Assembly: GCA_040756055.1 (NCBI GenBank)
Contig: JBFLZR010000003.1
Span: 231,260-295,259 of the forward strand
Direction of reading: 5' to 3'
Origin: Candidatus Zixiibacteriota bacterium
GTDB taxonomy: Bacteria > Zixibacteria > MSB-5A5 > GN15 > FEB-12
DNA length: 64,000 nucleotides
This document shows, piece after piece, positions 1-64,000 of the stretch. Under the pieces are notes generated by a model, which did not search any database, was not told where the DNA came from, and worked only from the letters and a program-made list of their open reading frames with translations. The translations under genes were made by a program, and so were the position numbers. Position 1 is the stretch's first letter. Every line of letters begins with the position of its first letter.

Positions 1-342
1 GTGCAGCTTGGTAATCAGTTGATGGATCAGGGGAATTTTCCGATCGCGGCCGAGGCCTACAAGCGGGCATTGGCGATCGACCCTCGTGATCCCAATGTCC
101 GCACGGATTTCGGCGCCTGTCTTCACGGGATGGGCCTTCAGCGACGGGCTATCGAAGAGTTTCACCGGGTGCTTACGGAGCATCCCGAACACGCTATCGC
201 CAATTTCAATCTGGGGATAGTTTTTTACAACACCAAGACTCTGGATTCAGCGCGCTATTACTGGAAGGAGTATCTGAGGATTGAACCCGACGGTCAGGCC
301 GCAGCTCAGGCCAAACAATATTTGGAGACGATAGGCGGTTAG
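1..342 (+). CDS. TPR-repeat protein, C-terminal part (5' end outside window)
   Basis: This is the C-terminal end of a tetratricopeptide-repeat protein. About three TPR units fill the 113 visible residues, with the usual helix-turn-helix spacing (for example Y20-A23-A25 and the repeated N-x-G-x-x-F/L pattern). TPRs are protein-protein interaction scaffolds, so no enzymatic role can be read from them. The frame is open from the first base, and the GTG there may be an internal valine, so the gene probably begins upstream. The stop codon is 34 bases before the permease gene. The partner is unknown. Confidence 0.75.
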   Translation: MQLGNQLMDQGNFPIAAEAYKRALAIDPRDPNVRTDFGACLHGMGLQRRAIEEFHRVLTEHPEHAIANFNLGIVFYNTKTLDSARYYWKEYLRIEPDGQAAAQAKQYLETIGG

Positions 343-376
343 TATTCTTACGCTACTTCAAAATTTCGCCGGGTCA

Positions 377-1405
377 GTGTGGGCAATGCTCGTTGACTCG
401 GCGTTTTTGCTCTTAGTCGGGATAGCCCTGGCCGGGCTGGTGCGGGTGCTGCTCAATGAGGCCAGTGTGCGCAGATTTCTGACCGGCTCGAAATCAGCGG
501 TGGTGCTGAAATCGGCGCTGCTTGGGATTCCGCTGCCGTTGTGCTCGTGCTCGGTGGTGCCGGTTGCCTATGAACTCCGCAAGTCCGGCCTCAGCAGAGG
601 CGGCACGACGGCATTTCTGGTGTCTACCCCGGAGACCGGTGTCGATTCCATTCTACTGACCTACTCGCTGACCGATCCGCTTATGACGGTTGCCAGACCG
701 ATTACGGCGTTCGTAACGGCTATGGCGGCCGGGCTGGCGGTGGAACTGTCACCCTGGGTAGACGTCAGCGTTGAAGAGCCTGCCGGCGCATGCACAGACG
801 ACTGCTGCAGCCCTGTCAGGGCGAATGCGAACACGGAATCCCGGTCTCTCGGGCAGAAGATTGTCGATGGTCTCAAGTATGCTTTTGGGGATTTGATGGA
901 TGATCTCGCGCCATATTTATTTATCGGTTATCTGCTGGCGGGCGTGGCGGCACTTTTACTTGGCGACCAGTTTGGCGCGATACCCGAGACATTCCGAAGC
1001 GGGTGGGGCAGTTATGTGGGAGCGGTGGTAGTCGGGCTGCCGCTTTATATCTGCGCGACATCATCGACACCGCTCGCCGCGGTGCTGTTGACTTTCGGGT
1101 TTTCGCCGGGAGCGGTACTGGTGTTTCTGCTGGTCGGTCCGGCGACCAATGTGGCTTCGCTCACAGTAGTGAGGAAGATTCTCAAAGGGCGGGCAACGCT
1201 CGTTTATCTGGCGGCGATTGTCGTGATCTCGATTCTCTGTGGCCTGGTTTTTGACGCCGTGTACAGTTGGCTGGGCTACAGCCCGGTATACAGGTCCGGT
1301 GCGGAGAGCGATGCGGCTTCGGTGTGGGGGGTTGTGTCGGCTGTGGTTTTTTCGGTTTACGTGGTGTATCTCACCTTCCGCAAGTTGCTCCGGCGCGTTT
1401 TTTAG
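377..1405 (+). CDS. SO_0444/DUF318-type permease, putative Cu/Zn efflux
   Basis: Integral membrane permease of the DUF318 (ArsP-like) superfamily, 342 residues with about eight hydrophobic segments. It has the family hallmark P-L-C-S-C-S (Cys56, Cys58) after a re-entrant helix. A matching but degenerate motif (P-L-Y-I-C-A-T-S) occurs in the second half, consistent with an internally duplicated transporter. A cysteine-rich cytoplasmic loop (C-T-D-D-C-C, residues 139-144) resembles the metal-binding loop of the SO_0444 branch, which is associated with copper/zinc export. I infer metal efflux; the substrate is not proven by sequence. The start is GTG, with an in-frame ATG three codons later as an alternative. 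Confidence 0.8.
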   Translation: MWAMLVDSAFLLLVGIALAGLVRVLLNEASVRRFLTGSKSAVVLKSALLGIPLPLCSCSVVPVAYELRKSGLSRGGTTAFLVSTPETGVDSILLTYSLTDPLMTVARPITAFVTAMAAGLAVELSPWVDVSVEEPAGACTDDCCSPVRANANTESRSLGQKIVDGLKYAFGDLMDDLAPYLFIGYLLAGVAALLLGDQFGAIPETFRSGWGSYVGAVVVGLPLYICATSSTPLAAVLLTFGFSPGAVLVFLLVGPATNVASLTVVRKILKGRATLVYLAAIVVISILCGLVFDAVYSWLGYSPVYRSGAESDAASVWGVVSAVVFSVYVVYLTFRKLLRRVF

Positions 1406-1447
1406 TTTTATCTTGTCCGGCGGCCCGCTCCGATTTTCTTTTCTGCT

Positions 1448-2158
1448 ATGATGGCAGGCGTAAAGAAACCTCAGTGGCTGGAGGGGATGATTGACTTTTT
1501 CTTTCCGCCCCTGTGTCTGGGCTGCGGCGAGTACACTGAGAACGAAGGCTCTATCTGCGGGCGCTGCCTGAAAGCAATCGAGACATTCGACCGGCCGTTC
1601 TGTTTAAACTGTATGAGTATCATCCCGGCCGGCCACAAGTGCACTATCTGCAAAGGTGATTCACTGCCGCTTTTTGCCTATGGCAACTACACCAGTCCGC
1701 TGGAGGATATCGTCATTCAGTTCAAGTTCAAGGGTATCAAAACGCCGGCGAAGTACTTCGCCCGGCTGCTCCATGAGCAGTTCGCGCCGGTGGTGGAAGA
1801 ATTGGGCAGTATGACCCTGGCGCCGATTCCTCTTCATCCGTCGCGCGAAAGCCGTCGCGGTTACAATCAGGCAGAGTTGTTAGCGCGTGAATTGGCGCAA
1901 ATTTTTGGCTACGCCACGCAGGCCGACCTGCTGAGGCGAATCAAGTTGCGTAAAGAACAGGCGCGGCTCAACCACAAAGAGAGGGTGGCGAATATCAGGG
2001 GTGTGTTCGAGGTGGCGGAGGAGTTCGATATTGATGGCGGTGTGATTCTGGTTGATGATGTGGTGACATCGGGATCGACCGTACGCGAGGCCGCCGGGAT
2101 TCTCAGAACGAAAGGCTACAGGGTGGTGGCGGTTCTCGCGATCGCTCACGCCTTGTAG
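1448..2158 (+). CDS. comF: ComF family phosphoribosyltransferase-like protein
   Basis: ComF/GntX family protein of 236 residues. The N-terminus carries double zinc-ribbon cysteine pairs (C23/C26, C37/C40, C52/C55, C65/C68). The C-terminus is a type I phosphoribosyltransferase fold with a clear PRPP-binding motif, V-I-L-V-D-D-V-V-T-S-G-S-T, at about residues 199-211. In competent bacteria ComF acts in DNA uptake and processing, but homologues are widespread and their reaction is not established. The tandem ATG at the start leaves the exact initiator open. It sits 9 bases upstream of the recombinase gene and is probably cotranscribed with it. Confidence 0.88.
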   Translation: MMAGVKKPQWLEGMIDFFFPPLCLGCGEYTENEGSICGRCLKAIETFDRPFCLNCMSIIPAGHKCTICKGDSLPLFAYGNYTSPLEDIVIQFKFKGIKTPAKYFARLLHEQFAPVVEELGSMTLAPIPLHPSRESRRGYNQAELLARELAQIFGYATQADLLRRIKLRKEQARLNHKERVANIRGVFEVAEEFDIDGGVILVDDVVTSGSTVREAAGILRTKGYRVVAVLAIAHAL

Positions 2159-2167
2159 GAATTGTCG

Positions 2168-3067
2168 ATGGTAAAGGCGCATATAGAGGATTATCTGCAG
2201 TATCTGAAGCTCGAGCGTGGACTGTCTGCCAATACTCTGGCGTCGTACCGTCGTGACCTGGCGGAGTTTTTTTCTCCGGTTAAACACAGGGAAGTTACAT
2301 CGGTCAAACCGTCGGATATTAACGAATATCTCACCCGGCTGAACAAGAGCGGGCGTAAGCCGACGACGATAGCGCGCAAGATTTCATCGATCCGCCAGTT
2401 TTTTAAATATCTCGTTAATAACGGTGTCGTCAAAGATGACCCCACTTCGGCTTTTGCCGCGCCGAAGATTGTCCGGTATCATCCGCACTATCTCTCCGCG
2501 ACCGAGATCGAGAAAATCCTGTCATCGATCGAGACCAATACAGTCGCCGGTAAGCGCGATCGGGCCATAATCGAATTGCTGTATGGTTCGGGTCTGAGAA
2601 TCTCGGAATTGATAAATTTGAAAATTTCTGATATAGAATTTGAGGCCGGATTTATTCGCGTAATCGGCAAAGGGGACAAAGAGCGGCTTGTCCCGATGGG
2701 GGATTTTGCTAAATCGGCAATTGAGGAATATCTGAATTTTCGAGATGAGAAAAAGGGGGGCGGTCGCTCTAATTTCGTGTTTGTCAGCAAGATAGGGGAT
2801 AAATTTTCTCGGGTTAGTTTGTGGAAAATCGTCAGAAAGGTGGTCTTAAAGGCCGGAATTTTGCGGAAGGTGACTCCGCACACTTTCCGTCATTCGTTTG
2901 CCACGCATATGCTTGAGGGAGGGGCAGATCTAAGAATAGTGCAAGAAATGCTCGGTCATGCCGATATATCTACAACACAGATATATACGACGATTGATCG
3001 GGACTATATAATTGCAGAACACAAAAAGTACCATCCAAGAGAGCTGGCCCGGTCCAACGACGACTGA
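2168..3067 (+). CDS. xerD: Tyrosine recombinase XerC/XerD family
   Basis: Site-specific tyrosine recombinase of 299 residues, the normal length for XerC/XerD. The N-terminal SAM-like core-binding domain (about 5-90) is followed by the catalytic domain. All catalytic residues are visible: R144 (G-L-R-I-S-E-L), K168 (G-K-G-D-K), H238-x-x-R241 (H-T-F-R-H-S), H264 (L-G-H) and nucleophile Y273. It most likely resolves chromosome dimers at dif. No integrase-type extra domains or att repeats are seen. I chose the ATG because AGGA lies 7 bases upstream; a TTG two codons earlier is too close to that site. XerC versus XerD cannot be separated by eye. Confidence 0.9.
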   Translation: MVKAHIEDYLQYLKLERGLSANTLASYRRDLAEFFSPVKHREVTSVKPSDINEYLTRLNKSGRKPTTIARKISSIRQFFKYLVNNGVVKDDPTSAFAAPKIVRYHPHYLSATEIEKILSSIETNTVAGKRDRAIIELLYGSGLRISELINLKISDIEFEAGFIRVIGKGDKERLVPMGDFAKSAIEEYLNFRDEKKGGGRSNFVFVSKIGDKFSRVSLWKIVRKVVLKAGILRKVTPHTFRHSFATHMLEGGADLRIVQEMLGHADISTTQIYTTIDRDYIIAEHKKYHPRELARSNDD

Positions 3068-4010
3068 ACCGCCTCGAGGGTCATCGTATCATTTTGCCCT
3101 CAGGCAGACCGGGATTAATATAGACTTCCATCTTCAGCGGTTCTTCCAGGCCAACAATATGTACCTGCATTACTTTGAATCGTTTGAAGATCTGGTGACG
3201 ATCTGTCAAAGATTCCCGGTGGATATTATCATGATGGCCAGCAGGGGCAGTTGCGTTAAGGAAGTCGAATTGGTGAGGACCATTAAGGATAATGTCTTTC
3301 TGCGGATTGTGCCGATAATCCTGTTTCATCCGGAGCCGGACGAGAGCATCGTGGTGGCGGCCTACCAGGCCGGCGCCGAGGATTTTGTTTATGGTGACTG
3401 GCGCGACAAGTTGACGCAGGTTCGTATCAAGCGGGTGATTGAGCGTTCCCGGCGCGACCTGTCCATTAATCCATCCACCCATCTTCCGGGGCCCGCGATA
3501 ATAGAGGCCGAGATTGACCGTCAGATAAATATGGAAGCACAGTTCGCCGTGTGTTACGCCGACCTCGATAATTTCAAAGCGTACAACGACTACTATGGCT
3601 ATTTTTATGGCGACAAAGTGATACAGCTTACCTCGAGAGTAATCAAAGACGTTGTTTTTGATTTGTGCCGGGAGGGGTTTGTCGGTCACATTGCCGGGGA
3701 TGACTTCATATTCATTATTCCGCCCGAAGAAGTAGAGCGCATCTGCGGTGAGATTATACGCACGTTCGATATACTGATACCGTTTCGGTATGACGAGCGG
3801 GCGCGGCAGCGGGGGTTCATAGAGACCACCAACCGGCGGGGAGAGCCCGAAGAATTTCCCATTCTGACGATATCCATTGCCGTTCTTATCAACGAAGACA
3901 GGCAGTTCGGGCACGTGGGGGAGATGTCGCGGATGCTGGCCGATCTGAAGACGGCAACAAAGCGCAAAGATGGTTCGAACTACATGGTCGAACGTCGCAA
4001 GAAATACTGA
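3012..4010 (+). CDS. Degenerate receiver-GGDEF domain protein
   Basis: 332-residue protein with a receiver-like N-terminal domain (about 30-145) and a GGDEF-like C-terminal domain (about 155-325). The receiver lacks the phospho-acceptor: the usual aspartate at the end of beta-3 is replaced in P-V-D-I-I-M-M-A-S. The GGDEF signature reads A-G-D-D-F (228-232) instead of G-G-D/E-E-F, although an upstream D-L-D-N-F-K motif (184-189) is kept. It may therefore be an inactive or altered diguanylate cyclase, or a nucleotide sensor. The only usable start that preserves the receiver fold is a TTG lying 56 bases inside xerD. The next ATG, at about 3159, would cut the receiver. Confidence 0.75.
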   Translation: MQNTKSTIQESWPGPTTTEPPRGSSYHFALRQTGINIDFHLQRFFQANNMYLHYFESFEDLVTICQRFPVDIIMMASRGSCVKEVELVRTIKDNVFLRIVPIILFHPEPDESIVVAAYQAGAEDFVYGDWRDKLTQVRIKRVIERSRRDLSINPSTHLPGPAIIEAEIDRQINMEAQFAVCYADLDNFKAYNDYYGYFYGDKVIQLTSRVIKDVVFDLCREGFVGHIAGDDFIFIIPPEEVERICGEIIRTFDILIPFRYDERARQRGFIETTNRRGEPEEFPILTISIAVLINEDRQFGHVGEMSRMLADLKTATKRKDGSNYMVERRKKY

Positions 4011-4016
4011 GCGGTC

Positions 4017-6254
4017 TTAGTTGCCGCGGTTCAGAGTATTTCGCAGGTCGAGTGACGGCTGGTAGGAGGGATTGAGAGCCAGCGCTCTGTTGACATACTC
4101 AAGCGCCGAATCTACGGGAAAGCCGCTGTTGTAATAAATAACGCCGATACAGTGATACGCCTGATAAAAAGTGCTGTCCCGGTTCACAACCACCCTCATC
4201 AGCTCCAAGGACCGGTTGAACTCCTGTCGCCTGAGATAGGAGAGTCCCCAGTTGAACAGTTCGGCTGGGGTGGGCTCTCCCAGAGTTCGTCCGACCGTGA
4301 AGAGTGAGTCGGCCATATTCAGTTGGCCGTTCCGAATGCCGTGCGATCCATAGCGGAAATATCCAACCGCTTGTGACGGCGCTGTCAGGATGGATTTGCG
4401 GTAGTAGTATTCGGCGGAGTCGGTCAGCCGCAATTGGCTGTAAGTGTCCGCAAGATTGGCGTAGTAGAGAGCGAGTCTTTCCGGATTTATGCCCGGGTCG
4501 CCGTGGGTGGCTATGGCATTACGAAAGAGAGCGACAGCCGTATCGGGATTGGCAACCTGTCTGACAAGCAGGCCGAGATTGTTGTAGGCGGGCGAGAAGT
4601 TTGGGTCGAGTTGTATTGCCCGCAGGTAATTCTGCGCCGCCTCGCCGTAATTGCCCTGTAAAAACTGAATGTGACCGAGGCTATTGACCAGGGTTGCGGA
4701 GTAGGGGTAGTCACGGTCGGCCATGCGGTACGACTGTTCTGCCCGGGCGTAGTCGCCGAGCTGTTCGAACTGGATGCCCTCGTTGAAATAGATTTGGAAG
4801 TCACTTGTGCCGACTTCTTCGTAATGCGTGCGGTTGAAGACGAAGAGGGGGATCAACAAGAGAGCACCTGCGACCATATACTGCTTTGACTTCATTTCGC
4901 GCAGCGAACCAAACAGATACACCAGCCCACCGGCCGCTATTATGATCATAAAGGGAATCAGGGGCAGGCGATGCCGGGCCGTAACGAGAAATAGAATAAT
5001 CGACGGGATGTACGCCAATAGGAATATATAGACAGGAATCAGGTTTTTGAACTTCTCTTTCGTCAAATAGACTCCGGCCAGCGTGAGCGGAAGAAGTATT
5101 CCGAAGGGGAACATGAGGATCTTTTTCCAGACGAGTATCGAATAAAGGGCTGATTTGGTTCTTTGATGATAGATATCGAGATTATCGCTGTTTTCGAATC
5201 CGGAGAGCAAATAAACGGTCTTTCGCCAGAGCAGGTCGGCGAATTTCGCGGGATTGTTTACGATAAAGGATACGGCCTTTTTACTCCAGAATGATGACTG
5301 TTCGGCTTCCGAGAGGCGTCTTCCGGCCTCGCGCTCGGCGGCATTTTGAGTGGCGACGCCGAATTGTCGCCAGCTAACGGCCTCATTAAGGTCCACCTCC
5401 GGCATCAACATCGTCAGTCCATCGGCCTCCGGGTTATTACCGAGGTACAGATTGATTCCGCCCTGTGATGAGATCAGGATGAAATCTCCGGTGACGATCA
5501 GATTCCTGATGGTAACCGGGGCAATGGTAATGATCAGACCCACCAGTAAAACGGTCGGGAGCTTAATGCGAATGGTGAGTGAAGCTTTCTTCACGCCCGA
5601 AAAGAACAGCCAGAGCATAAGAAAAGGGATGACAATAAGCACATTGGGCCTGGCCAGTGCCGCCAAGCCGAAAACGATACCGGTCATGAGCCATGTTTTA
5701 ATGGAGGATGACTGCCGGTAGGCGACGGTTCGAAACATTGCCCACACTATCAGCAAGAGAAACAGAGCGGGGATGAGGAACATTGTTTCATAAAAGACAA
5801 GTGTTCCGTAGAAGGCATAAATCAGCCCGGCCACGATGGCGGTTTTCGAATCGAACAACTGCCGAGCCAGTTGGAAGATGAACCAGGCGGTGCCGGCGGT
5901 CAGAAGGATTTGAAGAATCTTGGCGAAGAGAATGGAACTTCCGGTAACAAGAGCGAGGAGTGCGAGGAAATACGGATACAACGGGGCCCGGAAGTATGCC
6001 CCTTGCCCCCAGAACGATTCACTCAGGATTTGTTGAGCCCATTCCCAGTGCCACTTTTCGTCAACCATCGGAACCAGGAATTCGGGGAGATTGCTTATCT
6101 CAAGCAGATATATCAGTCGAACCAGAACAGCTATGGCGGCAATGGTGAGCGGCCATTTATTGTCTTTCAGCCTGTTGAGCATTTTTGATGGTGTCGGAGT
6201 CATATTCAAGCGTTTTCCGATTCTCATGGTATTCAAATGTCGGCTGACTGGCAA
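4017..6254 (-). CDS. GT39-type membrane glycosyltransferase with C-terminal TPRs
   Basis: 745-residue polytopic protein. The first ~460 residues hold about ten membrane helices and look like the PMT_2/ArnT (GT-C) superfamily: an early acidic loop (V-D-E-K-W-H-W) is followed by an R-A-P-L-Y-P motif, as in lipid-linked sugar transferases. The last ~270 residues are TPR repeats, probably periplasmic, with at least five units such as Y-N-N-L-G-L-L and Y-H-C-I-G-V-I-Y-Y-N. I infer transfer of a sugar from a polyprenyl carrier to an envelope acceptor; donor and acceptor are unknown. Several in-frame ATGs near the start leave the N-terminus uncertain. It converges on the receiver-GGDEF gene with a 6-base gap. 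Confidence 0.75.
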   Translation of the reverse strand: MPVSRHLNTMRIGKRLNMTPTPSKMLNRLKDNKWPLTIAAIAVLVRLIYLLEISNLPEFLVPMVDEKWHWEWAQQILSESFWGQGAYFRAPLYPYFLALLALVTGSSILFAKILQILLTAGTAWFIFQLARQLFDSKTAIVAGLIYAFYGTLVFYETMFLIPALFLLLIVWAMFRTVAYRQSSSIKTWLMTGIVFGLAALARPNVLIVIPFLMLWLFFSGVKKASLTIRIKLPTVLLVGLIITIAPVTIRNLIVTGDFILISSQGGINLYLGNNPEADGLTMLMPEVDLNEAVSWRQFGVATQNAAEREAGRRLSEAEQSSFWSKKAVSFIVNNPAKFADLLWRKTVYLLSGFENSDNLDIYHQRTKSALYSILVWKKILMFPFGILLPLTLAGVYLTKEKFKNLIPVYIFLLAYIPSIILFLVTARHRLPLIPFMIIIAAGGLVYLFGSLREMKSKQYMVAGALLLIPLFVFNRTHYEEVGTSDFQIYFNEGIQFEQLGDYARAEQSYRMADRDYPYSATLVNSLGHIQFLQGNYGEAAQNYLRAIQLDPNFSPAYNNLGLLVRQVANPDTAVALFRNAIATHGDPGINPERLALYYANLADTYSQLRLTDSAEYYYRKSILTAPSQAVGYFRYGSHGIRNGQLNMADSLFTVGRTLGEPTPAELFNWGLSYLRRQEFNRSLELMRVVVNRDSTFYQAYHCIGVIYYNSGFPVDSALEYVNRALALNPSYQPSLDLRNTLNRGN

Positions 6255-6364
6255 GTATTTATTGCGTCGCCGCTTGCGGGCCGCGAATTAGCCTGAAACA
6301 AGCCTCGAGAATTTGACGTATTTTAAAAGCAAAGGCAGTTCAATACGTAAGGGAGACTTCGAGC

Positions 6365-6943
6365 ATGAAAAGCGTGGTTATTTGCACGATGGTTTGTCTG
6401 GTGATGCTGGCCTCCCCGGCCATGTCTCACGATAGTCACCGGACTCATATGGTGTCGGTTCACGACGTCAGTTGCCGGTGGGACAACGTAAATTTTGACC
6501 TCGAAGACGGCACGATTGTGCTCGAGCACGAAGGCCGTGATATTGAGACCGTGGAGATCACCGAGGATTATGAGTTATATGTCAACGGCGATAAGATAGA
6601 GCTCAATGAACATCAGCAGGAGCTTGTCGCGGAGTTCTATGAGTCGGTTATGGATATAATCGATTACGCCAAGGCACTCGGCTGGGAAGGAGCCAGGATC
6701 GGGGCAGAGGGCGCGAAACTTGGCCTTCAGGCGGTGGGGGGGTTGTTCAAGGTTGTCTTTACCAGTTACGACACGGATGACTTTGAACGTGATATTGAAA
6801 GGGAGGCCGAGAAGATCGAAGCCAAAGCCGAGAAGCTCGAGAAGAAGGCTGAGCGGATAGAAGTCATGGCGGAGGATTTGGCGGACCTCGCCCAGGAGAT
6901 GGACGAGGAGATACCTCAACTGGACGAGTTGGGTTGGTTTTAG
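6365..6943 (+). CDS. Secreted DUF2884 (YggN)-like protein
   Basis: 192 residues with a clear Sec signal peptide (about 1-21, M-K-S then a hydrophobic core ending A-M-S). The mature part starts with a beta-rich segment (V-N-F-D-L-E-D-G-T-I-V-L, N-G-D-K-I-E-L) and continues into long alpha-helices. A highly charged coiled coil follows (about 140-180, repeats of E-A-E-K-I-E and E-K-K-A-E-R). This architecture recalls the DUF2884/YggN family of periplasmic proteins; I assign it by pattern only. Function is unknown. The gene is monocistronic and ends at a strong terminator. Confidence 0.6.
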   Translation: MKSVVICTMVCLVMLASPAMSHDSHRTHMVSVHDVSCRWDNVNFDLEDGTIVLEHEGRDIETVEITEDYELYVNGDKIELNEHQQELVAEFYESVMDIIDYAKALGWEGARIGAEGAKLGLQAVGGLFKVVFTSYDTDDFERDIEREAEKIEAKAEKLEKKAERIEVMAEDLADLAQEMDEEIPQLDELGWF

Positions 6944-7017
6944 CGATAGCTCGATAGCGGGGGTATGAGGGGGGCGCCCCCTTGTCAGCGCCCGGTGGAT
7001 ATCGGTGAGAAAGTAAG

Positions 7018-7047
7018 AAGGCAGAAGCCGTGAAGCTTCTGCCTTTT
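7018..7047 (+). terminator. Rho-independent terminator after the DUF2884-like gene
   Basis: A perfect 11-bp stem (AAGGCAGAAGC pairing with GCTTCTGCCTT) has a 6-base loop and is followed by TTTT. It ends the plus-strand transcript and may partly serve the pmbA gene arriving from the other strand. Confidence 0.8.
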
Positions 7048-7103
7048 ATTAATTGGTCTCAAAGCATCGATCTCGATCGGGATCGTCTCGAGCTCAAGAA
7101 TCA

Positions 7104-8426
7104 TCAGACGCCGCTGAATTGAACGTCCTTGAAATACATAGTGGGGCGCTGCAGGCTGGAGTAAGTGTAAGGGTCGTTGCCGACCTCCACCAGCGAGCTC
7201 CAGAACTGCAGAATGTTGCCTGACACGTTCATCTCGTTGACCGGCTTAATCAGCTTGCCGTCTTCGACGTAGGTTCCGATTATTCCGAAGGAGAAGTCGC
7301 CGGTGGTATCGTTGGAGTTGCCGCCGATAAAACCGGTAACGAGAATCCCCTTCTTCATGTCTTTCACCATTTCATCGAGAGACCTGGTCCCGAGTTCAAA
7401 GGTAACGTTGGTGGTGTCGCCGCCCGTGGGTTCAACGCCCAGTTTGCGGGAATAGTACCAATCGATCAGGTATTCCTTGAGGACGCCCTTCTCGATAATA
7501 GTTCTCTTACGGCTCGGCAGTCCGTCATCGTCATAGAGACGCGAGGCAAGGCCGCCCTTCATAAACGGGTCATCCACGACCGTCAGTTTATCCGAGAAGA
7601 CTTTCTGTCCCAATTTGCCATCAAGGCAGGAGTTCTTCTGCTGAAGGTTCCGACCGCTTAGTGGGCCCTCGAGAGCTCCCAAAAGGCTGGCACGGGCCCG
7701 GTTCTCGATAATCATGTCGTACGCGCCGGACTCTATCTTGGTTTGGCCGATCCTATCTAAGGCGCGTTCGACGGCGAATTCGCCGTAGGTTGAGATCGGG
7801 GGAAGGTCTTTGAAGAATCTTACGGTTCTCCAGTCCCACCATGAGGGCCGGCCGCCTTTGCCATCGGTAATACCCACTTCGACACCGGCGCTGAATGACG
7901 TGCTGCGACGCGTACCCTCGAAGCCGTTGCTGTGAACCTTAACCGATTCATAAGTACCGTCGCCGTAATACGATGTCAGCGATACTATTTTATCGGTGCG
8001 TTCACGCGTGTCGGTTTCGATGTCGCGGGCAATCTTCACGCGCTGGTCGGCCGAGACTTCATCGTAGCTGTTATCGCAGATACCCAGGTCAGCATCCTTT
8101 AGCCCGGCGTAGTATTTCGAATCGGGGAGGCTGCGATAAGGGTCTTCACCCAGATATTTCGTCATGGCCACGGCTTCTTCGATGAACTTGCTCAGTGAAT
8201 CTTTGCGCAGGTCATTGGTGGTATTGCCGGAATATCTGCCTTTGGTATATATGCGGACGGTCATGCTGTTTTGTGTTGCTTCCTGAAGCTTATCGATTTT
8301 CTGGTCGCGGCACTCGATTTCGATTTCGCGACTATTGGCCACATCAACTGCGGCTTCGTCGGCGCCAAACCCTTTGGCTTGTGTAACCGCCCACTTGGCC
8401 AGTTCTAATTTCTCTTTATTATTCAT
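7104..8426 (-). CDS. pmbA: TldE/PmbA family metalloprotease subunit
   Basis: 440-residue member of the TldD/PmbA (U62) family. As is normal for the TldE/PmbA branch it lacks the HExxxH zinc motif of its partner. Family features are present, including a C-terminal G-N-S-N-D-T-T-G-D-F-S-F-G-I block. In E. coli TldD and TldE form a heterodimeric protease that degrades unfolded peptides and matures microcin B17. No signal peptide is visible here. It lies 59 bases downstream of tldD on the same strand, and a Shine-Dalgarno-like purine stretch precedes the ATG. Confidence 0.88.
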   Translation of the reverse strand: MNNKEKLELAKWAVTQAKGFGADEAAVDVANSREIEIECRDQKIDKLQEATQNSMTVRIYTKGRYSGNTTNDLRKDSLSKFIEEAVAMTKYLGEDPYRSLPDSKYYAGLKDADLGICDNSYDEVSADQRVKIARDIETDTRERTDKIVSLTSYYGDGTYESVKVHSNGFEGTRRSTSFSAGVEVGITDGKGGRPSWWDWRTVRFFKDLPPISTYGEFAVERALDRIGQTKIESGAYDMIIENRARASLLGALEGPLSGRNLQQKNSCLDGKLGQKVFSDKLTVVDDPFMKGGLASRLYDDDGLPSRKRTIIEKGVLKEYLIDWYYSRKLGVEPTGGDTTNVTFELGTRSLDEMVKDMKKGILVTGFIGGNSNDTTGDFSFGIIGTYVEDGKLIKPVNEMNVSGNILQFWSSLVEVGNDPYTYSSLQRPTMYFKDVQFSGV

Positions 8427-8485
8427 AACCTGTTTTCCTGTTTCCTGTCCTTAGTGTGTTTCTGTTTTCTCTTTGACACAGTGCA

Positions 8486-10027
8486 CTAAGCGTTACTGCC
8501 CACGGTTATCGAAGAGACCTTGGTGGTCGGCAGACCATCGGTTACCGGCGCCCACTGGCCGCCCTTGCCGCAGGTTCCGCCGCTTTGCTCGACCTCGAGG
8601 TCATTGGCCACCATCACCATCTTGGTGAGAACATCGGGCCCGTTACCAATCAGGTTGACATCCTTCACCGGGGTGGTGAGTTTGCCGTCCTCAATCATGT
8701 AGCCGGACTTGAGATAGAAAGTGAAATCTCCGGGGCCGATATTGACTTCACCGTTAGTGAACGATTCGGCATAAAGGCCTTTCTTGACACTGGCAATAAT
8801 CTCCTCTTTAGTGTGCGGACCGTTGAGCATGTAAGTGTTGGTCATGCGTGGGATGGGCATGTAGCGGAAGGATTGCCGGCGACCATTTCCGGTGGGTTTA
8901 ACGCCGTAGTGTTTGGCGCTGATATAGTCGTGGAGATAGGTTTCGAGTATTCCGTCTCTGACCAGGTACGTTTTGTGGGTGTCATTACCTTCGTCGTCGA
9001 TATTGATCGATCCGCGGTAGCTGGGGATGGTACCGTCATCGACTATCGAGACGAACGGTTGGGCGACCGGTTTGCCGATTTTGTCCGCGAAGATCGATTC
9101 GCCTTTGCGATTGTAGTCGGCTTCCATGCCATGTCCTATGGCTTCGTGAAGGAGGATGCCGGCTTTCCCGGGAGCGAGCACGACTTCCATTTCCCCTCCG
9201 GCCATTGGGACGGCCTGGAACAGGTCGATTGTACGTCGCACGGCTTCTTTGGCCAGAGTATCGATATTTTCCGGTGTATAGAGTTCGAGTCCGAAGCGAC
9301 CTCCGATCATGTGATAGTTTTCTTCGCGGCGGCCCTCCTGTTCGGCGATACACTGGGCGAAGGTGCGGGACATGGGGCGGTAATCGCAGACAATACGGCC
9401 ATCGGAGGTGGCCAGAAGGACATACTGGGTTCCGCTGGTAAACCAGATTTGGGAGTTCACGACGCGCGGATCGAGCGAGAGGACCTTGTCATTGATTTGT
9501 TGGAGCTTTGGTATAATCTCGTCGAAACCGACGTCTTCCCATGACTGCTCTACCGGGTAGAGGTCTTTGCTGTCGTGCAGTACCAGTTCTTTCGGGGGGG
9601 CATTCTTTGCCTGATTGGCGATGTTGGCGGCCGTTTTTGCGGCAAGCTTCATCGCCTCGGGCGTAATCTCCTCCGTGAAGGAATATCCGGTCTGGTCACC
9701 CTCCACGACTCTGATGCCGACGCCGAAATCCACGGTGGAATAAGCCCGGTTGACCAGATTGTCTTCGAGGCCGATGCTGTTGCTGATTGAGTGTTCGAAG
9801 AAGATATCGCAGTAGTCTCCGCCTTTCTCCAGGGCGGCAGCCATTACCTGCTTGATGATAGCCTCATCGACACCGAAGTGGGTGTAGTAGTCATTAAGAT
9901 TGAGGCTACCGGCGGGTGGGGTAGTGAGCGCCGCCAGCGGGTCTACCTTGAAGATAAAAGGCAGGCTTACGAGCGCTACTCCTTTTGCGCCTGTCTTTAC
10001 AAATTCTCGTCTGGTCATTGAGGCCAT
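8486..10027 (-). CDS. tldD: TldD metalloprotease with Tat signal peptide
   Basis: 513-residue TldD-family metalloprotease. The zinc-binding H-E-A-I-G-H motif is at 294-299 and a G-x-C motif near the C-terminus (about 484) is kept. Unlike E. coli TldD it begins with a twin-arginine signal, T-R-R-E-F-V-K (5-11), followed by a hydrophobic stretch (about 15-27), so export by the Tat system is predicted. GGAGG lies a few bases upstream of the ATG. It is the first gene of a tldD-pmbA pair. The unusual point is that only this subunit appears to carry an export signal. Confidence 0.9.
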   Translation of the reverse strand: MASMTRREFVKTGAKGVALVSLPFIFKVDPLAALTTPPAGSLNLNDYYTHFGVDEAIIKQVMAAALEKGGDYCDIFFEHSISNSIGLEDNLVNRAYSTVDFGVGIRVVEGDQTGYSFTEEITPEAMKLAAKTAANIANQAKNAPPKELVLHDSKDLYPVEQSWEDVGFDEIIPKLQQINDKVLSLDPRVVNSQIWFTSGTQYVLLATSDGRIVCDYRPMSRTFAQCIAEQEGRREENYHMIGGRFGLELYTPENIDTLAKEAVRRTIDLFQAVPMAGGEMEVVLAPGKAGILLHEAIGHGMEADYNRKGESIFADKIGKPVAQPFVSIVDDGTIPSYRGSINIDDEGNDTHKTYLVRDGILETYLHDYISAKHYGVKPTGNGRRQSFRYMPIPRMTNTYMLNGPHTKEEIIASVKKGLYAESFTNGEVNIGPGDFTFYLKSGYMIEDGKLTTPVKDVNLIGNGPDVLTKMVMVANDLEVEQSGGTCGKGGQWAPVTDGLPTTKVSSITVGSNA

Positions 10028-10256
10028 GACAGATTCCTCCGTTTATGATGTAATGGAAACATGTTTGAATTGGCTGGTCATCATGCGCGACTTACACTTG
10101 TATAACTACGTCTACGAAAAATGTGACAAAAGTTTTCTTTTTTTTGTGTAATGCGAGTTTTTTTTGAGTTGCGAGGGGGTTTTTACCGGAAGCGTTCGCA
10201 AGTCCGCACAAAGCGAGGTCATCAAACTGCCGGTTGGTCGGTCAGCGGAATGCGAA

Positions 10257-10287
10257 GCGAGGCAACAGACCGGGTCTGTTGCCTCGT
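10257..10287. other. 13-bp perfect hairpin downstream of OPT gene, no U-tract
   Basis: CGAGGCAACAGAC and GTCTGTTGCCTCG form a perfect 13-bp inverted repeat around a 3-base loop, starting 9 bases past the OPT stop codon. Neither strand has a T-run after it, so it is not a classical intrinsic terminator. It could protect the mRNA 3' end or act as a factor-assisted terminator. The rest of the 268-base gap up to tldD holds T-rich sequence and no gene. Confidence 0.55.
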
Positions 10288-10295
10288 CTGAGAGT

Positions 10296-12287
10296 TCAGC
10301 GGCGATTTACCCCTTTTTTTCCAAAGCCGCGCCAGGCCAGGTGGCCCAGGACGGCAGCTAAGCCGAAGAAACATATAAGCGAAAGCCAAGGGCCGAACCA
10401 TCCGGTGAGAGTCGCCATCATGCCGTCGTGATTATCATAGAAGGACTCATAAGCGCCCCAGGAGCCTATCATAAAGGCCACCGCGACGCCAATGAGAGCG
10501 TCGCCAGCTACCAGCCCCGAGGCAAACAGAACGCCATTTTCGTTTCTGGATTTGTAGAGGCCCTTATCGGACCATTTTTTGATTAACAAAGCTACCAGTC
10601 CGCCGGTCATAATCGGGGTGGATAAAGACAGCGGGAGATAAAGTCCAATCGCGAACGGCAGTGAGCCGACGCCGAGCAATTCGACAGCGAAAGCGATCAT
10701 GCCGCCAACGATGATCGGGAGCCACGGAAGGTTGGCGTTCATGACGCCTTTGACGACGGTGGCCATCACGTTGGCTTGCGGGGCAAGAAGGGGGGCTCTG
10801 GTAGAACCTTCGATCTGGACGAAGCCGAAAGCGTCGTTAAGGAAGTAGATCGTGAAGCCCATAGCGATAGCGGGGAAGAACAGGCCGATGAATTCGGTGA
10901 GCTGCTGTTTCCATGGGGTGGCTCCGAGGAGGTATCCGGTTTTGAGGTCCTGAGCTATGTCGCCAGACATACACACGGCTATACAAACGATAGTACCCAC
11001 CGACATGGCTGTAACCATACCCTTGACTCCGGAGACTCCGAAATAGACCAAAATAAGACAGGTTGCCAGGAGGGTAGCGATAGTCATTCCGGAGACGGGT
11101 GACGATGAAGAGCCGACTATACCGACAATTCTTGCGGCCACCACGACGAAAAAGAAGCCGAATAGTACGGCCATAGCCGACCCGAGCAAGTGGAGTTCGG
11201 TGCTTGGGAGAATCCAGATAGCTATAATGATGCCCACTACGGCCAGCAGAACCCACTTCATAGGCAGATCTATGTCGGTTCGCGGGGCGGTTTCGGCATC
11301 GGTCTTTTTCTTGCCGAGGAGTTGTCCAAATCCCTTGGAGAAGGAGGAGATGATGACCGGGAATGACTTGATTAGTGATACGAAGCCGCCAACGGCTACT
11401 GCTCCGACACCGAGGTATTTAATATAGAAATCACGAAGTTGCGATGAGTCCATGTCGCTGATGGGGATGTCGCCCGGAGTGATGATTATTCCCGGAATTT
11501 GCTGACCGATGAAGGCGATTAGCGGTCCGATTCCCAGGTATCCCAGGACCGCTCCGCTGAGCATAAGCGCGGAGATGCGGGGGCCGATTATGTAGCCTAC
11601 TCCCAGCAGGGCGGGGGTAGCGTCAACGCCGATAGTGCCGCCTTTGAGGACTCTTTGGAAGTCGTAGTTGACGGATTCGGACCAGGTTTTCAGCATGTTC
11701 ATCAGGATTTTGTAGAACGCTCCCAGACCGATACCCGTGAAAACGAGTTTAGCTTTGTTGCCGCCTTCGTCGCCCGCGACGATAATTTCGGCGCAGGCGG
11801 TGCCTTCAGGAAAAGCCAGACGTTCGTGTTCGCGTTCAACCAGGTATTTACGCAGGGGGATCATCAGCAGAATGCCCAGGGCTCCCCCGAGCATAGACAG
11901 CCAGAAGATCTGCATTTTGGAGACTTCGTGAAAATACCCGGCCGCAGCCAGGGCCTGATCTGCCGACCAGATGAAGAATGCCGGAATGGTGAAGATGATG
12001 CCGGCAGCCAGAGACTCGCCCGCCGAGCCGATTGTCTGGACAATGTTGTTTTCAAGCACGGTGACCTTTTTGAAAAGGAGTCGGAGCACCGCCATAGAGA
12101 TAACGGCAGCCGGGATAGAGGCGGAGACGGTCATTCCGAATTTGAGTCCGAGGTAGGCATTGGCCACGCCAAAGACTACCGAAATAATGGACCCCAGAAT
12201 CACCGCTTTCCAGGTCACTTCGGCAACGGACTGCTCCGCGCCGATAAAGGGCTTGAAGTTTTGCTGATTATTTTCGGTGTTGGACAC
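10296..12287 (-). CDS. OPT family oligopeptide transporter
   Basis: 663-residue polytopic protein of the oligopeptide transporter (OPT) superfamily, with about 14-16 hydrophobic segments. Typical OPT features are the early N-A-Y-L-G-L-K-F-G block (about 45-53) and the conserved G-A-S-I/S-A-S-I-P-A-A-V segment that follows. Characterised bacterial and eukaryotic members import peptides or metal chelates by proton symport; the substrate here is unknown. It starts at GTG with GGAGG just upstream. It is upstream of tldD-pmbA on the same strand with a 268-base gap, so peptide import and intracellular proteolysis may be linked, although this is only positional. Confidence 0.88.
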   Translation of the reverse strand: MSNTENNQQNFKPFIGAEQSVAEVTWKAVILGSIISVVFGVANAYLGLKFGMTVSASIPAAVISMAVLRLLFKKVTVLENNIVQTIGSAGESLAAGIIFTIPAFFIWSADQALAAAGYFHEVSKMQIFWLSMLGGALGILLMIPLRKYLVEREHERLAFPEGTACAEIIVAGDEGGNKAKLVFTGIGLGAFYKILMNMLKTWSESVNYDFQRVLKGGTIGVDATPALLGVGYIIGPRISALMLSGAVLGYLGIGPLIAFIGQQIPGIIITPGDIPISDMDSSQLRDFYIKYLGVGAVAVGGFVSLIKSFPVIISSFSKGFGQLLGKKKTDAETAPRTDIDLPMKWVLLAVVGIIIAIWILPSTELHLLGSAMAVLFGFFFVVVAARIVGIVGSSSSPVSGMTIATLLATCLILVYFGVSGVKGMVTAMSVGTIVCIAVCMSGDIAQDLKTGYLLGATPWKQQLTEFIGLFFPAIAMGFTIYFLNDAFGFVQIEGSTRAPLLAPQANVMATVVKGVMNANLPWLPIIVGGMIAFAVELLGVGSLPFAIGLYLPLSLSTPIMTGGLVALLIKKWSDKGLYKSRNENGVLFASGLVAGDALIGVAVAFMIGSWGAYESFYDNHDGMMATLTGWFGPWLSLICFFGLAAVLGHLAWRGFGKKGVNRR

Positions 12288-12822
12288 TTATCCTCCGGTA
12301 GGTGTGGAATGGAACTAAAATTTCTTAAAAAAAACGGATAGAGTCCGCTAAGTGTCAAGCATTTAGTTAGGTCAGAGTGTCGTAGCGGAGGACATTTTGG
12401 TCAATTCGTGTGTTTATACGAACGGGGCGAAATGGGGGTCTGAAGGGGCACTTTTGGCGGAAAATCCATTTTTTTTGTCTTTTTGGATTAAAAAAGGGGA
12501 ACCCGGCGTGCGTCGATTTAGTAGAAGCCATGAGAGGATTTCGTGGCAATTCATCTTTGAGTACGCCCTAACTTGTTAAAAAATCGACCATTTCATCGTT
12601 ATAAGCACTTGGTAAACAAGAAAACGCCTTGACAAAATTGCGGTTATGGTATATTTTCCGGGTAAGGTACTGACCGATTTACAATTTAGGTACTACACCG
12701 CCTTGGACTTACAGTTGAATAATAGTTCGTATTACACATCTAACAGCTGGCGTGGTCGAGGAATATACTTGATCAGAGTCAGCAGCAACTTAATCAACCC
12801 TTAATTGTTAGGGAGGTGAACC
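12288..12822. other. Intergenic region with promoter and long 5' leader
   Basis: 535 bases between the divergent OPT and sorting-domain genes. No convincing gene is visible. The right half contains a promoter (12629-12657) and about 160 bases of untranslated leader ending in GGGAGGTGA. The left half is AT-rich and presumably holds the OPT promoter, which I could not pinpoint. Confidence 0.6.
12629..12657 (+). promoter_or_regulatory. Sigma-70-like promoter of the sorting-domain gene
   Basis: A consensus TTGACA is followed after 17 bases by TATTTT; an alternative TATATT lies at 15 bases. It is the only good match in the gap and implies a ~160-base leader. Confidence 0.55.
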
Positions 12823-13617
12823 TTGACAAAACGTTTACAACCAATCCTAGTTGTCGCCATGGTTCTGTTGGTTCCCGCACTAGTGTTTGCTGGCACCAAT
12901 AACTTTGGGGTAGCTAAGACTGCCTATCAGAACGGCAGCCTGGTTGTGGAGTTGGTAGTGTCCAATGCTCACCCGCTGGCAGGGCTTGATATTCCTCTTC
13001 GTTACTCCGAAGGCGTAACGTTGGAGAAGGTCACATTTGAAGGTACCCGTGTATCTTATTTTGACTTCAAGTCTGCCTACATCAACACGCAGGATCGTAC
13101 CGTTCTCATCGGGTTACTGCCTCAGCTGAGCCCGGTTGCGAAACCCGATCTCGCGGTTGGTGAGGGTGCCATCTGTCAGCTGCACTTCCGGGTGGACGAT
13201 GAGTCGGTTTCCGAGGTAACTATTGAAGCTATAGCGACCAAGGATCCGAATCACGTGCTGACCTACATCTACCATGATGGTGATGTCCCTCGCGGTCTTT
13301 ACCCTGAGTTCAACAGTGTTACTGTTTCGCTCAGCAATCCCGGCGAACTGCCGCAGGCGTACGCCCTTCGCCAGAATTTCCCGAATCCGTTCAACCCCAC
13401 CACCGATATCTGCTTCGATCTTCCGAAAGCCGGTAAGGTGAATCTGACTGTTTACAACGTACTCGGTCAGAAGGTTGCTACCCTGGTTGACGGTGATCTG
13501 GAAGCTGGAAACCATACCATCACCTGGGATGCTTCGCAGCAGGCCAGTGGTGTATACTTCTATCGTATAGAGGCCGGTGAGTTCTCAAAGACGATGAAGT
13601 CAATGTTGTTGAAGTAA
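12823..13617 (+). CDS. Secreted protein with cohesin-like domain and T9SS/FlgD-like C-terminal domain
   Basis: 264 residues. A Sec signal peptide (about 1-23, ending V-F-A) is followed by a beta-sandwich of cohesin-like character (about 25-170). The ~85-residue C-terminal module has the markers N-F-P-N-P-F-N-P-T-T, Y-N-V-L-G-Q-K-V and S-G-V-Y-F-Y-R, ending in K-S-M-L-L-K. This module is the type A sorting/FlgD-Ig domain typical of FCB-group exported proteins, so secretion or surface attachment through a type IX-like route is likely. Start is TTG, fixed by GGGAGGTGA seven bases upstream. It is a single-gene unit with its own promoter and terminator. The ligand is unknown. Confidence 0.85.
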   Translation: MTKRLQPILVVAMVLLVPALVFAGTNNFGVAKTAYQNGSLVVELVVSNAHPLAGLDIPLRYSEGVTLEKVTFEGTRVSYFDFKSAYINTQDRTVLIGLLPQLSPVAKPDLAVGEGAICQLHFRVDDESVSEVTIEAIATKDPNHVLTYIYHDGDVPRGLYPEFNSVTVSLSNPGELPQAYALRQNFPNPFNPTTDICFDLPKAGKVNLTVYNVLGQKVATLVDGDLEAGNHTITWDASQQASGVYFYRIEAGEFSKTMKSMLLK

Positions 13618-13682
13618 GAAAGTACTTTTGGGCTTTGGAGACTTGAAGTAAGAAAATTGTTCAGTTAAATAAATTCGCCAAT

Positions 13683-13716
13683 AGCCCTTTCCCCTTACGG
13701 GGAAAGGGCTTTTTTT
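13683..13716 (+). terminator. Strong Rho-independent terminator
   Basis: A perfect 12-bp stem (AGCCCTTTCCCC with GGGGAAAGGGCT), a 4-base loop TTAC and seven consecutive T residues. It ends the sorting-domain gene transcript and separates it from the RNA locus that follows. Confidence 0.92.
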
Positions 13717-13812
13717 ATGCGTAAGCCCAATATCTGCGTCTGGTGTGGCACAGGAACTGCGTTTTTGACGTCAGGTGGGAAAACGCGCAATTCGGGCGCG
13801 CAATTTAGCGCA

Positions 13813-13841
13813 TTGACAGTCAAAGGCTTACGACGTATGAT
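13813..13841 (+). promoter_or_regulatory. Near-consensus sigma-70 promoter of candidate ncRNA
   Basis: TTGACA, a 17-base spacer and TATGAT: 11 of 12 consensus positions at optimal spacing, among the best promoter matches in the window. The predicted start is near 13847. No open reading frame with a ribosome site follows, which suggests that it drives a functional RNA. Confidence 0.8.
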
Positions 13842-13846
13842 GGTCG

Positions 13847-14007
13847 ACTGGCACAATATTTGTTAAGTATTCAGGCAGACACCGGGGTGTTGAAAGACCC
13901 AAAAGTCTGGAGACATCTACATCAGCTTTCTTGGCGGTTGAGCTGATGAAGAAAACCCCGGATGGTGAGGAGAGAGAAGGTCTCAGCGTAAAAGTTGGGA
14001 CCTTTTT
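13847..14007 (+). ncRNA. Candidate structured non-coding RNA of ~160 nt
   Basis: An RNA of about 160 nt is predicted from the promoter at 13813-13841 to the T-run at 14003-14007. Visible helices are a long-range closing stem (CCGGGGT at 13882-13888 with ACCCCGG at 13955-13961, extendable with CACC/GGTG around a bulge), a small hairpin (AGAC/GTCT, 13895-13908) and a perfect 8-bp hairpin (CATCAGCT/AGCTGATG, 13920-13948). The terminator stem forms the 3' end. The size fits 6S RNA or a regulatory RNA. I could not match it to 6S, SRP, RNase P, tmRNA or a riboswitch class I know. A 22-codon frame at 13946 has no ribosome site and runs past the terminator. Confidence 0.6.
13978..14007 (+). terminator. 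Terminator of candidate ncRNA
   Basis: AGGTCTCA pairs with TGGGACCT (8 bp, one G-U), with a 10-base loop and five T residues after it. The GAGAGA just upstream could compete for TCTC in the left arm, so an alternative fold is possible. Confidence 0.7.
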
Positions 14008-14034
14008 CCATTGATCATTTATCCCTGGTTATCA

Positions 14035-15060
14035 TTACCTGATAACGATCAAGCTAACGTCTTCGTCATCGGCGGGCGCCACAGATATCTTTCTCGATGA
14101 TAAATCGTTCAGCACAGATACCTCGACTGAGACTTCTTTCCTGGCCGATGTGTACCGGGCGGTGATCATGGCCGCTTTGCGCAGGTTTTCCTCGGAGGCG
14201 TTACCGATAAGCAGCGCGACGGGCGAGCCGATATTGAGCGCTTCCAGATGAACATGGTGAGGGCGTTTGAGGGCCATCAGTCTGTTGTTGTCACTCTCGT
14301 TTCGTCCGACTACGAGTTTGGTGTCAGTATCGAGTCGGAAATGCCGTCCCACTCTGAGCAGGTTGAGGTCGTCGAAGGTCAGCTTTTCGCTGTGGGCGAG
14401 AAGGTCGCGGAGCCGGTTGGAGTAGCCGGCATCGGTCAACAGACAACCGGCAGCGGGTGATGGGTAATCATCGAGTCCGTAGTTATCGGCCAATTGGAGT
14501 TGACGTTTTCTACTGCGTCCGCTGATAGCCTCGAGCTTTTCTCGGTCAACGATACCATTCAGTTCGGCCTCGGTGGGCGGCAGTAATTTTGCCGAGAGTG
14601 GCCGTAGCAGCTTTCCTTTGAGGCCGGATTGTTTCTCTGTCAGGTTCAGTTTGTTGCGAACTTGAGACATCGGTCGTTGTCCAAGGACCTCACCGGTGAC
14701 TACGAAATCGGCTCCGGCCACTTCCATGAATTGACGGGCTTCGGTGAGCATCAGAATACGGCAGTCGGTGCACGGATTCATGTTTTTTCCGCGTCCGTAG
14801 CGCGGGTTTTCGACGATGTCGATGAATTTTTGCCCGAGGTGCATCAGTTTGACATCGAAACCGTACTTTTCGGCGGTCGGGTACGGGTCCGAGCCGCACG
14901 ATGAGCGGTCCCCAATATCGCAGCCAAAGTGAGTCATGAAGGTCAGGGCGGTAACTTTGATATTCTGGTCAAGCATTAGCAGGACTGCCAGGGCGGAATC
15001 GAGTCCTCCGGAGAAAAGCGCTATGGCATGGCCGCGATGGGGTTGTGTTTCTATAATCAC
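14035..15060 (-). CDS. ThiI/MnmA-like PP-loop protein with NFACT-R-like C-terminus
   Basis: 341 residues. The N-terminal PP-loop ATP-pyrophosphatase domain has S-G-G-L-D-S at 17-22. Cysteines are placed as in tRNA thiolation enzymes: C97/C100 in N-P-C-T-D-C and C206 in S-P-A-A-G-C. The C-terminal third resembles the RNA-binding NFACT-R type domain that is found fused to ThiI-like enzymes in several phyla. A role in tRNA sulfur modification is likely, but the modified position is not readable from sequence. Start is GTG with AGGGG eight bases upstream. It is transcribed alone and converges on the ncRNA locus. Confidence 0.75.
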   Translation of the reverse strand: MIIETQPHRGHAIALFSGGLDSALAVLLMLDQNIKVTALTFMTHFGCDIGDRSSCGSDPYPTAEKYGFDVKLMHLGQKFIDIVENPRYGRGKNMNPCTDCRILMLTEARQFMEVAGADFVVTGEVLGQRPMSQVRNKLNLTEKQSGLKGKLLRPLSAKLLPPTEAELNGIVDREKLEAISGRSRKRQLQLADNYGLDDYPSPAAGCLLTDAGYSNRLRDLLAHSEKLTFDDLNLLRVGRHFRLDTDTKLVVGRNESDNNRLMALKRPHHVHLEALNIGSPVALLIGNASEENLRKAAMITARYTSARKEVSVEVSVLNDLSSRKISVAPADDEDVSLIVIR

Positions 15061-15197
15061 TGTCTGATGCCCCTGTGTCGGTTAAATTCTTGTTAAGCTT
15101 TAATATAACGACAAATTTAGACCTTGTCTTTGACTAAATATGAATTATTTTAGGTTTTCCGCGGTGGCTTGACCGACTGATTGCGTGAATGCAGTAA

Positions 15198-15998
15198 GTG
15201 AAAGTAGCGATGATATTTATAAGATTGATAAACGACTGGCTACAGCATTTTGCATACGAGTGTCAGAGCATCTTCTTTTTCTCGCTTAAGATGCTCAAGG
15301 GTCTCTTTGTCAGACCGGTCTATCATATGGAGATTCGCGAGCAGATGTACCTGATCGGTATCGGTTCGCTTTATCTGGTGGTTCTGACGGGGATATTCGC
15401 GGGGCAGGGATTTGCGCTGGCGTTTTCGGTCGAACTGGCTGACTTCGGCGCCAAGAATTACCTGGGCAGGATAATGTCTATTGCTATTGTTCGTGAACTG
15501 GGGCCGGTTCTGACGGGGCTTATGATCGCGGCGAGAGTAGCGGCCGGTATCACGGCCGAGATAGGGGCGATGAAATCATCCAATCAGCTCGACGCCATGA
15601 CAGCTTTTGGGATAGACCCTATCAAGAAACTCGCGGTACCCCGGATGATCGCTCTGTTTTTCATGGTACCGGCTCTGACAATCGTTTGCGACCTGATCGC
15701 GATAGTCGGAGGCTGGATGATTGCGGTTTTGATTTCACACGTTACTTCTACCATGTACTGGTCGGCGGTCAAGGAACGGCTGATTTTCGGCAACATTTTT
15801 ATCGGCCTGTTCAAGCCGGTTATGTACTCTTTGGTGATAGCCTTCGTTTCGTGTTATAAGGGATTTACATCGGAAGGCGGCACGAAAGGGGTTGGCCGGG
15901 CCACCACCGAATCGGTAGTGCTGTCATCGATTACCATACTGGTCGTGAACTTTTTCATCACCAAAGTCGTTTTCTCGCTTATCAAGGGATATTTATGA
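15198..15998 (+). CDS. mlaE: MlaE family ABC transporter permease
   Basis: 266-residue permease of the MlaE/YrbE family, the membrane subunit of MCE-type phospholipid transporters. Five to six hydrophobic helices are visible, and the family signature R-E-L-G-P-V-L-T-G-L (about 98-107), followed by an A-E-I-G-A-M motif, is intact. It probably works with the ATPase and MCE protein encoded next to it to move lipids between inner and outer membranes. Start is GTG; the N-terminal ~30 residues before the first family-conserved block are variable. Its stop overlaps the ATPase start by 4 bases. Confidence 0.9.
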   Translation: MKVAMIFIRLINDWLQHFAYECQSIFFFSLKMLKGLFVRPVYHMEIREQMYLIGIGSLYLVVLTGIFAGQGFALAFSVELADFGAKNYLGRIMSIAIVRELGPVLTGLMIAARVAAGITAEIGAMKSSNQLDAMTAFGIDPIKKLAVPRMIALFFMVPALTIVCDLIAIVGGWMIAVLISHVTSTMYWSAVKERLIFGNIFIGLFKPVMYSLVIAFVSCYKGFTSEGGTKGVGRATTESVVLSSITILVVNFFITKVVFSLIKGYL

Positions 15999-16771
15999 TC
16001 GAGTTTCGAAACGTAGATTTCTCGTACGACACAAAGCCGATTTTGAAGAACGTGTCATTTACGGTCGGCCAGTCGGAAGCGGTGGTAATCATGGGACCAT
16101 CGGGTTCCGGAAAGTCCACCGTTCTGCGGCTCATTCTGGGATTGGAGTGTCCGCAGCATGGAGAGATTCTCGTTGATGGTCAGAATATTTGCCTGATGAA
16201 GGAAAAGCAGAAGCAGGAGATTCGCAAGAAGATAGGGATGGTTTTTCAGGACGGAGCGCTTTTTGATTCTCTGTCGGTGTGGGAGAATGTGGGGTATTAT
16301 TTGCTGGAGCACACCACTCTGCCTGTTGATGAGATAGGCCAGCGAGCAATGGAGATGTTGGGTTTTGTGGGGTTGGACGCGGAAGAGATAATGAACAAGT
16401 TGCCCGAGCATCTTTCGGGCGGTATGCAGCGCCGGGTGGCCATAGGACGGGCCCTTTTATCGACAGATCCACGGGTCATGCTTTATGATGAGCCCACCAC
16501 CGGACTTGACCCGCAGTCAACCGAGAATGTGATAGCTCTCATCAACAAGCTTCACGACGAAAAGTCGTTGTCGACGGTCGTCGTGACTCACCAGATTGCC
16601 GATGCTCTGGCTATTGCCGACAAGTTTGTGGTTATCGTTAATGGCGAAGTTGTTTTTATAGGCACTCTTGACCAGTTGCGCTTGAGCGACAATGAGAAAG
16701 TGCGGGCGTTTCTGGAGCCGTTCAGGCAATCGGTGATGCAGGTGGCGGAAAGAAAATTCGTGGATATCTAA
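15995..16771 (+). CDS. mlaF: MlaF family ABC transporter ATP-binding protein
   Basis: 258-residue ABC ATPase. Walker A is G-P-S-G-S-G-K-S-T (34-42), the signature is L-S-G-G-M-Q-R-R, and Walker B is V-M-L-Y-D-E-P-T-T-G-L-D-P. An H-loop histidine follows in V-V-T-H-Q. Placement between mlaE and mlaD, with ATGA overlap to mlaE, identifies it as the energising subunit of an MCE phospholipid transporter. The MlaE-MlaF-MlaD trio is kept, but no mlaB or mlaC homologue follows. Confidence 0.9.
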   Translation: MIEFRNVDFSYDTKPILKNVSFTVGQSEAVVIMGPSGSGKSTVLRLILGLECPQHGEILVDGQNICLMKEKQKQEIRKKIGMVFQDGALFDSLSVWENVGYYLLEHTTLPVDEIGQRAMEMLGFVGLDAEEIMNKLPEHLSGGMQRRVAIGRALLSTDPRVMLYDEPTTGLDPQSTENVIALINKLHDEKSLSTVVVTHQIADALAIADKFVVIVNGEVVFIGTLDQLRLSDNEKVRAFLEPFRQSVMQVAERKFVDI

Positions 16772-16854
16772 AATACATGCTATCGATATGAGATAAGCGG
16801 CACGCCCGCCGGGTGTGTGGTTCAACAGAGGCTGGAGCAGAAAAGGTTTGAGAT

Positions 16855-17790
16855 ATGAAAAGAACAACCGTTGTTAAGTGGGGCAATCTTAAGGTCGGTC
16901 TGCTGCTGACATTTGTCATTGCCATCCTTTTTTACGCGTCTTTTTCCGGAGGGGGTACCTCTATATTTGATCCCAAGGGGAAGTTTGTGTGTTATTTCCG
17001 TAACGTAAACGGCTTGGTGAACGGTTCCCCGGTGTGGATGTCGGGGGTTGAGGTGGGAAATGTACGCTCGGTGAATTTTGTTAATATTGACTCTCTTCAT
17101 CAGGTTGAAGTGGTTTGTCGCGTGAAGAAATCGGTGTGGAATCGGTTAACGAAGGACGCCAGGGTGATGCTGGGTACGATTGGTTTTCTGGGAGACAAGT
17201 ATGTGGAAGTGCTGCCGGGAACAGTCGGCGGTCCGGCTATCGAGGAGATGGATGTTATAGAGACGGTAGACGCCGGCGATGCTACCGCGATGTTCAAGGC
17301 GGGTGAAGAGGCCATTAACGATGCCAAGCAGTTTGTGGTGGAGCTTGATACTCTTCTGGCGAGGATGAATCGCGGCGAGGGGACGCTGGGGAAGATGGCA
17401 ACTGATGATAGGATGTACAGCGAGATGACTCTGTTGTTGTCGCGTCTCACAGTTCTGGTTTCCGATCTTCAGAAAAACCAGGAGAGAATAGTCTCGTCGA
17501 TAGAGAAGACAGCCAACTCTGTTGGAAGTTTATCGGAGAAGGTGGACAACAACACGGGGACGCTGGGACGTCTGGCGAATGATCCGTCGCTTTATGACAA
17601 TCTGAGCGCATCGACCGCGAAGCTGGATACGATACTTCGGAAGATTAATGCCGCTGAGGGGAACCTCGGATTACTTGTCAATGATACCGCCATGTATTCT
17701 GAGATGACCAATCTTATGGCGAGGTTGAACAACCTGATCACGGACATACAGGCGAATCCGCGCAGGTATTTCAAGTTCAGCGTGTTTTAA
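16855..17790 (+). CDS. mlaD: MlaD/MCE domain protein
   Basis: 311 residues with one N-terminal membrane anchor (about 12-29) and an MCE domain (about 40-115; F-R-N-V-N-G-L-V-N-G-S-P-V and S-G-V-E-V-G-N-V). A long helical tail carries two copies of a G-T-L-G-K/R-M/L-A-x-D-D/P motif, as is common in MCE proteins. It is the periplasmic substrate-binding partner of MlaE/MlaF and would form a hexameric ring. AGGT lies eight bases before the ATG. It is probably cotranscribed with mlaF across an 83-base gap. Confidence 0.88.
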   Translation: MKRTTVVKWGNLKVGLLLTFVIAILFYASFSGGGTSIFDPKGKFVCYFRNVNGLVNGSPVWMSGVEVGNVRSVNFVNIDSLHQVEVVCRVKKSVWNRLTKDARVMLGTIGFLGDKYVEVLPGTVGGPAIEEMDVIETVDAGDATAMFKAGEEAINDAKQFVVELDTLLARMNRGEGTLGKMATDDRMYSEMTLLLSRLTVLVSDLQKNQERIVSSIEKTANSVGSLSEKVDNNTGTLGRLANDPSLYDNLSASTAKLDTILRKINAAEGNLGLLVNDTAMYSEMTNLMARLNNLITDIQANPRRYFKFSVF

Positions 17791-17804
17791 GGGAAGGTTC
17801 TTAC

Positions 17805-18527
17805 ATGCTTAGCCGATGGATGGTGCGGCGAGAAGCCAAGAAGCTGCGAAAGCGGGTCCTGCGTTACAATACGAAGGAGCATAAGCGCGAATCCTTGCTC
17901 CCGTTGTGCAGAGCATACGTCAGTCTGGTTAAGGAGGTGTACGGGGAGAAAACGGACCTCCTAAGATTTGTCTCACCGGGATCCATGTCGCACGCATCAC
18001 TAGACAAGGGCTTGAGGGAATTTCTGGCAACGATCGAAACGACGGGGTTACCATATGGTTATCGGGCGCCGAAGAGCACACAGACTGTCTCGGTTATAGT
18101 GTCGCTGATTACAGGTGCACTGATACCGATAGTCATTCTCGCAGTTACCAAGCAATCTGACGAAGAAGCGAAAAACAAGTCCTTACGGGCGGCTGCGGAG
18201 GTAACGCGAGTGTCGTTCTATGCGTGTTTGGAGGAGTACGACACGCAACGGAAGCGAGACTTCGATTCACTTTATAGCAGCTTAGTTGTGAAATGGGGTG
18301 GGAAATCGGGAATAATAGTTACACCTATAAGTAGTTTCCTCAGCGAGCACAGAATGAGAAGAGACAACATTATTGACTCCTTTCTTACGGCCTATACTGG
18401 ACAAGGTGGAGATTCGAGTACGTTGGAGTACAAGAGGACCTTGCCTGTGAATGCATATCACAGTCTCACTAAGAACCTTCCTGGCTGTGATGGGGCGCTA
18501 CGCAATCTAGGATTAGATACTCTTTGA
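17805..18527 (+). CDS. Hypothetical protein with one central membrane helix
   Basis: 240-residue protein that I do not recognise. The first ~30 residues are very basic (R-R-E-A-K-K-L-R-K-R), a single hydrophobic helix spans about 94-115, and the remaining ~120 residues are polar and mainly helical with no known motif. It could be a membrane-anchored effector or sensor. It starts 14 bases after mlaD but has no Mla-family features. Together with the next gene it forms an orphan islet between the mla operon and the helicase cluster. Confidence 0.55.
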   Translation: MLSRWMVRREAKKLRKRVLRYNTKEHKRESLLPLCRAYVSLVKEVYGEKTDLLRFVSPGSMSHASLDKGLREFLATIETTGLPYGYRAPKSTQTVSVIVSLITGALIPIVILAVTKQSDEEAKNKSLRAAAEVTRVSFYACLEEYDTQRKRDFDSLYSSLVVKWGGKSGIIVTPISSFLSEHRMRRDNIIDSFLTAYTGQGGDSSTLEYKRTLPVNAYHSLTKNLPGCDGALRNLGLDTL

Positions 18528-18696
18528 CCTAGACTCAACTCGCACGCTAATTTCTGGCTGTTTCGAAGCTACCATTAACCGGGCTCTCTTAGCCCTGTTG
18601 GTCCCCCATTGGAATTGTAAGCGAGTTTTTTCTCTTGACACAGGTCCCGAATCTGTCGCAATTTATTCTCAACACAGTCAAAAGAAGGAGGGTCTT

Positions 18697-19335
18697 ATGA
18701 TTAGCATTGGTGTAAAGGGTCTGGCACTGTACATGACGGCAGGAGAGGCGCGTAAACGCCGAATACTCCACGACTACAAATATCCACATCCGGCAGGACA
18801 TGCCCAGGCGACTTACTACACTGAAGCACGTTCTGCTATAAAGAGATATCATGAGAGCGACGAAGATGTCACGGTGCTCATGGCCTCCTATGCGGCCCTG
18901 AAGATGAAGGCTAAGATTTCGAGGGGGCGTCGCAGCACTAAACTCGAACACAATGCTGCGGCAGTGATCGCTTACGTTCCATTTTCCCGTAACTACAAGG
19001 GACTTCGGTTACAAAAGCGACCCCAGTTGTCTCTCACCCACGGCAACATTAAGATAACAATGCAGCCGGACATTTACGCGATTTGGAGGAAGCGACCTCT
19101 AATCCTCAAGTTCGACTTTTCGGATAGGCAGCCCGAACCAAGGCTCGTCAAGGTGATCACTCAGGCTTATTTGCTGGCGGCCCGGCAAAGCGGAATATCC
19201 ATCAAGCCACGAGACGTGGCATACTGCGAAATAAGGAGAGGTCGTATCCATAACGGCAGTCGAATTGGCAGCACTGTTACGCGCGACATCGAAGCAGCAT
19301 GTGACAATATCGATGCAATCTGGGATAGACTATAG
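18697..19335 (+). CDS. Hypothetical protein, possible PD-(D/E)XK/RecB-like fold
   Basis: 212 residues. The start is fixed by AAGGAGG five bases upstream of the ATG, which trims a longer GTG-initiated frame. No family is recognised with certainty. The stretch from 120 to 180 resembles the core of RecB/Cas4-type nucleases: P-D-I-Y (124-127), then a hydrophobic strand L-I-L-K-F-D-F (135-141), then Q-A-Y-L-L-A (156-161). The expected D/E-x-K is here K-F-D, so a swapped or lost active site is possible. The gene lies alone between the membrane-anchored orphan and the convergent helicase gene. Confidence 0.55.
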   Translation: MISIGVKGLALYMTAGEARKRRILHDYKYPHPAGHAQATYYTEARSAIKRYHESDEDVTVLMASYAALKMKAKISRGRRSTKLEHNAAAVIAYVPFSRNYKGLRLQKRPQLSLTHGNIKITMQPDIYAIWRKRPLILKFDFSDRQPEPRLVKVITQAYLLAARQSGISIKPRDVAYCEIRRGRIHNGSRIGSTVTRDIEAACDNIDAIWDRL

Positions 19336-19372
19336 TCGACCGCTAATTTCAATCAGAGAAAGGTATATCAGT

Positions 19373-21649
19373 CTATGCCGGGATGTGGGCGAGCATGTAG
19401 TCCAGGAGCTTGAGCACGCCGTCCTTGCCGCTCTCGCCGACTTCCATCGGAGGACCCACGCAGGTCGGGCAACCATCAGAGCAGGCGCACTTTCTGATGT
19501 GGTCGCGACAGGACTCGAAAAGTCTCTCATGTTCCACGAATAACTTTTGTGCCAATCCAACCCCTCCGGGGATATTTTCATAGACATAAACAGTGGGCCT
19601 TTCCGTAAAGGGGGCGCGCACCTGTGAGATTGAGCGGAGGTCACGCGGGTCGCACATCACCCACAGAGGAGCGATCTTGCCAAGAATGTTCGCCAATCCT
19701 CTCAGGGAGCCGCCAAATTGAGACCCGTCGAGGCCCACCCGGAAGGGAATATCGCCCGGGAAGGAATACCAGAAGGAGGTGGTGTGCATCTCAAGCTCAG
19801 GAAGATTGAGCTCGCCGGAACCTATATTTTCGTGCGTCTGGAATTTGATTTTCTTGAACAGGACGGTGACGTTGGTGACGGTAACCTCGCCATGGCTCAT
19901 GACAGCATCACCGAAGTTCTCGTCGTCGATCGTGGACAGCACTTTGAGGTCAGTCTTGGTCTCGGCGTCGGTATAGTAGTCAACATCCACTTCTTTCACA
20001 TAAGCTTTTTTACCTTCCCAGTCGAGCTTTGTGACCTGATACTGGTTGGCGGAGTGGAGATAGATAGCCTCGGGGTGGAGGAAAATTGGAGCCGAGAAAT
20101 AGTCCACTTCGCCGATTACCTCGGAGTTGTTGCTTTCATTGAGAATGACGAAATTATCCGGCGAGGCGGACCGGAGCGATATTTGCTGTGCCGGATAGAT
20201 TTCCGATGACCAGTGATAACGGTTGCCGGCTTTGCGAAGGATATTCGATTCGGTCAGATAGTCCAGGATTTGATTGGTACCATCCTGCTGAAGGCCGTCA
20301 TTCTCGTCAAAGGGCAGTTCGAAAGCGGCACATTTGATGTGATTGGTCCGGATTATCAGGTTATCGGGATCGATGATGCCGGATTCAGGGGTTCGTTCGA
20401 AAACATACTTCGGTTCAGCGCACAGGAACTGGTTGATGGCTGTCGAGTTGGCTACCATTACGGTCACTGCGGTGGTACTTCGCCGTCCGGCTCTCCCTGC
20501 CTGCTGCCAGAGCGACGCAATAGAGCCGGGGTAACCGACGATAATGGATACATCGAGACTCCCGATATCAACCCCGAGTTCGAGGGCGTTGGTTGACACG
20601 ACTCCGGTGATTGAACCGTTTCGCAATCCCGCCTCGATACGTCGTCTCTCATTGGGAAGGTAGCCTCCGCGATAGCCGGCTACATTTATGCCGCGCCCGA
20701 AGCTGCCTTTCAATTCTCTCTGGAGGTAGGTTAAGAGAACCTCGACATAAAGGCGGAAGTGAGCGAAGACAATGGTCTGGATTTTTTGCTTCAGAAACAG
20801 GGAGGCCAGGCGCGCGGCTTCGTTCACGGATGACTTGCGGATTCCGAGTTGTTTGTTCACCACCGGAGGGTTGTAAATAAGGAAATGGCGCTCGCCCGAC
20901 GGCGCTCCATTGTTGTCGATGAGGGTGACTTTTCGCCCGATGATCCTTTCGGTCAGGTCGTCGGGGTTGGCGATTGTCGCCGAGCAGCATATGAAGGTCG
21001 GATTGGAGCCATAGAACCGGCATATCCGTTTGAGCCGTTTGATGACATTTGCCAGGTGAGAGCCAAAGACGCCTCGATAGTGATGTACCTCGTCTATAAC
21101 GACATATTTGAGATTTTCGAATAGTTTAATCCATTTGGTATGGTGCGGCAGGATGCCGGCGTGAAGCATGTCCGGGTTGGTGACCACGATATGTCCGGCC
21201 GAGCGAATGAGCCTGCGAGCTGTCTGAGGTGTGTCACCATCGAAAGTATAAGTCTTGATATCGACCTCTGTTTTTTGGATCAGGTCATATAGTTCGGCAA
21301 GCTGGTCCTGCGAGAGCGCCTTGGTGGGAAACAGGTACAGAGCCCGCGAGTTTGGGTCTTTCATGATGCGATCCAGAACGGGAATGTTATAGCACAGGGT
21401 CTTTCCCGAGGCGGTCGGGGTTACCACGACAACATCGTTATCCTTTCGGACAGCTTCGATGGCTTCAGCCTGATGCGTGTAGAGGCGCTCGATACCGCGC
21501 TGTTTCAGGGTAGTGACCAACCGTTGGTCAAGGCCCGGGGGGTAGTCGGCATATTTCGCGGGGCGCGGGGGATAGGTTTTCCAGTGGGAAATATTCCCCT
21601 TGAGTTCATGGTCGCTTTTGAGGAGGTCGATTATCTGGTCAAGGTTCAT
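19373..21649 (-). CDS. mrfA: MrfA/YprA-type DEAD/DEAH helicase with DUF1998
   Basis: 758-residue superfamily 2 helicase. Walker A is in T-A-S-G-K-T-L (about 81-87), the DEVH box is V-I-D-E-V-H-H, and motif VI is Q-Q-A-G-R-A-G-R. The C-terminal DUF1998 zinc-binding region has the cluster C-A-C-S-D-G-C-P-T-C. This layout matches YprA/MrfA, which in Bacillus subtilis works in mitomycin-type DNA damage repair with the exonuclease MrfB. No mrfB-like gene is adjacent. The gene is the last of a minus-strand cluster, 17 bases after the archaemetzincin-like gene. Confidence 0.88.
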   Translation of the reverse strand: MNLDQIIDLLKSDHELKGNISHWKTYPPRPAKYADYPPGLDQRLVTTLKQRGIERLYTHQAEAIEAVRKDNDVVVVTPTASGKTLCYNIPVLDRIMKDPNSRALYLFPTKALSQDQLAELYDLIQKTEVDIKTYTFDGDTPQTARRLIRSAGHIVVTNPDMLHAGILPHHTKWIKLFENLKYVVIDEVHHYRGVFGSHLANVIKRLKRICRFYGSNPTFICCSATIANPDDLTERIIGRKVTLIDNNGAPSGERHFLIYNPPVVNKQLGIRKSSVNEAARLASLFLKQKIQTIVFAHFRLYVEVLLTYLQRELKGSFGRGINVAGYRGGYLPNERRRIEAGLRNGSITGVVSTNALELGVDIGSLDVSIIVGYPGSIASLWQQAGRAGRRSTTAVTVMVANSTAINQFLCAEPKYVFERTPESGIIDPDNLIIRTNHIKCAAFELPFDENDGLQQDGTNQILDYLTESNILRKAGNRYHWSSEIYPAQQISLRSASPDNFVILNESNNSEVIGEVDYFSAPIFLHPEAIYLHSANQYQVTKLDWEGKKAYVKEVDVDYYTDAETKTDLKVLSTIDDENFGDAVMSHGEVTVTNVTVLFKKIKFQTHENIGSGELNLPELEMHTTSFWYSFPGDIPFRVGLDGSQFGGSLRGLANILGKIAPLWVMCDPRDLRSISQVRAPFTERPTVYVYENIPGGVGLAQKLFVEHERLFESCRDHIRKCACSDGCPTCVGPPMEVGESGKDGVLKLLDYMLAHIPA

Positions 21650-21666
21650 AGCGATACGTTAGAATT

Positions 21667-22218
21667 TTATACCATGCCGGTCAATTGCCTTTTACAAATA
21701 TCACAGAATCTTTCGGTCTTGTTGTCAATGTCGAGCATCATCTGGCTGTAATAGTTCACGCACTTGGGGTTGCGGCAATCGGAGATTTCGAAAAGATGGG
21801 CGATCTGGTGTACCGCCTCTTTGTAAAGCCGAGGGTATATCTTCGAATCGTCTTCGGGCAGACCATAGAACTCCTGGCGGATTTCGTAGAGTGAGACAAT
21901 TCCGGTGCCCGAAAGGATATCGGCATGCCCGAGAACATTGTTTTCGTCGGGTAGATACAGGTCTTCTTCGCACACGGCGAAGACTTTTTCGCGGCTGTTG
22001 GCTTTGAGGCGCTCGAGCTTGGAGAGTATAACCTGGCAGTAGTATTGGTTTCTGATGACATTGTGAGCCTCTACCGGCGTCTTCATGCCCTTGAGGATGT
22101 CCACCGACCTGTTAAAGATCGGTCCGAGGTCGGCGGCCAGCCTGTTGACCATCATGAAATCTACTTCGCCGAGGGGGACCACGACTATTTTCGATTTTAA
22201 CAGCGCCATCTTATCCAC
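21667..22218 (-). CDS. Archaemetzincin-like protein with degenerate active site
   Basis: 183 residues matching the archaemetzincin family in length and in its C-terminal half. The family motif H-E-x-x-H-x-x-G-x-x-H-C reads H137-Q-I-A-H-L-F-E-I-S-D-C148: the catalytic glutamate is Gln138, the glycine is Glu144 and the third zinc ligand is Asp147. The cysteines of the second zinc site (C148, C153, C172, C175) are kept. I infer a non-proteolytic pseudoenzyme that keeps its structural zinc. Start is taken as GTG; an ATG three codons later is an alternative. It lies 6 bases after the zinc-ribbon gene and 17 before the helicase gene. Confidence 0.8.
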   Translation of the reverse strand: MDKMALLKSKIVVVPLGEVDFMMVNRLAADLGPIFNRSVDILKGMKTPVEAHNVIRNQYYCQVILSKLERLKANSREKVFAVCEEDLYLPDENNVLGHADILSGTGIVSLYEIRQEFYGLPEDDSKIYPRLYKEAVHQIAHLFEISDCRNPKCVNYYSQMMLDIDNKTERFCDICKRQLTGMV

Positions 22219-22224
22219 TTGAGT

Positions 22225-22410
22225 CTACCCGCCTGCCACGAAGAATTTATCAGTGGTGCCGTCGGGGGAGACCTTTACTTCCGCCTTTTGCGAACATCGG
22301 GGACACCAGCCGACAAAGGCCGTGCCTTTCCGATTCAGATATATGCGGGAGTAAACGTTACAGCATCTGAAATGCATCCCGATAAACGGCCTTTGTTTTT
22401 TTTCTGTCAT
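22225..22410 (-). CDS. Small zinc-ribbon protein
   Basis: 61-residue protein with a treble-cysteine pattern, C16-C17 and C36-P-R-C39, suggesting one zinc ribbon. A real gene is supported by tight packing (6 bases before the next gene), an ATG start and a promoter-like element directly upstream (22416-22443). It may bind nucleic acid or another protein. No function is known to me. Confidence 0.6.
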   Translation of the reverse strand: MTEKKQRPFIGMHFRCCNVYSRIYLNRKGTAFVGWCPRCSQKAEVKVSPDGTTDKFFVAGG

Positions 22411-22415
22411 AATTT

Positions 22416-22443
22416 AAAATAAGCAATTTTCCTATTGAGACAA
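22416..22443 (-). promoter_or_regulatory. Promoter directly upstream of zinc-ribbon gene
   Basis: On the minus strand TTGTCT is followed after 16 bases by TATTTT. Five bases separate the -10 from the ATG and no Shine-Dalgarno sequence is present, so the transcript may be leaderless. It would let the zinc ribbon, archaemetzincin-like and helicase genes be expressed apart from deoB-deoC. Confidence 0.45.
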
Positions 22444-22464
22444 CACTAATTGCTCGTCAATGGT

Positions 22465-23139
22465 TCATTGACCGGACCTTTTGAGTTCGCGCATAATAGT
22501 CACGGAGGCGGAACTTCCCAGCCGCACGGCGCCCGCCACAAGCATTTCACGACAATCGGCCAGGGTGCGAATGCCCCCTGATGCTTTGACTTCAATTTGT
22601 TCGTTTGCCGTTGCGACAAGGTTTCGCACCTGCTGTGGGGTTGCTCCGCCGAAGAACCCGGTCGACGTTTTCACGAACTGGGCTCCGCCGTTAATGCACG
22701 CCTTCACGGCATCGGCCTGCTGCTGTTCAGTCAGCAAACCGGCCTCTATTATCACTTTGAGCAGTATATTATACGGCAGATTCTTCCGCATTTCATCAAC
22801 CTCACGTTCAACTTCGACGAATTGATTGTCAACCAGCCGGCCGATTGCGGCCACCATGTCAATCTCGTGAGCGCCGTCGGAAACGGCCTTGATGGCCTCA
22901 GTTACTTTGACGTCGGAACGGTTGGCGCCCAGAGGGAATCCTGCCACGGAGACAATTTTGACGTCAGAACCGGATAGCTCCGACTTCGCGGCAGCAACCC
23001 ACACCGGATTTACGGCTACGGCGTAGAGTTGATGTTCGCTCGCGTCAGCGCACAAGATGGAGATATCACGACGGGTGGTCTCGGGTTTCAGGGCAGCATG
23101 ATCAAATCGTTTATTCAGGTCAATCAGAATGTTGTCCAT
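22465..23139 (-). CDS. deoC: Deoxyribose-phosphate aldolase
   Basis: 224-residue class I aldolase that splits 2-deoxyribose 5-phosphate into glyceraldehyde 3-phosphate and acetaldehyde in deoxynucleoside salvage. The Schiff-base lysine motif V-K-T-S-T-G-F is intact, and the second active-site lysine is in E-V-K-A-S-G-G-I-R. The length matches the short bacterial form. It follows deoB after 4 bases on the minus strand, so the two consecutive catabolic steps are encoded together. Confidence 0.95.
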   Translation of the reverse strand: MDNILIDLNKRFDHAALKPETTRRDISILCADASEHQLYAVAVNPVWVAAAKSELSGSDVKIVSVAGFPLGANRSDVKVTEAIKAVSDGAHEIDMVAAIGRLVDNQFVEVEREVDEMRKNLPYNILLKVIIEAGLLTEQQQADAVKACINGGAQFVKTSTGFFGGATPQQVRNLVATANEQIEVKASGGIRTLADCREMLVAGAVRLGSSASVTIMRELKRSGQ

Positions 23140-23143
23140 TGAA

Positions 23144-24325
23144 TCAGCTCACAATCGAACTCAGGAAAGATTTACCCGTCAGACTGTGTTTGATCCGGAA
23201 ATTTTCCGCGATGGTGGCGGCGATATCCGCGAAAGTTTCGCGTGTTCCGAGGTACACAGCGGACCTCAATTTGTGCGAGTAGACCAAAAGCGGAACATAC
23301 TCGCGGGTGTGGTCAGTCGAAGTTTTCAAGGTCGGGTCGCAGCCGTGATCGGCAGTGATAAACAGCAAGTCATCGCCGCGCAAATCACCAAGGAGGGTCT
23401 GAAGGTGAAAGTCGAATTCGACCAATCCGCGCGCGAATCCCTTTTCATCGTTGCGATGTCCCCAGAGCATATCGAAGTCCACGCAATTCGCGACAATCAT
23501 GTGGTGCTGATGGTCGGTGCGTACGCTGTCAATAACGGAGTTCATGACTTCGGCGTTATTGGCGGCCTTGATTCTATTGCTAAAGCCTCGTTCGCCGTAG
23601 AGGTCGTACACCTTTCCGATGGCGAGAGTTTCTTTCCCGTTGGCGAGCATAAGGTCAAGAATAGTATTCTTGGGCGGCTTAAGGGAAAAATCTCTTCGGC
23701 CGGCGGTTCGGACAAAGTTGCCCTGGGAGCCAACGAAGGGTCTGGCGATTACCCTGGCGACAGCGTATTGTCCGACGAGCAATTGGCGCGCTATTCCACA
23801 TATGTCGTAGAGTTTTTCCGGACTGTAAACGTCTTCGTGAGCGGCCAGTTGAAAAACGGAATCAGCTGAAGTATAGAGGATAACCTCTCCGGTTTCCATG
23901 TGATGGGGGCCGAGTTTCTGGATGATTTCGGTGCCGCTGGCCGGGAAATTGCCGATTGTCTTTATTGACGCGCGGTGTTCAAATTCACGGACCAACTCAT
24001 GCGGGAAGCCGTTGGGGAAGGTCGGAAAAGGTTCTTCAAGTGTGAGGCCGGCGATTTCCCAGTGTCCTGTGGTTGAGTCTTTGCCGGGCGATTTTTCCGC
24101 CATTTTGCCGCAGCACCATTGGGGCGCACGGCTGGGGGGGACACCCTGAATTTCCACGATGTTACCCAGTCCAAGTTTTTCCATGGCGGGGAGATGAAGT
24201 CCGCCGGCTGCCCGGGCCACATGGGGGAGAGTAGCCGCCCCGGCATCACCGTACATTTCGGCATCGGGAAGAGCTCCCACACCGCAGGCGTCGATTACAA
24301 TGACTATCACACGGCCGAAGTACAT
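23144..24325 (-). CDS. deoB: Phosphopentomutase
   Basis: 393-residue metalloenzyme of the alkaline phosphatase superfamily that interconverts (deoxy)ribose 1- and 5-phosphates. The metal-binding start is V-I-D-A-C-G-V-G-A, the phosphorylated threonine lies in K-D-S-T-T-G-H-W-E, and the late metal ligands are in T-A-D-H-G-C-D-P-T and D-H-T-R-E. Length is typical. It is the first gene of the minus-strand deoB-deoC pair and supplies the DeoC substrate. Confidence 0.95.
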   Translation of the reverse strand: MYFGRVIVIVIDACGVGALPDAEMYGDAGAATLPHVARAAGGLHLPAMEKLGLGNIVEIQGVPPSRAPQWCCGKMAEKSPGKDSTTGHWEIAGLTLEEPFPTFPNGFPHELVREFEHRASIKTIGNFPASGTEIIQKLGPHHMETGEVILYTSADSVFQLAAHEDVYSPEKLYDICGIARQLLVGQYAVARVIARPFVGSQGNFVRTAGRRDFSLKPPKNTILDLMLANGKETLAIGKVYDLYGERGFSNRIKAANNAEVMNSVIDSVRTDHQHHMIVANCVDFDMLWGHRNDEKGFARGLVEFDFHLQTLLGDLRGDDLLFITADHGCDPTLKTSTDHTREYVPLLVYSHKLRSAVYLGTRETFADIAATIAENFRIKHSLTGKSFLSSIVS

Positions 24326-24391
24326 GCCTGAAATTTAGGTATCCGATTGTCGAAAGTAAACAGCCTGATTGTCACATTTCTGTCGGGGGTA

Positions 24392-24420
24392 TAAAAGAAC
24401 CGGCGGTGATTCCGCCGGTT
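24392..24420 (-). terminator. Terminator between lipoprotein gene and deoB
   Basis: A perfect 9-bp stem (AACCGGCGG with CCGCCGGTT) has a 5-base loop. Read on the minus strand it is followed by C and then TTTT. It would end the sigma/anti-sigma/lipoprotein transcript. Confidence 0.7.
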
Positions 24421-24442
24421 TTGCAGTCTTTATTGGCAGAGA

Positions 24443-25285
24443 TTATTCGCTGATGCCTATTTTTTTGAGGGCGTAAACGGCTTCATTTTCGACATCGACC
24501 TTGAAATTGACCATCTTACCGTCTTTCAACCTGGAGCGGTCACCATCGACTTTCCACGTCTCTTTCTGTAAGACCACAAGGCCTTCTTTGTAAGCGAAGT
24601 ACATATGCCCTTTGGATTTTATCTTATCCAGCCCGCTGCGCATTGTGGAGTCTTTGGCGGCGGGCTCGACCGGAATAACGAGGTTGCCTTCGTATTCGAT
24701 AAGAGCGCAATCGTAGCCGCTTTCTCTTACGAGCGATTTGATGAGGAAGGTAGTCGAGGCTTCCATGCTTTCATTGGGGAGTACCACTTTAGTCGTCTGA
24801 GTCCAGTTATAACCGACCGGTTTTTCGCCCGAAGGGAACACCGGAAGACCCTGTTCGTAGTAGTTTTTGATATACTTTATTCTGGACTGTTCTTTGAGGT
24901 CGACAAACTCCACTTCGACAATCTTGCCGTTGGGTAGAACCGTCATGAAGGTGGTTCTCTCTGTCTGGTACGGTTCCATTTTCGTGGAATCTTCCTTACT
25001 TGGTCTCATAAAGTGCCAGATAGCGTGTTCGGAAACCTGAGCGGCGGTATCATCGACGAACTTCACGAATTCCTGTTCAATGTCCACTTTATATTCTTCG
25101 GCGTGTTCATAGATGATCGAGTCGGCTTCCAATACTTTTTCTCTCACTTTGGAGGTCTGTTCGTACTGAAGCTTCATGCCCGGTTCGAATTTAAACCGAA
25201 GGCTGATTCTCTTCTCTCCTTGAGAACAACTGCCTATCAGGAGGGCAGCAGCGGACATAAGTAAAATGGCGGTTATCTTCTTCAA
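24443..25285 (-). CDS. Putative lipoprotein, third gene of ECF sigma operon
   Basis: 280 residues with a lipoprotein signal peptide (lipobox L-I-G-S-C, Cys20). The mature part is a beta-rich domain of unknown family, with several Y-x-x-E and W-T-Q-T-T-K-V strands. No enzyme motif is visible. Start is TTG with GGGAG upstream. It lies 21 bases after the anti-sigma gene, so it is probably part of, or a target of, that envelope-stress regulon. It may sense or buffer envelope ligands, but that is speculation. Confidence 0.65.
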   Translation of the reverse strand: MKKITAILLMSAAALLIGSCSQGEKRISLRFKFEPGMKLQYEQTSKVREKVLEADSIIYEHAEEYKVDIEQEFVKFVDDTAAQVSEHAIWHFMRPSKEDSTKMEPYQTERTTFMTVLPNGKIVEVEFVDLKEQSRIKYIKNYYEQGLPVFPSGEKPVGYNWTQTTKVVLPNESMEASTTFLIKSLVRESGYDCALIEYEGNLVIPVEPAAKDSTMRSGLDKIKSKGHMYFAYKEGLVVLQKETWKVDGDRSRLKDGKMVNFKVDVENEAVYALKKIGISE

Positions 25286-25306
25286 AATTTTGCTCCCTGC
25301 TTCATG

Positions 25307-25885
25307 TTAAAACGTAGATCCTGCGACTTGCGCGAGGCCTGTGGGTGGGGCGAATCTCCCCAGAATTCCAGGTGCTCCCAACAGCAGCATCCCTTTGGAT
25401 ACCAGTGCCTTTTCTTCTACGGTCACAATAGTAATATTATCGGAGGCAACAACTTCTTCTAAAGGCACAGATACAAATACTGGGGCCTCGGTAGTCCCGA
25501 TATCAGCCAGGTGTTGCTTGTGCGTAGAGCCGAGCAGAAGAGCCGAAAAGAGAATAACCAGCGAGGCAGCGACCGAAACAAGCGATCTGACGAAAGCATT
25601 GCGATCGTAGGAGCGTCTGTCCACGGCGCGTGTCGCTTCAGAAGGGGGGGCGATAGAATCCACCGTTCTTGCCCGAATCAGGCTAGTTGTTTCCAGCCAG
25701 TAATCCTGACCGGGGTCCGGCGTTTTTCTATTTTGGAGGAGCTCCTTGAGGACTATTGCCGATTCATATTCGGCCCGGCATTTATCACATGCCGTAATAT
25801 GTTTTTCAATTTGAGCCTGCTGCTCAGTTGTCAGTTCTTTATCGACAAAATCCTCAAGGAGCGCCAAAGTGCTTTGGCATGTCAT
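25307..25885 (-). CDS. Zinc-finger anti-sigma factor
   Basis: 192 residues. The N-terminal anti-sigma domain carries the ZAS motif H29-x-x-x-C33-x-x-C36 (H-I-T-A-C-D-K-C), and one membrane helix spans about 102-119. The C-terminal ~70 residues are probably periplasmic. It would hold the sigma factor encoded just upstream (2-base gap) at the membrane until a signal releases it. Confidence 0.85.
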   Translation of the reverse strand: MTCQSTLALLEDFVDKELTTEQQAQIEKHITACDKCRAEYESAIVLKELLQNRKTPDPGQDYWLETTSLIRARTVDSIAPPSEATRAVDRRSYDRNAFVRSLVSVAASLVILFSALLLGSTHKQHLADIGTTEAPVFVSVPLEEVVASDNITIVTVEEKALVSKGMLLLGAPGILGRFAPPTGLAQVAGSTF

Positions 25886-25887
25886 TT

Positions 25888-26463
25888 TTACTCCTTAGCT
25901 TTAAACCGCTGTTTTAAAATCTTCCTTATTTTGGTTCGCGCGATATGGAGGTTTGACCGAACGGTGGCTTCAGGACAATCGAAGACCTGGGCTATCTCAC
26001 TCTTGGTGTAACCTTCAACATCGTGAAGGATGGCTGTTAAACGTTGCCGAGGGGGCAACTGTTCCAGCGCCCGATTAACCTCTTCCATCAAGCGTTTTCT
26101 CTCGAAGCTCTCACTCGGCGTTTCCACGCGCGCTGACAAATCCATTTGGATGCTGCCGGGCAGCGTCGCGGTATCATCAGGTATGGCGCTGTGTCCCTTA
26201 TGCTTACGCAACATATCAATCGCGTAGTTGGTAGCTACCCGAATGATAAAGCTCGAGAAGTATCTTACATCATTTAGTTCCTTGCGTTTGCGATACACTC
26301 TGACGAAGGTCTCCTGAACCACCTCATCGGCATCGAGGTGATTCCCAAGTACCTGGTAGGCCAGAGAGTATATCTTCTTTCTGTATCGCTCGACCAGCAG
26401 TCCGAAGGCCTGGTCGTCGCCCGCCAGAAAGTCTTCAACCAGTTCGGGAATCGACTTATTCAT
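25888..26463 (-). CDS. ECF sigma factor (sigma-70 family)
   Basis: 191 residues with sigma region 2 (D-A-D-E-V-V-Q-E-T-F-V-R-V-Y, about 42-55) and region 4 (L-P-P-R-Q-R-L-T-A, then E-I-A-Q-V-F-D-C-P-E-A-T-V-R-S) joined by a variable linker. This is the usual length and order for an extracytoplasmic-function sigma factor. It is the first gene of a sigma/anti-sigma/lipoprotein operon. The target promoter cannot be deduced here. Confidence 0.9.
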   Translation of the reverse strand: MNKSIPELVEDFLAGDDQAFGLLVERYRKKIYSLAYQVLGNHLDADEVVQETFVRVYRKRKELNDVRYFSSFIIRVATNYAIDMLRKHKGHSAIPDDTATLPGSIQMDLSARVETPSESFERKRLMEEVNRALEQLPPRQRLTAILHDVEGYTKSEIAQVFDCPEATVRSNLHIARTKIRKILKQRFKAKE

Positions 26464-26544
26464 CCCCGAACCGCTTTCTATTACCTAACATAGGGACGCT
26501 TGCGGGTTTTGCTTGTTTAACAAAATTAGTCCAAAAAAATAGCA

Positions 26545-26573
26545 TTGACTACCCGGATTCAATAGATTATGCT
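26545..26573 (+). promoter_or_regulatory. Possible promoter of MFS transporter gene
   Basis: TTGACT and TATGCT are separated by 17 bases, about 55 bases upstream of the MFS start codon in the divergent gap with the ECF sigma gene. Confidence 0.4.
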
Positions 26574-26628
26574 TCAGGGCGATATTTGTCAATCTTTTTT
26601 TAGACAATAACTTAGAAGAAATAAAGTC

Positions 26629-28023
26629 TTGCCGGACGAACCCATCCAAAATAATAAGTACAAGCTCTTTTCCGTTGGGGCCATAGGTACCTTTATGGCA
26701 ACTCTTGACGGGTCTATTCTCAATGTTGCCCTGCCGACCATAGCCACCGACTTGGACATATCTATTGATATTGTCGCCTGGGTGGTGCTGTCGTATTCAT
26801 TGACGATGATTTCGCTGATGCTGGTGTTCGGGGCGTGGTCGGGAATCAGGGGTTATTATTTTTCATATCGGTTCGGGTATTCCCTTTTCATCATAGGGTC
26901 TCTTATCTGTGCCCTGAGCGGGGATATTTATATGCTGGTAGCGGGAAGGGTGGTACAGGCGGTTGGCACGGCCATGTTCGTTGCTGTTGGTCCGGGGATG
27001 ATCACGCAGGTTTTCGGCTCCGCTGAAAGGGGCAAGGGTCTTGGGATGATGGTTATGATGGTTTCGGCCGGGTTCATGGTGGGGCCGCCGCTGGGTGGTT
27101 TCATGCTCAGCGTGTGGCCGTGGTCATCAATCTTCTTGATCAATATCCCAATAGGACTGTTTGGTTTGGTATGGGTTCACAGGTATTTCAGGAATATTCC
27201 TCCGACTTCGCCGGGGAAAAAGCTCAATCTGAGAGGAGCGGTTTCGATTTCGCTCGGTCTGGTGAGCGGGACTTTCTGTCTTTCGTTGATTAACGACTTT
27301 CCCCTGTCTGACTTTCGGGTCTGGGGGCTGGCGGTACTTTCGCTGGCGGCAATCGCGGTTTTTTTCAAGTACGAATCACAACGGGAGTATGCTCTCATCG
27401 GGCTGGACATCTTCAGGAATCGTCCTTTTATAACGGCGCTGGGGGCCATGTTGTTTACCTTCATGTCAACCTCGGGAGTATTCATCTTAGTTCCTTTTTA
27501 TCTCGAAGACATCAAGCATTTCGAGCCGAGTCAGGTCGGGCTGTTTTTGATCATCGTACCGATACTCATGCTGGTGCTGGCGCCGGTTTCGGGAAGACTC
27601 TCCGATCGGATAGGGTATCGTTTTCTTACCAGTCTGGGGATCGTGCTTTTGATGGTCGGACTGGCGCTGCTGAGTGAACTCGGGGTTGACACCGCGAGTC
27701 GGTATATCGTGCTTTGTCTGATCGTGCTCGGGGCCGGAGTGGGGATTTTCAACACGCCGAACTCGTCGGCCATGATGGGTGCGGTTCGTGATGACCAGAG
27801 AGCCGTGGTTTCAAGTATTCTTGGGACGACACGGAACATTGGCATGTCGGTGGGCGTGGCGCTTACGACGGTACTTTTCAGCTATTTTCGGGTTGGTTAT
27901 TCCAGTGTCATGTCGGCGGCGGAGGCTTTTATACACAGCTATCGCAACGTAATCTATGTTTCTATTTTCATTGCTTTGATCAGTCTTATTTTGTCCGCAA
28001 CCCGGCACAACAGGCTGAGTTGA
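26629..28023 (+). CDS. MFS transporter, EmrB/QacA (DHA2) type
   Basis: 464-residue major facilitator superfamily protein. Residues 20-50 (F-M-A-T-L-D-G-S-I-L-N-V-A-L-P) match motif D1 of the DHA2 drug:H+ antiporter family, and V-A-G-R-V-V-Q-A-V-G follows as motif C context. About 13-14 hydrophobic segments are present. It probably exports small organic compounds; the substrate is unknown. Start is TTG, the only start that keeps the full N-terminus. It is divergent from the ECF sigma operon. Confidence 0.88.
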   Translation: MPDEPIQNNKYKLFSVGAIGTFMATLDGSILNVALPTIATDLDISIDIVAWVVLSYSLTMISLMLVFGAWSGIRGYYFSYRFGYSLFIIGSLICALSGDIYMLVAGRVVQAVGTAMFVAVGPGMITQVFGSAERGKGLGMMVMMVSAGFMVGPPLGGFMLSVWPWSSIFLINIPIGLFGLVWVHRYFRNIPPTSPGKKLNLRGAVSISLGLVSGTFCLSLINDFPLSDFRVWGLAVLSLAAIAVFFKYESQREYALIGLDIFRNRPFITALGAMLFTFMSTSGVFILVPFYLEDIKHFEPSQVGLFLIIVPILMLVLAPVSGRLSDRIGYRFLTSLGIVLLMVGLALLSELGVDTASRYIVLCLIVLGAGVGIFNTPNSSAMMGAVRDDQRAVVSSILGTTRNIGMSVGVALTTVLFSYFRVGYSSVMSAAEAFIHSYRNVIYVSIFIALISLILSATRHNRLS

Positions 28024-28039
28024 GCGCTAAATAAACTTA

Positions 28040-28067
28040 TTGACATTGCCGAAACATTGGCTATTAT
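28040..28067 (+). promoter_or_regulatory. Promoter of tRNA-Ala
   Basis: Consensus TTGACA, 16-base spacer, TATTAT; the -10 ends 14 bases before the tRNA. The layout suits a stable RNA gene. Confidence 0.75.
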
Positions 28068-28081
28068 AGGGTTCGTTTTAA

Positions 28082-28157
28082 GGGGCCATAGCTCAGCTGG
28101 GAGAGCGCTTGACTGGCAGTCAAGAGGTCAGGGGTTCGATCCCCCTTGGCTCCACCA
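28082..28157 (+). tRNA. tRNA-Ala (anticodon GGC)
   Basis: A complete cloverleaf of 76 bases: 7-bp acceptor stem, D-arm, anticodon stem CTTGA/TCAAG with loop CTGGCAG (anticodon GGC) and T-arm GGGGTTCGATCCCC. The acceptor stem holds the G3-U70 wobble that identifies alanine tRNAs. The 3' CCA is encoded. Confidence 0.97.
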
Positions 28158-28167
28158 AATTTGAGAG

Positions 28168-28194
28168 AAACCCCGCCGTTTGGCGGGGTTTTTT
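28168..28194 (+). terminator. Terminator after tRNA-Ala
   Basis: A perfect 10-bp stem (AAACCCCGCC with GGCGGGGTTT), loop GTTT and a run of T residues, 10 bases after the tRNA. Confidence 0.92.
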
Positions 28195-28241
28195 GTTTGG
28201 AAATATCGGAGGTACGTCTTAGATTCAGGTAAGACGAGATC

Positions 28242-28628
28242 ATGTACTCCTACGACAGGTTCATAAAAAGCCCGTGGTCGCTGGTTATTATCGGCGATGG
28301 CCGCGTCATTTTTCGCTCCAGGGCCTCAGCCCTCAAACCCTTGGTGCGGTATCTGAGAAGCAGACGAGATCACGGCGGTCAGGTGATTATTTATGACAAG
28401 TATATCGGACGAGCGGCAGCCATGCTTATGACCCTCATCGGACCGCTCGAGGTCCATACGCCTGTCATCAGCGAAGGAGGTAAACAGGTTCTGGAGCAAT
28501 ACCGAATTCGGTTTCACGCGGATCGGGAGGTGAAATTTCTCATGGGTATAGCATCTGACCAGATGTGTGGCTGGGAGAAGATGTCCATAGGGAAAACGCC
28601 GACGGAGCTCTGGGATATGTTGAAATAA
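28242..28628 (+). CDS. DUF1893 family protein
   Basis: 128-residue protein resembling DUF1893, a small family thought to have a cytidine-deaminase-like fold. Features are the opening I-I-G-D-G-R-V-I-F-R-S strand pair (about 16-26), a central Y-D-K-Y-I-G-R-A-A-A segment and a late C-G-W-E-K motif. Family function is unknown. AGGT lies upstream of the ATG. It is followed after 13 bases by the TPR membrane protein. Confidence 0.65.
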   Translation: MYSYDRFIKSPWSLVIIGDGRVIFRSRASALKPLVRYLRSRRDHGGQVIIYDKYIGRAAAMLMTLIGPLEVHTPVISEGGKQVLEQYRIRFHADREVKFLMGIASDQMCGWEKMSIGKTPTELWDMLK

Positions 28629-28641
28629 GTCGTACTTTAAT

Positions 28642-30780
28642 GTGCTCAACTGCCGCTTGCAATATGCGGCAATTTGGATGAGGAAGAGGGTAAAAAGACA
28701 ACCGCCAGTCGACAGCCTTGGACAACCGAATCATAATATTCTGACAACGCCGTTTATGGTTGTTGTAGCGCTGTATTTTGCAGGCAGCTTTTTCCCGGGT
28801 CGGCTGACCTGGGGCTTCAGTTACTGGAGTCTCTGGCCCTTGCCGGTAGCTGTCGGCGCGTTTGTTATTGCAGCTATCATGCTGAGACCGGGGGTGGCTA
28901 ACCCAATAGCGTTGTTGCTTGGCAGGGTGTGTCATCCGGCTGCGGCCATGACGGGGAAGGTCAAGAAACCGGTATCAATGGTTCTGCTTTTCGCCGCGGC
29001 AGTTCTGGTTCTGTTTTATTTCAGGTCACGCGGGCTGGTATATGGCGACGGCTACGCCGTGCTCAATGACACCACAAGTGGCGATGATGTTGTCCTGCTG
29101 GACCAATACTACCTTCAGATTCTGGCCGTCTATTTCAATCACTATGCCTATGCGTTTCTCGACGCCGTTGTGCCGTGGACAGCGCAGGATAAAATCGCGC
29201 TGATCAAAGCGGTCGGGGGCGCGGTCGGGCTGTGGGCGATTTTTCGGATCGCCCGGCAAATCACGACGGATGGTGTTTCGAGAGCTTTTGTAACTGTCGG
29301 AGCGCTTTCGAGTGGGTCGGTGATTTTATTCTTCGGCTATATCGAAAATTACACTTGGGCAACCGCTCTGGCTCTCTGGGCGTTGAGTTTTTCCATCGGT
29401 TTCGTCCGACGTGAGAACGGGGTGGCCGGGATGGTGATCTGCGCCGTGCTGGCATTCTTTTTCCACATGGCTACGCTGCCAATCGCGGTTGTCGTGCTGA
29501 TCAGTTTGTTTATGCGAGGCAGTCCCTCCGGCAATTTTCTTCTGGATATCGGCCTGAAGAAAGTAGCCGCGTTCTTTGCCGTTTTCTCGGGCATATTTGT
29601 CACGGTATCGCAACTTCTGGATATAGAAATCTTCGTTCCGCTTTGGGCGACGAGGGGGAATCCATATTCAGCGTTTTCGGCCGCCCATCTCATTGATGTG
29701 GCCAACCAGATGTTACTGGTAGCTCCTTTGGGGGTACTGCTACTGATCTTTACAGCAGCCTTTGGTCGTAAACTGGCGTTTGCGGTATCCGAAGAAGACG
29801 GCATTCTGTGCATGTCGGCGTGGCTGATGTTTCTCGTATCGTTCTGGGTGGATCCGGAGATAGGCGCTCCCCGTGACTGGGATCTTTTGTCGTTCTATGG
29901 TATTCCGTTGACGATGTGGGGGTTGTATCGGTTCACGAAGTTCTTCAGGCAGCGGCAAATTCCGTCCATTTATGCGGTCGCCGCGACAGTGGTCGCCGTT
30001 TTTACGCTTCTTCCGAATCTGTACGAAAAGCAGAGTCTTCAGCGGTCCGTGTCGCGCCTTGACATGTTACTGGCGGAGGATCCTCATTATCAGTCTACTT
30101 ATCAGTTGGCGGAACGCTGCATGCCGTGGGTAGCTATCCTGCAGCAGGGGGCGGATGAAGAAGAATTGGCGGTCAAGTACCTCCATCGCCGCTTACTTGC
30201 TGTTCCCGACGAGTACAAAGCCTGCTTTACACTGGGCGATATTTACCGTCGGCGTGGAATCTATGATTCGGCGTCGATTTATCTTCGTCGGGGGGCACAT
30301 CTCAAGCCTGATGAGATGCAGATGATTCTTACTCTGGCGAAGCTGGAACGACATCTTGAGCGTTACGCCGAGTCAATCAAGTGGGCCGCGAGGGCGGTTG
30401 AGTTGAGTCCCATGGATGTTGATGCTCTGACCGAACTGGGGATTGCGCTAAGTGAGCGGGGCTACCCTGAGCGATCTCTGCCTCATTTTCAGCGAGCGTT
30501 CAGCATAGCTCCGAGCGCCTATGACCAGCAGGTCAATCTGGGGATGTGTCATGCGATGACCGGCACGATAGACTCCGCGTACTATTATATCGCCATGGCA
30601 TTTTCGAATGCAGCTTCGAGCAGGAGACCGGAGTTGTGCTATTGTCTCATTTCCGCGGCGCTCGAACTCAATTTGACAGCGGATGCCTCGCGGTATCTTG
30701 ATACCTTAAGGCGAATTGATCCCTCATCACCGCACATATCGAGTCTGGGGGCTCAACTGGCAGCTGCCCAGAAACGCTGA
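28642..30780 (+). CDS. Polytopic membrane protein with C-terminal TPRs
   Basis: 712 residues. The first ~470 hold about ten to twelve membrane helices; the last ~240 are TPR repeats (for example A-C-F-T-L-G-D-I-Y-R-R-R-G and A-L-T-E-L-G-I-A-L-S-E-R-G). The overall plan parallels the GT39-type protein at the left of the window, and the TPRs are probably outside the membrane. No catalytic motif is certain. It may be a GT-C-like transferase or an envelope assembly factor. Start is GTG; an ATG 12 codons later is a good alternative. Confidence 0.6.
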   Translation: MLNCRLQYAAIWMRKRVKRQPPVDSLGQPNHNILTTPFMVVVALYFAGSFFPGRLTWGFSYWSLWPLPVAVGAFVIAAIMLRPGVANPIALLLGRVCHPAAAMTGKVKKPVSMVLLFAAAVLVLFYFRSRGLVYGDGYAVLNDTTSGDDVVLLDQYYLQILAVYFNHYAYAFLDAVVPWTAQDKIALIKAVGGAVGLWAIFRIARQITTDGVSRAFVTVGALSSGSVILFFGYIENYTWATALALWALSFSIGFVRRENGVAGMVICAVLAFFFHMATLPIAVVVLISLFMRGSPSGNFLLDIGLKKVAAFFAVFSGIFVTVSQLLDIEIFVPLWATRGNPYSAFSAAHLIDVANQMLLVAPLGVLLLIFTAAFGRKLAFAVSEEDGILCMSAWLMFLVSFWVDPEIGAPRDWDLLSFYGIPLTMWGLYRFTKFFRQRQIPSIYAVAATVVAVFTLLPNLYEKQSLQRSVSRLDMLLAEDPHYQSTYQLAERCMPWVAILQQGADEEELAVKYLHRRLLAVPDEYKACFTLGDIYRRRGIYDSASIYLRRGAHLKPDEMQMILTLAKLERHLERYAESIKWAARAVELSPMDVDALTELGIALSERGYPERSLPHFQRAFSIAPSAYDQQVNLGMCHAMTGTIDSAYYYIAMAFSNAASSRRPELCYCLISAALELNLTADASRYLDTLRRIDPSSPHISSLGAQLAAAQKR

Positions 30781-30796
30781 TCGCGCTAGGCGTGAT

Positions 30797-31660
30797 TCAA
30801 TCGTTCCCCTCAGAATCCTGAACAATTCGATAGCGTTTTATCCTGTCCAGCCTGAAGGTTCTGGCTGCCTTAGCTTTTTCGCAGAAGGCGTTTATGTAGT
30901 AGACCGAGCCGAGGCGGAAAACCTGCTGAGGGTGAATTATTCGATTGGTGGATGGCTTGACCGGGTGATCGTAGTCAATCATGACCCGTCCGTCAGTATT
31001 GATAGCAAGTTGCAGGTCCGCAAAGTTGTCCGGCAACTCGGCTTTTTCGCTTTCCCAGTCAGTCATCTTGTAGACAGTAAGAGTTTTCATTAGAGCGCTT
31101 GAGTCCGGAAGGTCAGCAAACTTGTGGGCGGCATTGGCAACGAGCCGGTAAACGAACTCGGCGTCACTGAGGGCGCGGTGCGCCTGCGAGTCGGAGATTC
31201 GGAAATGACGTACCAGGTTCAAAAGTGAGTATGACGGCAGACCGGGGAAGAACCGGTGGTAAATATCGACCGTATCCAGAATTGGGTTTTCACCAAAGGT
31301 CAGTTTAGAGCGGTCGAGTTCGGTTCCGACGAAAGATATATCGAAAGGTGCGTTGTGAGCTATAAGAATGGATTCAGGTCCGCAGAAGCCGAGAAAATCG
31401 CTCAAGACTCTGTCGGCGGTGGGCGAGCCTGCCACCATCTCATCGGTAATTCCATGAATTTCAATGACCTCTTCGGGGACGGGTCGCAGCGGGTTTATCA
31501 GTGACTGAAAAGTCTCAATGGGGCCGTCTTCCAGAGTGAATTTTACAGCCGCCAGTTCGACAAGCCGGTTGATCGGCGCCCACATTCCGGTGGTTTCGGT
31601 GTCAAAGGCCACGAATACCTGCCGTTTGAGGTAATCTGATAAGACGGGAAGGTTGCTCAT
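30797..31660 (-). CDS. DEDDh 3'-5' exonuclease fused to a WYL domain
   Basis: 287 residues. Residues 14-180 form a DnaQ-type exonuclease with all DEDDh residues: D20-x-E22 (F-D-T-E-T-T-G), D107 (N-A-P-F-D) and H161...D166 (H-R-A-L-S-D-A). Residues 215-280 look like a WYL domain (R-V-M-I-D-Y; the V-Y-Y-I-N-A-F strand in place of W-Y-L; R-T-F-R-L-D-R-I). WYL domains bind nucleic acid or nucleotide ligands and often regulate repair and defence proteins. I infer a ligand- or DNA-controlled exonuclease. It is divergent from the hal gene with overlapping promoters. Confidence 0.85.
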   Translation of the reverse strand: MSNLPVLSDYLKRQVFVAFDTETTGMWAPINRLVELAAVKFTLEDGPIETFQSLINPLRPVPEEVIEIHGITDEMVAGSPTADRVLSDFLGFCGPESILIAHNAPFDISFVGTELDRSKLTFGENPILDTVDIYHRFFPGLPSYSLLNLVRHFRISDSQAHRALSDAEFVYRLVANAAHKFADLPDSSALMKTLTVYKMTDWESEKAELPDNFADLQLAINTDGRVMIDYDHPVKPSTNRIIHPQQVFRLGSVYYINAFCEKAKAARTFRLDRIKRYRIVQDSEGND

Positions 31661-31665
31661 AGGGA

Positions 31666-31695
31666 TAATTAGGGTCGACCGAATTCAATTGACAA
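31666..31695 (-). promoter_or_regulatory. Promoter of exonuclease-WYL gene
   Basis: On the minus strand TTGTCA and TAATTA are 18 bases apart, and the -10 lies 5 bases before the ATG. No Shine-Dalgarno is visible. The -35 shares its bases with the -35 of the divergent promoter. Confidence 0.4.
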
Positions 31696-31716
31696 CCTCT
31701 TTTTGGAATATATCTT
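31689..31716 (+). promoter_or_regulatory. Promoter of the short ORF/ammonia-lyase transcript
   Basis: Consensus TTGACA, 16-base spacer, TATCTT. The predicted transcript starts near 31723, in front of a 36-codon ORF with a good ribosome site and then the ammonia-lyase gene. Confidence 0.6.
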
Positions 31717-31741
31717 TTCGGATACATGCGGAGGTTAAGTT

Positions 31742-31852
31742 ATGACGAATGTTTTTGATCAGGCAAGCGACAGGGTCTTTTCGATAAGGCCGGTCACCAA
31801 AGTCATGACCCGCTACACCCCTGAGTCAGGCTCAGGTCTTCAGGACACTTAG
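31742..31852 (+). CDS. Possible 36-residue leader peptide
   Basis: A 36-codon frame starts at ATG with GGAGG eight bases upstream, just after a good promoter, and ends 72 bases before the ammonia-lyase start. The peptide (M-T-N-V-F-D-Q-A-S-D ... G-L-Q-D-T) has no known motif and no run of histidine or aromatic codons, so classical attenuation is not supported. It may be a translated upstream ORF or chance. Confidence 0.3.
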   Translation: MTNVFDQASDRVFSIRPVTKVMTRYTPESGSGLQDT

Positions 31853-31924
31853 ATGTCCGCGCATCAGGTTGACTCGGCTGTAAATTTTTCCCTTAAAGAA
31901 TCACTAAGTTTTGGAGAATAGATT

Positions 31925-33448
31925 ATGGCTATAGTTTTAGACGGCTCCGGTCTGACGATAGAGAAGTTGGTCAGAATCGCGAGATACAATGAAGAGGTTT
32001 CGCTGCACCCCGATGCTGTTGCGCGCATCAAGAAATGCCGCGCTATGCTCGAGAAGAAGATAGAGGCCAAAGAGATCATGTACGGTGTCAACACGGGTAT
32101 AGGCGAGTTCTCGGAGGTGGTTTTGGATGACGAGCAGGTCAAGCAATTCCAGAAATACCTGGTTTATAATCATTCGGCGGGCATCGGAGATCCGGCGCCA
32201 ATCGAGTATGTGCGAGGCGCTATGGCTGCCAGAATTAATGTTCACGCTCACGGCAATTCGGGAGTTCGCCCGGAGGTGACCCAGACTCTGGTTGACATGC
32301 TGAACAAGGGAGTGACGCCCTTTGTGTGCCAGAAGGGATCGGTGGGGGCGTGCGGCGACCTGGCGCCAATGTCGCAGATTGCGCTGCTGATGATGGGAGA
32401 AGGCCAGGCATATTACAAAGGGGAACTTCTCGATGGTAAGGTCGCTCTGGACAGGGCAGGCATTGCTGTTCCCGGTTTGAAGACACGCGACGGACTGGCG
32501 GTGATCAATGGTTCAAACGTGCTGACAGCAATGAGCGCTATCCTTTTGTATGATGCCAACCGCTGGTTCAAGCAGGCCGAGATAGCGGCGGCTATGTCTT
32601 TGGAAGCGCTCAAGGCCAACATGAAACCGTATACGCCCAAGCTTCATGAGGTACGCGGGTTCGCGGGAGCTGTCAGGAGCGCGAAAGCAATCGGGAAACT
32701 GGTAAAGGGCGGCGATCTGGCCGAAGGTCGGATGAAGTGCAAGGTTCAGGATGCTTATTCGATGCGTTCGACGCCGCAGGTTATCGGAGCCGCACATGAC
32801 GCGCTTCAATATGCCCGTTCGCAGGTTGAAATCGAACTGAATGGCGTGGGTGACAACCCGATTTTCTTCCCGGACGAAAATCTGCAGTTATCGGGAGCCA
32901 ATTTTCAGGGAAGCCCGGTGTCGGTACCGATGGACATGATTGGCGCCTGTATCACGATGGTGAGCGTGATGTCGGAGAGGCGGATGAACCGCCTGAACAA
33001 TCCGGCCCTGAGTGTCGGTCTTCCGCCGTTTCTCACCAAGGGCGCCGGAATGTTTTCCGGTCTTATGCTCTGCCAGTACACGGCGGACTCACTGATCGTC
33101 GAACAGAGAATCCTGTCAACGCCGGCGTCGATTCATTCGATCCCCGCCGCGGCCGATCAGGAAGATTTCGTTTCGATGGGAATGAACACCGCTATCAAGA
33201 ACGCGCAGATACTCGATAACGCTTATGGCGTTCTCGGGATTGAATTTCTGGCGGCGGCGCAGGCTCTGGATTTCCGTGAATATAAATTCGGAGATGGCGT
33301 CACGAAGGCGAAAGAAGTTGTCAGACGTCATGTCGATTTTCTCGATATCGATCGCCCTCTTTACCCGGATAACACAGCCATGAAAAATCTCGTGAAATCG
33401 TGCGAGATTCTCGAAGAGGTTGAGAAGGTGGTCGGTCCGCTCGAGTAA
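31925..33448 (+). CDS. hutH: Aromatic amino acid ammonia-lyase (HAL family), Ala-Cys-Gly variant
   Basis: 507-residue member of the histidine/phenylalanine/tyrosine ammonia-lyase family, normal in length. Conserved blocks include Y53-G-V-N-T-G, N-H-S-A-G-I-G-D, Q-D-A-Y-S-M-R and G-N-S-G. The cofactor triad, normally Ala-Ser-Gly, is Ala142-Cys143-Gly144 (G-S-V-G-A-C-G-D-L-A-P); the codon is TGC. A His at the substrate-selectivity position (Y-N-H83) favours histidine, as in HAL. No hutU or hutI genes are nearby, so the standard histidine pathway is not evident here and the substrate is open. GGAG lies nine bases before the ATG. Confidence 0.85.
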   Translation: MAIVLDGSGLTIEKLVRIARYNEEVSLHPDAVARIKKCRAMLEKKIEAKEIMYGVNTGIGEFSEVVLDDEQVKQFQKYLVYNHSAGIGDPAPIEYVRGAMAARINVHAHGNSGVRPEVTQTLVDMLNKGVTPFVCQKGSVGACGDLAPMSQIALLMMGEGQAYYKGELLDGKVALDRAGIAVPGLKTRDGLAVINGSNVLTAMSAILLYDANRWFKQAEIAAAMSLEALKANMKPYTPKLHEVRGFAGAVRSAKAIGKLVKGGDLAEGRMKCKVQDAYSMRSTPQVIGAAHDALQYARSQVEIELNGVGDNPIFFPDENLQLSGANFQGSPVSVPMDMIGACITMVSVMSERRMNRLNNPALSVGLPPFLTKGAGMFSGLMLCQYTADSLIVEQRILSTPASIHSIPAAADQEDFVSMGMNTAIKNAQILDNAYGVLGIEFLAAAQALDFREYKFGDGVTKAKEVVRRHVDFLDIDRPLYPDNTAMKNLVKSCEILEEVEKVVGPLE

Positions 33449-33471
33449 GGTTGTCGTTGATATGAAATGAG

Positions 33472-33498
33472 AAAGGCTCGCCGGCGCGGGCCTTTTTT
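33472..33498 (+). terminator. Terminator after ammonia-lyase gene
   Basis: A 10-bp stem (AAAGGCTCGC with GCGGGCCTTT, one G-U), a 4-base loop and six T residues. It sits between the convergent ammonia-lyase and LtaS-like genes. Confidence 0.88.
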
Positions 33499-33503
33499 CA
33501 TAG

Positions 33504-35759
33504 TCACTTTTCGACCGGAAAGGAGAGTTGCTCGGCTGTCTGAACGTACTTTCGAAGTCGGTCCCTGGCCCACAACAATTCATCGGGCAGCACCTCGAAC
33601 TTCGCCGCAGATTGTCCGACTCCCAGCTCCCGCAATGTGGAATCGACTGACCCGCCAGTACCCTGAAGATACAGATATCCCTGGTCTATCAGGGCGAATC
33701 GGTTAAGAACGTGCATGACATTGTATCGAGTAGACTGGTCGAGCATGGCAAGATAGACCTGCGTCCATGGGGGACTGCCGGGGTTTTCTCCGATGACCCC
33801 AAGCTGTTCCAGCGTTACATCTCCAAACCATCCCTTCTGTAATGCCCGGGTGCGCCGTGTTCCAAAGCCGTAAATCAGGCCGAGGTCTTCGGCATAGAAG
33901 TAGTCGTTGTCAATATACGCTATCCTGCTGCCAACATTCATCACCGCGAATCCGCTGTCTTTTTCGGGCAGTCCGAAAATATCGCGTCCCCAGCTGGCAT
34001 GGACGTAGTCATCGCCCAATAGCCCCATCAGGGTGGGGAGGATATCTGTTTGCGAACCGTAAGCTCCCACTCGTACGGCGCTGTCGCCGATGAGCGCCGG
34101 TGAGTAGATAAGAAGTGGAATGTGAAAGTAATCTGTCTCGAGGATGAACCGCGTTGGTCCGATTCGGTTGTGATCGGAGACGAATACAAAGACTGTGCTG
34201 TCGGAGACAGTTTTATCCTCCATGAGGTCGAAGAATATTCCCACGGAATGGTCGGCGTATATCTGGCTGTTGAATATCTTAGAGCTGTCTTCGCTGTCGA
34301 AATAGCGCCTTACGGTAGAGTCGGGGAGATCCCAGGGTTCATGGTTGGAGAGAGTCAGTATGGTCATCTGGAACGGTCGGGGGAGTGAGTCGACGAGAGT
34401 TGCTGCTTTTTCAAACAGGACATGATCCGGAATTCCCCACTTGGAAAAGTAGAGGTTCCTGCCGAGTTGTTTGTCTCCGTGAAACTCGTGGAATTTTTTC
34501 TCTCTGAGAAAGCCTTCCATATTATCGAAAGCCAGATCCCCGCCGTAGACAAAAACGTTTCGGTAGCCGCGGGTATCGAGGATTTCCGAGAGGCTCACGA
34601 ACGGGTGGCGGGCGTCATAGCGTTTCATGATAGATCGCCCGGGGATGGAAGGAAATGAGCAGAGGGTGGCGGCGATGCCGAAATTGGTGCGAACGCCGCT
34701 GGCGTAAAAATGATCAAACAGCATGCCGTTTGTCGCGAGGCGGTCGAAATTGGGCGTCAGGCTGCGTTTTCCGGAGAGCGAGCTTGTGAGATGTGCCGAC
34801 CAGCTTTCGGAGAGAATTATTACTACGTTAGGTTGAAATCCGTAAGCGTTGGGATTCTGGCGGGTGAGGCGCAGCAGCGAGCTGTCGGGATCGAGCCATT
34901 CATCCTTGTCTGTTTCCAGCATCTTCTGCGTCGCAAGCAGAGCATCGTGCGGGTCGACAAAAGGGAAACGGTTCTGGCGGGGCAGGTATGACAGCCTGGG
35001 GTCACGATTCTGCTCAGTAAGGTTGCGGCCGAGAGTATAAATGCCGTTTAGGGCCAGTTGATTGAGAAAGCGGTTCTGGCTGAAATAGGCGATTCCCCAG
35101 TCCATCGGGGCCAGACTTATTCGTCCGCGGATACCCAGGACTGCCAGGCAGAAAAACAGGACAAAGTAAACTATCTGGTTCGATAAGGAGCGGCGGTTTT
35201 CAACGCGGCGGCTAATCCTGAGAATCAGCCACAGCGTCGCCAGAAGCAGCAGGGTGATAACCAACCATACTAAGAGCGATCGATAAAATTCCGGGTCGGT
35301 GACAATCAGGTTGCCGGCCATGTTGCCATCGCCAAGATATTCCGCAGCCAGAAAGTTCAGGTGCGAATCGAAGAACTTGTAGAAACGGATGTCGGTCAAC
35401 AGAAGCAAAGTGAAGAAGGAAAACACGACCGTCAGGTATGCAATCAAGGTTCGGCGTATCGCCTTGCTTGCCGTTTTGACCCAGGGGAGAAGCAGAATGA
35501 GTGGGGCCAGCGCCAGCAGAACAATCATCTGGTCGAAGCGGGCGCCTATCAGAAAGGCGCGGAGGACTTCCGATAGCGGTTCGTCGCTGACGTATTCGGC
35601 AAAGTTGGTTAAAAACAGTAGTCGAAAGACGGTGAAGAAGACCATACCGGCGATGTACACGGATGCGATGATCACGAAGGGCCGGGAGGGGAGATATTTG
35701 CTCAGCGATGGTCGGGTCGAGAGTTTCATAGATAGAATAAAGCCGGCTCTGACAGGCAA
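33504..35759 (-). CDS. LtaS/OpgB-like phosphoglycerol transferase (sulfatase family)
   Basis: 751-residue membrane enzyme of the lipoteichoic acid synthase/sulfatase family. About five N-terminal membrane helices are followed by a large extracytoplasmic domain from about residue 310. Active-site features are S-E-S-W-S-A near the first metal site, a Thr in V-R-T-N-F-G-I that fits the phospho-threonine position, and F-V-S-D-H-N with a late metal ligand pair. In a Gram-negative cell it may add phosphoglycerol or phosphoethanolamine groups to a glycan or lipid. An ATG ten codons inside is an equally good start. It lies 45 bases after ybjQ on the same strand. Confidence 0.82.
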   Translation of the reverse strand: MPVRAGFILSMKLSTRPSLSKYLPSRPFVIIASVYIAGMVFFTVFRLLFLTNFAEYVSDEPLSEVLRAFLIGARFDQMIVLLALAPLILLLPWVKTASKAIRRTLIAYLTVVFSFFTLLLLTDIRFYKFFDSHLNFLAAEYLGDGNMAGNLIVTDPEFYRSLLVWLVITLLLLATLWLILRISRRVENRRSLSNQIVYFVLFFCLAVLGIRGRISLAPMDWGIAYFSQNRFLNQLALNGIYTLGRNLTEQNRDPRLSYLPRQNRFPFVDPHDALLATQKMLETDKDEWLDPDSSLLRLTRQNPNAYGFQPNVVIILSESWSAHLTSSLSGKRSLTPNFDRLATNGMLFDHFYASGVRTNFGIAATLCSFPSIPGRSIMKRYDARHPFVSLSEILDTRGYRNVFVYGGDLAFDNMEGFLREKKFHEFHGDKQLGRNLYFSKWGIPDHVLFEKAATLVDSLPRPFQMTILTLSNHEPWDLPDSTVRRYFDSEDSSKIFNSQIYADHSVGIFFDLMEDKTVSDSTVFVFVSDHNRIGPTRFILETDYFHIPLLIYSPALIGDSAVRVGAYGSQTDILPTLMGLLGDDYVHASWGRDIFGLPEKDSGFAVMNVGSRIAYIDNDYFYAEDLGLIYGFGTRRTRALQKGWFGDVTLEQLGVIGENPGSPPWTQVYLAMLDQSTRYNVMHVLNRFALIDQGYLYLQGTGGSVDSTLRELGVGQSAAKFEVLPDELLWARDRLRKYVQTAEQLSFPVEK

Positions 35760-35804
35760 GTCAAGAGCCGGTCTGTAACGGTTTCAATCTGTTGGAGCCG
35801 TGGC

Positions 35805-36125
35805 CTATTCGTCTTCGATAATTACAGCGGTTCCGTAGGCCAGAAGTTCCGCGGCGCCCTGCATCATTTCCGAAGTAGAGAAGCGGGCCATTATGATAGC
35901 GTTGGCTCCTTGCGCTTTGGCGTCTTCAACCATGCGGTCGATGGCCTGTTCCCGTGATTCCGAAATGAGCTTGGTGTACTCGTTTATTTCACCGCCGACA
36001 ATGTTGCGGAAAAGGGCGGCGATGTCGCGTCCGATGTGCCGGGCGCGGATGGTATTGCCTCTGACAAGGCCGATGGTCTTTACGACTTTTTTCCCGGCGA
36101 TGTGCTCACTGGTAGTTATGATCAT
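35805..36125 (-). CDS. ybjQ: YbjQ/UPF0145 family protein
   Basis: 106-residue protein of the YbjQ family (UPF0145), a pentameric, possibly metal-binding fold. The typical opening (I-I-T-T-S-E-H-I-A-G), a middle E-A-R/S-R-E-Q-A block and the late G-A-N-A-I-I-M-A-R-F stretch are present. Function is unknown in any organism that I know. The start overlaps the anti-sigma stop by 4 bases and GGGAG is upstream, so it is translationally coupled to the ECF sigma module. Confidence 0.88.
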   Translation of the reverse strand: MIITTSEHIAGKKVVKTIGLVRGNTIRARHIGRDIAALFRNIVGGEINEYTKLISESREQAIDRMVEDAKAQGANAIIMARFSTSEMMQGAAELLAYGTAVIIEDE

Positions 36126-36565
36126 CTATTAATCTCCCGATAGCGGTCTCGTTTGTAGGCGAACAGTCGTTCTCTAACGAATGAGACCAGCAAGATTACG
36201 GAGCCGACAGCAAGGGCCGTAACGCCTATTTTGATCCATATCGGTACCTCGGGATCAATATACAACTGTGAGAAGAATTGAAAAAGGCCAAAAGACAACA
36301 GTACAATGGCGCCAAGGGAGAATAATATCCAGCCCACTCCGCGCTCCAGTTTTCGGTACAGGTCCTGCCAGTAGCTATCCCAGACCTCCGGGGGAAGGTC
36401 GGCGTAGCGCACCATACTTGTTACCTCCTTGAGTTTTCTGAACTCTTCCAGCTCCGCCCTGAGCTCAGGGTCCGTCAGAAGTGCTTGCTCAAACGCAACT
36501 CTCTGCTCGTCGCTGAGCTCTCCGTCGACATAGCCTGCCAGAAGTTCGCGTTTGTCTTTAGTCAT
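36122..36565 (-). CDS. Membrane anti-sigma factor without zinc motif
   Basis: 147 residues. The N-terminal ~60 residues resemble the helical anti-sigma domain (A-G-Y-V-D-G-E-L-S-D-E-Q-R), but the H-x-x-x-C-x-x-C zinc site is missing. Two membrane helices follow (about 76-97 and 109-126) with only a short periplasmic loop. Signal sensing may therefore occur in the membrane. It overlaps the sigma gene by 8 bases and ybjQ by 4. Confidence 0.75.
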   Translation of the reverse strand: MTKDKRELLAGYVDGELSDEQRVAFEQALLTDPELRAELEEFRKLKEVTSMVRYADLPPEVWDSYWQDLYRKLERGVGWILFSLGAIVLLSFGLFQFFSQLYIDPEVPIWIKIGVTALAVGSVILLVSFVRERLFAYKRDRYREINR

Positions 36566-37133
36566 AATACTGCCTCATCAGCTTTCCCAGCTTTTTGCGG
36601 GCGTAATAAAGTCGCGACATAACCGTACCCTTCGGGATCGACAAGAGCTTCGCTATCTCATCGTATGACATGCCCCGAAAGTGCTGCAACGTTATGATCT
36701 CCCGGTCGTCGAACGGGAGATCCATCAACGCCTGCCTGAGACACCTGATCTCTTCTTTTGTTTGAAGGGAGTCTTCGGGCGTCCGGCAGTCGACCAGCAG
36801 AAACGACGCATCGTCAACATCGACGATCTTATTGTCGCGGTGAGAGCGACGACGTAGCCAGGTACGGCACAGATTTGAAATGATGGTATAGAACCAGGGG
36901 AGGAACGGCTGTTCGATATCGTAGGTGTTGGCGCTTCGGTATACTCTGAGGAAGGCCTCCTGCGAGATGTCATGGGCGTCGTCTTTATTGCCCACCAGTC
37001 CCAATGCCAGCCGGTAAGCCAATTTCTTGTGCCGCTCGACCAGTTTTCCAAGAGCGGTTTTATTGCCGGATTTGATATCCATGACCAGAGCGGCATCCGT
37101 TTCCATTTCAACTATTTCCTTCGTAAGATTCAT
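36558..37133 (-). CDS. ECF sigma factor (sigma-70 family), second copy
   Basis: 191 residues with region 2 (D-D-A-H-D-I-S-Q-E-A-F-L-R-V-Y) and region 4 (L-P-F-D-D-R-E-I-I-T-L, then S-Y-D-E-I-A-K-L-L-S-I-P-K-G-T-V-M-S-R). It heads an operon with a membrane anti-sigma factor, ybjQ and probably the LtaS-like gene, which suggests an envelope-stress regulon separate from the one at 25888-26463. Confidence 0.9.
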   Translation of the reverse strand: MNLTKEIVEMETDAALVMDIKSGNKTALGKLVERHKKLAYRLALGLVGNKDDAHDISQEAFLRVYRSANTYDIEQPFLPWFYTIISNLCRTWLRRRSHRDNKIVDVDDASFLLVDCRTPEDSLQTKEEIRCLRQALMDLPFDDREIITLQHFRGMSYDEIAKLLSIPKGTVMSRLYYARKKLGKLMRQYYD

Positions 37134-37477
37134 ACTCTGCTGTTAGCTGGATATTCATGGATTTTGGCTTTAAATACGAAAAAATAATTGAGGTTGTTAC
37201 ACAAGTTAAAACTACTTGCTTAAGTCTGTGAGATATTGAATCTTAGCGTGGTTTGGCTGTCGCCGCAACCTATCGGCACGGCACGCGTATACGGAATATG
37301 TATTGAGTGGATTTTGGCTCAGGATGATGATGCATCGCAGAAATGGCAACCAGAAAAACTTTAATATCCCAACAGGCGCACAATATATTGGTAGTGAAGA
37401 AGTTGCTGACAATTCCACTGCTGATACGTCTATGGTATAGGCGGGAAAATTAGCACAACAATTCTCGAAAGTGCTTA
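37134..37477. other. Intergenic region, nothing convincing
   Basis: 344 bases of AT-rich sequence between divergent genes. A 36-codon frame beginning at the ATG near 37342 lacks a ribosome site, and I see no strong promoter or hairpin. It presumably holds the promoters of the ECF sigma operon and of the secreted protein gene. Confidence 0.5.
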
Positions 37478-38419
37478 ATGTTTTTGACAGACAGGAAGGT
37501 GACGGTTAGGGTGCTCAAAGTGGCTGCGGTGATTTTTGCTGTCGTTTTCATCACGGTTTTGAGCGGTTCGGCGGTGGCCCAGCAATCGGGCAATACATCG
37601 ATTGAGATTCGCATTACTACTCCAAAGTCGCTGGCGCTGTTCGATGGCGACAAACTGGCGGTTGTATATCATCTGGAAAACGTTGCCGGAAATTTCATTG
37701 AGCTTAAGGCATCGAAGTATAACACACCGCAGAGGTATCAGTTGACTGTCGGCAGGGTGAACCGGTTTGATTTGAAGCTCGAGGAGTTGCGCGATTTTTA
37801 CGCTTTTGACAGTCTGCATGTGACCTTCCGGCCCAGAATATCGGCCAGCAGCCTGGCTGATTCTCTTATCGAAATCGGCGTGCTAAGAGACTCACGGGTG
37901 GTGAGAGGAAATTATTCGTATACGCTTGAGAGGGACAACTATGAGCAACAGCCTTTGACCGAGATTGTGGTTGGCTCGGGAGATGATAGTAAAGTCATAA
38001 AAGTTCTGGAGTCCAAGCCACAGTGGAAGAAACTGGTGGAAGATTTGTCGGCCAATCCGTCGCGAAGGCGGCTGACCAAAGTAATAAGAATTTCCTCCGC
38101 GATTGCGGCTGCAGGTTCAGCCCTCTGGGCGTGGCAGAGTAATAACGAAGCGAACAATGTGTACGATGAGTATATGACCAAGATTCATCCGGTTGACATA
38201 TCCGCTAAGTACCGTGAGTACGAAGATCTGATCGAGCAACGGAACATCCTGGGAGCTTTTGCTCTGGTCTTCGCGGCGACGAATGCCGCGACCTTCATCT
38301 TTGCGCCCGGTGACGAAACGGATTTGGTGCGGGAGTACGAGGCTCAGTGGGGCAAATCGGGTATTTCGTTGGACCTTAAACCCGATTATCAGGGGATTGC
38401 CGTCACAGTGCGATTTTAG
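37478..38419 (+). CDS. Hypothetical exported protein
   Basis: 313 residues with a Sec signal peptide (hydrophobic core about 14-30, cleavage near V-A-Q). A beta-rich N-terminal half follows. The C-terminal half has two hydrophobic helices (about 207-223 and 259-278) that may span or pair in the membrane. I do not recognise the family. A role in the envelope is all that can be said. The next gene begins 3 bases after the stop and is probably cotranscribed. Confidence 0.6.
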   Translation: MFLTDRKVTVRVLKVAAVIFAVVFITVLSGSAVAQQSGNTSIEIRITTPKSLALFDGDKLAVVYHLENVAGNFIELKASKYNTPQRYQLTVGRVNRFDLKLEELRDFYAFDSLHVTFRPRISASSLADSLIEIGVLRDSRVVRGNYSYTLERDNYEQQPLTEIVVGSGDDSKVIKVLESKPQWKKLVEDLSANPSRRRLTKVIRISSAIAAAGSALWAWQSNNEANNVYDEYMTKIHPVDISAKYREYEDLIEQRNILGAFALVFAATNAATFIFAPGDETDLVREYEAQWGKSGISLDLKPDYQGIAVTVRF

Positions 38420-38422
38420 ATT

Positions 38423-38890
38423 GTGGCAGAGTTTATGCCTATGAAATGGTTAGATGCGACAACGAGCAGGAGAGTGACGCGGTTTACCTCAATATCTCTG
38501 CTTGTCATGGTAGTGGTGATGCTCGGCTGTTCACTTGATCCGAAGGAGAGAGCGAATCCGTTTGATCCTGACAATCCGCTCAATTTTGGCGATCCGCTGT
38601 GGCTCGAGGTAAGCATCGTAGATACGGTGATAGACTCCTCGCCGGTGAAAGCGCCGCTGCTGGACTGGCGCGATGTTGACCAGACTCTTTTGGACGAATT
38701 TCACGTTTACCGAAGACGGACGATATTCGATTCCATCTTGGTGATGGTGGCGACTGTCGAGCCGGATGTATCGGTGTACCTGGATGTTAATACCCGGCTT
38801 GGCGTTCGATACGATTACCGGGTGGTGGCAATAATGGCGAATCGCACGGATTCGGTCCTGAGCGCCATTGAGTCCGTTTATCTCAGATAG
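38423..38890 (+). CDS. Small lipoprotein with fibronectin-III-like fold
   Basis: 155 residues. A lipoprotein signal ends in the lipobox V-M-L-G-C (about residue 36). It is followed by a proline-rich N-P-F-D-P-D-N-P linker and a single ~90-residue beta domain whose strands (L-L-D-W-R-D-V-D and Y-D-Y-R-V-V-A) fit a fibronectin type III-like fold. It is likely anchored to the outer membrane. Partner and function are unknown. The start could be the GTG used here or the ATG four codons on. Confidence 0.6.
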   Translation: MAEFMPMKWLDATTSRRVTRFTSISLLVMVVVMLGCSLDPKERANPFDPDNPLNFGDPLWLEVSIVDTVIDSSPVKAPLLDWRDVDQTLLDEFHVYRRRTIFDSILVMVATVEPDVSVYLDVNTRLGVRYDYRVVAIMANRTDSVLSAIESVYLR

Positions 38891-38913
38891 TTTCCTGGAT
38901 ATAAAGAGCGCTG

Positions 38914-40566
38914 CTAAGGCAGGGCGACCATGCGGGCCAGTTCTTTTTCGATGCCTTCGGGGTCGAGTCGTTGTACTTTGATGACGGCGCGCCGGCTCAT
39001 CCCGGTCACTTTTTCCGCGACATAATGATGATCGGCTTCCCGGGCAATCTGATGCAGGTGAGTGACGACAATAAGCTGATTGTCGGAAGACAGTCGTTTC
39101 AGTTTTTTGCCGACTTCGATGGCGGTTTGCCCGCCGATTCCCGAGTCGACTTCATCAAAGACCAAGAGTGAATGCGTAAGTTTGTTGTTTTTCTTTTCCG
39201 CGGATTTGAGGGCCAGAAGGACGCGGGATATCTCTCCGCCAGAGGCGGTCTTTACCAGAGACTTGAGGGGTTCACCCGGGTTGGCCGAAAATAGTATTCT
39301 TCCGGTTTCCAGGCCGCCGGCTCCCGGTTTGACCGCCCGGCCGTTGATAATCACCCCCTGCGGGTCATCCTCGTAGACGAACTCGACTTGGAAGCCGCCA
39401 TTATCGATGGCCAGTTCTTTCAGCTCCTTGACCACGAGTTTCTGCAGATAATCAGCAGCTTTTCTTCGAGTGTCGGTCAAAGAGAGGGCATGCCGGCAGT
39501 AGGTATCGAATAGCTGCTGAGTCTTCTTTGTCAGTTGATCGATGTAACTGTTTACATCCGGGGGACCGCCGGCCAGCTTGTCTCTTATTATTCCAAGAGA
39601 GTCGAGAATCGATTGCTCGGAGCCGCCATATTTCTTCTTCAGGCTGTAGATTTCATCGAGCCTCAGGTTGATTTCCTCGATACGCTCAGGGTTGTCTTCG
39701 ATAGACGAGCCGTACTGTTCGATGAAGGTCCGGAGATCTTCGATTTGATAGGCCACATCGGTGAGTTCTCTGACTTTGGACTCGAGTTTGGAATCGATGT
39801 CCGCCATCTTGTCGAGTTCTTTTTGCGCGAGCGAGATCAGCGATGAAATGGAATTTTCTTCGTTTTCGATGATTTCCTGTACGAGGGAGGCCGAAGTCAT
39901 GAGACTTCGAGCCGAATCGAGAATCTTTTTTTCTCTGATAAGCTCTTCTTCTTCGCCGAGCCGGATTTGTCCCTTTTCGATCTCGTTTTTCTGGAAGAGC
40001 AGAAGTTCGCGTTCTTTTGTGAGTTGTTCGCGTTTGGCGATAATATCTGCCAGTTCCGAGGCGCTCTTTTTCCAGGCGAAGTAGGCATCAGCGACGGTGT
40101 GTCGGATATCGTGCAGGGCGGCGAAGTTGTCGAGGAAGTGCAGGTGGTTATCCTCATCCATGAGCATCTGGTTGGCGTGCTGGCCGAGAATTTCGGCGAC
40201 CGGATAGGTAACCGCTTTGAGCTGGTTCAGGGTGGAGTTTTTGCCGTTTATTTTGATTTTCGAGTTACCGTCGCGGGATATCTCGCGATACACTGTCAGC
40301 GAGTCTTCGGATATGAAATCCTCGTACTCCTTCTTGTATTCAGGGGACATGAGGGAGACATCGAAGGTGGCTTCGATAACGCTCTGTTCAGCGCCGTGGC
40401 GGATATACTCGCGATCGGCCCGTCCGCCGAGGGCAAGAGACAGGGCGGTGACGATTACGGATTTCCCGGCGCCGGTTTCGCCGGTCAACACTGACATGCC
40501 GTTGTCGAATTCGAGTTCGGCATTGGCGACGAGGGCGAGGTCTAAGATTTTAATCTTTCTTAGCAT
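38914..40566 (-). CDS. recN: DNA repair protein RecN
   Basis: 550-residue SMC-like ATPase for double-strand break repair. Walker A is T-G-E-T-G-A-G-K-S (about 30-38), a central coiled coil spans about 160-370, the signature is S-G-G-E-I-S-R-V, and Walker B is L-L-V-F-D-E-V-D-S-G-I-G-G. Length matches the family. It overlaps the dnaG stop by 17 bases, so it belongs to the mutS2-dnaG-recN operon. Confidence 0.95.
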   Translation of the reverse strand: MLRKIKILDLALVANAELEFDNGMSVLTGETGAGKSVIVTALSLALGGRADREYIRHGAEQSVIEATFDVSLMSPEYKKEYEDFISEDSLTVYREISRDGNSKIKINGKNSTLNQLKAVTYPVAEILGQHANQMLMDEDNHLHFLDNFAALHDIRHTVADAYFAWKKSASELADIIAKREQLTKERELLLFQKNEIEKGQIRLGEEEELIREKKILDSARSLMTSASLVQEIIENEENSISSLISLAQKELDKMADIDSKLESKVRELTDVAYQIEDLRTFIEQYGSSIEDNPERIEEINLRLDEIYSLKKKYGGSEQSILDSLGIIRDKLAGGPPDVNSYIDQLTKKTQQLFDTYCRHALSLTDTRRKAADYLQKLVVKELKELAIDNGGFQVEFVYEDDPQGVIINGRAVKPGAGGLETGRILFSANPGEPLKSLVKTASGGEISRVLLALKSAEKKNNKLTHSLLVFDEVDSGIGGQTAIEVGKKLKRLSSDNQLIVVTHLHQIAREADHHYVAEKVTGMSRRAVIKVQRLDPEGIEKELARMVALP

Positions 40567-42283
40567 CTAATCCAAACGTCCTGAGTTCCTGCAGTATTTC
40601 GTCGGCTTTCTGCTGGTTACCTTCGGATTCGGCTTTGGCCAGTTCCTTTTGCAGCCTGCTTCGTATGCGCTTCGATTTTTCTTCCAAAATGAGCTTAACG
40701 AATCGACGCGTCTCGGGTTCGATCTTGTCTTCCTCCCACACGGTCGAGGCTACCTCTGTTACGAGTGAAATGAAGCGTTCATCAGCTATGTTATCGACCA
40801 GTTTTTTGGCGTCCACAACGCCAATCTCGCGATACTGATTGGCTATGGCGCCGTAGAGCCTGGCCAGTTCGCGGGAATCGAAGTCTTCGGGGGATATTTT
40901 CTCGAAGATGGAGTCGATGGTTCCGGGGTTGGAAAACAGCAGCGACAAAAATCCCATCTCGATAGCGTTGTGCTTTTTTGCCCTGACGGTGGCCTGCTCC
41001 GGGCCGGATTGTACGATGTCTCTTTGGAAGACGGCGGCGTCCACACCCATCAAGTCGGCGGCCTCGGAGAAAAAGAGCGAGCGCCGGGTGGGGTCACCGA
41101 TTTTGGAGCCTATGGTCGCAAACTCTTTGACCAGTTTTTCCTTGCCTATGATTCCCGCTGTCTCCCGGTCGAAATCTTTGATTCGATAGGGTACGAACTG
41201 CATGGCGTCGTGTTGAAGTTCATCGATTTTGTCTCTGCCGAACTTTCTGGCGATAGTATCCGGGTCTTCGCCTTCGGGCGGCACAATGATTTTGACTTCG
41301 AGTCCGGCATCGTAAAGGGAGTCGACCGAGCGGAGGGCGGCGGTGCGGCCGGCCGAGTCAGCGTCGAAAAACAGATAAACTTCTCCCGCAAAGCGAGCCA
41401 GCAGGCGGGCCTGTTGCGCCGTGAAGGCCGTTCCCGACGAGGCGACAACATTGCGAACACCGATCTGCCAAAGCGAGATGAGATCGAAGTAGCCCTCGAC
41501 GACGAAAACCGAGTTACTGTCACGAATGGCATCTTTGGCGGAATTGAGTCCATAGAGGACATTGCCTTTGATATACATGGCAGTTTCGGGTGAGTTTACG
41601 TACTTCGCCGGTTCGCCCTTTTTGAGTGTGCGTCCGCCGAAAGCTATCGGTTTCTGGCTGAGATTGAAGATGGGAATCATCAGGCGGTAGCGGAAGCGGT
41701 CGAAGTAATTGCCTTTAGTTTCGGACTTCAGCGCAAGTCCGGCCTTTTCCAAATCCTCCGGTGAGATTTCTTTGCGCGCCGCGTGATTTAACAGCCCATC
41801 CCACTCGTCGCCGGCCAGACCCAGTTTAAAAAACTCAACGGCTTCGTCGGAGATATTCCTTTTATTTCTCAAATAACCGTCGCGAACCGACGCGTACTTG
41901 GGGCGTTCGAGTGTTTTCTGGAAATATTCGAGAGCGGTTTGATTGGCGTAATTGATTCTATCGAGCAGTTCGCGCTTGAAATCATCGGTGCGTTCTTCAC
42001 GAATGGGGATATTGGCTTTTCGCGCGAGGTGTTTGACCGTTTCGATGAAAGACATCTTTTCGTGTTCCATCAGAAACGTAAAGACGTTACCGCCTTTGCC
42101 GCATCCGAAGCAGTGGAATATTTGTTTGTCGGGGGAGACGTTGAACGAGGGGGTTTTTTCGGTGTGGAAGGGGCAAAGGGCCTGGTAGTTGCGGCCGCGC
42201 TTTTTCAGACGGATATATTCATTGATCACCTGCACGATGTCGCTGGCCTGCCGGATTTGTTCTATAGTCTCCTGCGGAATCAT
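40550..42283 (-). CDS. dnaG: DNA primase
   Basis: 577-residue bacterial primase. The N-terminal CHC2 zinc finger (C-P-F-H ... C-F-G-C, about 37-64) is followed by the catalytic Toprim domain with its glutamate in V-V-E-G-Y-F-D (about 255-261) and D-x-D in F-D-A-D-S-A-G. A C-terminal helicase-binding region completes it. AAAGG precedes the ATG. It lies one base after the mutS2 stop on the minus strand. Confidence 0.96.
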   Translation of the reverse strand: MIPQETIEQIRQASDIVQVINEYIRLKKRGRNYQALCPFHTEKTPSFNVSPDKQIFHCFGCGKGGNVFTFLMEHEKMSFIETVKHLARKANIPIREERTDDFKRELLDRINYANQTALEYFQKTLERPKYASVRDGYLRNKRNISDEAVEFFKLGLAGDEWDGLLNHAARKEISPEDLEKAGLALKSETKGNYFDRFRYRLMIPIFNLSQKPIAFGGRTLKKGEPAKYVNSPETAMYIKGNVLYGLNSAKDAIRDSNSVFVVEGYFDLISLWQIGVRNVVASSGTAFTAQQARLLARFAGEVYLFFDADSAGRTAALRSVDSLYDAGLEVKIIVPPEGEDPDTIARKFGRDKIDELQHDAMQFVPYRIKDFDRETAGIIGKEKLVKEFATIGSKIGDPTRRSLFFSEAADLMGVDAAVFQRDIVQSGPEQATVRAKKHNAIEMGFLSLLFSNPGTIDSIFEKISPEDFDSRELARLYGAIANQYREIGVVDAKKLVDNIADERFISLVTEVASTVWEEDKIEPETRRFVKLILEEKSKRIRSRLQKELAKAESEGNQQKADEILQELRTFGLDAKKD

Positions 42284-42284
42284 A

Positions 42285-44645
42285 TCAGCCTTTGAGCCTT
42301 ATGACGGTTACGCCGGCGCCGCCTTCGTTCCAGTTACCCAGCCTCATGGATGCGACATCCGGGTGACTTTTCAGGTAGTCGGTAAGCTTGCGCCTCAGCG
42401 CGCCGGTCCCTTTGCCGTGTATAACGTAAGCGTGATGGAGACCGCTGACAATAGCCTGGTCCAAAAATCTTTCCAGGGCCTCGATAGCTTCATCACCTGT
42501 CATTCCTCTCAGGTCGATTTCCGTGCCGGCCGGTTCCTCTTCGGATTGGTATGAGGTGGCGCTGGACCGCGGGAAATCCGATTCTGCCTGAAAGTCAGTT
42601 TTCTTCAGGTTTCTCAGCTCGACAACCGTGAAGACGTTGCCCACTTTTATACGTGCCTTGTCCTTGCCGACCATCTCCGAGATTTCCCCTTTCTGATTGA
42701 GGGAAATAATCTCGACGCGATCACCCTTTTCGAACGAGGTGTGTGGTGTGACTTTTGGTTGTGATTCGCGCAGCATTCGCCTGACAGCGTCTTCACCTCT
42801 GCGAAGTTGATGATGGAACTTCTTTACCGTTTCATCGGAGGCGCCGGAGGTGCGAATATCGGCAACGAGGCGTTCGATATCTTTTCGGGTCTGTTCGAGG
42901 AAAGAGCGGGTTTCTTCGAGAGCTTTCTTTTTTTCCGATTCCACTTCTTTTTTGAGATGCTCTGTCTGTGATTTGTACAGGGACTCGAGTTGCTCAACGT
43001 TTCTGAGTCTTTCCTCGCGTTCTCGCTGATTCTTTTTGAGGTCGGCCAGCTCCTGTTCGAGGGAGTCAATCAGGCTATCGAGAGATTTTTCACCAGTTCC
43101 GAGAAGGGATGAGGCCCGGGTGCAGATCGATGGCGGCATACCCAGTCTACCGGCGATCTCGATGGCGTATGAGGATCCCGGCAGGCCAAGTCTCAGTTTG
43201 TAGGTGGGGGCAAAGGTCTGACGGTCAAACTCGAGCGAGGCGTTTTCGATCTGGGGGTACTCCATCGCGAGTGTCTTGAGCTGGGAGTAATGGGTGGTGA
43301 CGATTAGTTTCGCGCCGCGGTCAAGAGCGTGCAGGATTATCGATTCAGCCAGAGCCGCGCCTTCTTTTGGATCGGTTCCGGCTCCAATTTCATCGTACAA
43401 CAAGAGGACCTTATCCGAAGCGGCGTTCAGCCCGCTTATGATATTTCTGACATGCGATGAAAAAGTGGAGAGAGAAAGTTCGATAGACTGCTCATCGCCG
43501 ATATCAGCGAAAATGTCTTCAAAAATGCCGACTTCGGAGAGCTCGTCGGCGGAAATGTGAAGGCCCGCCTGAGCCATTAGGATACTCAGCCCGATCGTTT
43601 TAAGGGCTACAGTTTTGCCGCCGGTGTTCGGGCCGGTTATCAAAATACCCTGGCGGGAATCATCGAGCGCGATATTGTTGGCGACGACTTTTGCGGCGTC
43701 GGTGAATTGCATTATCAGCAGCGGGTGACGGACATTGCGCAGGTCGAAATCAGGGCGGTCGATAATAGTCGGTCGATTGCCTTTTATCGCATTGGAAAAG
43801 GTGCCGGCGGCGTGAAAAGAATCGAGCTTGCCGATCAGCCTGATATTTTCCAGAAGAGCCTCCGCGCGGCGTCCAATCTCGGTCGTAAGGGTTTTCAATA
43901 TGCGTATTATTTCCTGGCGCTCTTCCTGGTATAGCATGTTGATGCGGTTGTTGAGCTCGACAGTTTCCTGTGGTTCGACATAGAACGTCGCGCCGGATTG
44001 ACTGCGATCGTGCAGTATACCCATGTCGCCCCGGTACTGACTGGTGGGGATGCCGATCACATAACGCTCATTGCGCATGGTGACAATATCATCCTGCCAG
44101 CCGGCCTGTTTGGTCTGTTTGCCGAGTATCTGCTCCAGCCGGTTGATGATTTTCTGTCTGCCGGCTACCAGCTCGGAACGGATCTCCTTGAGTTTGCGAG
44201 AGGCGGTATCTTTGACCTCGCCGGTTTCATCGATAGCTTTGTGAATATCCGTTTTCAGCTCCGGGAAAGCCCTGATCTTGTTCAGGTACTCGGCAATCAA
44301 CGGGAAATTGTCGCGGTTATCCTTATCGTACCTTTCGATCTCGATAGAGACACTGACCAGATTACCGATTGTAAGAATCTGTTTTGGTTCGAGAAAGATG
44401 CCCTCGACGGTCGATTGCCGTATTTCCTCCGTGCAGTCTTCGAGGCGGTACAGGGGGAAGGGGGTGCCGAAATTAATGATATCTTTCATTTGCGATATTT
44501 CGGACTGTCGCTGTCGTATGGCGGTCGGATCGTACATAGGAACGAAGCCGGATACCTCTGAGGCCCCGAAAGGGGTGAGGCATTTTCCCCTGATGAGCGA
44601 TATGACTTTGGGGAATTCCAGAATGTTGAGCGTGTGTTCGTTCAT
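42285..44645 (-). CDS. mutS2: Endonuclease MutS2
   Basis: 786-residue MutS2. The MutS core and ATPase domain are present (Walker A G-P-N-T-G-G-K-T, Walker B L-L-L-Y-D-E-I-G-A-G-T-D-P), and a long coiled coil lies at about 515-620. The C-terminal Smr nuclease domain has its D-L-R-G and H-G-K-G motifs. MutS2 suppresses recombination and in some bacteria rescues collided ribosomes. It begins 25 bases after a terminator and is translationally linked to dnaG. Confidence 0.95.
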   Translation of the reverse strand: MNEHTLNILEFPKVISLIRGKCLTPFGASEVSGFVPMYDPTAIRQRQSEISQMKDIINFGTPFPLYRLEDCTEEIRQSTVEGIFLEPKQILTIGNLVSVSIEIERYDKDNRDNFPLIAEYLNKIRAFPELKTDIHKAIDETGEVKDTASRKLKEIRSELVAGRQKIINRLEQILGKQTKQAGWQDDIVTMRNERYVIGIPTSQYRGDMGILHDRSQSGATFYVEPQETVELNNRINMLYQEERQEIIRILKTLTTEIGRRAEALLENIRLIGKLDSFHAAGTFSNAIKGNRPTIIDRPDFDLRNVRHPLLIMQFTDAAKVVANNIALDDSRQGILITGPNTGGKTVALKTIGLSILMAQAGLHISADELSEVGIFEDIFADIGDEQSIELSLSTFSSHVRNIISGLNAASDKVLLLYDEIGAGTDPKEGAALAESIILHALDRGAKLIVTTHYSQLKTLAMEYPQIENASLEFDRQTFAPTYKLRLGLPGSSYAIEIAGRLGMPPSICTRASSLLGTGEKSLDSLIDSLEQELADLKKNQREREERLRNVEQLESLYKSQTEHLKKEVESEKKKALEETRSFLEQTRKDIERLVADIRTSGASDETVKKFHHQLRRGEDAVRRMLRESQPKVTPHTSFEKGDRVEIISLNQKGEISEMVGKDKARIKVGNVFTVVELRNLKKTDFQAESDFPRSSATSYQSEEEPAGTEIDLRGMTGDEAIEALERFLDQAIVSGLHHAYVIHGKGTGALRRKLTDYLKSHPDVASMRLGNWNEGGAGVTVIRLKG

Positions 44646-44669
44646 GGTTTTTGCCGGCGATACGGCATT

Positions 44670-44694
44670 AAAAAAACCGGCCGCAGGCCGGTTT
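44670..44694 (-). terminator. Terminator after cvpA
   Basis: Read on the minus strand, a perfect 9-bp stem (AAACCGGCC with GGCCGGTTT, 3-base loop) runs into seven T residues. It separates the rpsU-yqeY-cvpA unit from mutS2-dnaG-recN. Confidence 0.9.
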
Positions 44695-44728
44695 AATATA
44701 AGAATTCTCGGTACAAATAAAAGTCAAA

Positions 44729-45367
44729 TTACGACTCGTCCATATCGGTGGAGAAGAACTTCTCCATTTGATACAGCACCCGGTGTACCTCGACCCTGTC
44801 CTCATCGAGGAACTCTCGCTGTGTCTTTGTTTTTGTGGGGGCGACCAGTAAGGTATTTTCGATCTTTTCCATAAAGCTGGGATTATTGGGGTGGATTTTA
44901 GCGGTACTTTCGAACATGAGAGGTACGGTTTTTGCGACGGCCGGTCCGAAGAATGACGATTCATAGGAGGTGTAAAACCCGTCCGGCATCGGCAGCAAAA
45001 AGATCAAAAACGACAAAAAGCCTACGGCCACCCACCCTCTTAGGAAGCCGATGAGGGCGCCGCCCAACTGGTCCTTGCGGCCTGTTTGTCTGACCTGTGC
45101 TACTTTGTAAAAGAGCATACCCAGAATCTTGAAAACAGCGTAGGACAGAGCCAGGAGGATGGCAAACGACAGGAAGGCCGAAATCAGGGGCGAACCGCCG
45201 AGACGCTCGTACACCCAGACAGCAAAGTTGTCGATGTAGTTTACCGATACGATGATGGCGGCAAAGAAGACGATAAATGCCATGAGTTCCCGGATTAACC
45301 CTTTTTTCGATCCAACGATTACCGAGGCCAACAGCAAGACGATTAGTATACCATCTATCCAATTCAT
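44729..45367 (-). CDS. cvpA: CvpA family membrane protein
   Basis: 212 residues with four hydrophobic helices in the first ~120 (about 5-20, 27-45, 63-85, 101-125), the CvpA (colicin V production) layout, including the opening N-W-I-D-G-I-L-I. A soluble C-terminal tail follows. CvpA proteins are linked to envelope stress resistance in enterobacteria. GGAG lies 10 bases before the ATG. Confidence 0.8.
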   Translation of the reverse strand: MNWIDGILIVLLLASVIVGSKKGLIRELMAFIVFFAAIIVSVNYIDNFAVWVYERLGGSPLISAFLSFAILLALSYAVFKILGMLFYKVAQVRQTGRKDQLGGALIGFLRGWVAVGFLSFLIFLLPMPDGFYTSYESSFFGPAVAKTVPLMFESTAKIHPNNPSFMEKIENTLLVAPTKTKTQREFLDEDRVEVHRVLYQMEKFFSTDMDES

Positions 45368-45459
45368 ATAGATTTTTCTCCACTATTAAATGGATTTGTA
45401 AGCAATATAGAGAGGCTAAAAAATACGGCGCAAGTTTTATTTTTTCGTCGAAATGCGGG

Positions 45460-45906
45460 TTATTTGGAGAGTAAGTCCATAACAAGCCTGTTGATTACCT
45501 TACCGTCAGCCTGCCCTTTTACTTTCGGCATAACCGCTTTCATCACCAGGCCCACTTTTGCGGGAGAGTCGGCCCCGGTTTCTTTGATTGCCTGTTTGAC
45601 GATATCGATCAACTGCTCTTCGCTGAGTTGCTCGGGGAGATATTGCTCTATTATTTCCAGCCCGTACTTTTCCTGTCTGACGAGATCATCGCGGCCGCCC
45701 TTTTCGAACATCTCGATTGAGTCACGACGTTTCTTGCGGGCGCTGTTAAGCACCGCCACAGCATCGTCATCGGTCAGTTCTTCACGCAACTCGATTTGAC
45801 GATACTTCAGGTCAGACTTAAGGCCCCGAAGGACCGTGAGTTTTTCTTTCTCACCGGCCTTGAGGGCCTTTTTCATATCATCTTCTATCCTGCTAACGAT
45901 AGACAT
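45460..45906 (-). CDS. yqeY: GatB/YqeY domain protein
   Basis: 148-residue YqeY protein, homologous to the C-terminal tRNA-binding domain of GatB. Motifs L-R-G-L-K-S-D-L-K-Y, A-R-K-K-R-R-D-S-I-E-M-F and G-L-V-M-K-A-V-M are typical. It is common beside rpsU in many bacteria and probably aids tRNA handling. It starts 5 bases after rpsU and shares its promoter. Confidence 0.93.
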   Translation of the reverse strand: MSIVSRIEDDMKKALKAGEKEKLTVLRGLKSDLKYRQIELREELTDDDAVAVLNSARKKRRDSIEMFEKGGRDDLVRQEKYGLEIIEQYLPEQLSEEQLIDIVKQAIKETGADSPAKVGLVMKAVMPKVKGQADGKVINRLVMDLLSK

Positions 45907-45911
45907 TTATA

Positions 45912-46112
45912 TCAGTAATCTTCCTGCATCATTCTCATCCGCCGGGCTTTGCGCTTGGCAACAGCCAGTTTGCGCTTTTTCGCCTCGGACGGTTTTTCGA
46001 AATGCTGATGTTTTTTAATATCAGTCAATATTCCGGTTTTTTCACAGAACTTATTGAATCGGCGAAGGGCTTTTTCAAATGACTCATCGTCGCGTACTTT
46101 AACGCCTGTCAA
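45912..46112 (-). CDS. rpsU: 30S ribosomal protein S21
   Basis: 66-residue S21 with the typical V-K-V-R-D-D-E-S-F-E-K-A-L-R-R-F opening and a basic C-terminus rich in K-R-K. It initiates at TTG, supported by GAAGGGGG eight bases upstream; no alternative start retains the conserved V-K-V. Gene order rpsU-yqeY is widespread. It is the first gene of the minus-strand cluster that leads to dnaG. Confidence 0.93.
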   Translation of the reverse strand: MTGVKVRDDESFEKALRRFNKFCEKTGILTDIKKHQHFEKPSEAKKRKLAVAKRKARRMRMMQEDY

Positions 46113-46178
46113 CTAACAAACACCCCCTTCACCAATGCTAAAGGTTTCTGCGCTAATATCATGTATCATAACATCGGA

Positions 46179-46206
46179 ATGATATCGAATTATCTCCATT
46201 TGTCAA
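46179..46206 (-). promoter_or_regulatory. Promoter of rpsU operon
   Basis: On the minus strand TTGACA is followed after 16 bases by TATCAT. The predicted leader to the TTG start is about 60 bases. Confidence 0.65.
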
Positions 46207-46326
46207 TGCCATTTTGCAGCAATACTTGCCGAATAAACCCAATTTCTCCTGTTTTGTGATGTAGGGAGGCAAATCAATCGCCGATTTAAAGTGCAACCTT
46301 AACATTCGTAAAGAGATATAAGAGAC

Positions 46327-47118
46327 ATGCCATTCACCGTAGCCCATCCCGCGATTGTATTGCCGCTCAAAAGGTTCTTCCCGAGATACCTGTCGCTGAC
46401 CGGATTGATGGCGGGAGCAATGTCGCCGGACCTTATATATTTTTTGGGCTTTTCGACTGCATATCGTGGATTAAGTCACAGCTGGGCAGGTCTATTTTGG
46501 TTCTGTGTACCGGCCGGAGTCTTGTTTTCGATAGCTTTTCACCGGCTTTTTAAGGCTCCGTTTATCGGGAATCTGCCAGATCCTCTGGATCGTCATTTTT
46601 CGGGTCTGGCGACACAAGAGTGGAGGATAGAGGGCTCTCGCGGCTGGGTGACTCTCACGTTGTCAGTTTTGACCGGCGCGCTGAGTCACTTTTTCTGGGA
46701 CTCTTTTACACATCCGGGCGGCGAGATTGCCCGGGCAATCCCGCTCTTGGGCGAATACCACCATCTGATGGGATTGTGGCTATCGAACGCCTCCGTGATG
46801 CAGCATCTCAGCACGGTTGTCGGTATGTCAGTACTAACCGTAGCCGCATGTAAAGGAAAATACCTCCCACCGCCGGTTTCCGACTGGCGAGGTACCGCGA
46901 AGGGAGGCAAAACGGGATTCTGGCTCGCAGGAACGGCGGTGGCTGGCCTGTTTGGTATAGGGGCGGTTTTGGCCAACCAGACGATTTTATCAAAAGATGG
47001 GGTACCATCTGCGAATGTCTTTGGCGTTTCATCCTGGGCCGGATTCTTTTATTTCGTGGTGATATATGGACTTGCGCGAAAGCCGAGTCTGCTGAAGATT
47101 TTAGAGGAAAATAGATAA
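46327..47118 (+). CDS. DUF4184 family membrane protein
   Basis: 263 residues matching DUF4184: the opening M-P-F-T-V-A-H-P-A is nearly invariant in the family, and S-P-D-L-I-Y-F (about 38-44) and H-F-F-W-D-S-F-T-H (about 124-132) resemble metal-dependent hydrolase motifs of the YdjM/DUF457 type. About five to six membrane helices are present. Enzymatic activity is not established. Confidence 0.8.
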   Translation: MPFTVAHPAIVLPLKRFFPRYLSLTGLMAGAMSPDLIYFLGFSTAYRGLSHSWAGLFWFCVPAGVLFSIAFHRLFKAPFIGNLPDPLDRHFSGLATQEWRIEGSRGWVTLTLSVLTGALSHFFWDSFTHPGGEIARAIPLLGEYHHLMGLWLSNASVMQHLSTVVGMSVLTVAACKGKYLPPPVSDWRGTAKGGKTGFWLAGTAVAGLFGIGAVLANQTILSKDGVPSANVFGVSSWAGFFYFVVIYGLARKPSLLKILEENR

Positions 47119-47304
47119 ATTTAATCAAGTATGTGCAACTTTTTCCTATACCCTGCGTATTACAGGTAGGGTTTAAAGGAAGTAGTAAGCGTTAGATTGA
47201 AGGGAAATTGATTCTTTGTTGAGCCGGTTGTAAGAAGTTAAAAATTTAGATTCTTTCGGAGGTTAAGCTTCCGGAAGCACCAAATCCCTTCATCCTCTTG
47301 AGCC

Positions 47305-47344
47305 GCAGGCGAAGGCCCCACATGACTTCGCCTGCATTTTTTTT
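47305..47344 (+). terminator. Rho-independent terminator
   Basis: A perfect 10-bp stem (GCAGGCGAAG with CTTCGCCTGC), an 11-base loop and eight T residues. It lies ~190 bases after the DUF4184 stop, in plus orientation, which implies a long 3' untranslated region or a separate small RNA between 47119 and 47344. Confidence 0.88.
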
Positions 47345-47361
47345 ATATAAGCTGGATTTCA

Positions 47362-47688
47362 TCACTTGAATTCGAGCGACGACGGTTTTCGATCCGAAAG
47401 GAAATGGTAGTGGATGTGGTCGATTTCCTGCCCGAAACCATTGTTGATGACTATCCTGAAATGATCTTGCAGCCCCAGTTTTCCTGCTATAATCTTCACG
47501 GTATCATCCATTAGGGCCAGAACTTCCGGTGGCGCTTGGAAGAAATTTCTAATCTCCGCTTTAGGAATAATCAGCAAATGAACCGGGGCCTTGGGACGAT
47601 GGTCGGCTATGACGATAATGTCAGCGGTTTCATAGAAGATTTTCGCGGGCAACTGGCGATTTATTATGCGGGTGAATACTGACGGCAT
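47362..47688 (-). CDS. HIT family (Hint-like) nucleotide hydrolase
   Basis: 108-residue histidine triad protein. The triad is H-I-H-Y-H near the C-terminus. The domain starts with P-S-V-F-T-R-I-I-N and has the usual I-P-K-A-E-I-R-N segment. Hint proteins hydrolyse nucleoside phosphoramidates. I place the start at the internal ATG, since the upstream 55 codons of the open frame have no HIT homology and would contain the promoter. A TATAAT lies 6 bases before this ATG, so the mRNA is probably leaderless. Confidence 0.85.
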   Translation of the reverse strand: MPSVFTRIINRQLPAKIFYETADIIVIADHRPKAPVHLLIIPKAEIRNFFQAPPEVLALMDDTVKIIAGKLGLQDHFRIVINNGFGQEIDHIHYHFLSDRKPSSLEFK

Positions 47689-47694
47689 GTAGGG

Positions 47695-47723
47695 ATTATA
47701 CCTTAGGGCGCCTGTGCAGGCAA
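47695..47723 (-). promoter_or_regulatory. Promoter of HIT gene (predicted leaderless)
   Basis: On the minus strand TTGCCT, a 17-base spacer and a consensus TATAAT; the -10 ends 6 bases before the ATG, so transcription would begin at the start codon. No Shine-Dalgarno sequence is present. Confidence 0.65.
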
Positions 47724-47752
47724 CCGGTAACAATTGATTTTGAGGACGGTTC

Positions 47753-47781
47753 TTGCTAATTGCGGGGGTTTTGATTAGATT
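47753..47781 (+). promoter_or_regulatory. Possible promoter of yebC
   Basis: TTGCTA and TAGATT are 17 bases apart, giving a leader of about 55 bases with AAAGGAGG near the start codon. Confidence 0.4.
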
Positions 47782-47841
47782 TATGGCCGATAATTTCCAC
47801 GGTTGAGTAGTATTTGCCATAGATAAAGGAGGAATCGTCCA

Positions 47842-48591
47842 ATGTCCGGTCACTCAAAATGGGCGACGATCAAGCGCAAAAAGGGAAAAGCCGACGCCGA
47901 GCGCGGTAAGATTTTTACGCGTCATATTAAAGAAATAACCATAGCGGCCCGTGAGGGCGGCGGAGACCCCGAAGGGAATCCTCGTTTGCGGACCGCCATT
48001 GCAGCCGCAAAGGCATCCAACATGCCGGCCGACAATATCAAACGAGCCATCCAAAAAGGCACGGGAGAACTTCCCGGTGTAACGTATGAGTCTGTGACAT
48101 ATGAAGGCTACGGTCCGGGTGGGGTAGCGGTGTACATGGAAGTGCTCACGGACAACAAAAATCGCGTGGTATCCGAGATACGGCACATCCTCACCAAGTA
48201 CGGCGGCAACCTCGGTTCCAACGGTTGTGTGGCCTGGATATTCGAGAAGAAGGGCATAATTACTGTCGAGCTCGATGCTGCTGATGAAGACACACTCATG
48301 GAAGTTGCCACTGAGGCGGGCGCTGAGGATATTCAAACCGAATCCGGTTCTTACGAGATAGTTACACAGCCCGGCGATGTCGATGTTGTCCGCTCCGCCC
48401 TTGAAGCGAAGGGGATACCGATGGTGTCGGCCGAGGTAACCATGCAGGCGTCCAACACCGTGAAGCTCGACAATGAGTCGCAGGCTAATTCGATGTTGAA
48501 GATGTACGAGTTGCTGGAAGAGAATGACGATATCCAGAAAGTTTATGCCAACTTCGATATCGATGAATCCGTTCTGGAAAAACTGGCTTGA
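47842..48591 (+). CDS. yebC: YebC/PmpR family regulatory protein
   Basis: 249-residue YebC family protein. The N-terminus is the invariant [14 protein letters not shown], and the acidic middle and C-terminal domains are complete. Members have been described as DNA-binding transcription regulators and, more recently, as factors that relieve ribosome stalling. AAAGGAGG lies upstream of the ATG. The gene precedes ruvC in this cluster, as in many bacteria, here with a HAD gene between them. Confidence 0.95.
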
Positions 48592-49376
48592 CGGCGGTGG
48601 CATCGTTTAAGTTCAGTAACATAAAGGGGCTGTTGTTCGACCTTGATGGTGTTTTATTCGTTGGTGATGAGCCAATCGATGGCGCCGCCGAGACTCTCGC
48701 CTATTTGCGGGAGAAGAATATTCCCTGCCGATTCGTAACGAACACCACTACCAGGTCACTGGACGCTCTTTATCAGAAGACGGATCGACTCGGACTCGGA
48801 ATCAAAAAAGAAGAAATCTTCACGCCTCCCAAGATAGCCGCAAGGTATCTTCGCAAAAAGGGCAACCCCAGTTTGCTTTTGATACTCGAGGAGAGTACCA
48901 AGCAGGAGTTTGTCGGGTTTGCTCTCGATGATATCAACCCCGATGTGATTGTGATAGGTCATTACAGCGACCGTTGGAATTACAGTCTCCTGAATCGTCT
49001 TTTCGGTCTGATAATTAACGGCGCGGAGCTTTTGGCTCTTCACAAGGGACGCTACTGGGAGACATCCAGGGGGCTCACTCTCGATATAGGCGCTTTCGTT
49101 ACAGGATTGGAGTATGCGACGGGAACGGAAGCTACCGTTATTGGCAAGCCGTCACGGGAATTCTTCCGGCTGGCCGTTGAAGACATGAATCTTTCGCCGA
49201 AAGACGTTGTCATGATCGGTGACGATATAGTTTCGGATATCGGTGGAGCCCAGTTGGCCGGGCTGTCGGGAGTGCTGGTCAGAACCGGCAAATACAGGGA
49301 AGAAATTGTAGCCAGATCATCGGTCGTGCCTGATAAGATCGTAGACTCGGTGAGGTCTCTGAAGCATCTGCTTTGA
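48588..49376 (+). CDS. HAD-IIA phosphatase (NagD/LHPP-like)
   Basis: 262-residue HAD superfamily IIA hydrolase. Motif I is D-L-D-G-V-L (about 18-23), motif II T-N-T-T, motif III lysine in I-G-K-P-S, and motif IV G-D-D-I-V-S-D. A C2-type cap lies between. Substrates of the family include nucleotides and sugar phosphates; none can be chosen here. The TTG start overlaps the yebC stop by 4 bases; GTG three codons on is an alternative. Confidence 0.88.
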
Positions 49377-49447
49377 CGGGTCTCACAAATTGCCCGGATT
49401 CCATGTTTTAAGTTGATATTTTTACCGATTACGGCATATTTGAATTC

Positions 49448-49942
49448 ATGCGTATTCTCGGAATAGACCCCGGGCTGAACATCACCGGCTATGCTGTCAT
49501 TGAGGACAATTGTGATACTATTACCGTCCAGGAGGCGGGGATAGTTCGCACCGATGGCAGCGATCCGATGGAGACCCGGCTGCACCATATCGGTCAGGAG
49601 TTGGAAGCTATTATCGACCAGTTCCGGCCTGACGCGGTGGCGGTGGAGGAGCTTTACTCACATTATAACCATCCGCGCACTGCCATCATAATGGGGCACG
49701 CGCGGGGGATAGTGTTTTTGAAGGCGGCCCAGTTCGGCGTTAAAGTGTTTCCATACGCGTCCACGAAAGTAAAAAACGCCCTGACCGGCAACGGCAGAGC
49801 CTCCAAGCGTCAGGTTCAGCAGATGATAGCGTCCACGCTTTGTCTGGGCGCCATTCCGGAGCCTCCGGATGTTGCCGATGCTCTGGCGGTGGCACTGTGT
49901 CACATGCGCATGCTCAGGCACCAGCAGATGAGTGCAGTATGA
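49448..49942 (+). CDS. ruvC: Holliday junction resolvase RuvC
   Basis: 164-residue RuvC. Catalytic acidic residues are in G-I-D-P-G (D7), V-E-E-L-Y (about E67-E68) and D-V-A-D-A-L-A (late aspartates). It resolves four-way junctions with RuvAB. No Shine-Dalgarno is visible, and a -10-like CATATT ends 7 bases before the ATG, so a leaderless start is possible. Its TGA overlaps the ruvA ATG. Confidence 0.95.
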   Translation: MRILGIDPGLNITGYAVIEDNCDTITVQEAGIVRTDGSDPMETRLHHIGQELEAIIDQFRPDAVAVEELYSHYNHPRTAIIMGHARGIVFLKAAQFGVKVFPYASTKVKNALTGNGRASKRQVQQMIASTLCLGAIPEPPDVADALAVALCHMRMLRHQQMSAV

Positions 49943-50586
49943 TAGGATGTATCAAGGGTACACTGGCACGCATCACCGATGATTTCGCCCTGGTAGAAAA
50001 CGGCGGGGTTTACTATGAGATCCTGCTTCCTTCGGCCGTGGCCGAGAGGCTGAAGGCGAATGGTAAGGTTGGCAGCGAGATCGAATTCAAGACAATTTAC
50101 TACATTGAAGCGGGCGACAAGAAGTCGAATCATTATCCCAAGCTGGTGGGTTTTACCAGTAATATCGATCGGGAGTTTTTCTCATTGTTTACGCAGGTGC
50201 CCGGTCTGGGGATAAAGAAAGCTCTTAAATCGCTGATTCTTCCTATAAGGGAAATCGCGACGGCTATCGAGACCAAGGATGCATCGACGCTGAATCGTCT
50301 TCCAGGTGTGGGCGGAAGACTGGCGGATAAGATTATCGCCGAGTTGCACGGCAAGACAAGCAAGTTTGCGCTTTCAAAGACTGATGAACCTTTGGCCAAG
50401 AAGGAAGACAAAAAGGCGCTTGGTCCGATTGAACACGAGGCGGTTGAGGTTCTGCTCCAGCTTCAGTATAGGCGTCAGGAGGCGGAGGAGATGGTAGCCA
50501 GGGTCATTAAGACCGCTCCCAAGGTAAGCAGGGTCGAGGAGCTTATTTCGCTCATCTTCCGCAACGAGCAACAGGGAAGAGGGTAG
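49939..50586 (+). CDS. ruvA: Holliday junction helicase subunit RuvA
   Basis: 215 residues. The start is the ATG in ATGA overlap with ruvC, giving the family N-terminus M-I-G-C-I-K-G-T-L. A longer upstream frame is inside ruvC and is not used. The OB-fold, two helix-hairpin-helix motifs (V-P-G-L-G-I-K-K and L-P-G-V-G-G-R) and a C-terminal RuvB-binding domain are in order. Confidence 0.95.
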   Translation: MIGCIKGTLARITDDFALVENGGVYYEILLPSAVAERLKANGKVGSEIEFKTIYYIEAGDKKSNHYPKLVGFTSNIDREFFSLFTQVPGLGIKKALKSLILPIREIATAIETKDASTLNRLPGVGGRLADKIIAELHGKTSKFALSKTDEPLAKKEDKKALGPIEHEAVEVLLQLQYRRQEAEEMVARVIKTAPKVSRVEELISLIFRNEQQGRG

Positions 50587-50593
50587 GTTTTAG

Positions 50594-51619
50594 ATGGCCC
50601 GTGAACGAATAGTATCAGGCTCGCAGGTTACTCCCGAGGAAGACAGCCTGCAGTTATCCCTCAGGCCTAAACTATTGAGTGAGTATATAGGTCAAAATGT
50701 CTTACGGGAGAAGCTTAAAGTAACACTTGAGGCGGCTCGCGGACGCTCCGAGTGCATTGAGCATGTTTTGCTATATGGGCCTCCGGGGCTGGGAAAGACA
50801 ACACTGGCGCACATAATCGCCAATGAGATGGGGACAAAGATTTACGCGACTGCGGGTCCGGCTCTTCAGCGGACCGGCGACCTGATGGGTATTCTGACCA
50901 ACCTTAAGGAAGGCGATATACTTTTTATCGATGAGATTCATCGCCTTTCGCCTACTATCGAGGAGTTTATGTATCCCGCGATGGAGGATTTCAAGGTTGA
51001 TTTCGTGGTCGATAAGGGAGCGTTTGCCAAAGTAATCAATGTCCCTCTCAAGCGGTTTACGCTGGTGGGAGCGACGACCCGGGCGGGGATGTTGTCGGCG
51101 CCACTGCGAGACCGTTTTGGGCTGTATTACCATTTGGATTTTTATCCGGTCGAAGAACTCAAGGAAATTGTTATTCGTTCCGCCGGTCTGTTGGAGACAC
51201 AGATAGACCCGGACGCGGCTGCGGTTGTCGCGGGACGATCCCGGGGGACGCCGCGGATAGCCAACCGGCTTTTGAGACGGGTGAGGGATTATGCCGCTGT
51301 CAAGGGGGATGGTATCATCGACGCCGATATAGCCGGCAAGGCGCTGGATGCTGAAGGGATTGACAGTATCGGGCTGGATAATCTTGACCGCAAGCTATTG
51401 AAGGTCATAATAGAATACTATAAGGGCGGCCCGGTCGGTATTGAGGCTCTGGCCGCCACTCTCAGCGAGGAAGTCGATACGCTCGTCGATATGGTTGAGC
51501 CATATCTTCTTAAGATCGGCTTCGTTCAAAGAACCAAGCGAGGTCGGGTGGCCTCAAGTGAAGCGGCCAGGCACCTGGGAGTTGACATTCCAGGTGGCGG
51601 TCAGCAGAATCTTTTTTAA
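50594..51619 (+). CDS. ruvB: Holliday junction helicase motor RuvB
   Basis: 341-residue AAA+ motor. Walker A is G-P-P-G-L-G-K-T-T (about 57-65), Walker [10 protein letters not shown], sensor 1 G-A-T-T-R-A-G, and a winged-helix C-terminus ends in K-R-G-R-V-A. It drives branch migration with RuvA and follows ruvA after 7 bases. Confidence 0.97.
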
Positions 51620-51704
51620 TCGTAAAGTGTTATCTAAAGAGAACCGATAAAAGGTTCTTTAACGCCTATCTGGCTCCGGAGCGTTTTGCAGCAAGGAGGA
51701 CGAA

Positions 51705-51995
51705 ATGCCAGATGATGAATTTAGGCTTTTGATTAAATCACTTGGGGGGCAGATGTTTGAGGGAAGGCCGGACGCCAAGGGCGTCATGGCCAGCCTGATT
51801 AAAGACACTATTCAGTTTCGCGACAAGCTGAAAGAAGAAACCGGTCAGGTGCTGACGGTGGAAGACACCCGCAAGGCGCTTGATGCTCTGGAGACTCATC
51901 TGAGCGGCGATAAATTTCCCAAGAACCTGACGCCGGAGCAGAAGGCCCTGGCGCAGATATTCATCGATCGCGTAATTCTGTTCAAAGTACAGTAG
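51705..51995 (+). CDS. Hypothetical protein
   Basis: 96-residue acidic helical protein with no family that I recognise. AAGGAGG lies shortly upstream of the ATG, and the stop is 4 bases before the DUF2905 gene, which supports a real gene cotranscribed with it. It could be a small partner of a neighbouring product. Confidence 0.6.
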   Translation: MPDDEFRLLIKSLGGQMFEGRPDAKGVMASLIKDTIQFRDKLKEETGQVLTVEDTRKALDALETHLSGDKFPKNLTPEQKALAQIFIDRVILFKVQ

Positions 51996-51999
51996 TGGA

Positions 52000-52227
52000 G
52001 TGGCGATGTTGGATCAGGCTGGAAAGTTGCTTATTCTCTTCGGTGTTCTTTTCGTCGCCGCTGGACTCATCATGATATTTTTCGATAAAATTCCGTTTCT
52101 GGGCAAACTTCCCGGTGATGTCTCATTCCGCTACGGCAGCAGCCGGGTTTACATTCCTGTTGTTTCCTGTATAATCCTGTCAGTCATCATTACAATAGTA
52201 ATCAACCTGATTGGCCGTTGGAAGTGA
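52000..52227 (+). CDS. DUF2905 family small membrane protein
   Basis: 75 residues with two membrane helices (about 8-27 and 50-70) and the conserved connecting loop L-G-K-L-P-G-D-V-S (about 35-43), typical of DUF2905. Function is unknown; the gene is often found beside ruvB or queA, as here. GTG and an ATG two codons later are both possible starts. Confidence 0.85.
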   Translation: MAMLDQAGKLLILFGVLFVAAGLIMIFFDKIPFLGKLPGDVSFRYGSSRVYIPVVSCIILSVIITIVINLIGRWK

Positions 52228-52273
52228 CACTGGGACTTGACCCGTATGGTCTTATACCGCTTATTGTCCTGCG

Positions 52274-53323
52274 ATGAATATAAGTCTCTTTGATTACCAG
52301 CTTCCGTCTGAGCTAATCGCCCAGCACCCGGCCCGCAACCGGGATGAATCGCGCCTGATGGTTCTCAATCGGGGGACTGGAAATACGGAAATCAAATCCT
52401 TTGCGGAATTCATCGATTATCCTCGCGCGGGAGACGCTCTCATTGTTAATAACACGAAAGTATTCAAGGCCCGACTGCTCGGCAATCGGACTACGGGAGC
52501 CGAGGTGGAGGTGTTTCTGATTCGCCAATTGGATGAGAATCCTCTACAGTGGCTGGCGATGGTGAGACCGTCAAGGCGAGTGAAAGAGGGAGAAACGATC
52601 CATTTTCAGAGGGCCTGTCAGACGGACAGACAGAGTTTGACGCTGGTGGAAAACCGAGGCAGCAAGTGGGTGGTTCGGTTTGACTCAATGCTATCGCAGG
52701 AGAGGATTATCGAGTGCTATGGGCACGTGCCTTTACCTCAGTATATCAAGAGGACTGATATCCCGGAAGATGTCAGCCGGTATCAGACAATCTTCGCCAG
52801 GGCTGACAGGGTTGGCGCTGTCGCCGCTCCCACCGCCGGTTTTCACTTTACTCCCGAAGTTCTTCGGAGACTAAAGGAGAAGGGCGTCCATGTGGCCGAG
52901 TTGACCTTGCACGTGGGGCCAGGCACGTTTAAACCGGTTCAGGTGGAGGAAATTGAGCGGCACACTGTAGATCCTGAATATGCCATTCTTTCTGAGGAGA
53001 CGACGGCGACGATAAACGGCGTCCGCGAGTCGGGGGGAAGGATATTCGTGGTGGGGACGACTTCGGTTCGTACGCTCGAAGCTGCACCCGTCAAAGATGG
53101 AAGGATCGTGCCCTTTGAGGGGGAGGTGGATCTGTTTATCAAGCCGGGGCATCAGTTCAAGTTTGTGGACCATTTGCTAACGAATTTCCATCTGCCCAAA
53201 TCCTCGCTGCTCATTCTTGTTTCAGCCTTCGCGGGTCGGGAGACAATACTCGAGGCCTACCACAGAGCGGTCGAAAATAGCTTTCGCTTTTACAGCTATG
53301 GCGACGCCATGTTAATTCTCTAA
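52274..53323 (+). CDS. queA: S-adenosylmethionine:tRNA ribosyltransferase-isomerase
   Basis: 349-residue QueA, which transfers a ribosyl group from SAM to 7-deazaguanine in tRNA during queuosine synthesis. Family blocks are present: Q-H-P-A-R-N-R-D-E-S-R-L near the N-terminus, A-A-P-T-A-G-F-H-F-T in the middle and T-N-F-H-L-P-K-S-S-L at the C-terminal end. Start lacks a Shine-Dalgarno; a TATTGT ends 6 bases before the ATG. The queA-ruv neighbourhood is common. Confidence 0.96.
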   Translation: MNISLFDYQLPSELIAQHPARNRDESRLMVLNRGTGNTEIKSFAEFIDYPRAGDALIVNNTKVFKARLLGNRTTGAEVEVFLIRQLDENPLQWLAMVRPSRRVKEGETIHFQRACQTDRQSLTLVENRGSKWVVRFDSMLSQERIIECYGHVPLPQYIKRTDIPEDVSRYQTIFARADRVGAVAAPTAGFHFTPEVLRRLKEKGVHVAELTLHVGPGTFKPVQVEEIERHTVDPEYAILSEETTATINGVRESGGRIFVVGTTSVRTLEAAPVKDGRIVPFEGEVDLFIKPGHQFKFVDHLLTNFHLPKSSLLILVSAFAGRETILEAYHRAVENSFRFYSYGDAMLIL

Positions 53324-53361
53324 TGGGTGGCGGCCGGCGGAAACCCGTCAAATTTGCTTCG

Positions 53362-53391
53362 TTGACTAAGTCTTTAAAGCTCACTTATATT
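53362..53391 (+). promoter_or_regulatory. Promoter of ispD-ispF operon (near-leaderless)
   Basis: TTGACT, an 18-base spacer and TATATT. The -10 ends 8 bases before the ispD ATG and no Shine-Dalgarno sequence is visible, so the leader would be 0-3 bases. Confidence 0.55.
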
Positions 53392-53399
53392 GGCCTATC

Positions 53400-54098
53400 A
53401 TGAAAACAGCAGCGCTTATAGTGGCCGGGGGGAAATCAGAGCGGTTTGGAGGGGAAGTTCCCAAACAGTTTAGGACACTGTGCGGACGGCCGATGCTCTC
53501 CTGGTGCGTGGACAGTTTTGAAAAAGCCGGTTCAATCGACAACATTATTGTCGTTGTAGCCGAAGAATACCTGTTGTATACGAGCGAGAAGATAATTGAC
53601 CCGTATGGGTTTCACAAGGTGACCAAGATTGTGCCGGGAGGAGTGAGCAGGCGGGAATCAGTTTACAACGGATTGAAGGCATTGCCGCTTTCGACTGACT
53701 TTGTGGCGATTCACGATGGTGCCCGTCCGCTGGTTTTGGCGGAGGATATAAACCGGGTGGTCAAGGTGGCGGCGCAGGAGCGGGCCGCTATTCTGGCAAC
53801 AAAGGCGGCGGATACAGTTAAGCGGGTCCGTGATTCCTACATAATCTCCACGCTTGAGCGGGACTCGCTTTTCATGGCGCAGACGCCGCAGGTCTTTCAA
53901 TACGATTTAATAGTCCAGGCGCACCGGGAATGTCATGAAAAAGGCGGGGATGAGAGTATAACAGATGATGCTTCGCTGGTGGAGAAACGGGGATTCAAGG
54001 TGAAGGCCGTTGAACCATCGGCCCCCAACTTCAAAGTGACGACATCCGATGATTTGGTGTTGGCAGAGGCGGTTTTGAAAGGACGAGTCAATGACTGA
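53400..54098 (+). CDS. ispD: 2-C-methyl-D-erythritol 4-phosphate cytidylyltransferase
   Basis: 232-residue IspD, the third enzyme of the MEP isoprenoid pathway. The nucleotide-binding opening [13 protein letters not shown] and the H-D-G-A-R-P motif (about 107-111) are intact, as is the later T-D-D-A-S-L-V-E block. It overlaps ispF by 8 bases. The operon presumably starts at the promoter immediately upstream. Confidence 0.96.
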
Positions 54099-54579
54099 TA
54101 TTCGCATCGGGCACGGTTTTGATGCCCATCGGTTGGTTGCCGGAAGAGCTCTTACGATTGGCGGTGTGAGGATTCCATACGAACGCGGGTTGGAGGGGCA
54201 CAGCGATGCCGATGTCTTGCTGCACGCGATAATGGACGCCTTGCTGGGAGCCGCGGGTCTTCCCGATATCGGTCAGCACTTCCCACCATCCGATCCCAAA
54301 TACAGAGGCGCTGACTCGGCTGTGCTTCTTGGCGAGGTATATCGTCTTATCAAGGATGCCGGAATAATCGGTATCATAAATATCGATACGGTTCTGTTTG
54401 CCGAGCAGCCGAAGCTCAATCCGCATGTTGAGTCGATGAAGTTGAGGATAGCCGCCATACTCGATATCGAACCGTCGCAAGTAAACATCAAAGCCACGAC
54501 GACGGAGAAGATGGGGTTTATTGGTCGGGGGGAAGGCATTGGCGCGTCGGCTGTTTGTCTGGTCAGAAAGAATGGTTGA
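54091..54579 (+). CDS. ispF: 2-C-methyl-D-erythritol 2,4-cyclodiphosphate synthase
   Basis: 162-residue IspF. The metal ligands D-x-H lie in G-H-G-F-D-A-H-R (about D11, H13), then [11 protein letters not shown] and [11 protein letters not shown] follow. It acts two steps after IspD in the MEP pathway. The stop overlaps the dedA start by 8 bases. Confidence 0.97.
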
Positions 54580-55201
54580 AGATCCCACCAGAATAAACCA
54601 GCTACTCGACTTCATATTCAGCTATGGGCCGTTTTGGGTGTACCTGGCTCTTTTTGTGGCCTGTTTTGCTGAAAATGTCTTCCCGCCCTTTCCGGGTGAC
54701 AGTTTTATTGTCGCCGCGGGCGCTTTGGTGGCAGTAAATCGACTCGATCTTGAGATGGCCATAATCATCATTATGGCGGGGGGACTGGCTTCGGTGATGT
54801 TGATTTATCTCTTTGGTGTCCGTTATGGCCGGGATTTCTTCATGGAAAAGGACTACCGCTATTTCTCGGCGAAAGACATTGTTAATGTTGAGCGAAAGTT
54901 TGAAAAGTGGGGTCCACTGATTCTTGTTATATCCCGGTTTGTTGTGGGATTTCGTTCGGCGCTTGCCCTGGTAGCCGGTATCAGCCGTTATCAACCGTTC
55001 AAAATGCTCGTATATTCGGCTATTTCATATGCTTTGTTCACAGGGCTGCTAATGTACGCTGCGATGAAATTCGTGGAGCACCTGGAAGTGGTGAAAGAAT
55101 ATTTTAGAACATACAATTTGATTATCTGGCCTGTCTTGATTATCGTTGTGGCTTTTTATATAATTCGAAGGTTTAAAATGTCAAGAGAAGGAAAGCGATG
55201 A
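54572..55201 (+). CDS. DedA family membrane protein
   Basis: 209 residues. DedA/VTT signature segments are [12 protein letters not shown] (about 31-42) and S-R-F-V-V-G-F-R-S (about 125-133). Four to five membrane helices are visible. DedA proteins move polyprenyl phosphates or phospholipids across the inner membrane, which fits its place next to isoprenoid and D-Ala-D-Ala genes. I use the ATG overlapping ispF; a longer GTG-initiated frame inside ispF is less likely. Confidence 0.88.
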
Positions 55202-56214
55202 GAGTATTATTGCTTGCCGGAGGTGACTCAAGCGAACGCAGGGTTTCGCTGGATTCCGGAAAGGCCGTGTATGAGGCGCTGCGCCGCCTCGGGCACAAAG
55301 TTTATGCCATTGATCCTTCGACCGGAAGGTCTCTTTTGACCAGCGATGGTTCTTTTATCGAGCACAAATCCGATCCGGCGGCGAGGACACCGGTGCCGAA
55401 AAGTAAGACCTGGTCATTGGCCAATGCGCTCGGCTCACCGGGATTTACCGATATTGAGGTTGTTTTTATTACCTTGCATGGTGGATCGGGTGAAAACGGA
55501 AAGATTCAGTGCTTGCTGGATCTCGCCGGTAAGAAATACACCGGTTCCAATATGGCTGCTTCGGCAATCGCCATGGATAAGGCGGTCGCGAAAAAACTGA
55601 GTATCGCCGAAAATATCCAGACGCCGGAATTCGCTCTATATCGCACCAAGGGGAAGAAAATCGACGAGCGGCTTGGCCAGGAGATCTGCCAGCGCTTTAA
55701 GTTTCCGATCATAGTAAAACCGAACGATGGCGGCTCGACGATTGGATTGTCGAAAGTCGAATCTGCTGAGGCTCTTCCCGAGGCGCTGGAAAAGTGTAAG
55801 AAGGAGACTGACGATATTCTGGTCGAGAAATATATCAAGGGTCGCGAGATAACGGCGGCTGTGCTCGATGGCAAGGCTCTCCCGCTCGTGGAAATCAAGC
55901 CGAAGAAGGGGTTGTACGATTTCGAGGCCAAGTACACCAAGGGGATGTCCGATTACATCGTGCCCGCGGAGATAGACAAGGACGCGGCAGCCTCGATTCA
56001 GCAGGCCGCTCTCAGAATATACAACGTTATTGGGGCCACGGGACTGGTCAGAGTGGATTTTATTTTAGACGAAGACAACCAATACTTCTTTCTGGAGTTG
56101 AACACTCTGCCCGGCATGACGGAATTGTCGCTGGCGCCCATGGCAGCCAATGCGGTGGGAATCGGATTTGATGATCTGGTCAATAAGCTCATGAACTCGG
56201 CGATGCATCGATAG
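55198..56214 (+). CDS. ddl: D-alanine--D-alanine ligase
   Basis: 338-residue ATP-grasp ligase for peptidoglycan precursor synthesis. N-terminal G-G-D-S-S-E-R-R-V-S, the family T-L-H-G-G-S-G-E-N-G (about 89-98), I-V-K-P-N-D-G-G-S-T-I-G, and the C-terminal metal site E-L-N-T-L-P-G-M-T are all present. It starts in ATGA overlap with dedA. Confidence 0.95.
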   Translation: MRVLLLAGGDSSERRVSLDSGKAVYEALRRLGHKVYAIDPSTGRSLLTSDGSFIEHKSDPAARTPVPKSKTWSLANALGSPGFTDIEVVFITLHGGSGENGKIQCLLDLAGKKYTGSNMAASAIAMDKAVAKKLSIAENIQTPEFALYRTKGKKIDERLGQEICQRFKFPIIVKPNDGGSTIGLSKVESAEALPEALEKCKKETDDILVEKYIKGREITAAVLDGKALPLVEIKPKKGLYDFEAKYTKGMSDYIVPAEIDKDAAASIQQAALRIYNVIGATGLVRVDFILDEDNQYFFLELNTLPGMTELSLAPMAANAVGIGFDDLVNKLMNSAMHR

Positions 56215-56225
56215 GATTTCTGCTG

Positions 56226-56966
56226 ATGGATAGTAAATTTAAGCCGAGAGCTGTTATATTTGATTTGGGGTCAACCTTGATTGAATATGAGTCGGATTCA
56301 TGGGAAACCCTGAGCATCCTGTGCGCTGCCAGCGTGAACAAGTTTCTGGTCAAGCGAGGATACGCTACTCCCGGTGATGAAGAGTTCTTTCAGTTGTTCG
56401 AGGAGGTCAAGAAAGACTTCCGCGAGTCCGCATCCAAAAGTCTGGTGGAGTGGACCATACCTCAGGCGGCGTCGAAGCTACTCGAGAAGCTGGAAATAGA
56501 GCCGGGTGACGGCTTCATAGAAGATCTTTTTGAGGCTTATTATAAGCCGGTTGCCGCCAGGATTTACGCATATGACGATGCTGTGCGAATTCTCGAGCGA
56601 ATCAAGGCAAGAGTGGGGACTATCGGGTTGATATCCAATACCATTTTTCCCGAAGACACTCATCGGGGCGAACTCAAGAAATTCGGGCTGGCCCCGTTTT
56701 TGGATTTCACCATATTCAGTTCCAGTTTTGGCTTACGAAAACCACACCCTGACATATTCTACAAAGCAGCCAATCTGGCGGGCTGTGCGCCGGCGGAGTG
56801 CGTGTATATAGGGGACAGATATGTCGAGGATTACCGCGGTCCGACGGAGATGGGTATGAAGGCCATCTTGAAACTCTGGCCGCGCCGGGAGTATCCTGGG
56901 GACATGCCGGCCGATATTCCCACTATTACTTCGTTGACCGACCTGGGTAACTATCTTGATATTTGA
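56226..56966 (+). CDS. HAD superfamily hydrolase
   Basis: 246-residue HAD (subfamily IA-like) protein with a helical cap. Motif I is F-D-L-G-S-T-L: the second aspartate of the usual D-x-D is a glycine, a variant seen in other HAD groups and reducing confidence in plain phosphatase activity. Motif II is L-I-S-N-T, motif III K-P-H-P-D and motif IV G-D-R-Y-V-E-D. Substrate unknown. AGGA is upstream of the ATG. Confidence 0.82.
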   Translation: MDSKFKPRAVIFDLGSTLIEYESDSWETLSILCAASVNKFLVKRGYATPGDEEFFQLFEEVKKDFRESASKSLVEWTIPQAASKLLEKLEIEPGDGFIEDLFEAYYKPVAARIYAYDDAVRILERIKARVGTIGLISNTIFPEDTHRGELKKFGLAPFLDFTIFSSSFGLRKPHPDIFYKAANLAGCAPAECVYIGDRYVEDYRGPTEMGMKAILKLWPRREYPGDMPADIPTITSLTDLGNYLDI

Positions 56967-57055
56967 GTGGACGTTAGCGTCGTTCTTTCATATATTACGC
57001 CCTAATTGAATCGAAAAATCAGATGTTGCTGTAAATTCAGTGATTGGGAGCCTTT

Positions 57056-58132
57056 ATGGACAAAACCGAACTGCTTTTGAAAGAAATTACCGAAGCTAAC
57101 GGAGTCTCCGGTTACGAGAGTGAAATTCGCAAATTAATGGTTCGCGAGCTCAAACAGCTGACAGACAAACTTGAATACGACAATCTTGGGTCAGTTTTGG
57201 GAGTTAAGAAAGGGACCAGTGACAGTCCGAGGGTTATGGTTATAGGCCATATGGATGAGATCGGGTTTATGGTGAAGGAAATCACCAAGGAGGGCTATAT
57301 CAAATTCCTTCCGCTCGGCGGTTGGTGGCCTCATGTGACGCTTGGACAGAGGATGCGAGTAATCAGTTCCAAGGGAGTGTTTATAGGCGTGGTTGGTTCT
57401 AAGCCGCCGCATATTCTCCCTGAAGAGGATCGCAAGAAGGTTCTTGATATAAAAGATATGTTTATCGATGTCGGTGTTCAGGAGAAATTCGATATCAAGA
57501 AGAAGCTGGGTATCCAGCCCGGTGACCCGATTGTACCTGACAGCAATTTTACGATTATGGGCAACGACAAGATGTATCTTTCAAAGGCGTTTGACAACAG
57601 GGTTGCTTGCGCAATCGTTCTGGATCTACTGAGAAAGTTTCAGAAGGTGAAGCATCCGAACACTCTTCTGGCCGGTGGTACGGTTCAGGAAGAGGTCGGT
57701 TTGAGGGGCGCGCAGACTATAGCCCACGTGGCTGATCCCGATGTCTGCATTACCGTAGATGTCGGCGTGGCCCAGGACGTGCCGCCGGAAGGCTTCTCGC
57801 GGCCCGAGAAACTCGGCAGCGGCGCCACCGTATTGATCTATGATGGCGGTATGATTCCGAACCTCAAGCTTCGTGACCTTGTCATAAAGACGGCGGAAGA
57901 AAAGAAGATTCCGTATCATTTATCGTATATGGAAAGAGGTTCCGGTGACAGCGCCCGCGTGCACTTGAGTCGTCGGGGAGTACCGTCGATTTACATCGGG
58001 CCGCCCGTGCGCTATATCCACAGCCACAACGGCATCCTCAATCGCAGCGACTACGACAACACGGTGAGGTTGTTCTTTGAGGTCATAAAGAAGCTGGATA
58101 AGAAGACAGTAAAATCGTTCACGGAGGGATAA
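57056..58132 (+). CDS. M42 family metallo-aminopeptidase
   Basis: 358 residues of the M42 glutamyl aminopeptidase/FrvX family. Metal ligands and catalysts are visible: G-H-M-D-E-I-G (H about 68), A-F-D-N-R-V-A, V-Q-E-E-V-G-L-R-G (catalytic Glu-Glu), V-D-V-G and a C-terminal I-H-S-H. These enzymes form dodecameric tetrahedral particles that trim peptides. GGGAG lies 6 bases before the ATG, which is preferred to a TTG four codons upstream. Confidence 0.9.
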   Translation: MDKTELLLKEITEANGVSGYESEIRKLMVRELKQLTDKLEYDNLGSVLGVKKGTSDSPRVMVIGHMDEIGFMVKEITKEGYIKFLPLGGWWPHVTLGQRMRVISSKGVFIGVVGSKPPHILPEEDRKKVLDIKDMFIDVGVQEKFDIKKKLGIQPGDPIVPDSNFTIMGNDKMYLSKAFDNRVACAIVLDLLRKFQKVKHPNTLLAGGTVQEEVGLRGAQTIAHVADPDVCITVDVGVAQDVPPEGFSRPEKLGSGATVLIYDGGMIPNLKLRDLVIKTAEEKKIPYHLSYMERGSGDSARVHLSRRGVPSIYIGPPVRYIHSHNGILNRSDYDNTVRLFFEVIKKLDKKTVKSFTEG

Positions 58133-58139
58133 GTCGAAA

Positions 58140-59537
58140 ATGGCTCTGGTATTCAGAAATACCCTGACGCGTCAAAAGGAGGAATTCAAGCCCATCGAGC
58201 CCGGCAAGGTGCGCATGTACACGTGCGGACCCACCGTATACAAGTTCGCTCATATCGGCAATTTCCGTGCTTATATGTTCGAGGACCTGTTGCGTCGTTA
58301 CCTGAAGTATAAGGGCTACGACGTCTACCAGGTCATGAACATAACCGACATTGACGACAAGACAATTCGCGACTCTAAGGCACAGGGGATCACGTTGAAG
58401 GATTTCACAGCCCCGAATATTAAGTCGTTTTTCGAGGACCTTGATTCGCTTGGAATCGAGCGGGCGGAGAAATATCCGGCTGCTACCGAGCATATTCCTG
58501 AAATGGTGGAGTTGGTCAAGAAACTGATCGAGAAAGGTCATGCTTATGAAGTTGACGGCAACTACTATTTCAAGATATCGTCGTTTCGGGATTACGGTAA
58601 GCTCGCCAATCTTGATATGGCCGGTCTGAAGGCAGGCGCGAGAATTGCGGCCGATGAGTATGCGAAGGACTCGGTATCGGATTTTGCCCTTTGGAAAGCC
58701 TGGGATGAGTCGGACGGCGATGTTTACTGGGAGACGGAAATAGGCAAGGGTCGTCCCGGATGGCATATTGAGTGTTCGGCGATGTCGATGAAGTATCTCG
58801 GCAAGCATTTTGATATTCACACCGGTGGCGTCGACAATATGTTCCCACACCACGAGAACGAGATAGCGCAGTCCGAAGCGGCCACTGATGAGAAATTCGT
58901 CAACTACTGGTTGCACTGCGGTTACCTGATTGTCGATGGTCGTAAAATGTCAAAGTCGCTGGGGAATTTCTTTACTCTCAGAGACATTCTGGCCAAGGGC
59001 TATTCAGGGGTGGTGGTGCGGTATCTGCTGATCGCCAGTCACTATCGTCAGCAGCTCGATTTTACCTTCTCCGGTCTCGATTCGGCGCGCGGCGCTTTGG
59101 AGAGATACAATGACTTTATCGCCAACCTGTCCGAGTACACGGGTGGAGAGTCAAGCGGCGCGGCCGATAGTATTATCGAAAAAGCCCTGGCGGGTTTCGA
59201 GAAGTCGCTCGATGACGATTTGAATATTTCGGGCGCTCTTGGCGCTGTCTTTGATTTTATCCGCGACATAAATCGTCTCAGGGCGGAAAACGCGCTTTCG
59301 GTCAAGGAGCGGGACAGAGCCTTGGAAACAATAAAGGGATTCGACTCGGTGCTCAATTTCACCTATGAATCAAGCGGTGATCTGGACAGGGAGATAGAGT
59401 CGCTTATAGCTCAGCGCACCCAGGCGAAAAAGAACAAGGATTATGCTCTGGCCGATAAAATTCGCAATGACCTTCTGGCCAGAGGAATTATCCTTGAGGA
59501 TACGCCGCAGGGTGTGCGGTGGAAAAAGAAAGTTTGA
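58140..59537 (+). CDS. cysS: Cysteinyl-tRNA synthetase
   Basis: 465-residue class I synthetase. The zinc-binding and HIGH region is C-G-P-T-V-Y-K-F-A-H-I-G-N (about 24-36), the KMSKS loop is D-G-R-K-M-S-K-S-L-G-N (about 263-273), and the conserved W-H-I-E-C-S zinc ligand lies between. It charges tRNA-Cys. It begins 7 bases after the peptidase stop. Confidence 0.97.
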   Translation: MALVFRNTLTRQKEEFKPIEPGKVRMYTCGPTVYKFAHIGNFRAYMFEDLLRRYLKYKGYDVYQVMNITDIDDKTIRDSKAQGITLKDFTAPNIKSFFEDLDSLGIERAEKYPAATEHIPEMVELVKKLIEKGHAYEVDGNYYFKISSFRDYGKLANLDMAGLKAGARIAADEYAKDSVSDFALWKAWDESDGDVYWETEIGKGRPGWHIECSAMSMKYLGKHFDIHTGGVDNMFPHHENEIAQSEAATDEKFVNYWLHCGYLIVDGRKMSKSLGNFFTLRDILAKGYSGVVVRYLLIASHYRQQLDFTFSGLDSARGALERYNDFIANLSEYTGGESSGAADSIIEKALAGFEKSLDDDLNISGALGAVFDFIRDINRLRAENALSVKERDRALETIKGFDSVLNFTYESSGDLDREIESLIAQRTQAKKNKDYALADKIRNDLLARGIILEDTPQGVRWKKKV

Positions 59538-59573
59538 CGGGAAAGTCGAACCGAGGCTCCCTTAGAAAATATA

Positions 59574-59602
59574 TTGACTTGATTGCCAAAATTGTTTGAT
59601 TA
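59574..59602 (+). promoter_or_regulatory. Weak promoter candidate for tRNA-Thr
   Basis: TTGACT and TGATTA at 17-base spacing, 13 bases before the tRNA. The -10 is a poor match, so read-through from cysS is also possible. Confidence 0.35.
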
Positions 59603-59615
59603 GTACCGCTTCAAC

Positions 59616-59688
59616 GCCGGCGTAACTCAGTTGGTAGAGTAGCTGATTTGTAATCAGCCAGTCAGCGGTTCGAGTCCGCTCGCCGGCT
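59616..59688 (+). tRNA. tRNA-Thr (anticodon TGT)
   Basis: Cloverleaf of 73 bases: acceptor GCCGGCG/CGCCGGC, anticodon stem GCTGA/TCAGC with loop TTTGTAA (anticodon TGT) and T-arm AGCGGTTCGAGTCCGCT. The discriminator is T and the CCA end is not encoded, unlike the tRNA-Ala gene. Confidence 0.96.
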
Positions 59689-60059
59689 TTTCTTATTGCA
59701 CGACATCAACCTATCTTACCGCGTCACCGGGAATTAATTTCTTTTAATGGGACGTTGTTTGGAGCCACTCAACTTTTGTGACGGTCAATATCAGATTTTT
59801 CCCGTGGGCTCCGGGTTACAGCGACTCTCCGGAAGCCCGCCAGATTCGAGTGAGGGTCTGTTTCCGCGTTACAACAAGGGATGGGTTGGCATACGGAATC
59901 TTTTGTGGGGAAGCAGGCTCAGACTCTTCTTATTCAGCTAAACTTTTCAATTTTTTGCGCGTAAAGCCGATAAAATACATGAGCGGTGGGAATTTCAAGC
60001 TTGCGCTTCCCGAACCATAGTAGTACCTAAAGGGCAGAGATTGACCGCAGAATAGCTTT
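59689..60059. other. Intergenic region, no convincing gene
   Basis: 371 bases between tRNA-Thr and the ABC transporter genes. Two overlapping short frames (64 and 80 codons) have no family resemblance and no ribosome site. No strong promoter or terminator is seen. It could be a decayed gene. Confidence 0.5.
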
Positions 60060-60995
60060 ATGAACATAGTCGTCACGGAAGACCTGACAAAGATTTACCG
60101 CACCGGCATGAAAAAGGGCGGAATTACCGCTCTTGACGGTGTCTCCCTTACAATCGAGCAACCGGAGATATTTGGCTTGCTTGGTCCCAACGGAGCGGGC
60201 AAGACAACCCTTCTTAAAACTTTACTGGGAATTACCACCATCACGGCCGGAAGCGCCACCATAGCGGGACTTCCTCCCGATAACCCGGCATCCCGAAGAA
60301 AAGTGGGATACCTTCCGGAAAATCACCGTTTCCCGAGTCATCTCACCGGGCTGGGGCTACTGGAGTTCACCGGACGTCTTTTCGGCATGAGTCGCGGCGA
60401 CATTAACTCACGCGCCGGAATACTTCTCAAGCTGGTCGATATGGACCGGTGGGGTAATGTCAAGATCACGAAATACTCCAAAGGTATGCAGCAGAGGATA
60501 GGGTTGGCTCAGGCGATGATGTCCGATCCGGAGATACTGTTTTTGGACGAGCCCACCGATGGTGTTGATCCGGTAGGGAAGACGGAAATAAGGAAGGTAC
60601 TTCAGAAGATCCGCGATGAGGGCAAGTCGATAATTCTGAATTCGCATCTGTTGTCCGAGGTCGAATCGGTCGCTGACAGAGTGGCGATACTCTCCCGGGG
60701 CCGGGTCATAAAGATGGGAACAGTGGATGAGTTGACCAGCCGGGAGAGTCAATACGAAATCGAAGCTGAGTTTGGCAACAAGTTGTTTGAGATTCCGGAG
60801 GCGATTGGCAAGCGTGTTTCGTTGTCGATGAACCGTCTGGTGGTCCAGCTTGTCGATGATAAGAAGATAAACTGGGTGATTGATGAGATACGACTGAAGA
60901 AGATTGATATCAAATCGGTAAAGCCGATCAAGGTATCGCTGGAACAATCCTTCATTGAGACCATCAGCGGAAGCGGCAAGGTGGAGACGTCATGA
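60060..60995 (+). CDS. ABC transporter ATP-binding protein
   Basis: 311-residue ABC ATPase of the CcmA/NatA/YxlF-like class. Walker A is G-P-N-G-A-G-K-T-T (about 41-49), the signature Y-S-K-G-M-Q-Q-R (a K-G-M-Q variant of S-G-G-Q) and Walker B I-L-F-L-D-E-P-T-D-G-V-D-P. A ~90-residue C-terminal extension follows. It overlaps the permease gene by 4 bases; the pair probably exports an unknown substrate. Confidence 0.9.
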   Translation: MNIVVTEDLTKIYRTGMKKGGITALDGVSLTIEQPEIFGLLGPNGAGKTTLLKTLLGITTITAGSATIAGLPPDNPASRRKVGYLPENHRFPSHLTGLGLLEFTGRLFGMSRGDINSRAGILLKLVDMDRWGNVKITKYSKGMQQRIGLAQAMMSDPEILFLDEPTDGVDPVGKTEIRKVLQKIRDEGKSIILNSHLLSEVESVADRVAILSRGRVIKMGTVDELTSRESQYEIEAEFGNKLFEIPEAIGKRVSLSMNRLVVQLVDDKKINWVIDEIRLKKIDIKSVKPIKVSLEQSFIETISGSGKVETS

Positions 60996-61789
60996 GGGGT
61001 CTGACTCGAAGTTGCATATCCGAGATGGTCGACCGGAAAATCTTCTGGGTCTTTATCGTGGTGACAATGATTGCTATAGCGGTCATACTTGTAAGTGGTC
61101 AGGCGCAGTTTGGTGGTGGTCGCGGGGATTCTATGGAGATGAATCTCGGGGAGGTTAATGAGGCTCTGGGCAATCCAGTGACCCGCGGATTTGCCATTTT
61201 CATCGATATTCTCGTAGTGCTGGCGGTCCTGGCTACGGCCGGATTGATACCGAGTATGCTCATCAGGGGGCGGGCGGATTTCTACCTGTCGAAACCGATC
61301 TCCCGAACGTCTCTTTTGGTCAACAAGTTCTTTGGTATTCTTGTGGCTTATTCCGTAGTGGTTGTTGTGTGCGGACTTGCCGGAAATCTTGTCATGTATC
61401 TGGTCCACGGCATATATAGCGACAATATCATCTACGTGTATCTTTTGAACCTTGTCAGTCTATTTATCTGGCTTTCGATTACCACCTTTGCCGGGATTCT
61501 GTTTGGGTCAGGTTCCATGGCAGTGATGACTGCCGTGCTGGTGTGGTTTCTGCAGTATCTGCTGCAGTATCGTGATTTCGTAAATCAGTTCGTAGAGTCG
61601 CGGTTCGTAATCAGGCTGATGGATATTTTCTATTATATACTTCCGAAGACCAGTGAGTTGTCCGATCTGACGATTGATGTTGCGGTTGGCTCCAGAGTAG
61701 CCAGCTGGCTGCCGCTGTATACGTCGCTGGCTTTCGGCGCGGCGGCTTTGATCGCGGCAATTTTCGTTTTTAACAGAAGAGACTATTAG
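60992..61789 (+). CDS. ABC transporter permease (ABC-2 type)
   Basis: 265 residues with six hydrophobic segments (about 15-35, 66-88, 108-130, 138-160, 165-190, 240-258), the usual ABC-2 permease pattern. Partner of the preceding ATPase through ATGA overlap. No substrate can be inferred. Confidence 0.82.
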   Translation: MRGLTRSCISEMVDRKIFWVFIVVTMIAIAVILVSGQAQFGGGRGDSMEMNLGEVNEALGNPVTRGFAIFIDILVVLAVLATAGLIPSMLIRGRADFYLSKPISRTSLLVNKFFGILVAYSVVVVVCGLAGNLVMYLVHGIYSDNIIYVYLLNLVSLFIWLSITTFAGILFGSGSMAVMTAVLVWFLQYLLQYRDFVNQFVESRFVIRLMDIFYYILPKTSELSDLTIDVAVGSRVASWLPLYTSLAFGAAALIAAIFVFNRRDY

Positions 61790-61828
61790 GGGAGGCGTGG
61801 GGCGACTTCATCACGGCACGCAAGCAAG

Positions 61829-62350
61829 ATGGTAAGTGATTCCGAAATAACAAAGTTGCTTGAACCGTTTCAGATCGCGTTGAAGCTTGAGAAGGAAGGT
61901 CGAGAACTTTTTCTCTATGCGGCTCGCACGACCAAGAGCAAGCTGGCAAGACAGACTTTCGAGTATCTTGCCCGTGAAGAAGACAAGCATATCGAGAAAA
62001 TAGAGAAGTTTTACAGCGCTCTGGAGTTGTCCAGAGGCAGTGAGATACCGGAAATAGAAGACTCTCAGGCCGAAGAGAAGCTCGAATCCTTTAATCAGAG
62101 ACTCGAGAGTATCAAAGATGAGTATCAGGTGACGACATCGGATGTCGAAGCTTATGAGATGGCACTGCAGTTTGAGAGTGGAACAGAGGAGTTCTACGAA
62201 GAGAAGTTGCGTGAGGCGGAGAATCCGAAGATTCGGCGATTTTACCAGTGGCTGATGGACGAGGAGCAGATGCACACGAGGCTATTGAAGTCGTGTTTGA
62301 GATTTGTGGAGAATCCAGCGGAGTGGTTCGCCAAGAGGAAGAGGATTTGA
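61829..62350 (+). CDS. Ferritin-like (rubrerythrin-type) diiron protein
   Basis: 173 residues with a four-helix ferritin-like fold. Two E-x-x-H type iron motifs are visible: E-K-E-G-R-E ... R-E-E-D-K-H-I-E (first half) and E-S-G-T-E-E-F-Y ... D-E-E-Q-M-H (second half). There is no C-terminal rubredoxin domain, so it is an erythrin-like member. A role in peroxide or iron handling is likely. Confidence 0.82.
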   Translation: MVSDSEITKLLEPFQIALKLEKEGRELFLYAARTTKSKLARQTFEYLAREEDKHIEKIEKFYSALELSRGSEIPEIEDSQAEEKLESFNQRLESIKDEYQVTTSDVEAYEMALQFESGTEEFYEEKLREAENPKIRRFYQWLMDEEQMHTRLLKSCLRFVENPAEWFAKRKRI

Positions 62351-62491
62351 TTGGTAAGTGTAATGCCCTGTGAAAGAAGGCGTTAAGGGGTAAAACAATT
62401 CGTAACGGTGATATTAAAAGCTTTACTGTATTAGTGAACATACATATATTGATTTAACATTTTTTGGCGACGAAAACATGGAGACAACTAG

Positions 62492-63859
62492 ATGACGCCA
62501 TCTGAATACCTCAAGAAGACCGAAAAGAAGAGATTCGACGATCTGTTCAAGCTTCTGCGATTCCCGTCTGTGTCGGCAAAATCAGAACATAAAAAGGATA
62601 TGAAAATCTGCTCGGACTGGCTAAGAAAGCATTTGAGCGATATAGGCTTTAAGGCAAAGGTTCTTCCGACCGGCGGGCATCCGGTTGTGTATGCGGAATA
62701 TCTGGTTGGCAAGGATGTGCCGACAGTTCTGTATTATGGTCACTACGATGTTCAACCTCCGGAACCTCTTGATTTGTGGAAGACTGGACCTTTCCAGCCG
62801 CAAATTCGTAGCGGTTACATTTATTCCCGGGGTGTTGCGGACGACAAAGGGCAGACGTTTTGTCACATCAAAGGTCTTGAGGCGGTTATCAAGACCACCG
62901 GTACTCTTCCGATAAATGTGAAGTTCATTATCGAGGGTGAGGAAGAGGTATCATCGGAACACCTTCCCGCGTTCATAAAGAAAAACAAGAGGATGCTCAG
63001 GTCCGATATCGCCGTTGTGTCCGACACGGCGCAGTTTGCCAAGGAAGTGCCGGCGGTTACTTTCGGTTTGCGCGGTCTGGCCTCGGTAGAGGTTTTTGTA
63101 TATGGCCCGACTCGAGATCTCCATTCCGGGACTTTCGGCGGGGCTGTTGCCAATCCGGTCAATGTTCTGGCGTGGTTAATCGGTCAGTTGCATGATAAGA
63201 ATGGAAAAGTGGCGGTTCCGGGCTTTTATGAGGATGTTAGACCTGTCAGTGCCTGGGAGCGCGAGCAATTCAAAAAACTCCCGTTCAACGAGTCTGCCTA
63301 CAGGAAGTCGCTGGGTGTTCCCGCGCTTAACGGAGAGAAGAACTATACGACTTTTGAGCGGACATGGTCCAGGCCGACTCTTGATGTTAACGGTATAGCG
63401 GGTGGCTATCAGGGCGAGGGCGGCAAGACCATTATTCCGTCGAAAGCCTCAGCCAAGATCACGATGAGGCTGGTTCCCAATCAGGATCCGTGGGATATTT
63501 GTAACAAGGCGGAAAAATATCTACTCAAGATAGCCCCGAAGACTGTCAAGGTGAAGGTCGATAAGCATGGAGGGGCGACCGCGGTGGAGGTTCCTATCGA
63601 GGGCCCCTGGCTTGATGCCGCGGCGCTCGCGATCAAGAAGGGCTTTGGGACATCGCCGGTGTTCATGAAGGAGGGTGGTTCAATTCCGATAGTGGGCGAT
63701 TTCAAGCGCATACTCGGTATTAACACTATACTAATTGGATTCGGACAGAGTGATGATAATGTTCATTCTCCGAATGAGCGACTCCGTGTAAAAGATTTTG
63801 AACGTGGTTGCAGGACAGCAGCGGCCCTTCCGGCTGAATTGGCGCAGGTAAAGGTGTAA
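62492..63859 (+). CDS. M20 family dipeptidase
   Basis: 455-residue M20 metallopeptidase. Metal site blocks are G-H-Y-D-V-Q-P (about 85-91), R-G-V-A-D-D-K-G-Q and I-E-G-E-E-E-V-S-S-E-H, with the inserted dimerisation domain between about 190 and 310 and a final H-S-P-N-E. It resembles carnosinase/PepV-like dipeptidases. GGAG lies upstream of the ATG. Confidence 0.9.
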   Translation: MTPSEYLKKTEKKRFDDLFKLLRFPSVSAKSEHKKDMKICSDWLRKHLSDIGFKAKVLPTGGHPVVYAEYLVGKDVPTVLYYGHYDVQPPEPLDLWKTGPFQPQIRSGYIYSRGVADDKGQTFCHIKGLEAVIKTTGTLPINVKFIIEGEEEVSSEHLPAFIKKNKRMLRSDIAVVSDTAQFAKEVPAVTFGLRGLASVEVFVYGPTRDLHSGTFGGAVANPVNVLAWLIGQLHDKNGKVAVPGFYEDVRPVSAWEREQFKKLPFNESAYRKSLGVPALNGEKNYTTFERTWSRPTLDVNGIAGGYQGEGGKTIIPSKASAKITMRLVPNQDPWDICNKAEKYLLKIAPKTVKVKVDKHGGATAVEVPIEGPWLDAAALAIKKGFGTSPVFMKEGGSIPIVGDFKRILGINTILIGFGQSDDNVHSPNERLRVKDFERGCRTAAALPAELAQVKV

Positions 63860-64000
63860 TGGAACTCGGCCTCAAGGGCAAGAAAGCATTAGTTACTGGC
63901 GCCTCCGCAGGACTGGGGGCAGCAGCCGCTATGGCGCTGGCTATGGAGGGTGTTCAGCTTTATATCAACTCCCGTGATATAAATAAACTCCAGAAGGCAG
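63859..64000 (+). CDS. SDR family oxidoreductase, N-terminal part (3' end outside window)
   Basis: The first 47 codons of a short-chain dehydrogenase/reductase. They show the nucleotide-binding motif V-T-G-A-S-A-G-L-G (about 12-20) and an N-S-R-D segment after beta-2, which suggests NADP preference. The ATG overlaps the M20 stop by one base. The window ends before the catalytic Y-x-x-x-K, so the substrate class is unknown. Confidence 0.85.
   Translation, partial: MELGLKGKKALVTGASAGLGAAAAMALAMEGVQLYINSRDINKLQKA

Follow-up and report, generated by a model that had tools for sequence, protein, structure and literature searches.

The stretch of DNA analysed here (the window, 64,000 nucleotides from a Candidatus Zixiibacteriota bacterium) very probably carries a sigma-54-controlled small RNA gene, the features of which are collected in Table 1. 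Judged from the locus and its homologs, the product is most likely a sigma-54-dependent, trans-acting regulatory RNA that would be induced by a signal, and we give roughly even chances to its acting in trans by base pairing. Its conservation throughout an order of uncultured bacteria, its sigma-54 promoter with boxes at fixed positions and its absence from Rfam suggest that a signal-responsive switch probably has this RNA as its output.

Table 1. Features of the small RNA locus and its neighbours (positions in the window)
Feature	Position	Strand	Remarks
Upstream neighbour, secreted protein with T9SS C-terminal sorting domain	12823..13617	+	Pfam PF18962, TIGR04183
Strong terminator of the upstream gene	13683..13710	+	
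TGCG box, distal third copy	13717..13721	+	About -133; in some homologs; fixed spacing to the -24 element
TGCG box, middle copy of putative activator (EBP) site	13734..13738	+	About -116; spacing 22-23 from the proximal copy
TGCG box, proximal copy	13757..13761	+	About -93 from the -24 GG; consensus CAnnTTCTGCG
Sigma-70-like match TTGACA-17-TATGAT	13813..13841	+	Not conserved; probably incidental or accessory
Sigma-54 -24/-12 promoter element GGCACAATATTTGT	13850..13863	+	GGCA[CT]N5TTG in every intact homolog
Predicted small RNA, ~133 nt	13875..14007	+	Start predicted from the sigma-54 element; terminator taken as the end
P1 closing helix, 5' arm	13882..13888	+	Double changes at 7/7 pairs; 0/2000 permutations
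P1 closing helix, 3' arm	13955..13961	+	Same double changes and permutation test
P2, variable hairpin	13889..13914	+	Loop CCCGCAAC in many relatives, none in the window's genus
P3, 5' arm	13920..13927	+	Double changes at 7/7 P3 pairs; 0/2000 permutations
P3 loop motif TTGGCGGTT	13931..13939	+	Near-invariant
P3, 3' arm	13941..13948	+	Compensatory changes, partner permutation
Purine-rich linker GGTGAGGAGAGA	13964..13975	+	Near-invariant within the family
Intrinsic terminator	13977..14007	+	Stem of 13977-13987 paired to 13994-14004; a T run follows
Convergent neighbour, PP-loop ThiI-like protein with NFACT-R_2 domain	14035..15060	-	Pfam PF02568, PF18297

A conserved sigma-54 promoter precedes the RNA

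The sequence-only reading of this DNA had described an independent unit, with the upstream gene closed by its own strong terminator and the downstream gene facing the opposite way, and this layout holds: the structured RNA gene has a sorting-domain gene on its 5' side and a convergent ThiI-like gene on its 3' side. In the latter, the NFACT-R_2 RNA-binding domain is fused to the ThiI-like PP-loop domain.

The same reading had placed a near-consensus sigma-70 promoter in front of the RNA. Such a match does exist (11 of 12 consensus positions, 17-bp spacing), but even congeners do not share it at that place (they score 10, 9 and 7, at other offsets); the element that is kept is the sigma-54 box. 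GGCA[CT]-N5-TTG was found shortly 5' of P1 in all 41 intact homologs examined, against a chance expectation of 0.0017 per 100 nt, and it is also carried by those homologs that were found only with a covariance model containing no promoter information. With the -12 position at 13863, transcription is expected to start near 13875, giving an RNA of ~133 nt; the start is thus probably near 13875 and not near 13848. The -12 element reads TTG[T/A] rather than the textbook TTGC, and the sequences suggest a lineage-specific preference at this element. Sigma-54-like boxes adjoining activator genes in the same genome (L161:2536, L166:2549 and L168:2606) all end in TTTGT, not TTGC. Several homologs (L009, L018, L024, L059 and L067) carry a GTTGT-N5-ACAAC-type inverted repeat ~30-40 bp 5' of the sigma-54 box; this repeat is not evident in the window copy.

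Upstream of the promoter, TGCG occurred within -95 to -87 in 34 of 41 homologs; the average at other offsets was 1.0, and none of them exceeded 5/41. The longer TCTGCG was present within 250 nt upstream at 31/41 loci, where 2.6 were expected. The distal box is often present, 17-18 bp beyond the middle copy; most loci of family f4 have retained TGCG at about -92, and in f3 it lies near that offset. The combination of two TGCG boxes with a sigma-54 box occurs once in the genome of the window, at the RNA. Repetition at a fixed distance fits an enhancer-binding activator, and the boxes resemble enhancer sites at which a sigma-54 activator would bind. The genome encodes RpoN as well as 17 strong activator AAA+ domains; a search upstream of its activator genes returned no convincing TGCG-box pair.

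A second sigma-54-like box, TTGGCATGGTATTTGT, is located directly 3' of an activator (EBP) gene elsewhere in this genome (L166:2549-2830, G000:C6). It is followed by ~230 nt with no obvious gene and no Rfam match, a terminator and a hypA-like gene, and this interval is a candidate for a second sigma-54-driven RNA.

The fold is supported by compensatory changes

The predicted fold of the RNA is a three-way junction (P1, P2 and P3) closed by P1, whose arms in the window read ccggggt and accccgg. The long-range closing helix, the 8-bp hairpin (P3) and the intrinsic terminator had all been noticed from the sequence alone, and each was recovered at the same positions (Table 1). The folding energy of the RNA was -59.9 kcal/mol, compared with -43.2 +/- 4.0 for dinucleotide shuffles (z = -4.2), none of which was as stable in 200 trials. 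Two segments hardly vary among homologs, the P3 loop UUGGCGGUU and the linker GGUGAGGAGAGA. The P2 loop CCCGCAAC is kept in many genera (for example at L012, L016, L018, L020 and L068) and is missing from the window's genus and from g4.

Covariation, proposed as a check in the sequence-only reading, was found in P1, P3 and the terminator. In an alignment of 31 homologs 97.2% of cells were paired and 22 of the 25 pairs showed double changes; no column shuffle out of 500 reached any of the five covariation measures. The terminator stem, with 11 pairs, had 99.7% of its cells paired and double changes at 8 pairs. Whole-sequence MAFFT alignments placed the 5' arm of P1 wrongly, so the covariance model was built from eight close homologs with a hand-set structure; the alignment from this model still misplaced P1 in several distant members, and P1 and P3 were therefore retested by permuting partners, which needs no alignment. 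For P1, the best pairing of the 5' region with the stretch ahead of the linker was longer within sequences than between them (7.36 versus 5.45), and so was the P3 duplex (8.22 versus 5.12); none of 2000 permutations reached these values in either test.

The RNA is single-copy where checked, and its locus is syntenic in four families

In a DNA search of 146 related genomes, 24 from the window's own family matched over the conserved 3' half, and weak short matches were also returned (L026-L028 match short stretches only). The model of eight close homologs (R1) had matches in 35 genomes, and a second model covering only P3 to the terminator, the promoter-blind R2, had matches in 42 of the 132 genomes of the phylum, 39 of them in family f1, one in the sister family f3 and two in the sister family f4; these counts refer to related genomes and not to independent events, most of the genomes being metagenome assemblies and many loci coming from incomplete ones. 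One R2 match, L151, was rejected as a false positive, as it lies in coding sequence and has no sigma-54 box. Wherever copy number was checked, there was one real copy per genome. Named records that carry the motif and match the model hits are mostly titled Candidatus Zixiibacteriota; pattern-scan matches outside Zixibacteria, among 84,980 named genomes, were discarded as the covariance model did not confirm them.

Examination of the homologous gaps between the two flanking genes, also proposed in the sequence-only reading, recovered the RNA in conserved synteny. Most f1, f3 and f4 loci are flanked by the same two genes, the sorting-domain homolog keeping its upstream position in most homologous loci and the ThiI-like gene being syntenic in four families. 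Through the ThiI-like gene we located 15 further loci in 30 genomes that had no model matches; at these loci the gap contains a diverged structured RNA together with a sigma-54 element, and four of them belong to family f2. The interval between the two genes is orthologous in four families and retains the sigma-54 box at loci with a diverged RNA as well.

The GGCGGU loop is still present in most versions from f4 and f3. In f2 it has been lost, and the terminator, GGAGAG and a long hairpin resembling P1 are retained; as read from these loci, this is strong structural turnover of an orthologous RNA. At L218, L219, L220 and L222, all in f2 and ahead of the ThiI-like gene, the RNA is shorter, with a long closing hairpin followed by GGAGAGGAGGG.

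Alternative readings of the locus

No family of Rfam 15 matched the window or 23 related loci above the gathering threshold, and the weak matches obtained at a permissive cut-off were generic terminator hairpins. This agrees with the sequence-only reading, which had recognized no known RNA class and had offered as one option an undescribed RNA family of this lineage; its occurrence in 42 genomes, the compensatory changes, the synteny and the lack of an Rfam match all support that option.

An improbable alternative is that the RNA is a sigma-54-induced sponge that titrates CsrA through GGA motifs, like RNAs of the CsrB/RsmY type. CsrA is encoded in 20 of 21 genomes of close relatives, in none of which was Hfq (PF17209) detected while controls were, and AGGA is present in the linker of nearly all family members, so that the setting and one conserved motif resemble those of the sponges. 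But GGA is not enriched (86 found versus 101 +/- 7 in shuffles), which leaves the sponge unsupported; nor is it displayed in repeated loops as in CsrB/RsmY-type RNAs. The preferred A-N-GGA is nearly absent, and the conserved GGA is usually a single one, with none in the linker of some diverged f4 loci.

It is very improbable that the conserved product is a small protein or leader peptide, translated from a short ORF (MAV...W stop) that starts at NTG-GCG-GTN in the P3 loop. The start codon position is indeed TTG, ATG or CTG in 37 of the 40 loci with the motif, and 23 motif-bearing loci share one frame relative to the linker; in 14 loci, however, other frames are found, and the ORF ranges from 7 to >50 codons. 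By inspection no ribosome-binding site precedes the start, GTG was never seen there, the silent third base of GCG is invariant and several f4 relatives have an immediate stop (TTG GCG GTA TAG), whereas base-pair compensation accounts for the variation. Conservation as a protein frame only, the outcome that would have spoken against an RNA in the sequence-only reading, is thus not what the homologs display, as their frames, lengths and stops differ.

We attach an equally small probability to the view that the conserved DNA mainly serves to regulate one of the two adjoining genes and contains a bidirectional terminator but no RNA gene. By inspection, the purine-rich linker and the terminator could also end the convergent ThiI-like transcript, but P1 and P3 covary, the sigma-54 box is oriented towards the RNA, and some genera, g21 among them, retain the RNA with only one of the flanking genes found, or neither.

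A diverged 6S RNA (RF00013), the other option of the sequence-only reading and here a constitutive housekeeping RNA read from the sigma-70-like match at 13813, would share with our RNA a stand-alone structured gene of comparable size and would draw on the quality and spacing of that match, but it is scarcely credible, since the match is unconserved where the sigma-54 box is universal, the covariance model of 6S gave no match up to E = 10, and 6S is a long bulged duplex while the RNA described here is a predicted three-way junction that ends in a terminator of its own and would be read from an activator-dependent promoter.

Proposed mode of action

In the model that we propose, sigma-54 (RpoN) RNA polymerase would transcribe the RNA gene. 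An enhancer-binding-protein activator would occupy the tandem TGCG boxes, ~93-133 bp 5' of the -24 element, and open the promoter upon its signal. The ~133-nt RNA, ending at its own terminator, would fold into the three-way junction and present the invariant loop, then the single-stranded linker and then the terminator. Because loop and linker are conserved, either or both may be the part acting in trans, whether through base pairing to target RNAs or through a protein partner, which would not be Hfq. In four congener genomes, a search for conserved 5' UTR target sites complementary to the loop or linker gave none that was convincing; matches to the complement of the linker were mostly antisense inside coding regions, and those to the complement of the loop were no commoner than with a reversed control.

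A bolder and rather doubtful extension of this proposal is that the order-wide, single-copy RNA is the dedicated, possibly the sole, output of one sigma-54 activator, and that it regulates mRNAs without Hfq by means of a rigid kissing-type loop, UUGGCGGU, and the purine linker. If true, this would be a novel kind of relay from signal to RNA, in a phylum without described sRNAs.

Comparison with known sigma-54-dependent sRNAs

Our search of the literature retrieved no paper describing small RNAs or sigma-54 regulation in Zixibacteria. Regulatory sRNAs that depend on sigma-54 include Qrr (activated by LuxO), GlmY/GlmZ (GlrR), CrcZ/CrcY (CbrB) and NrsZ (NtrC); to our knowledge, those described are proteobacterial and act mostly with Hfq, and we know of no activator site among them that the tandem TGCG boxes match. 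Examples of such RNAs are given in three papers (PMC10162802, PMC7073468, PMC6292655). Three hallmarks of this class were found at our locus and in its genome, namely a -24/-12 promoter, putative upstream activator sites, and genes for RpoN and enhancer-binding proteins. The RNA differs from Qrr, GlmY/GlmZ, CrcZ/CrcY and NrsZ in belonging to Zixibacteria, with no Hfq detected in the 21 genomes searched, and in having no Rfam family. The fixed activator boxes offer a starting point in the search for the activator and for the signal it responds to. If the RNA is expressed, sigma-54-controlled regulatory RNAs would extend from proteobacteria to the FCB side of the tree, into genomes with no detected Hfq, and with the proteobacterial RNAs it would have in common a stand-alone gene, a -24/-12 promoter, upstream activator sites, an intrinsic terminator and, as expected, induction by a signal.
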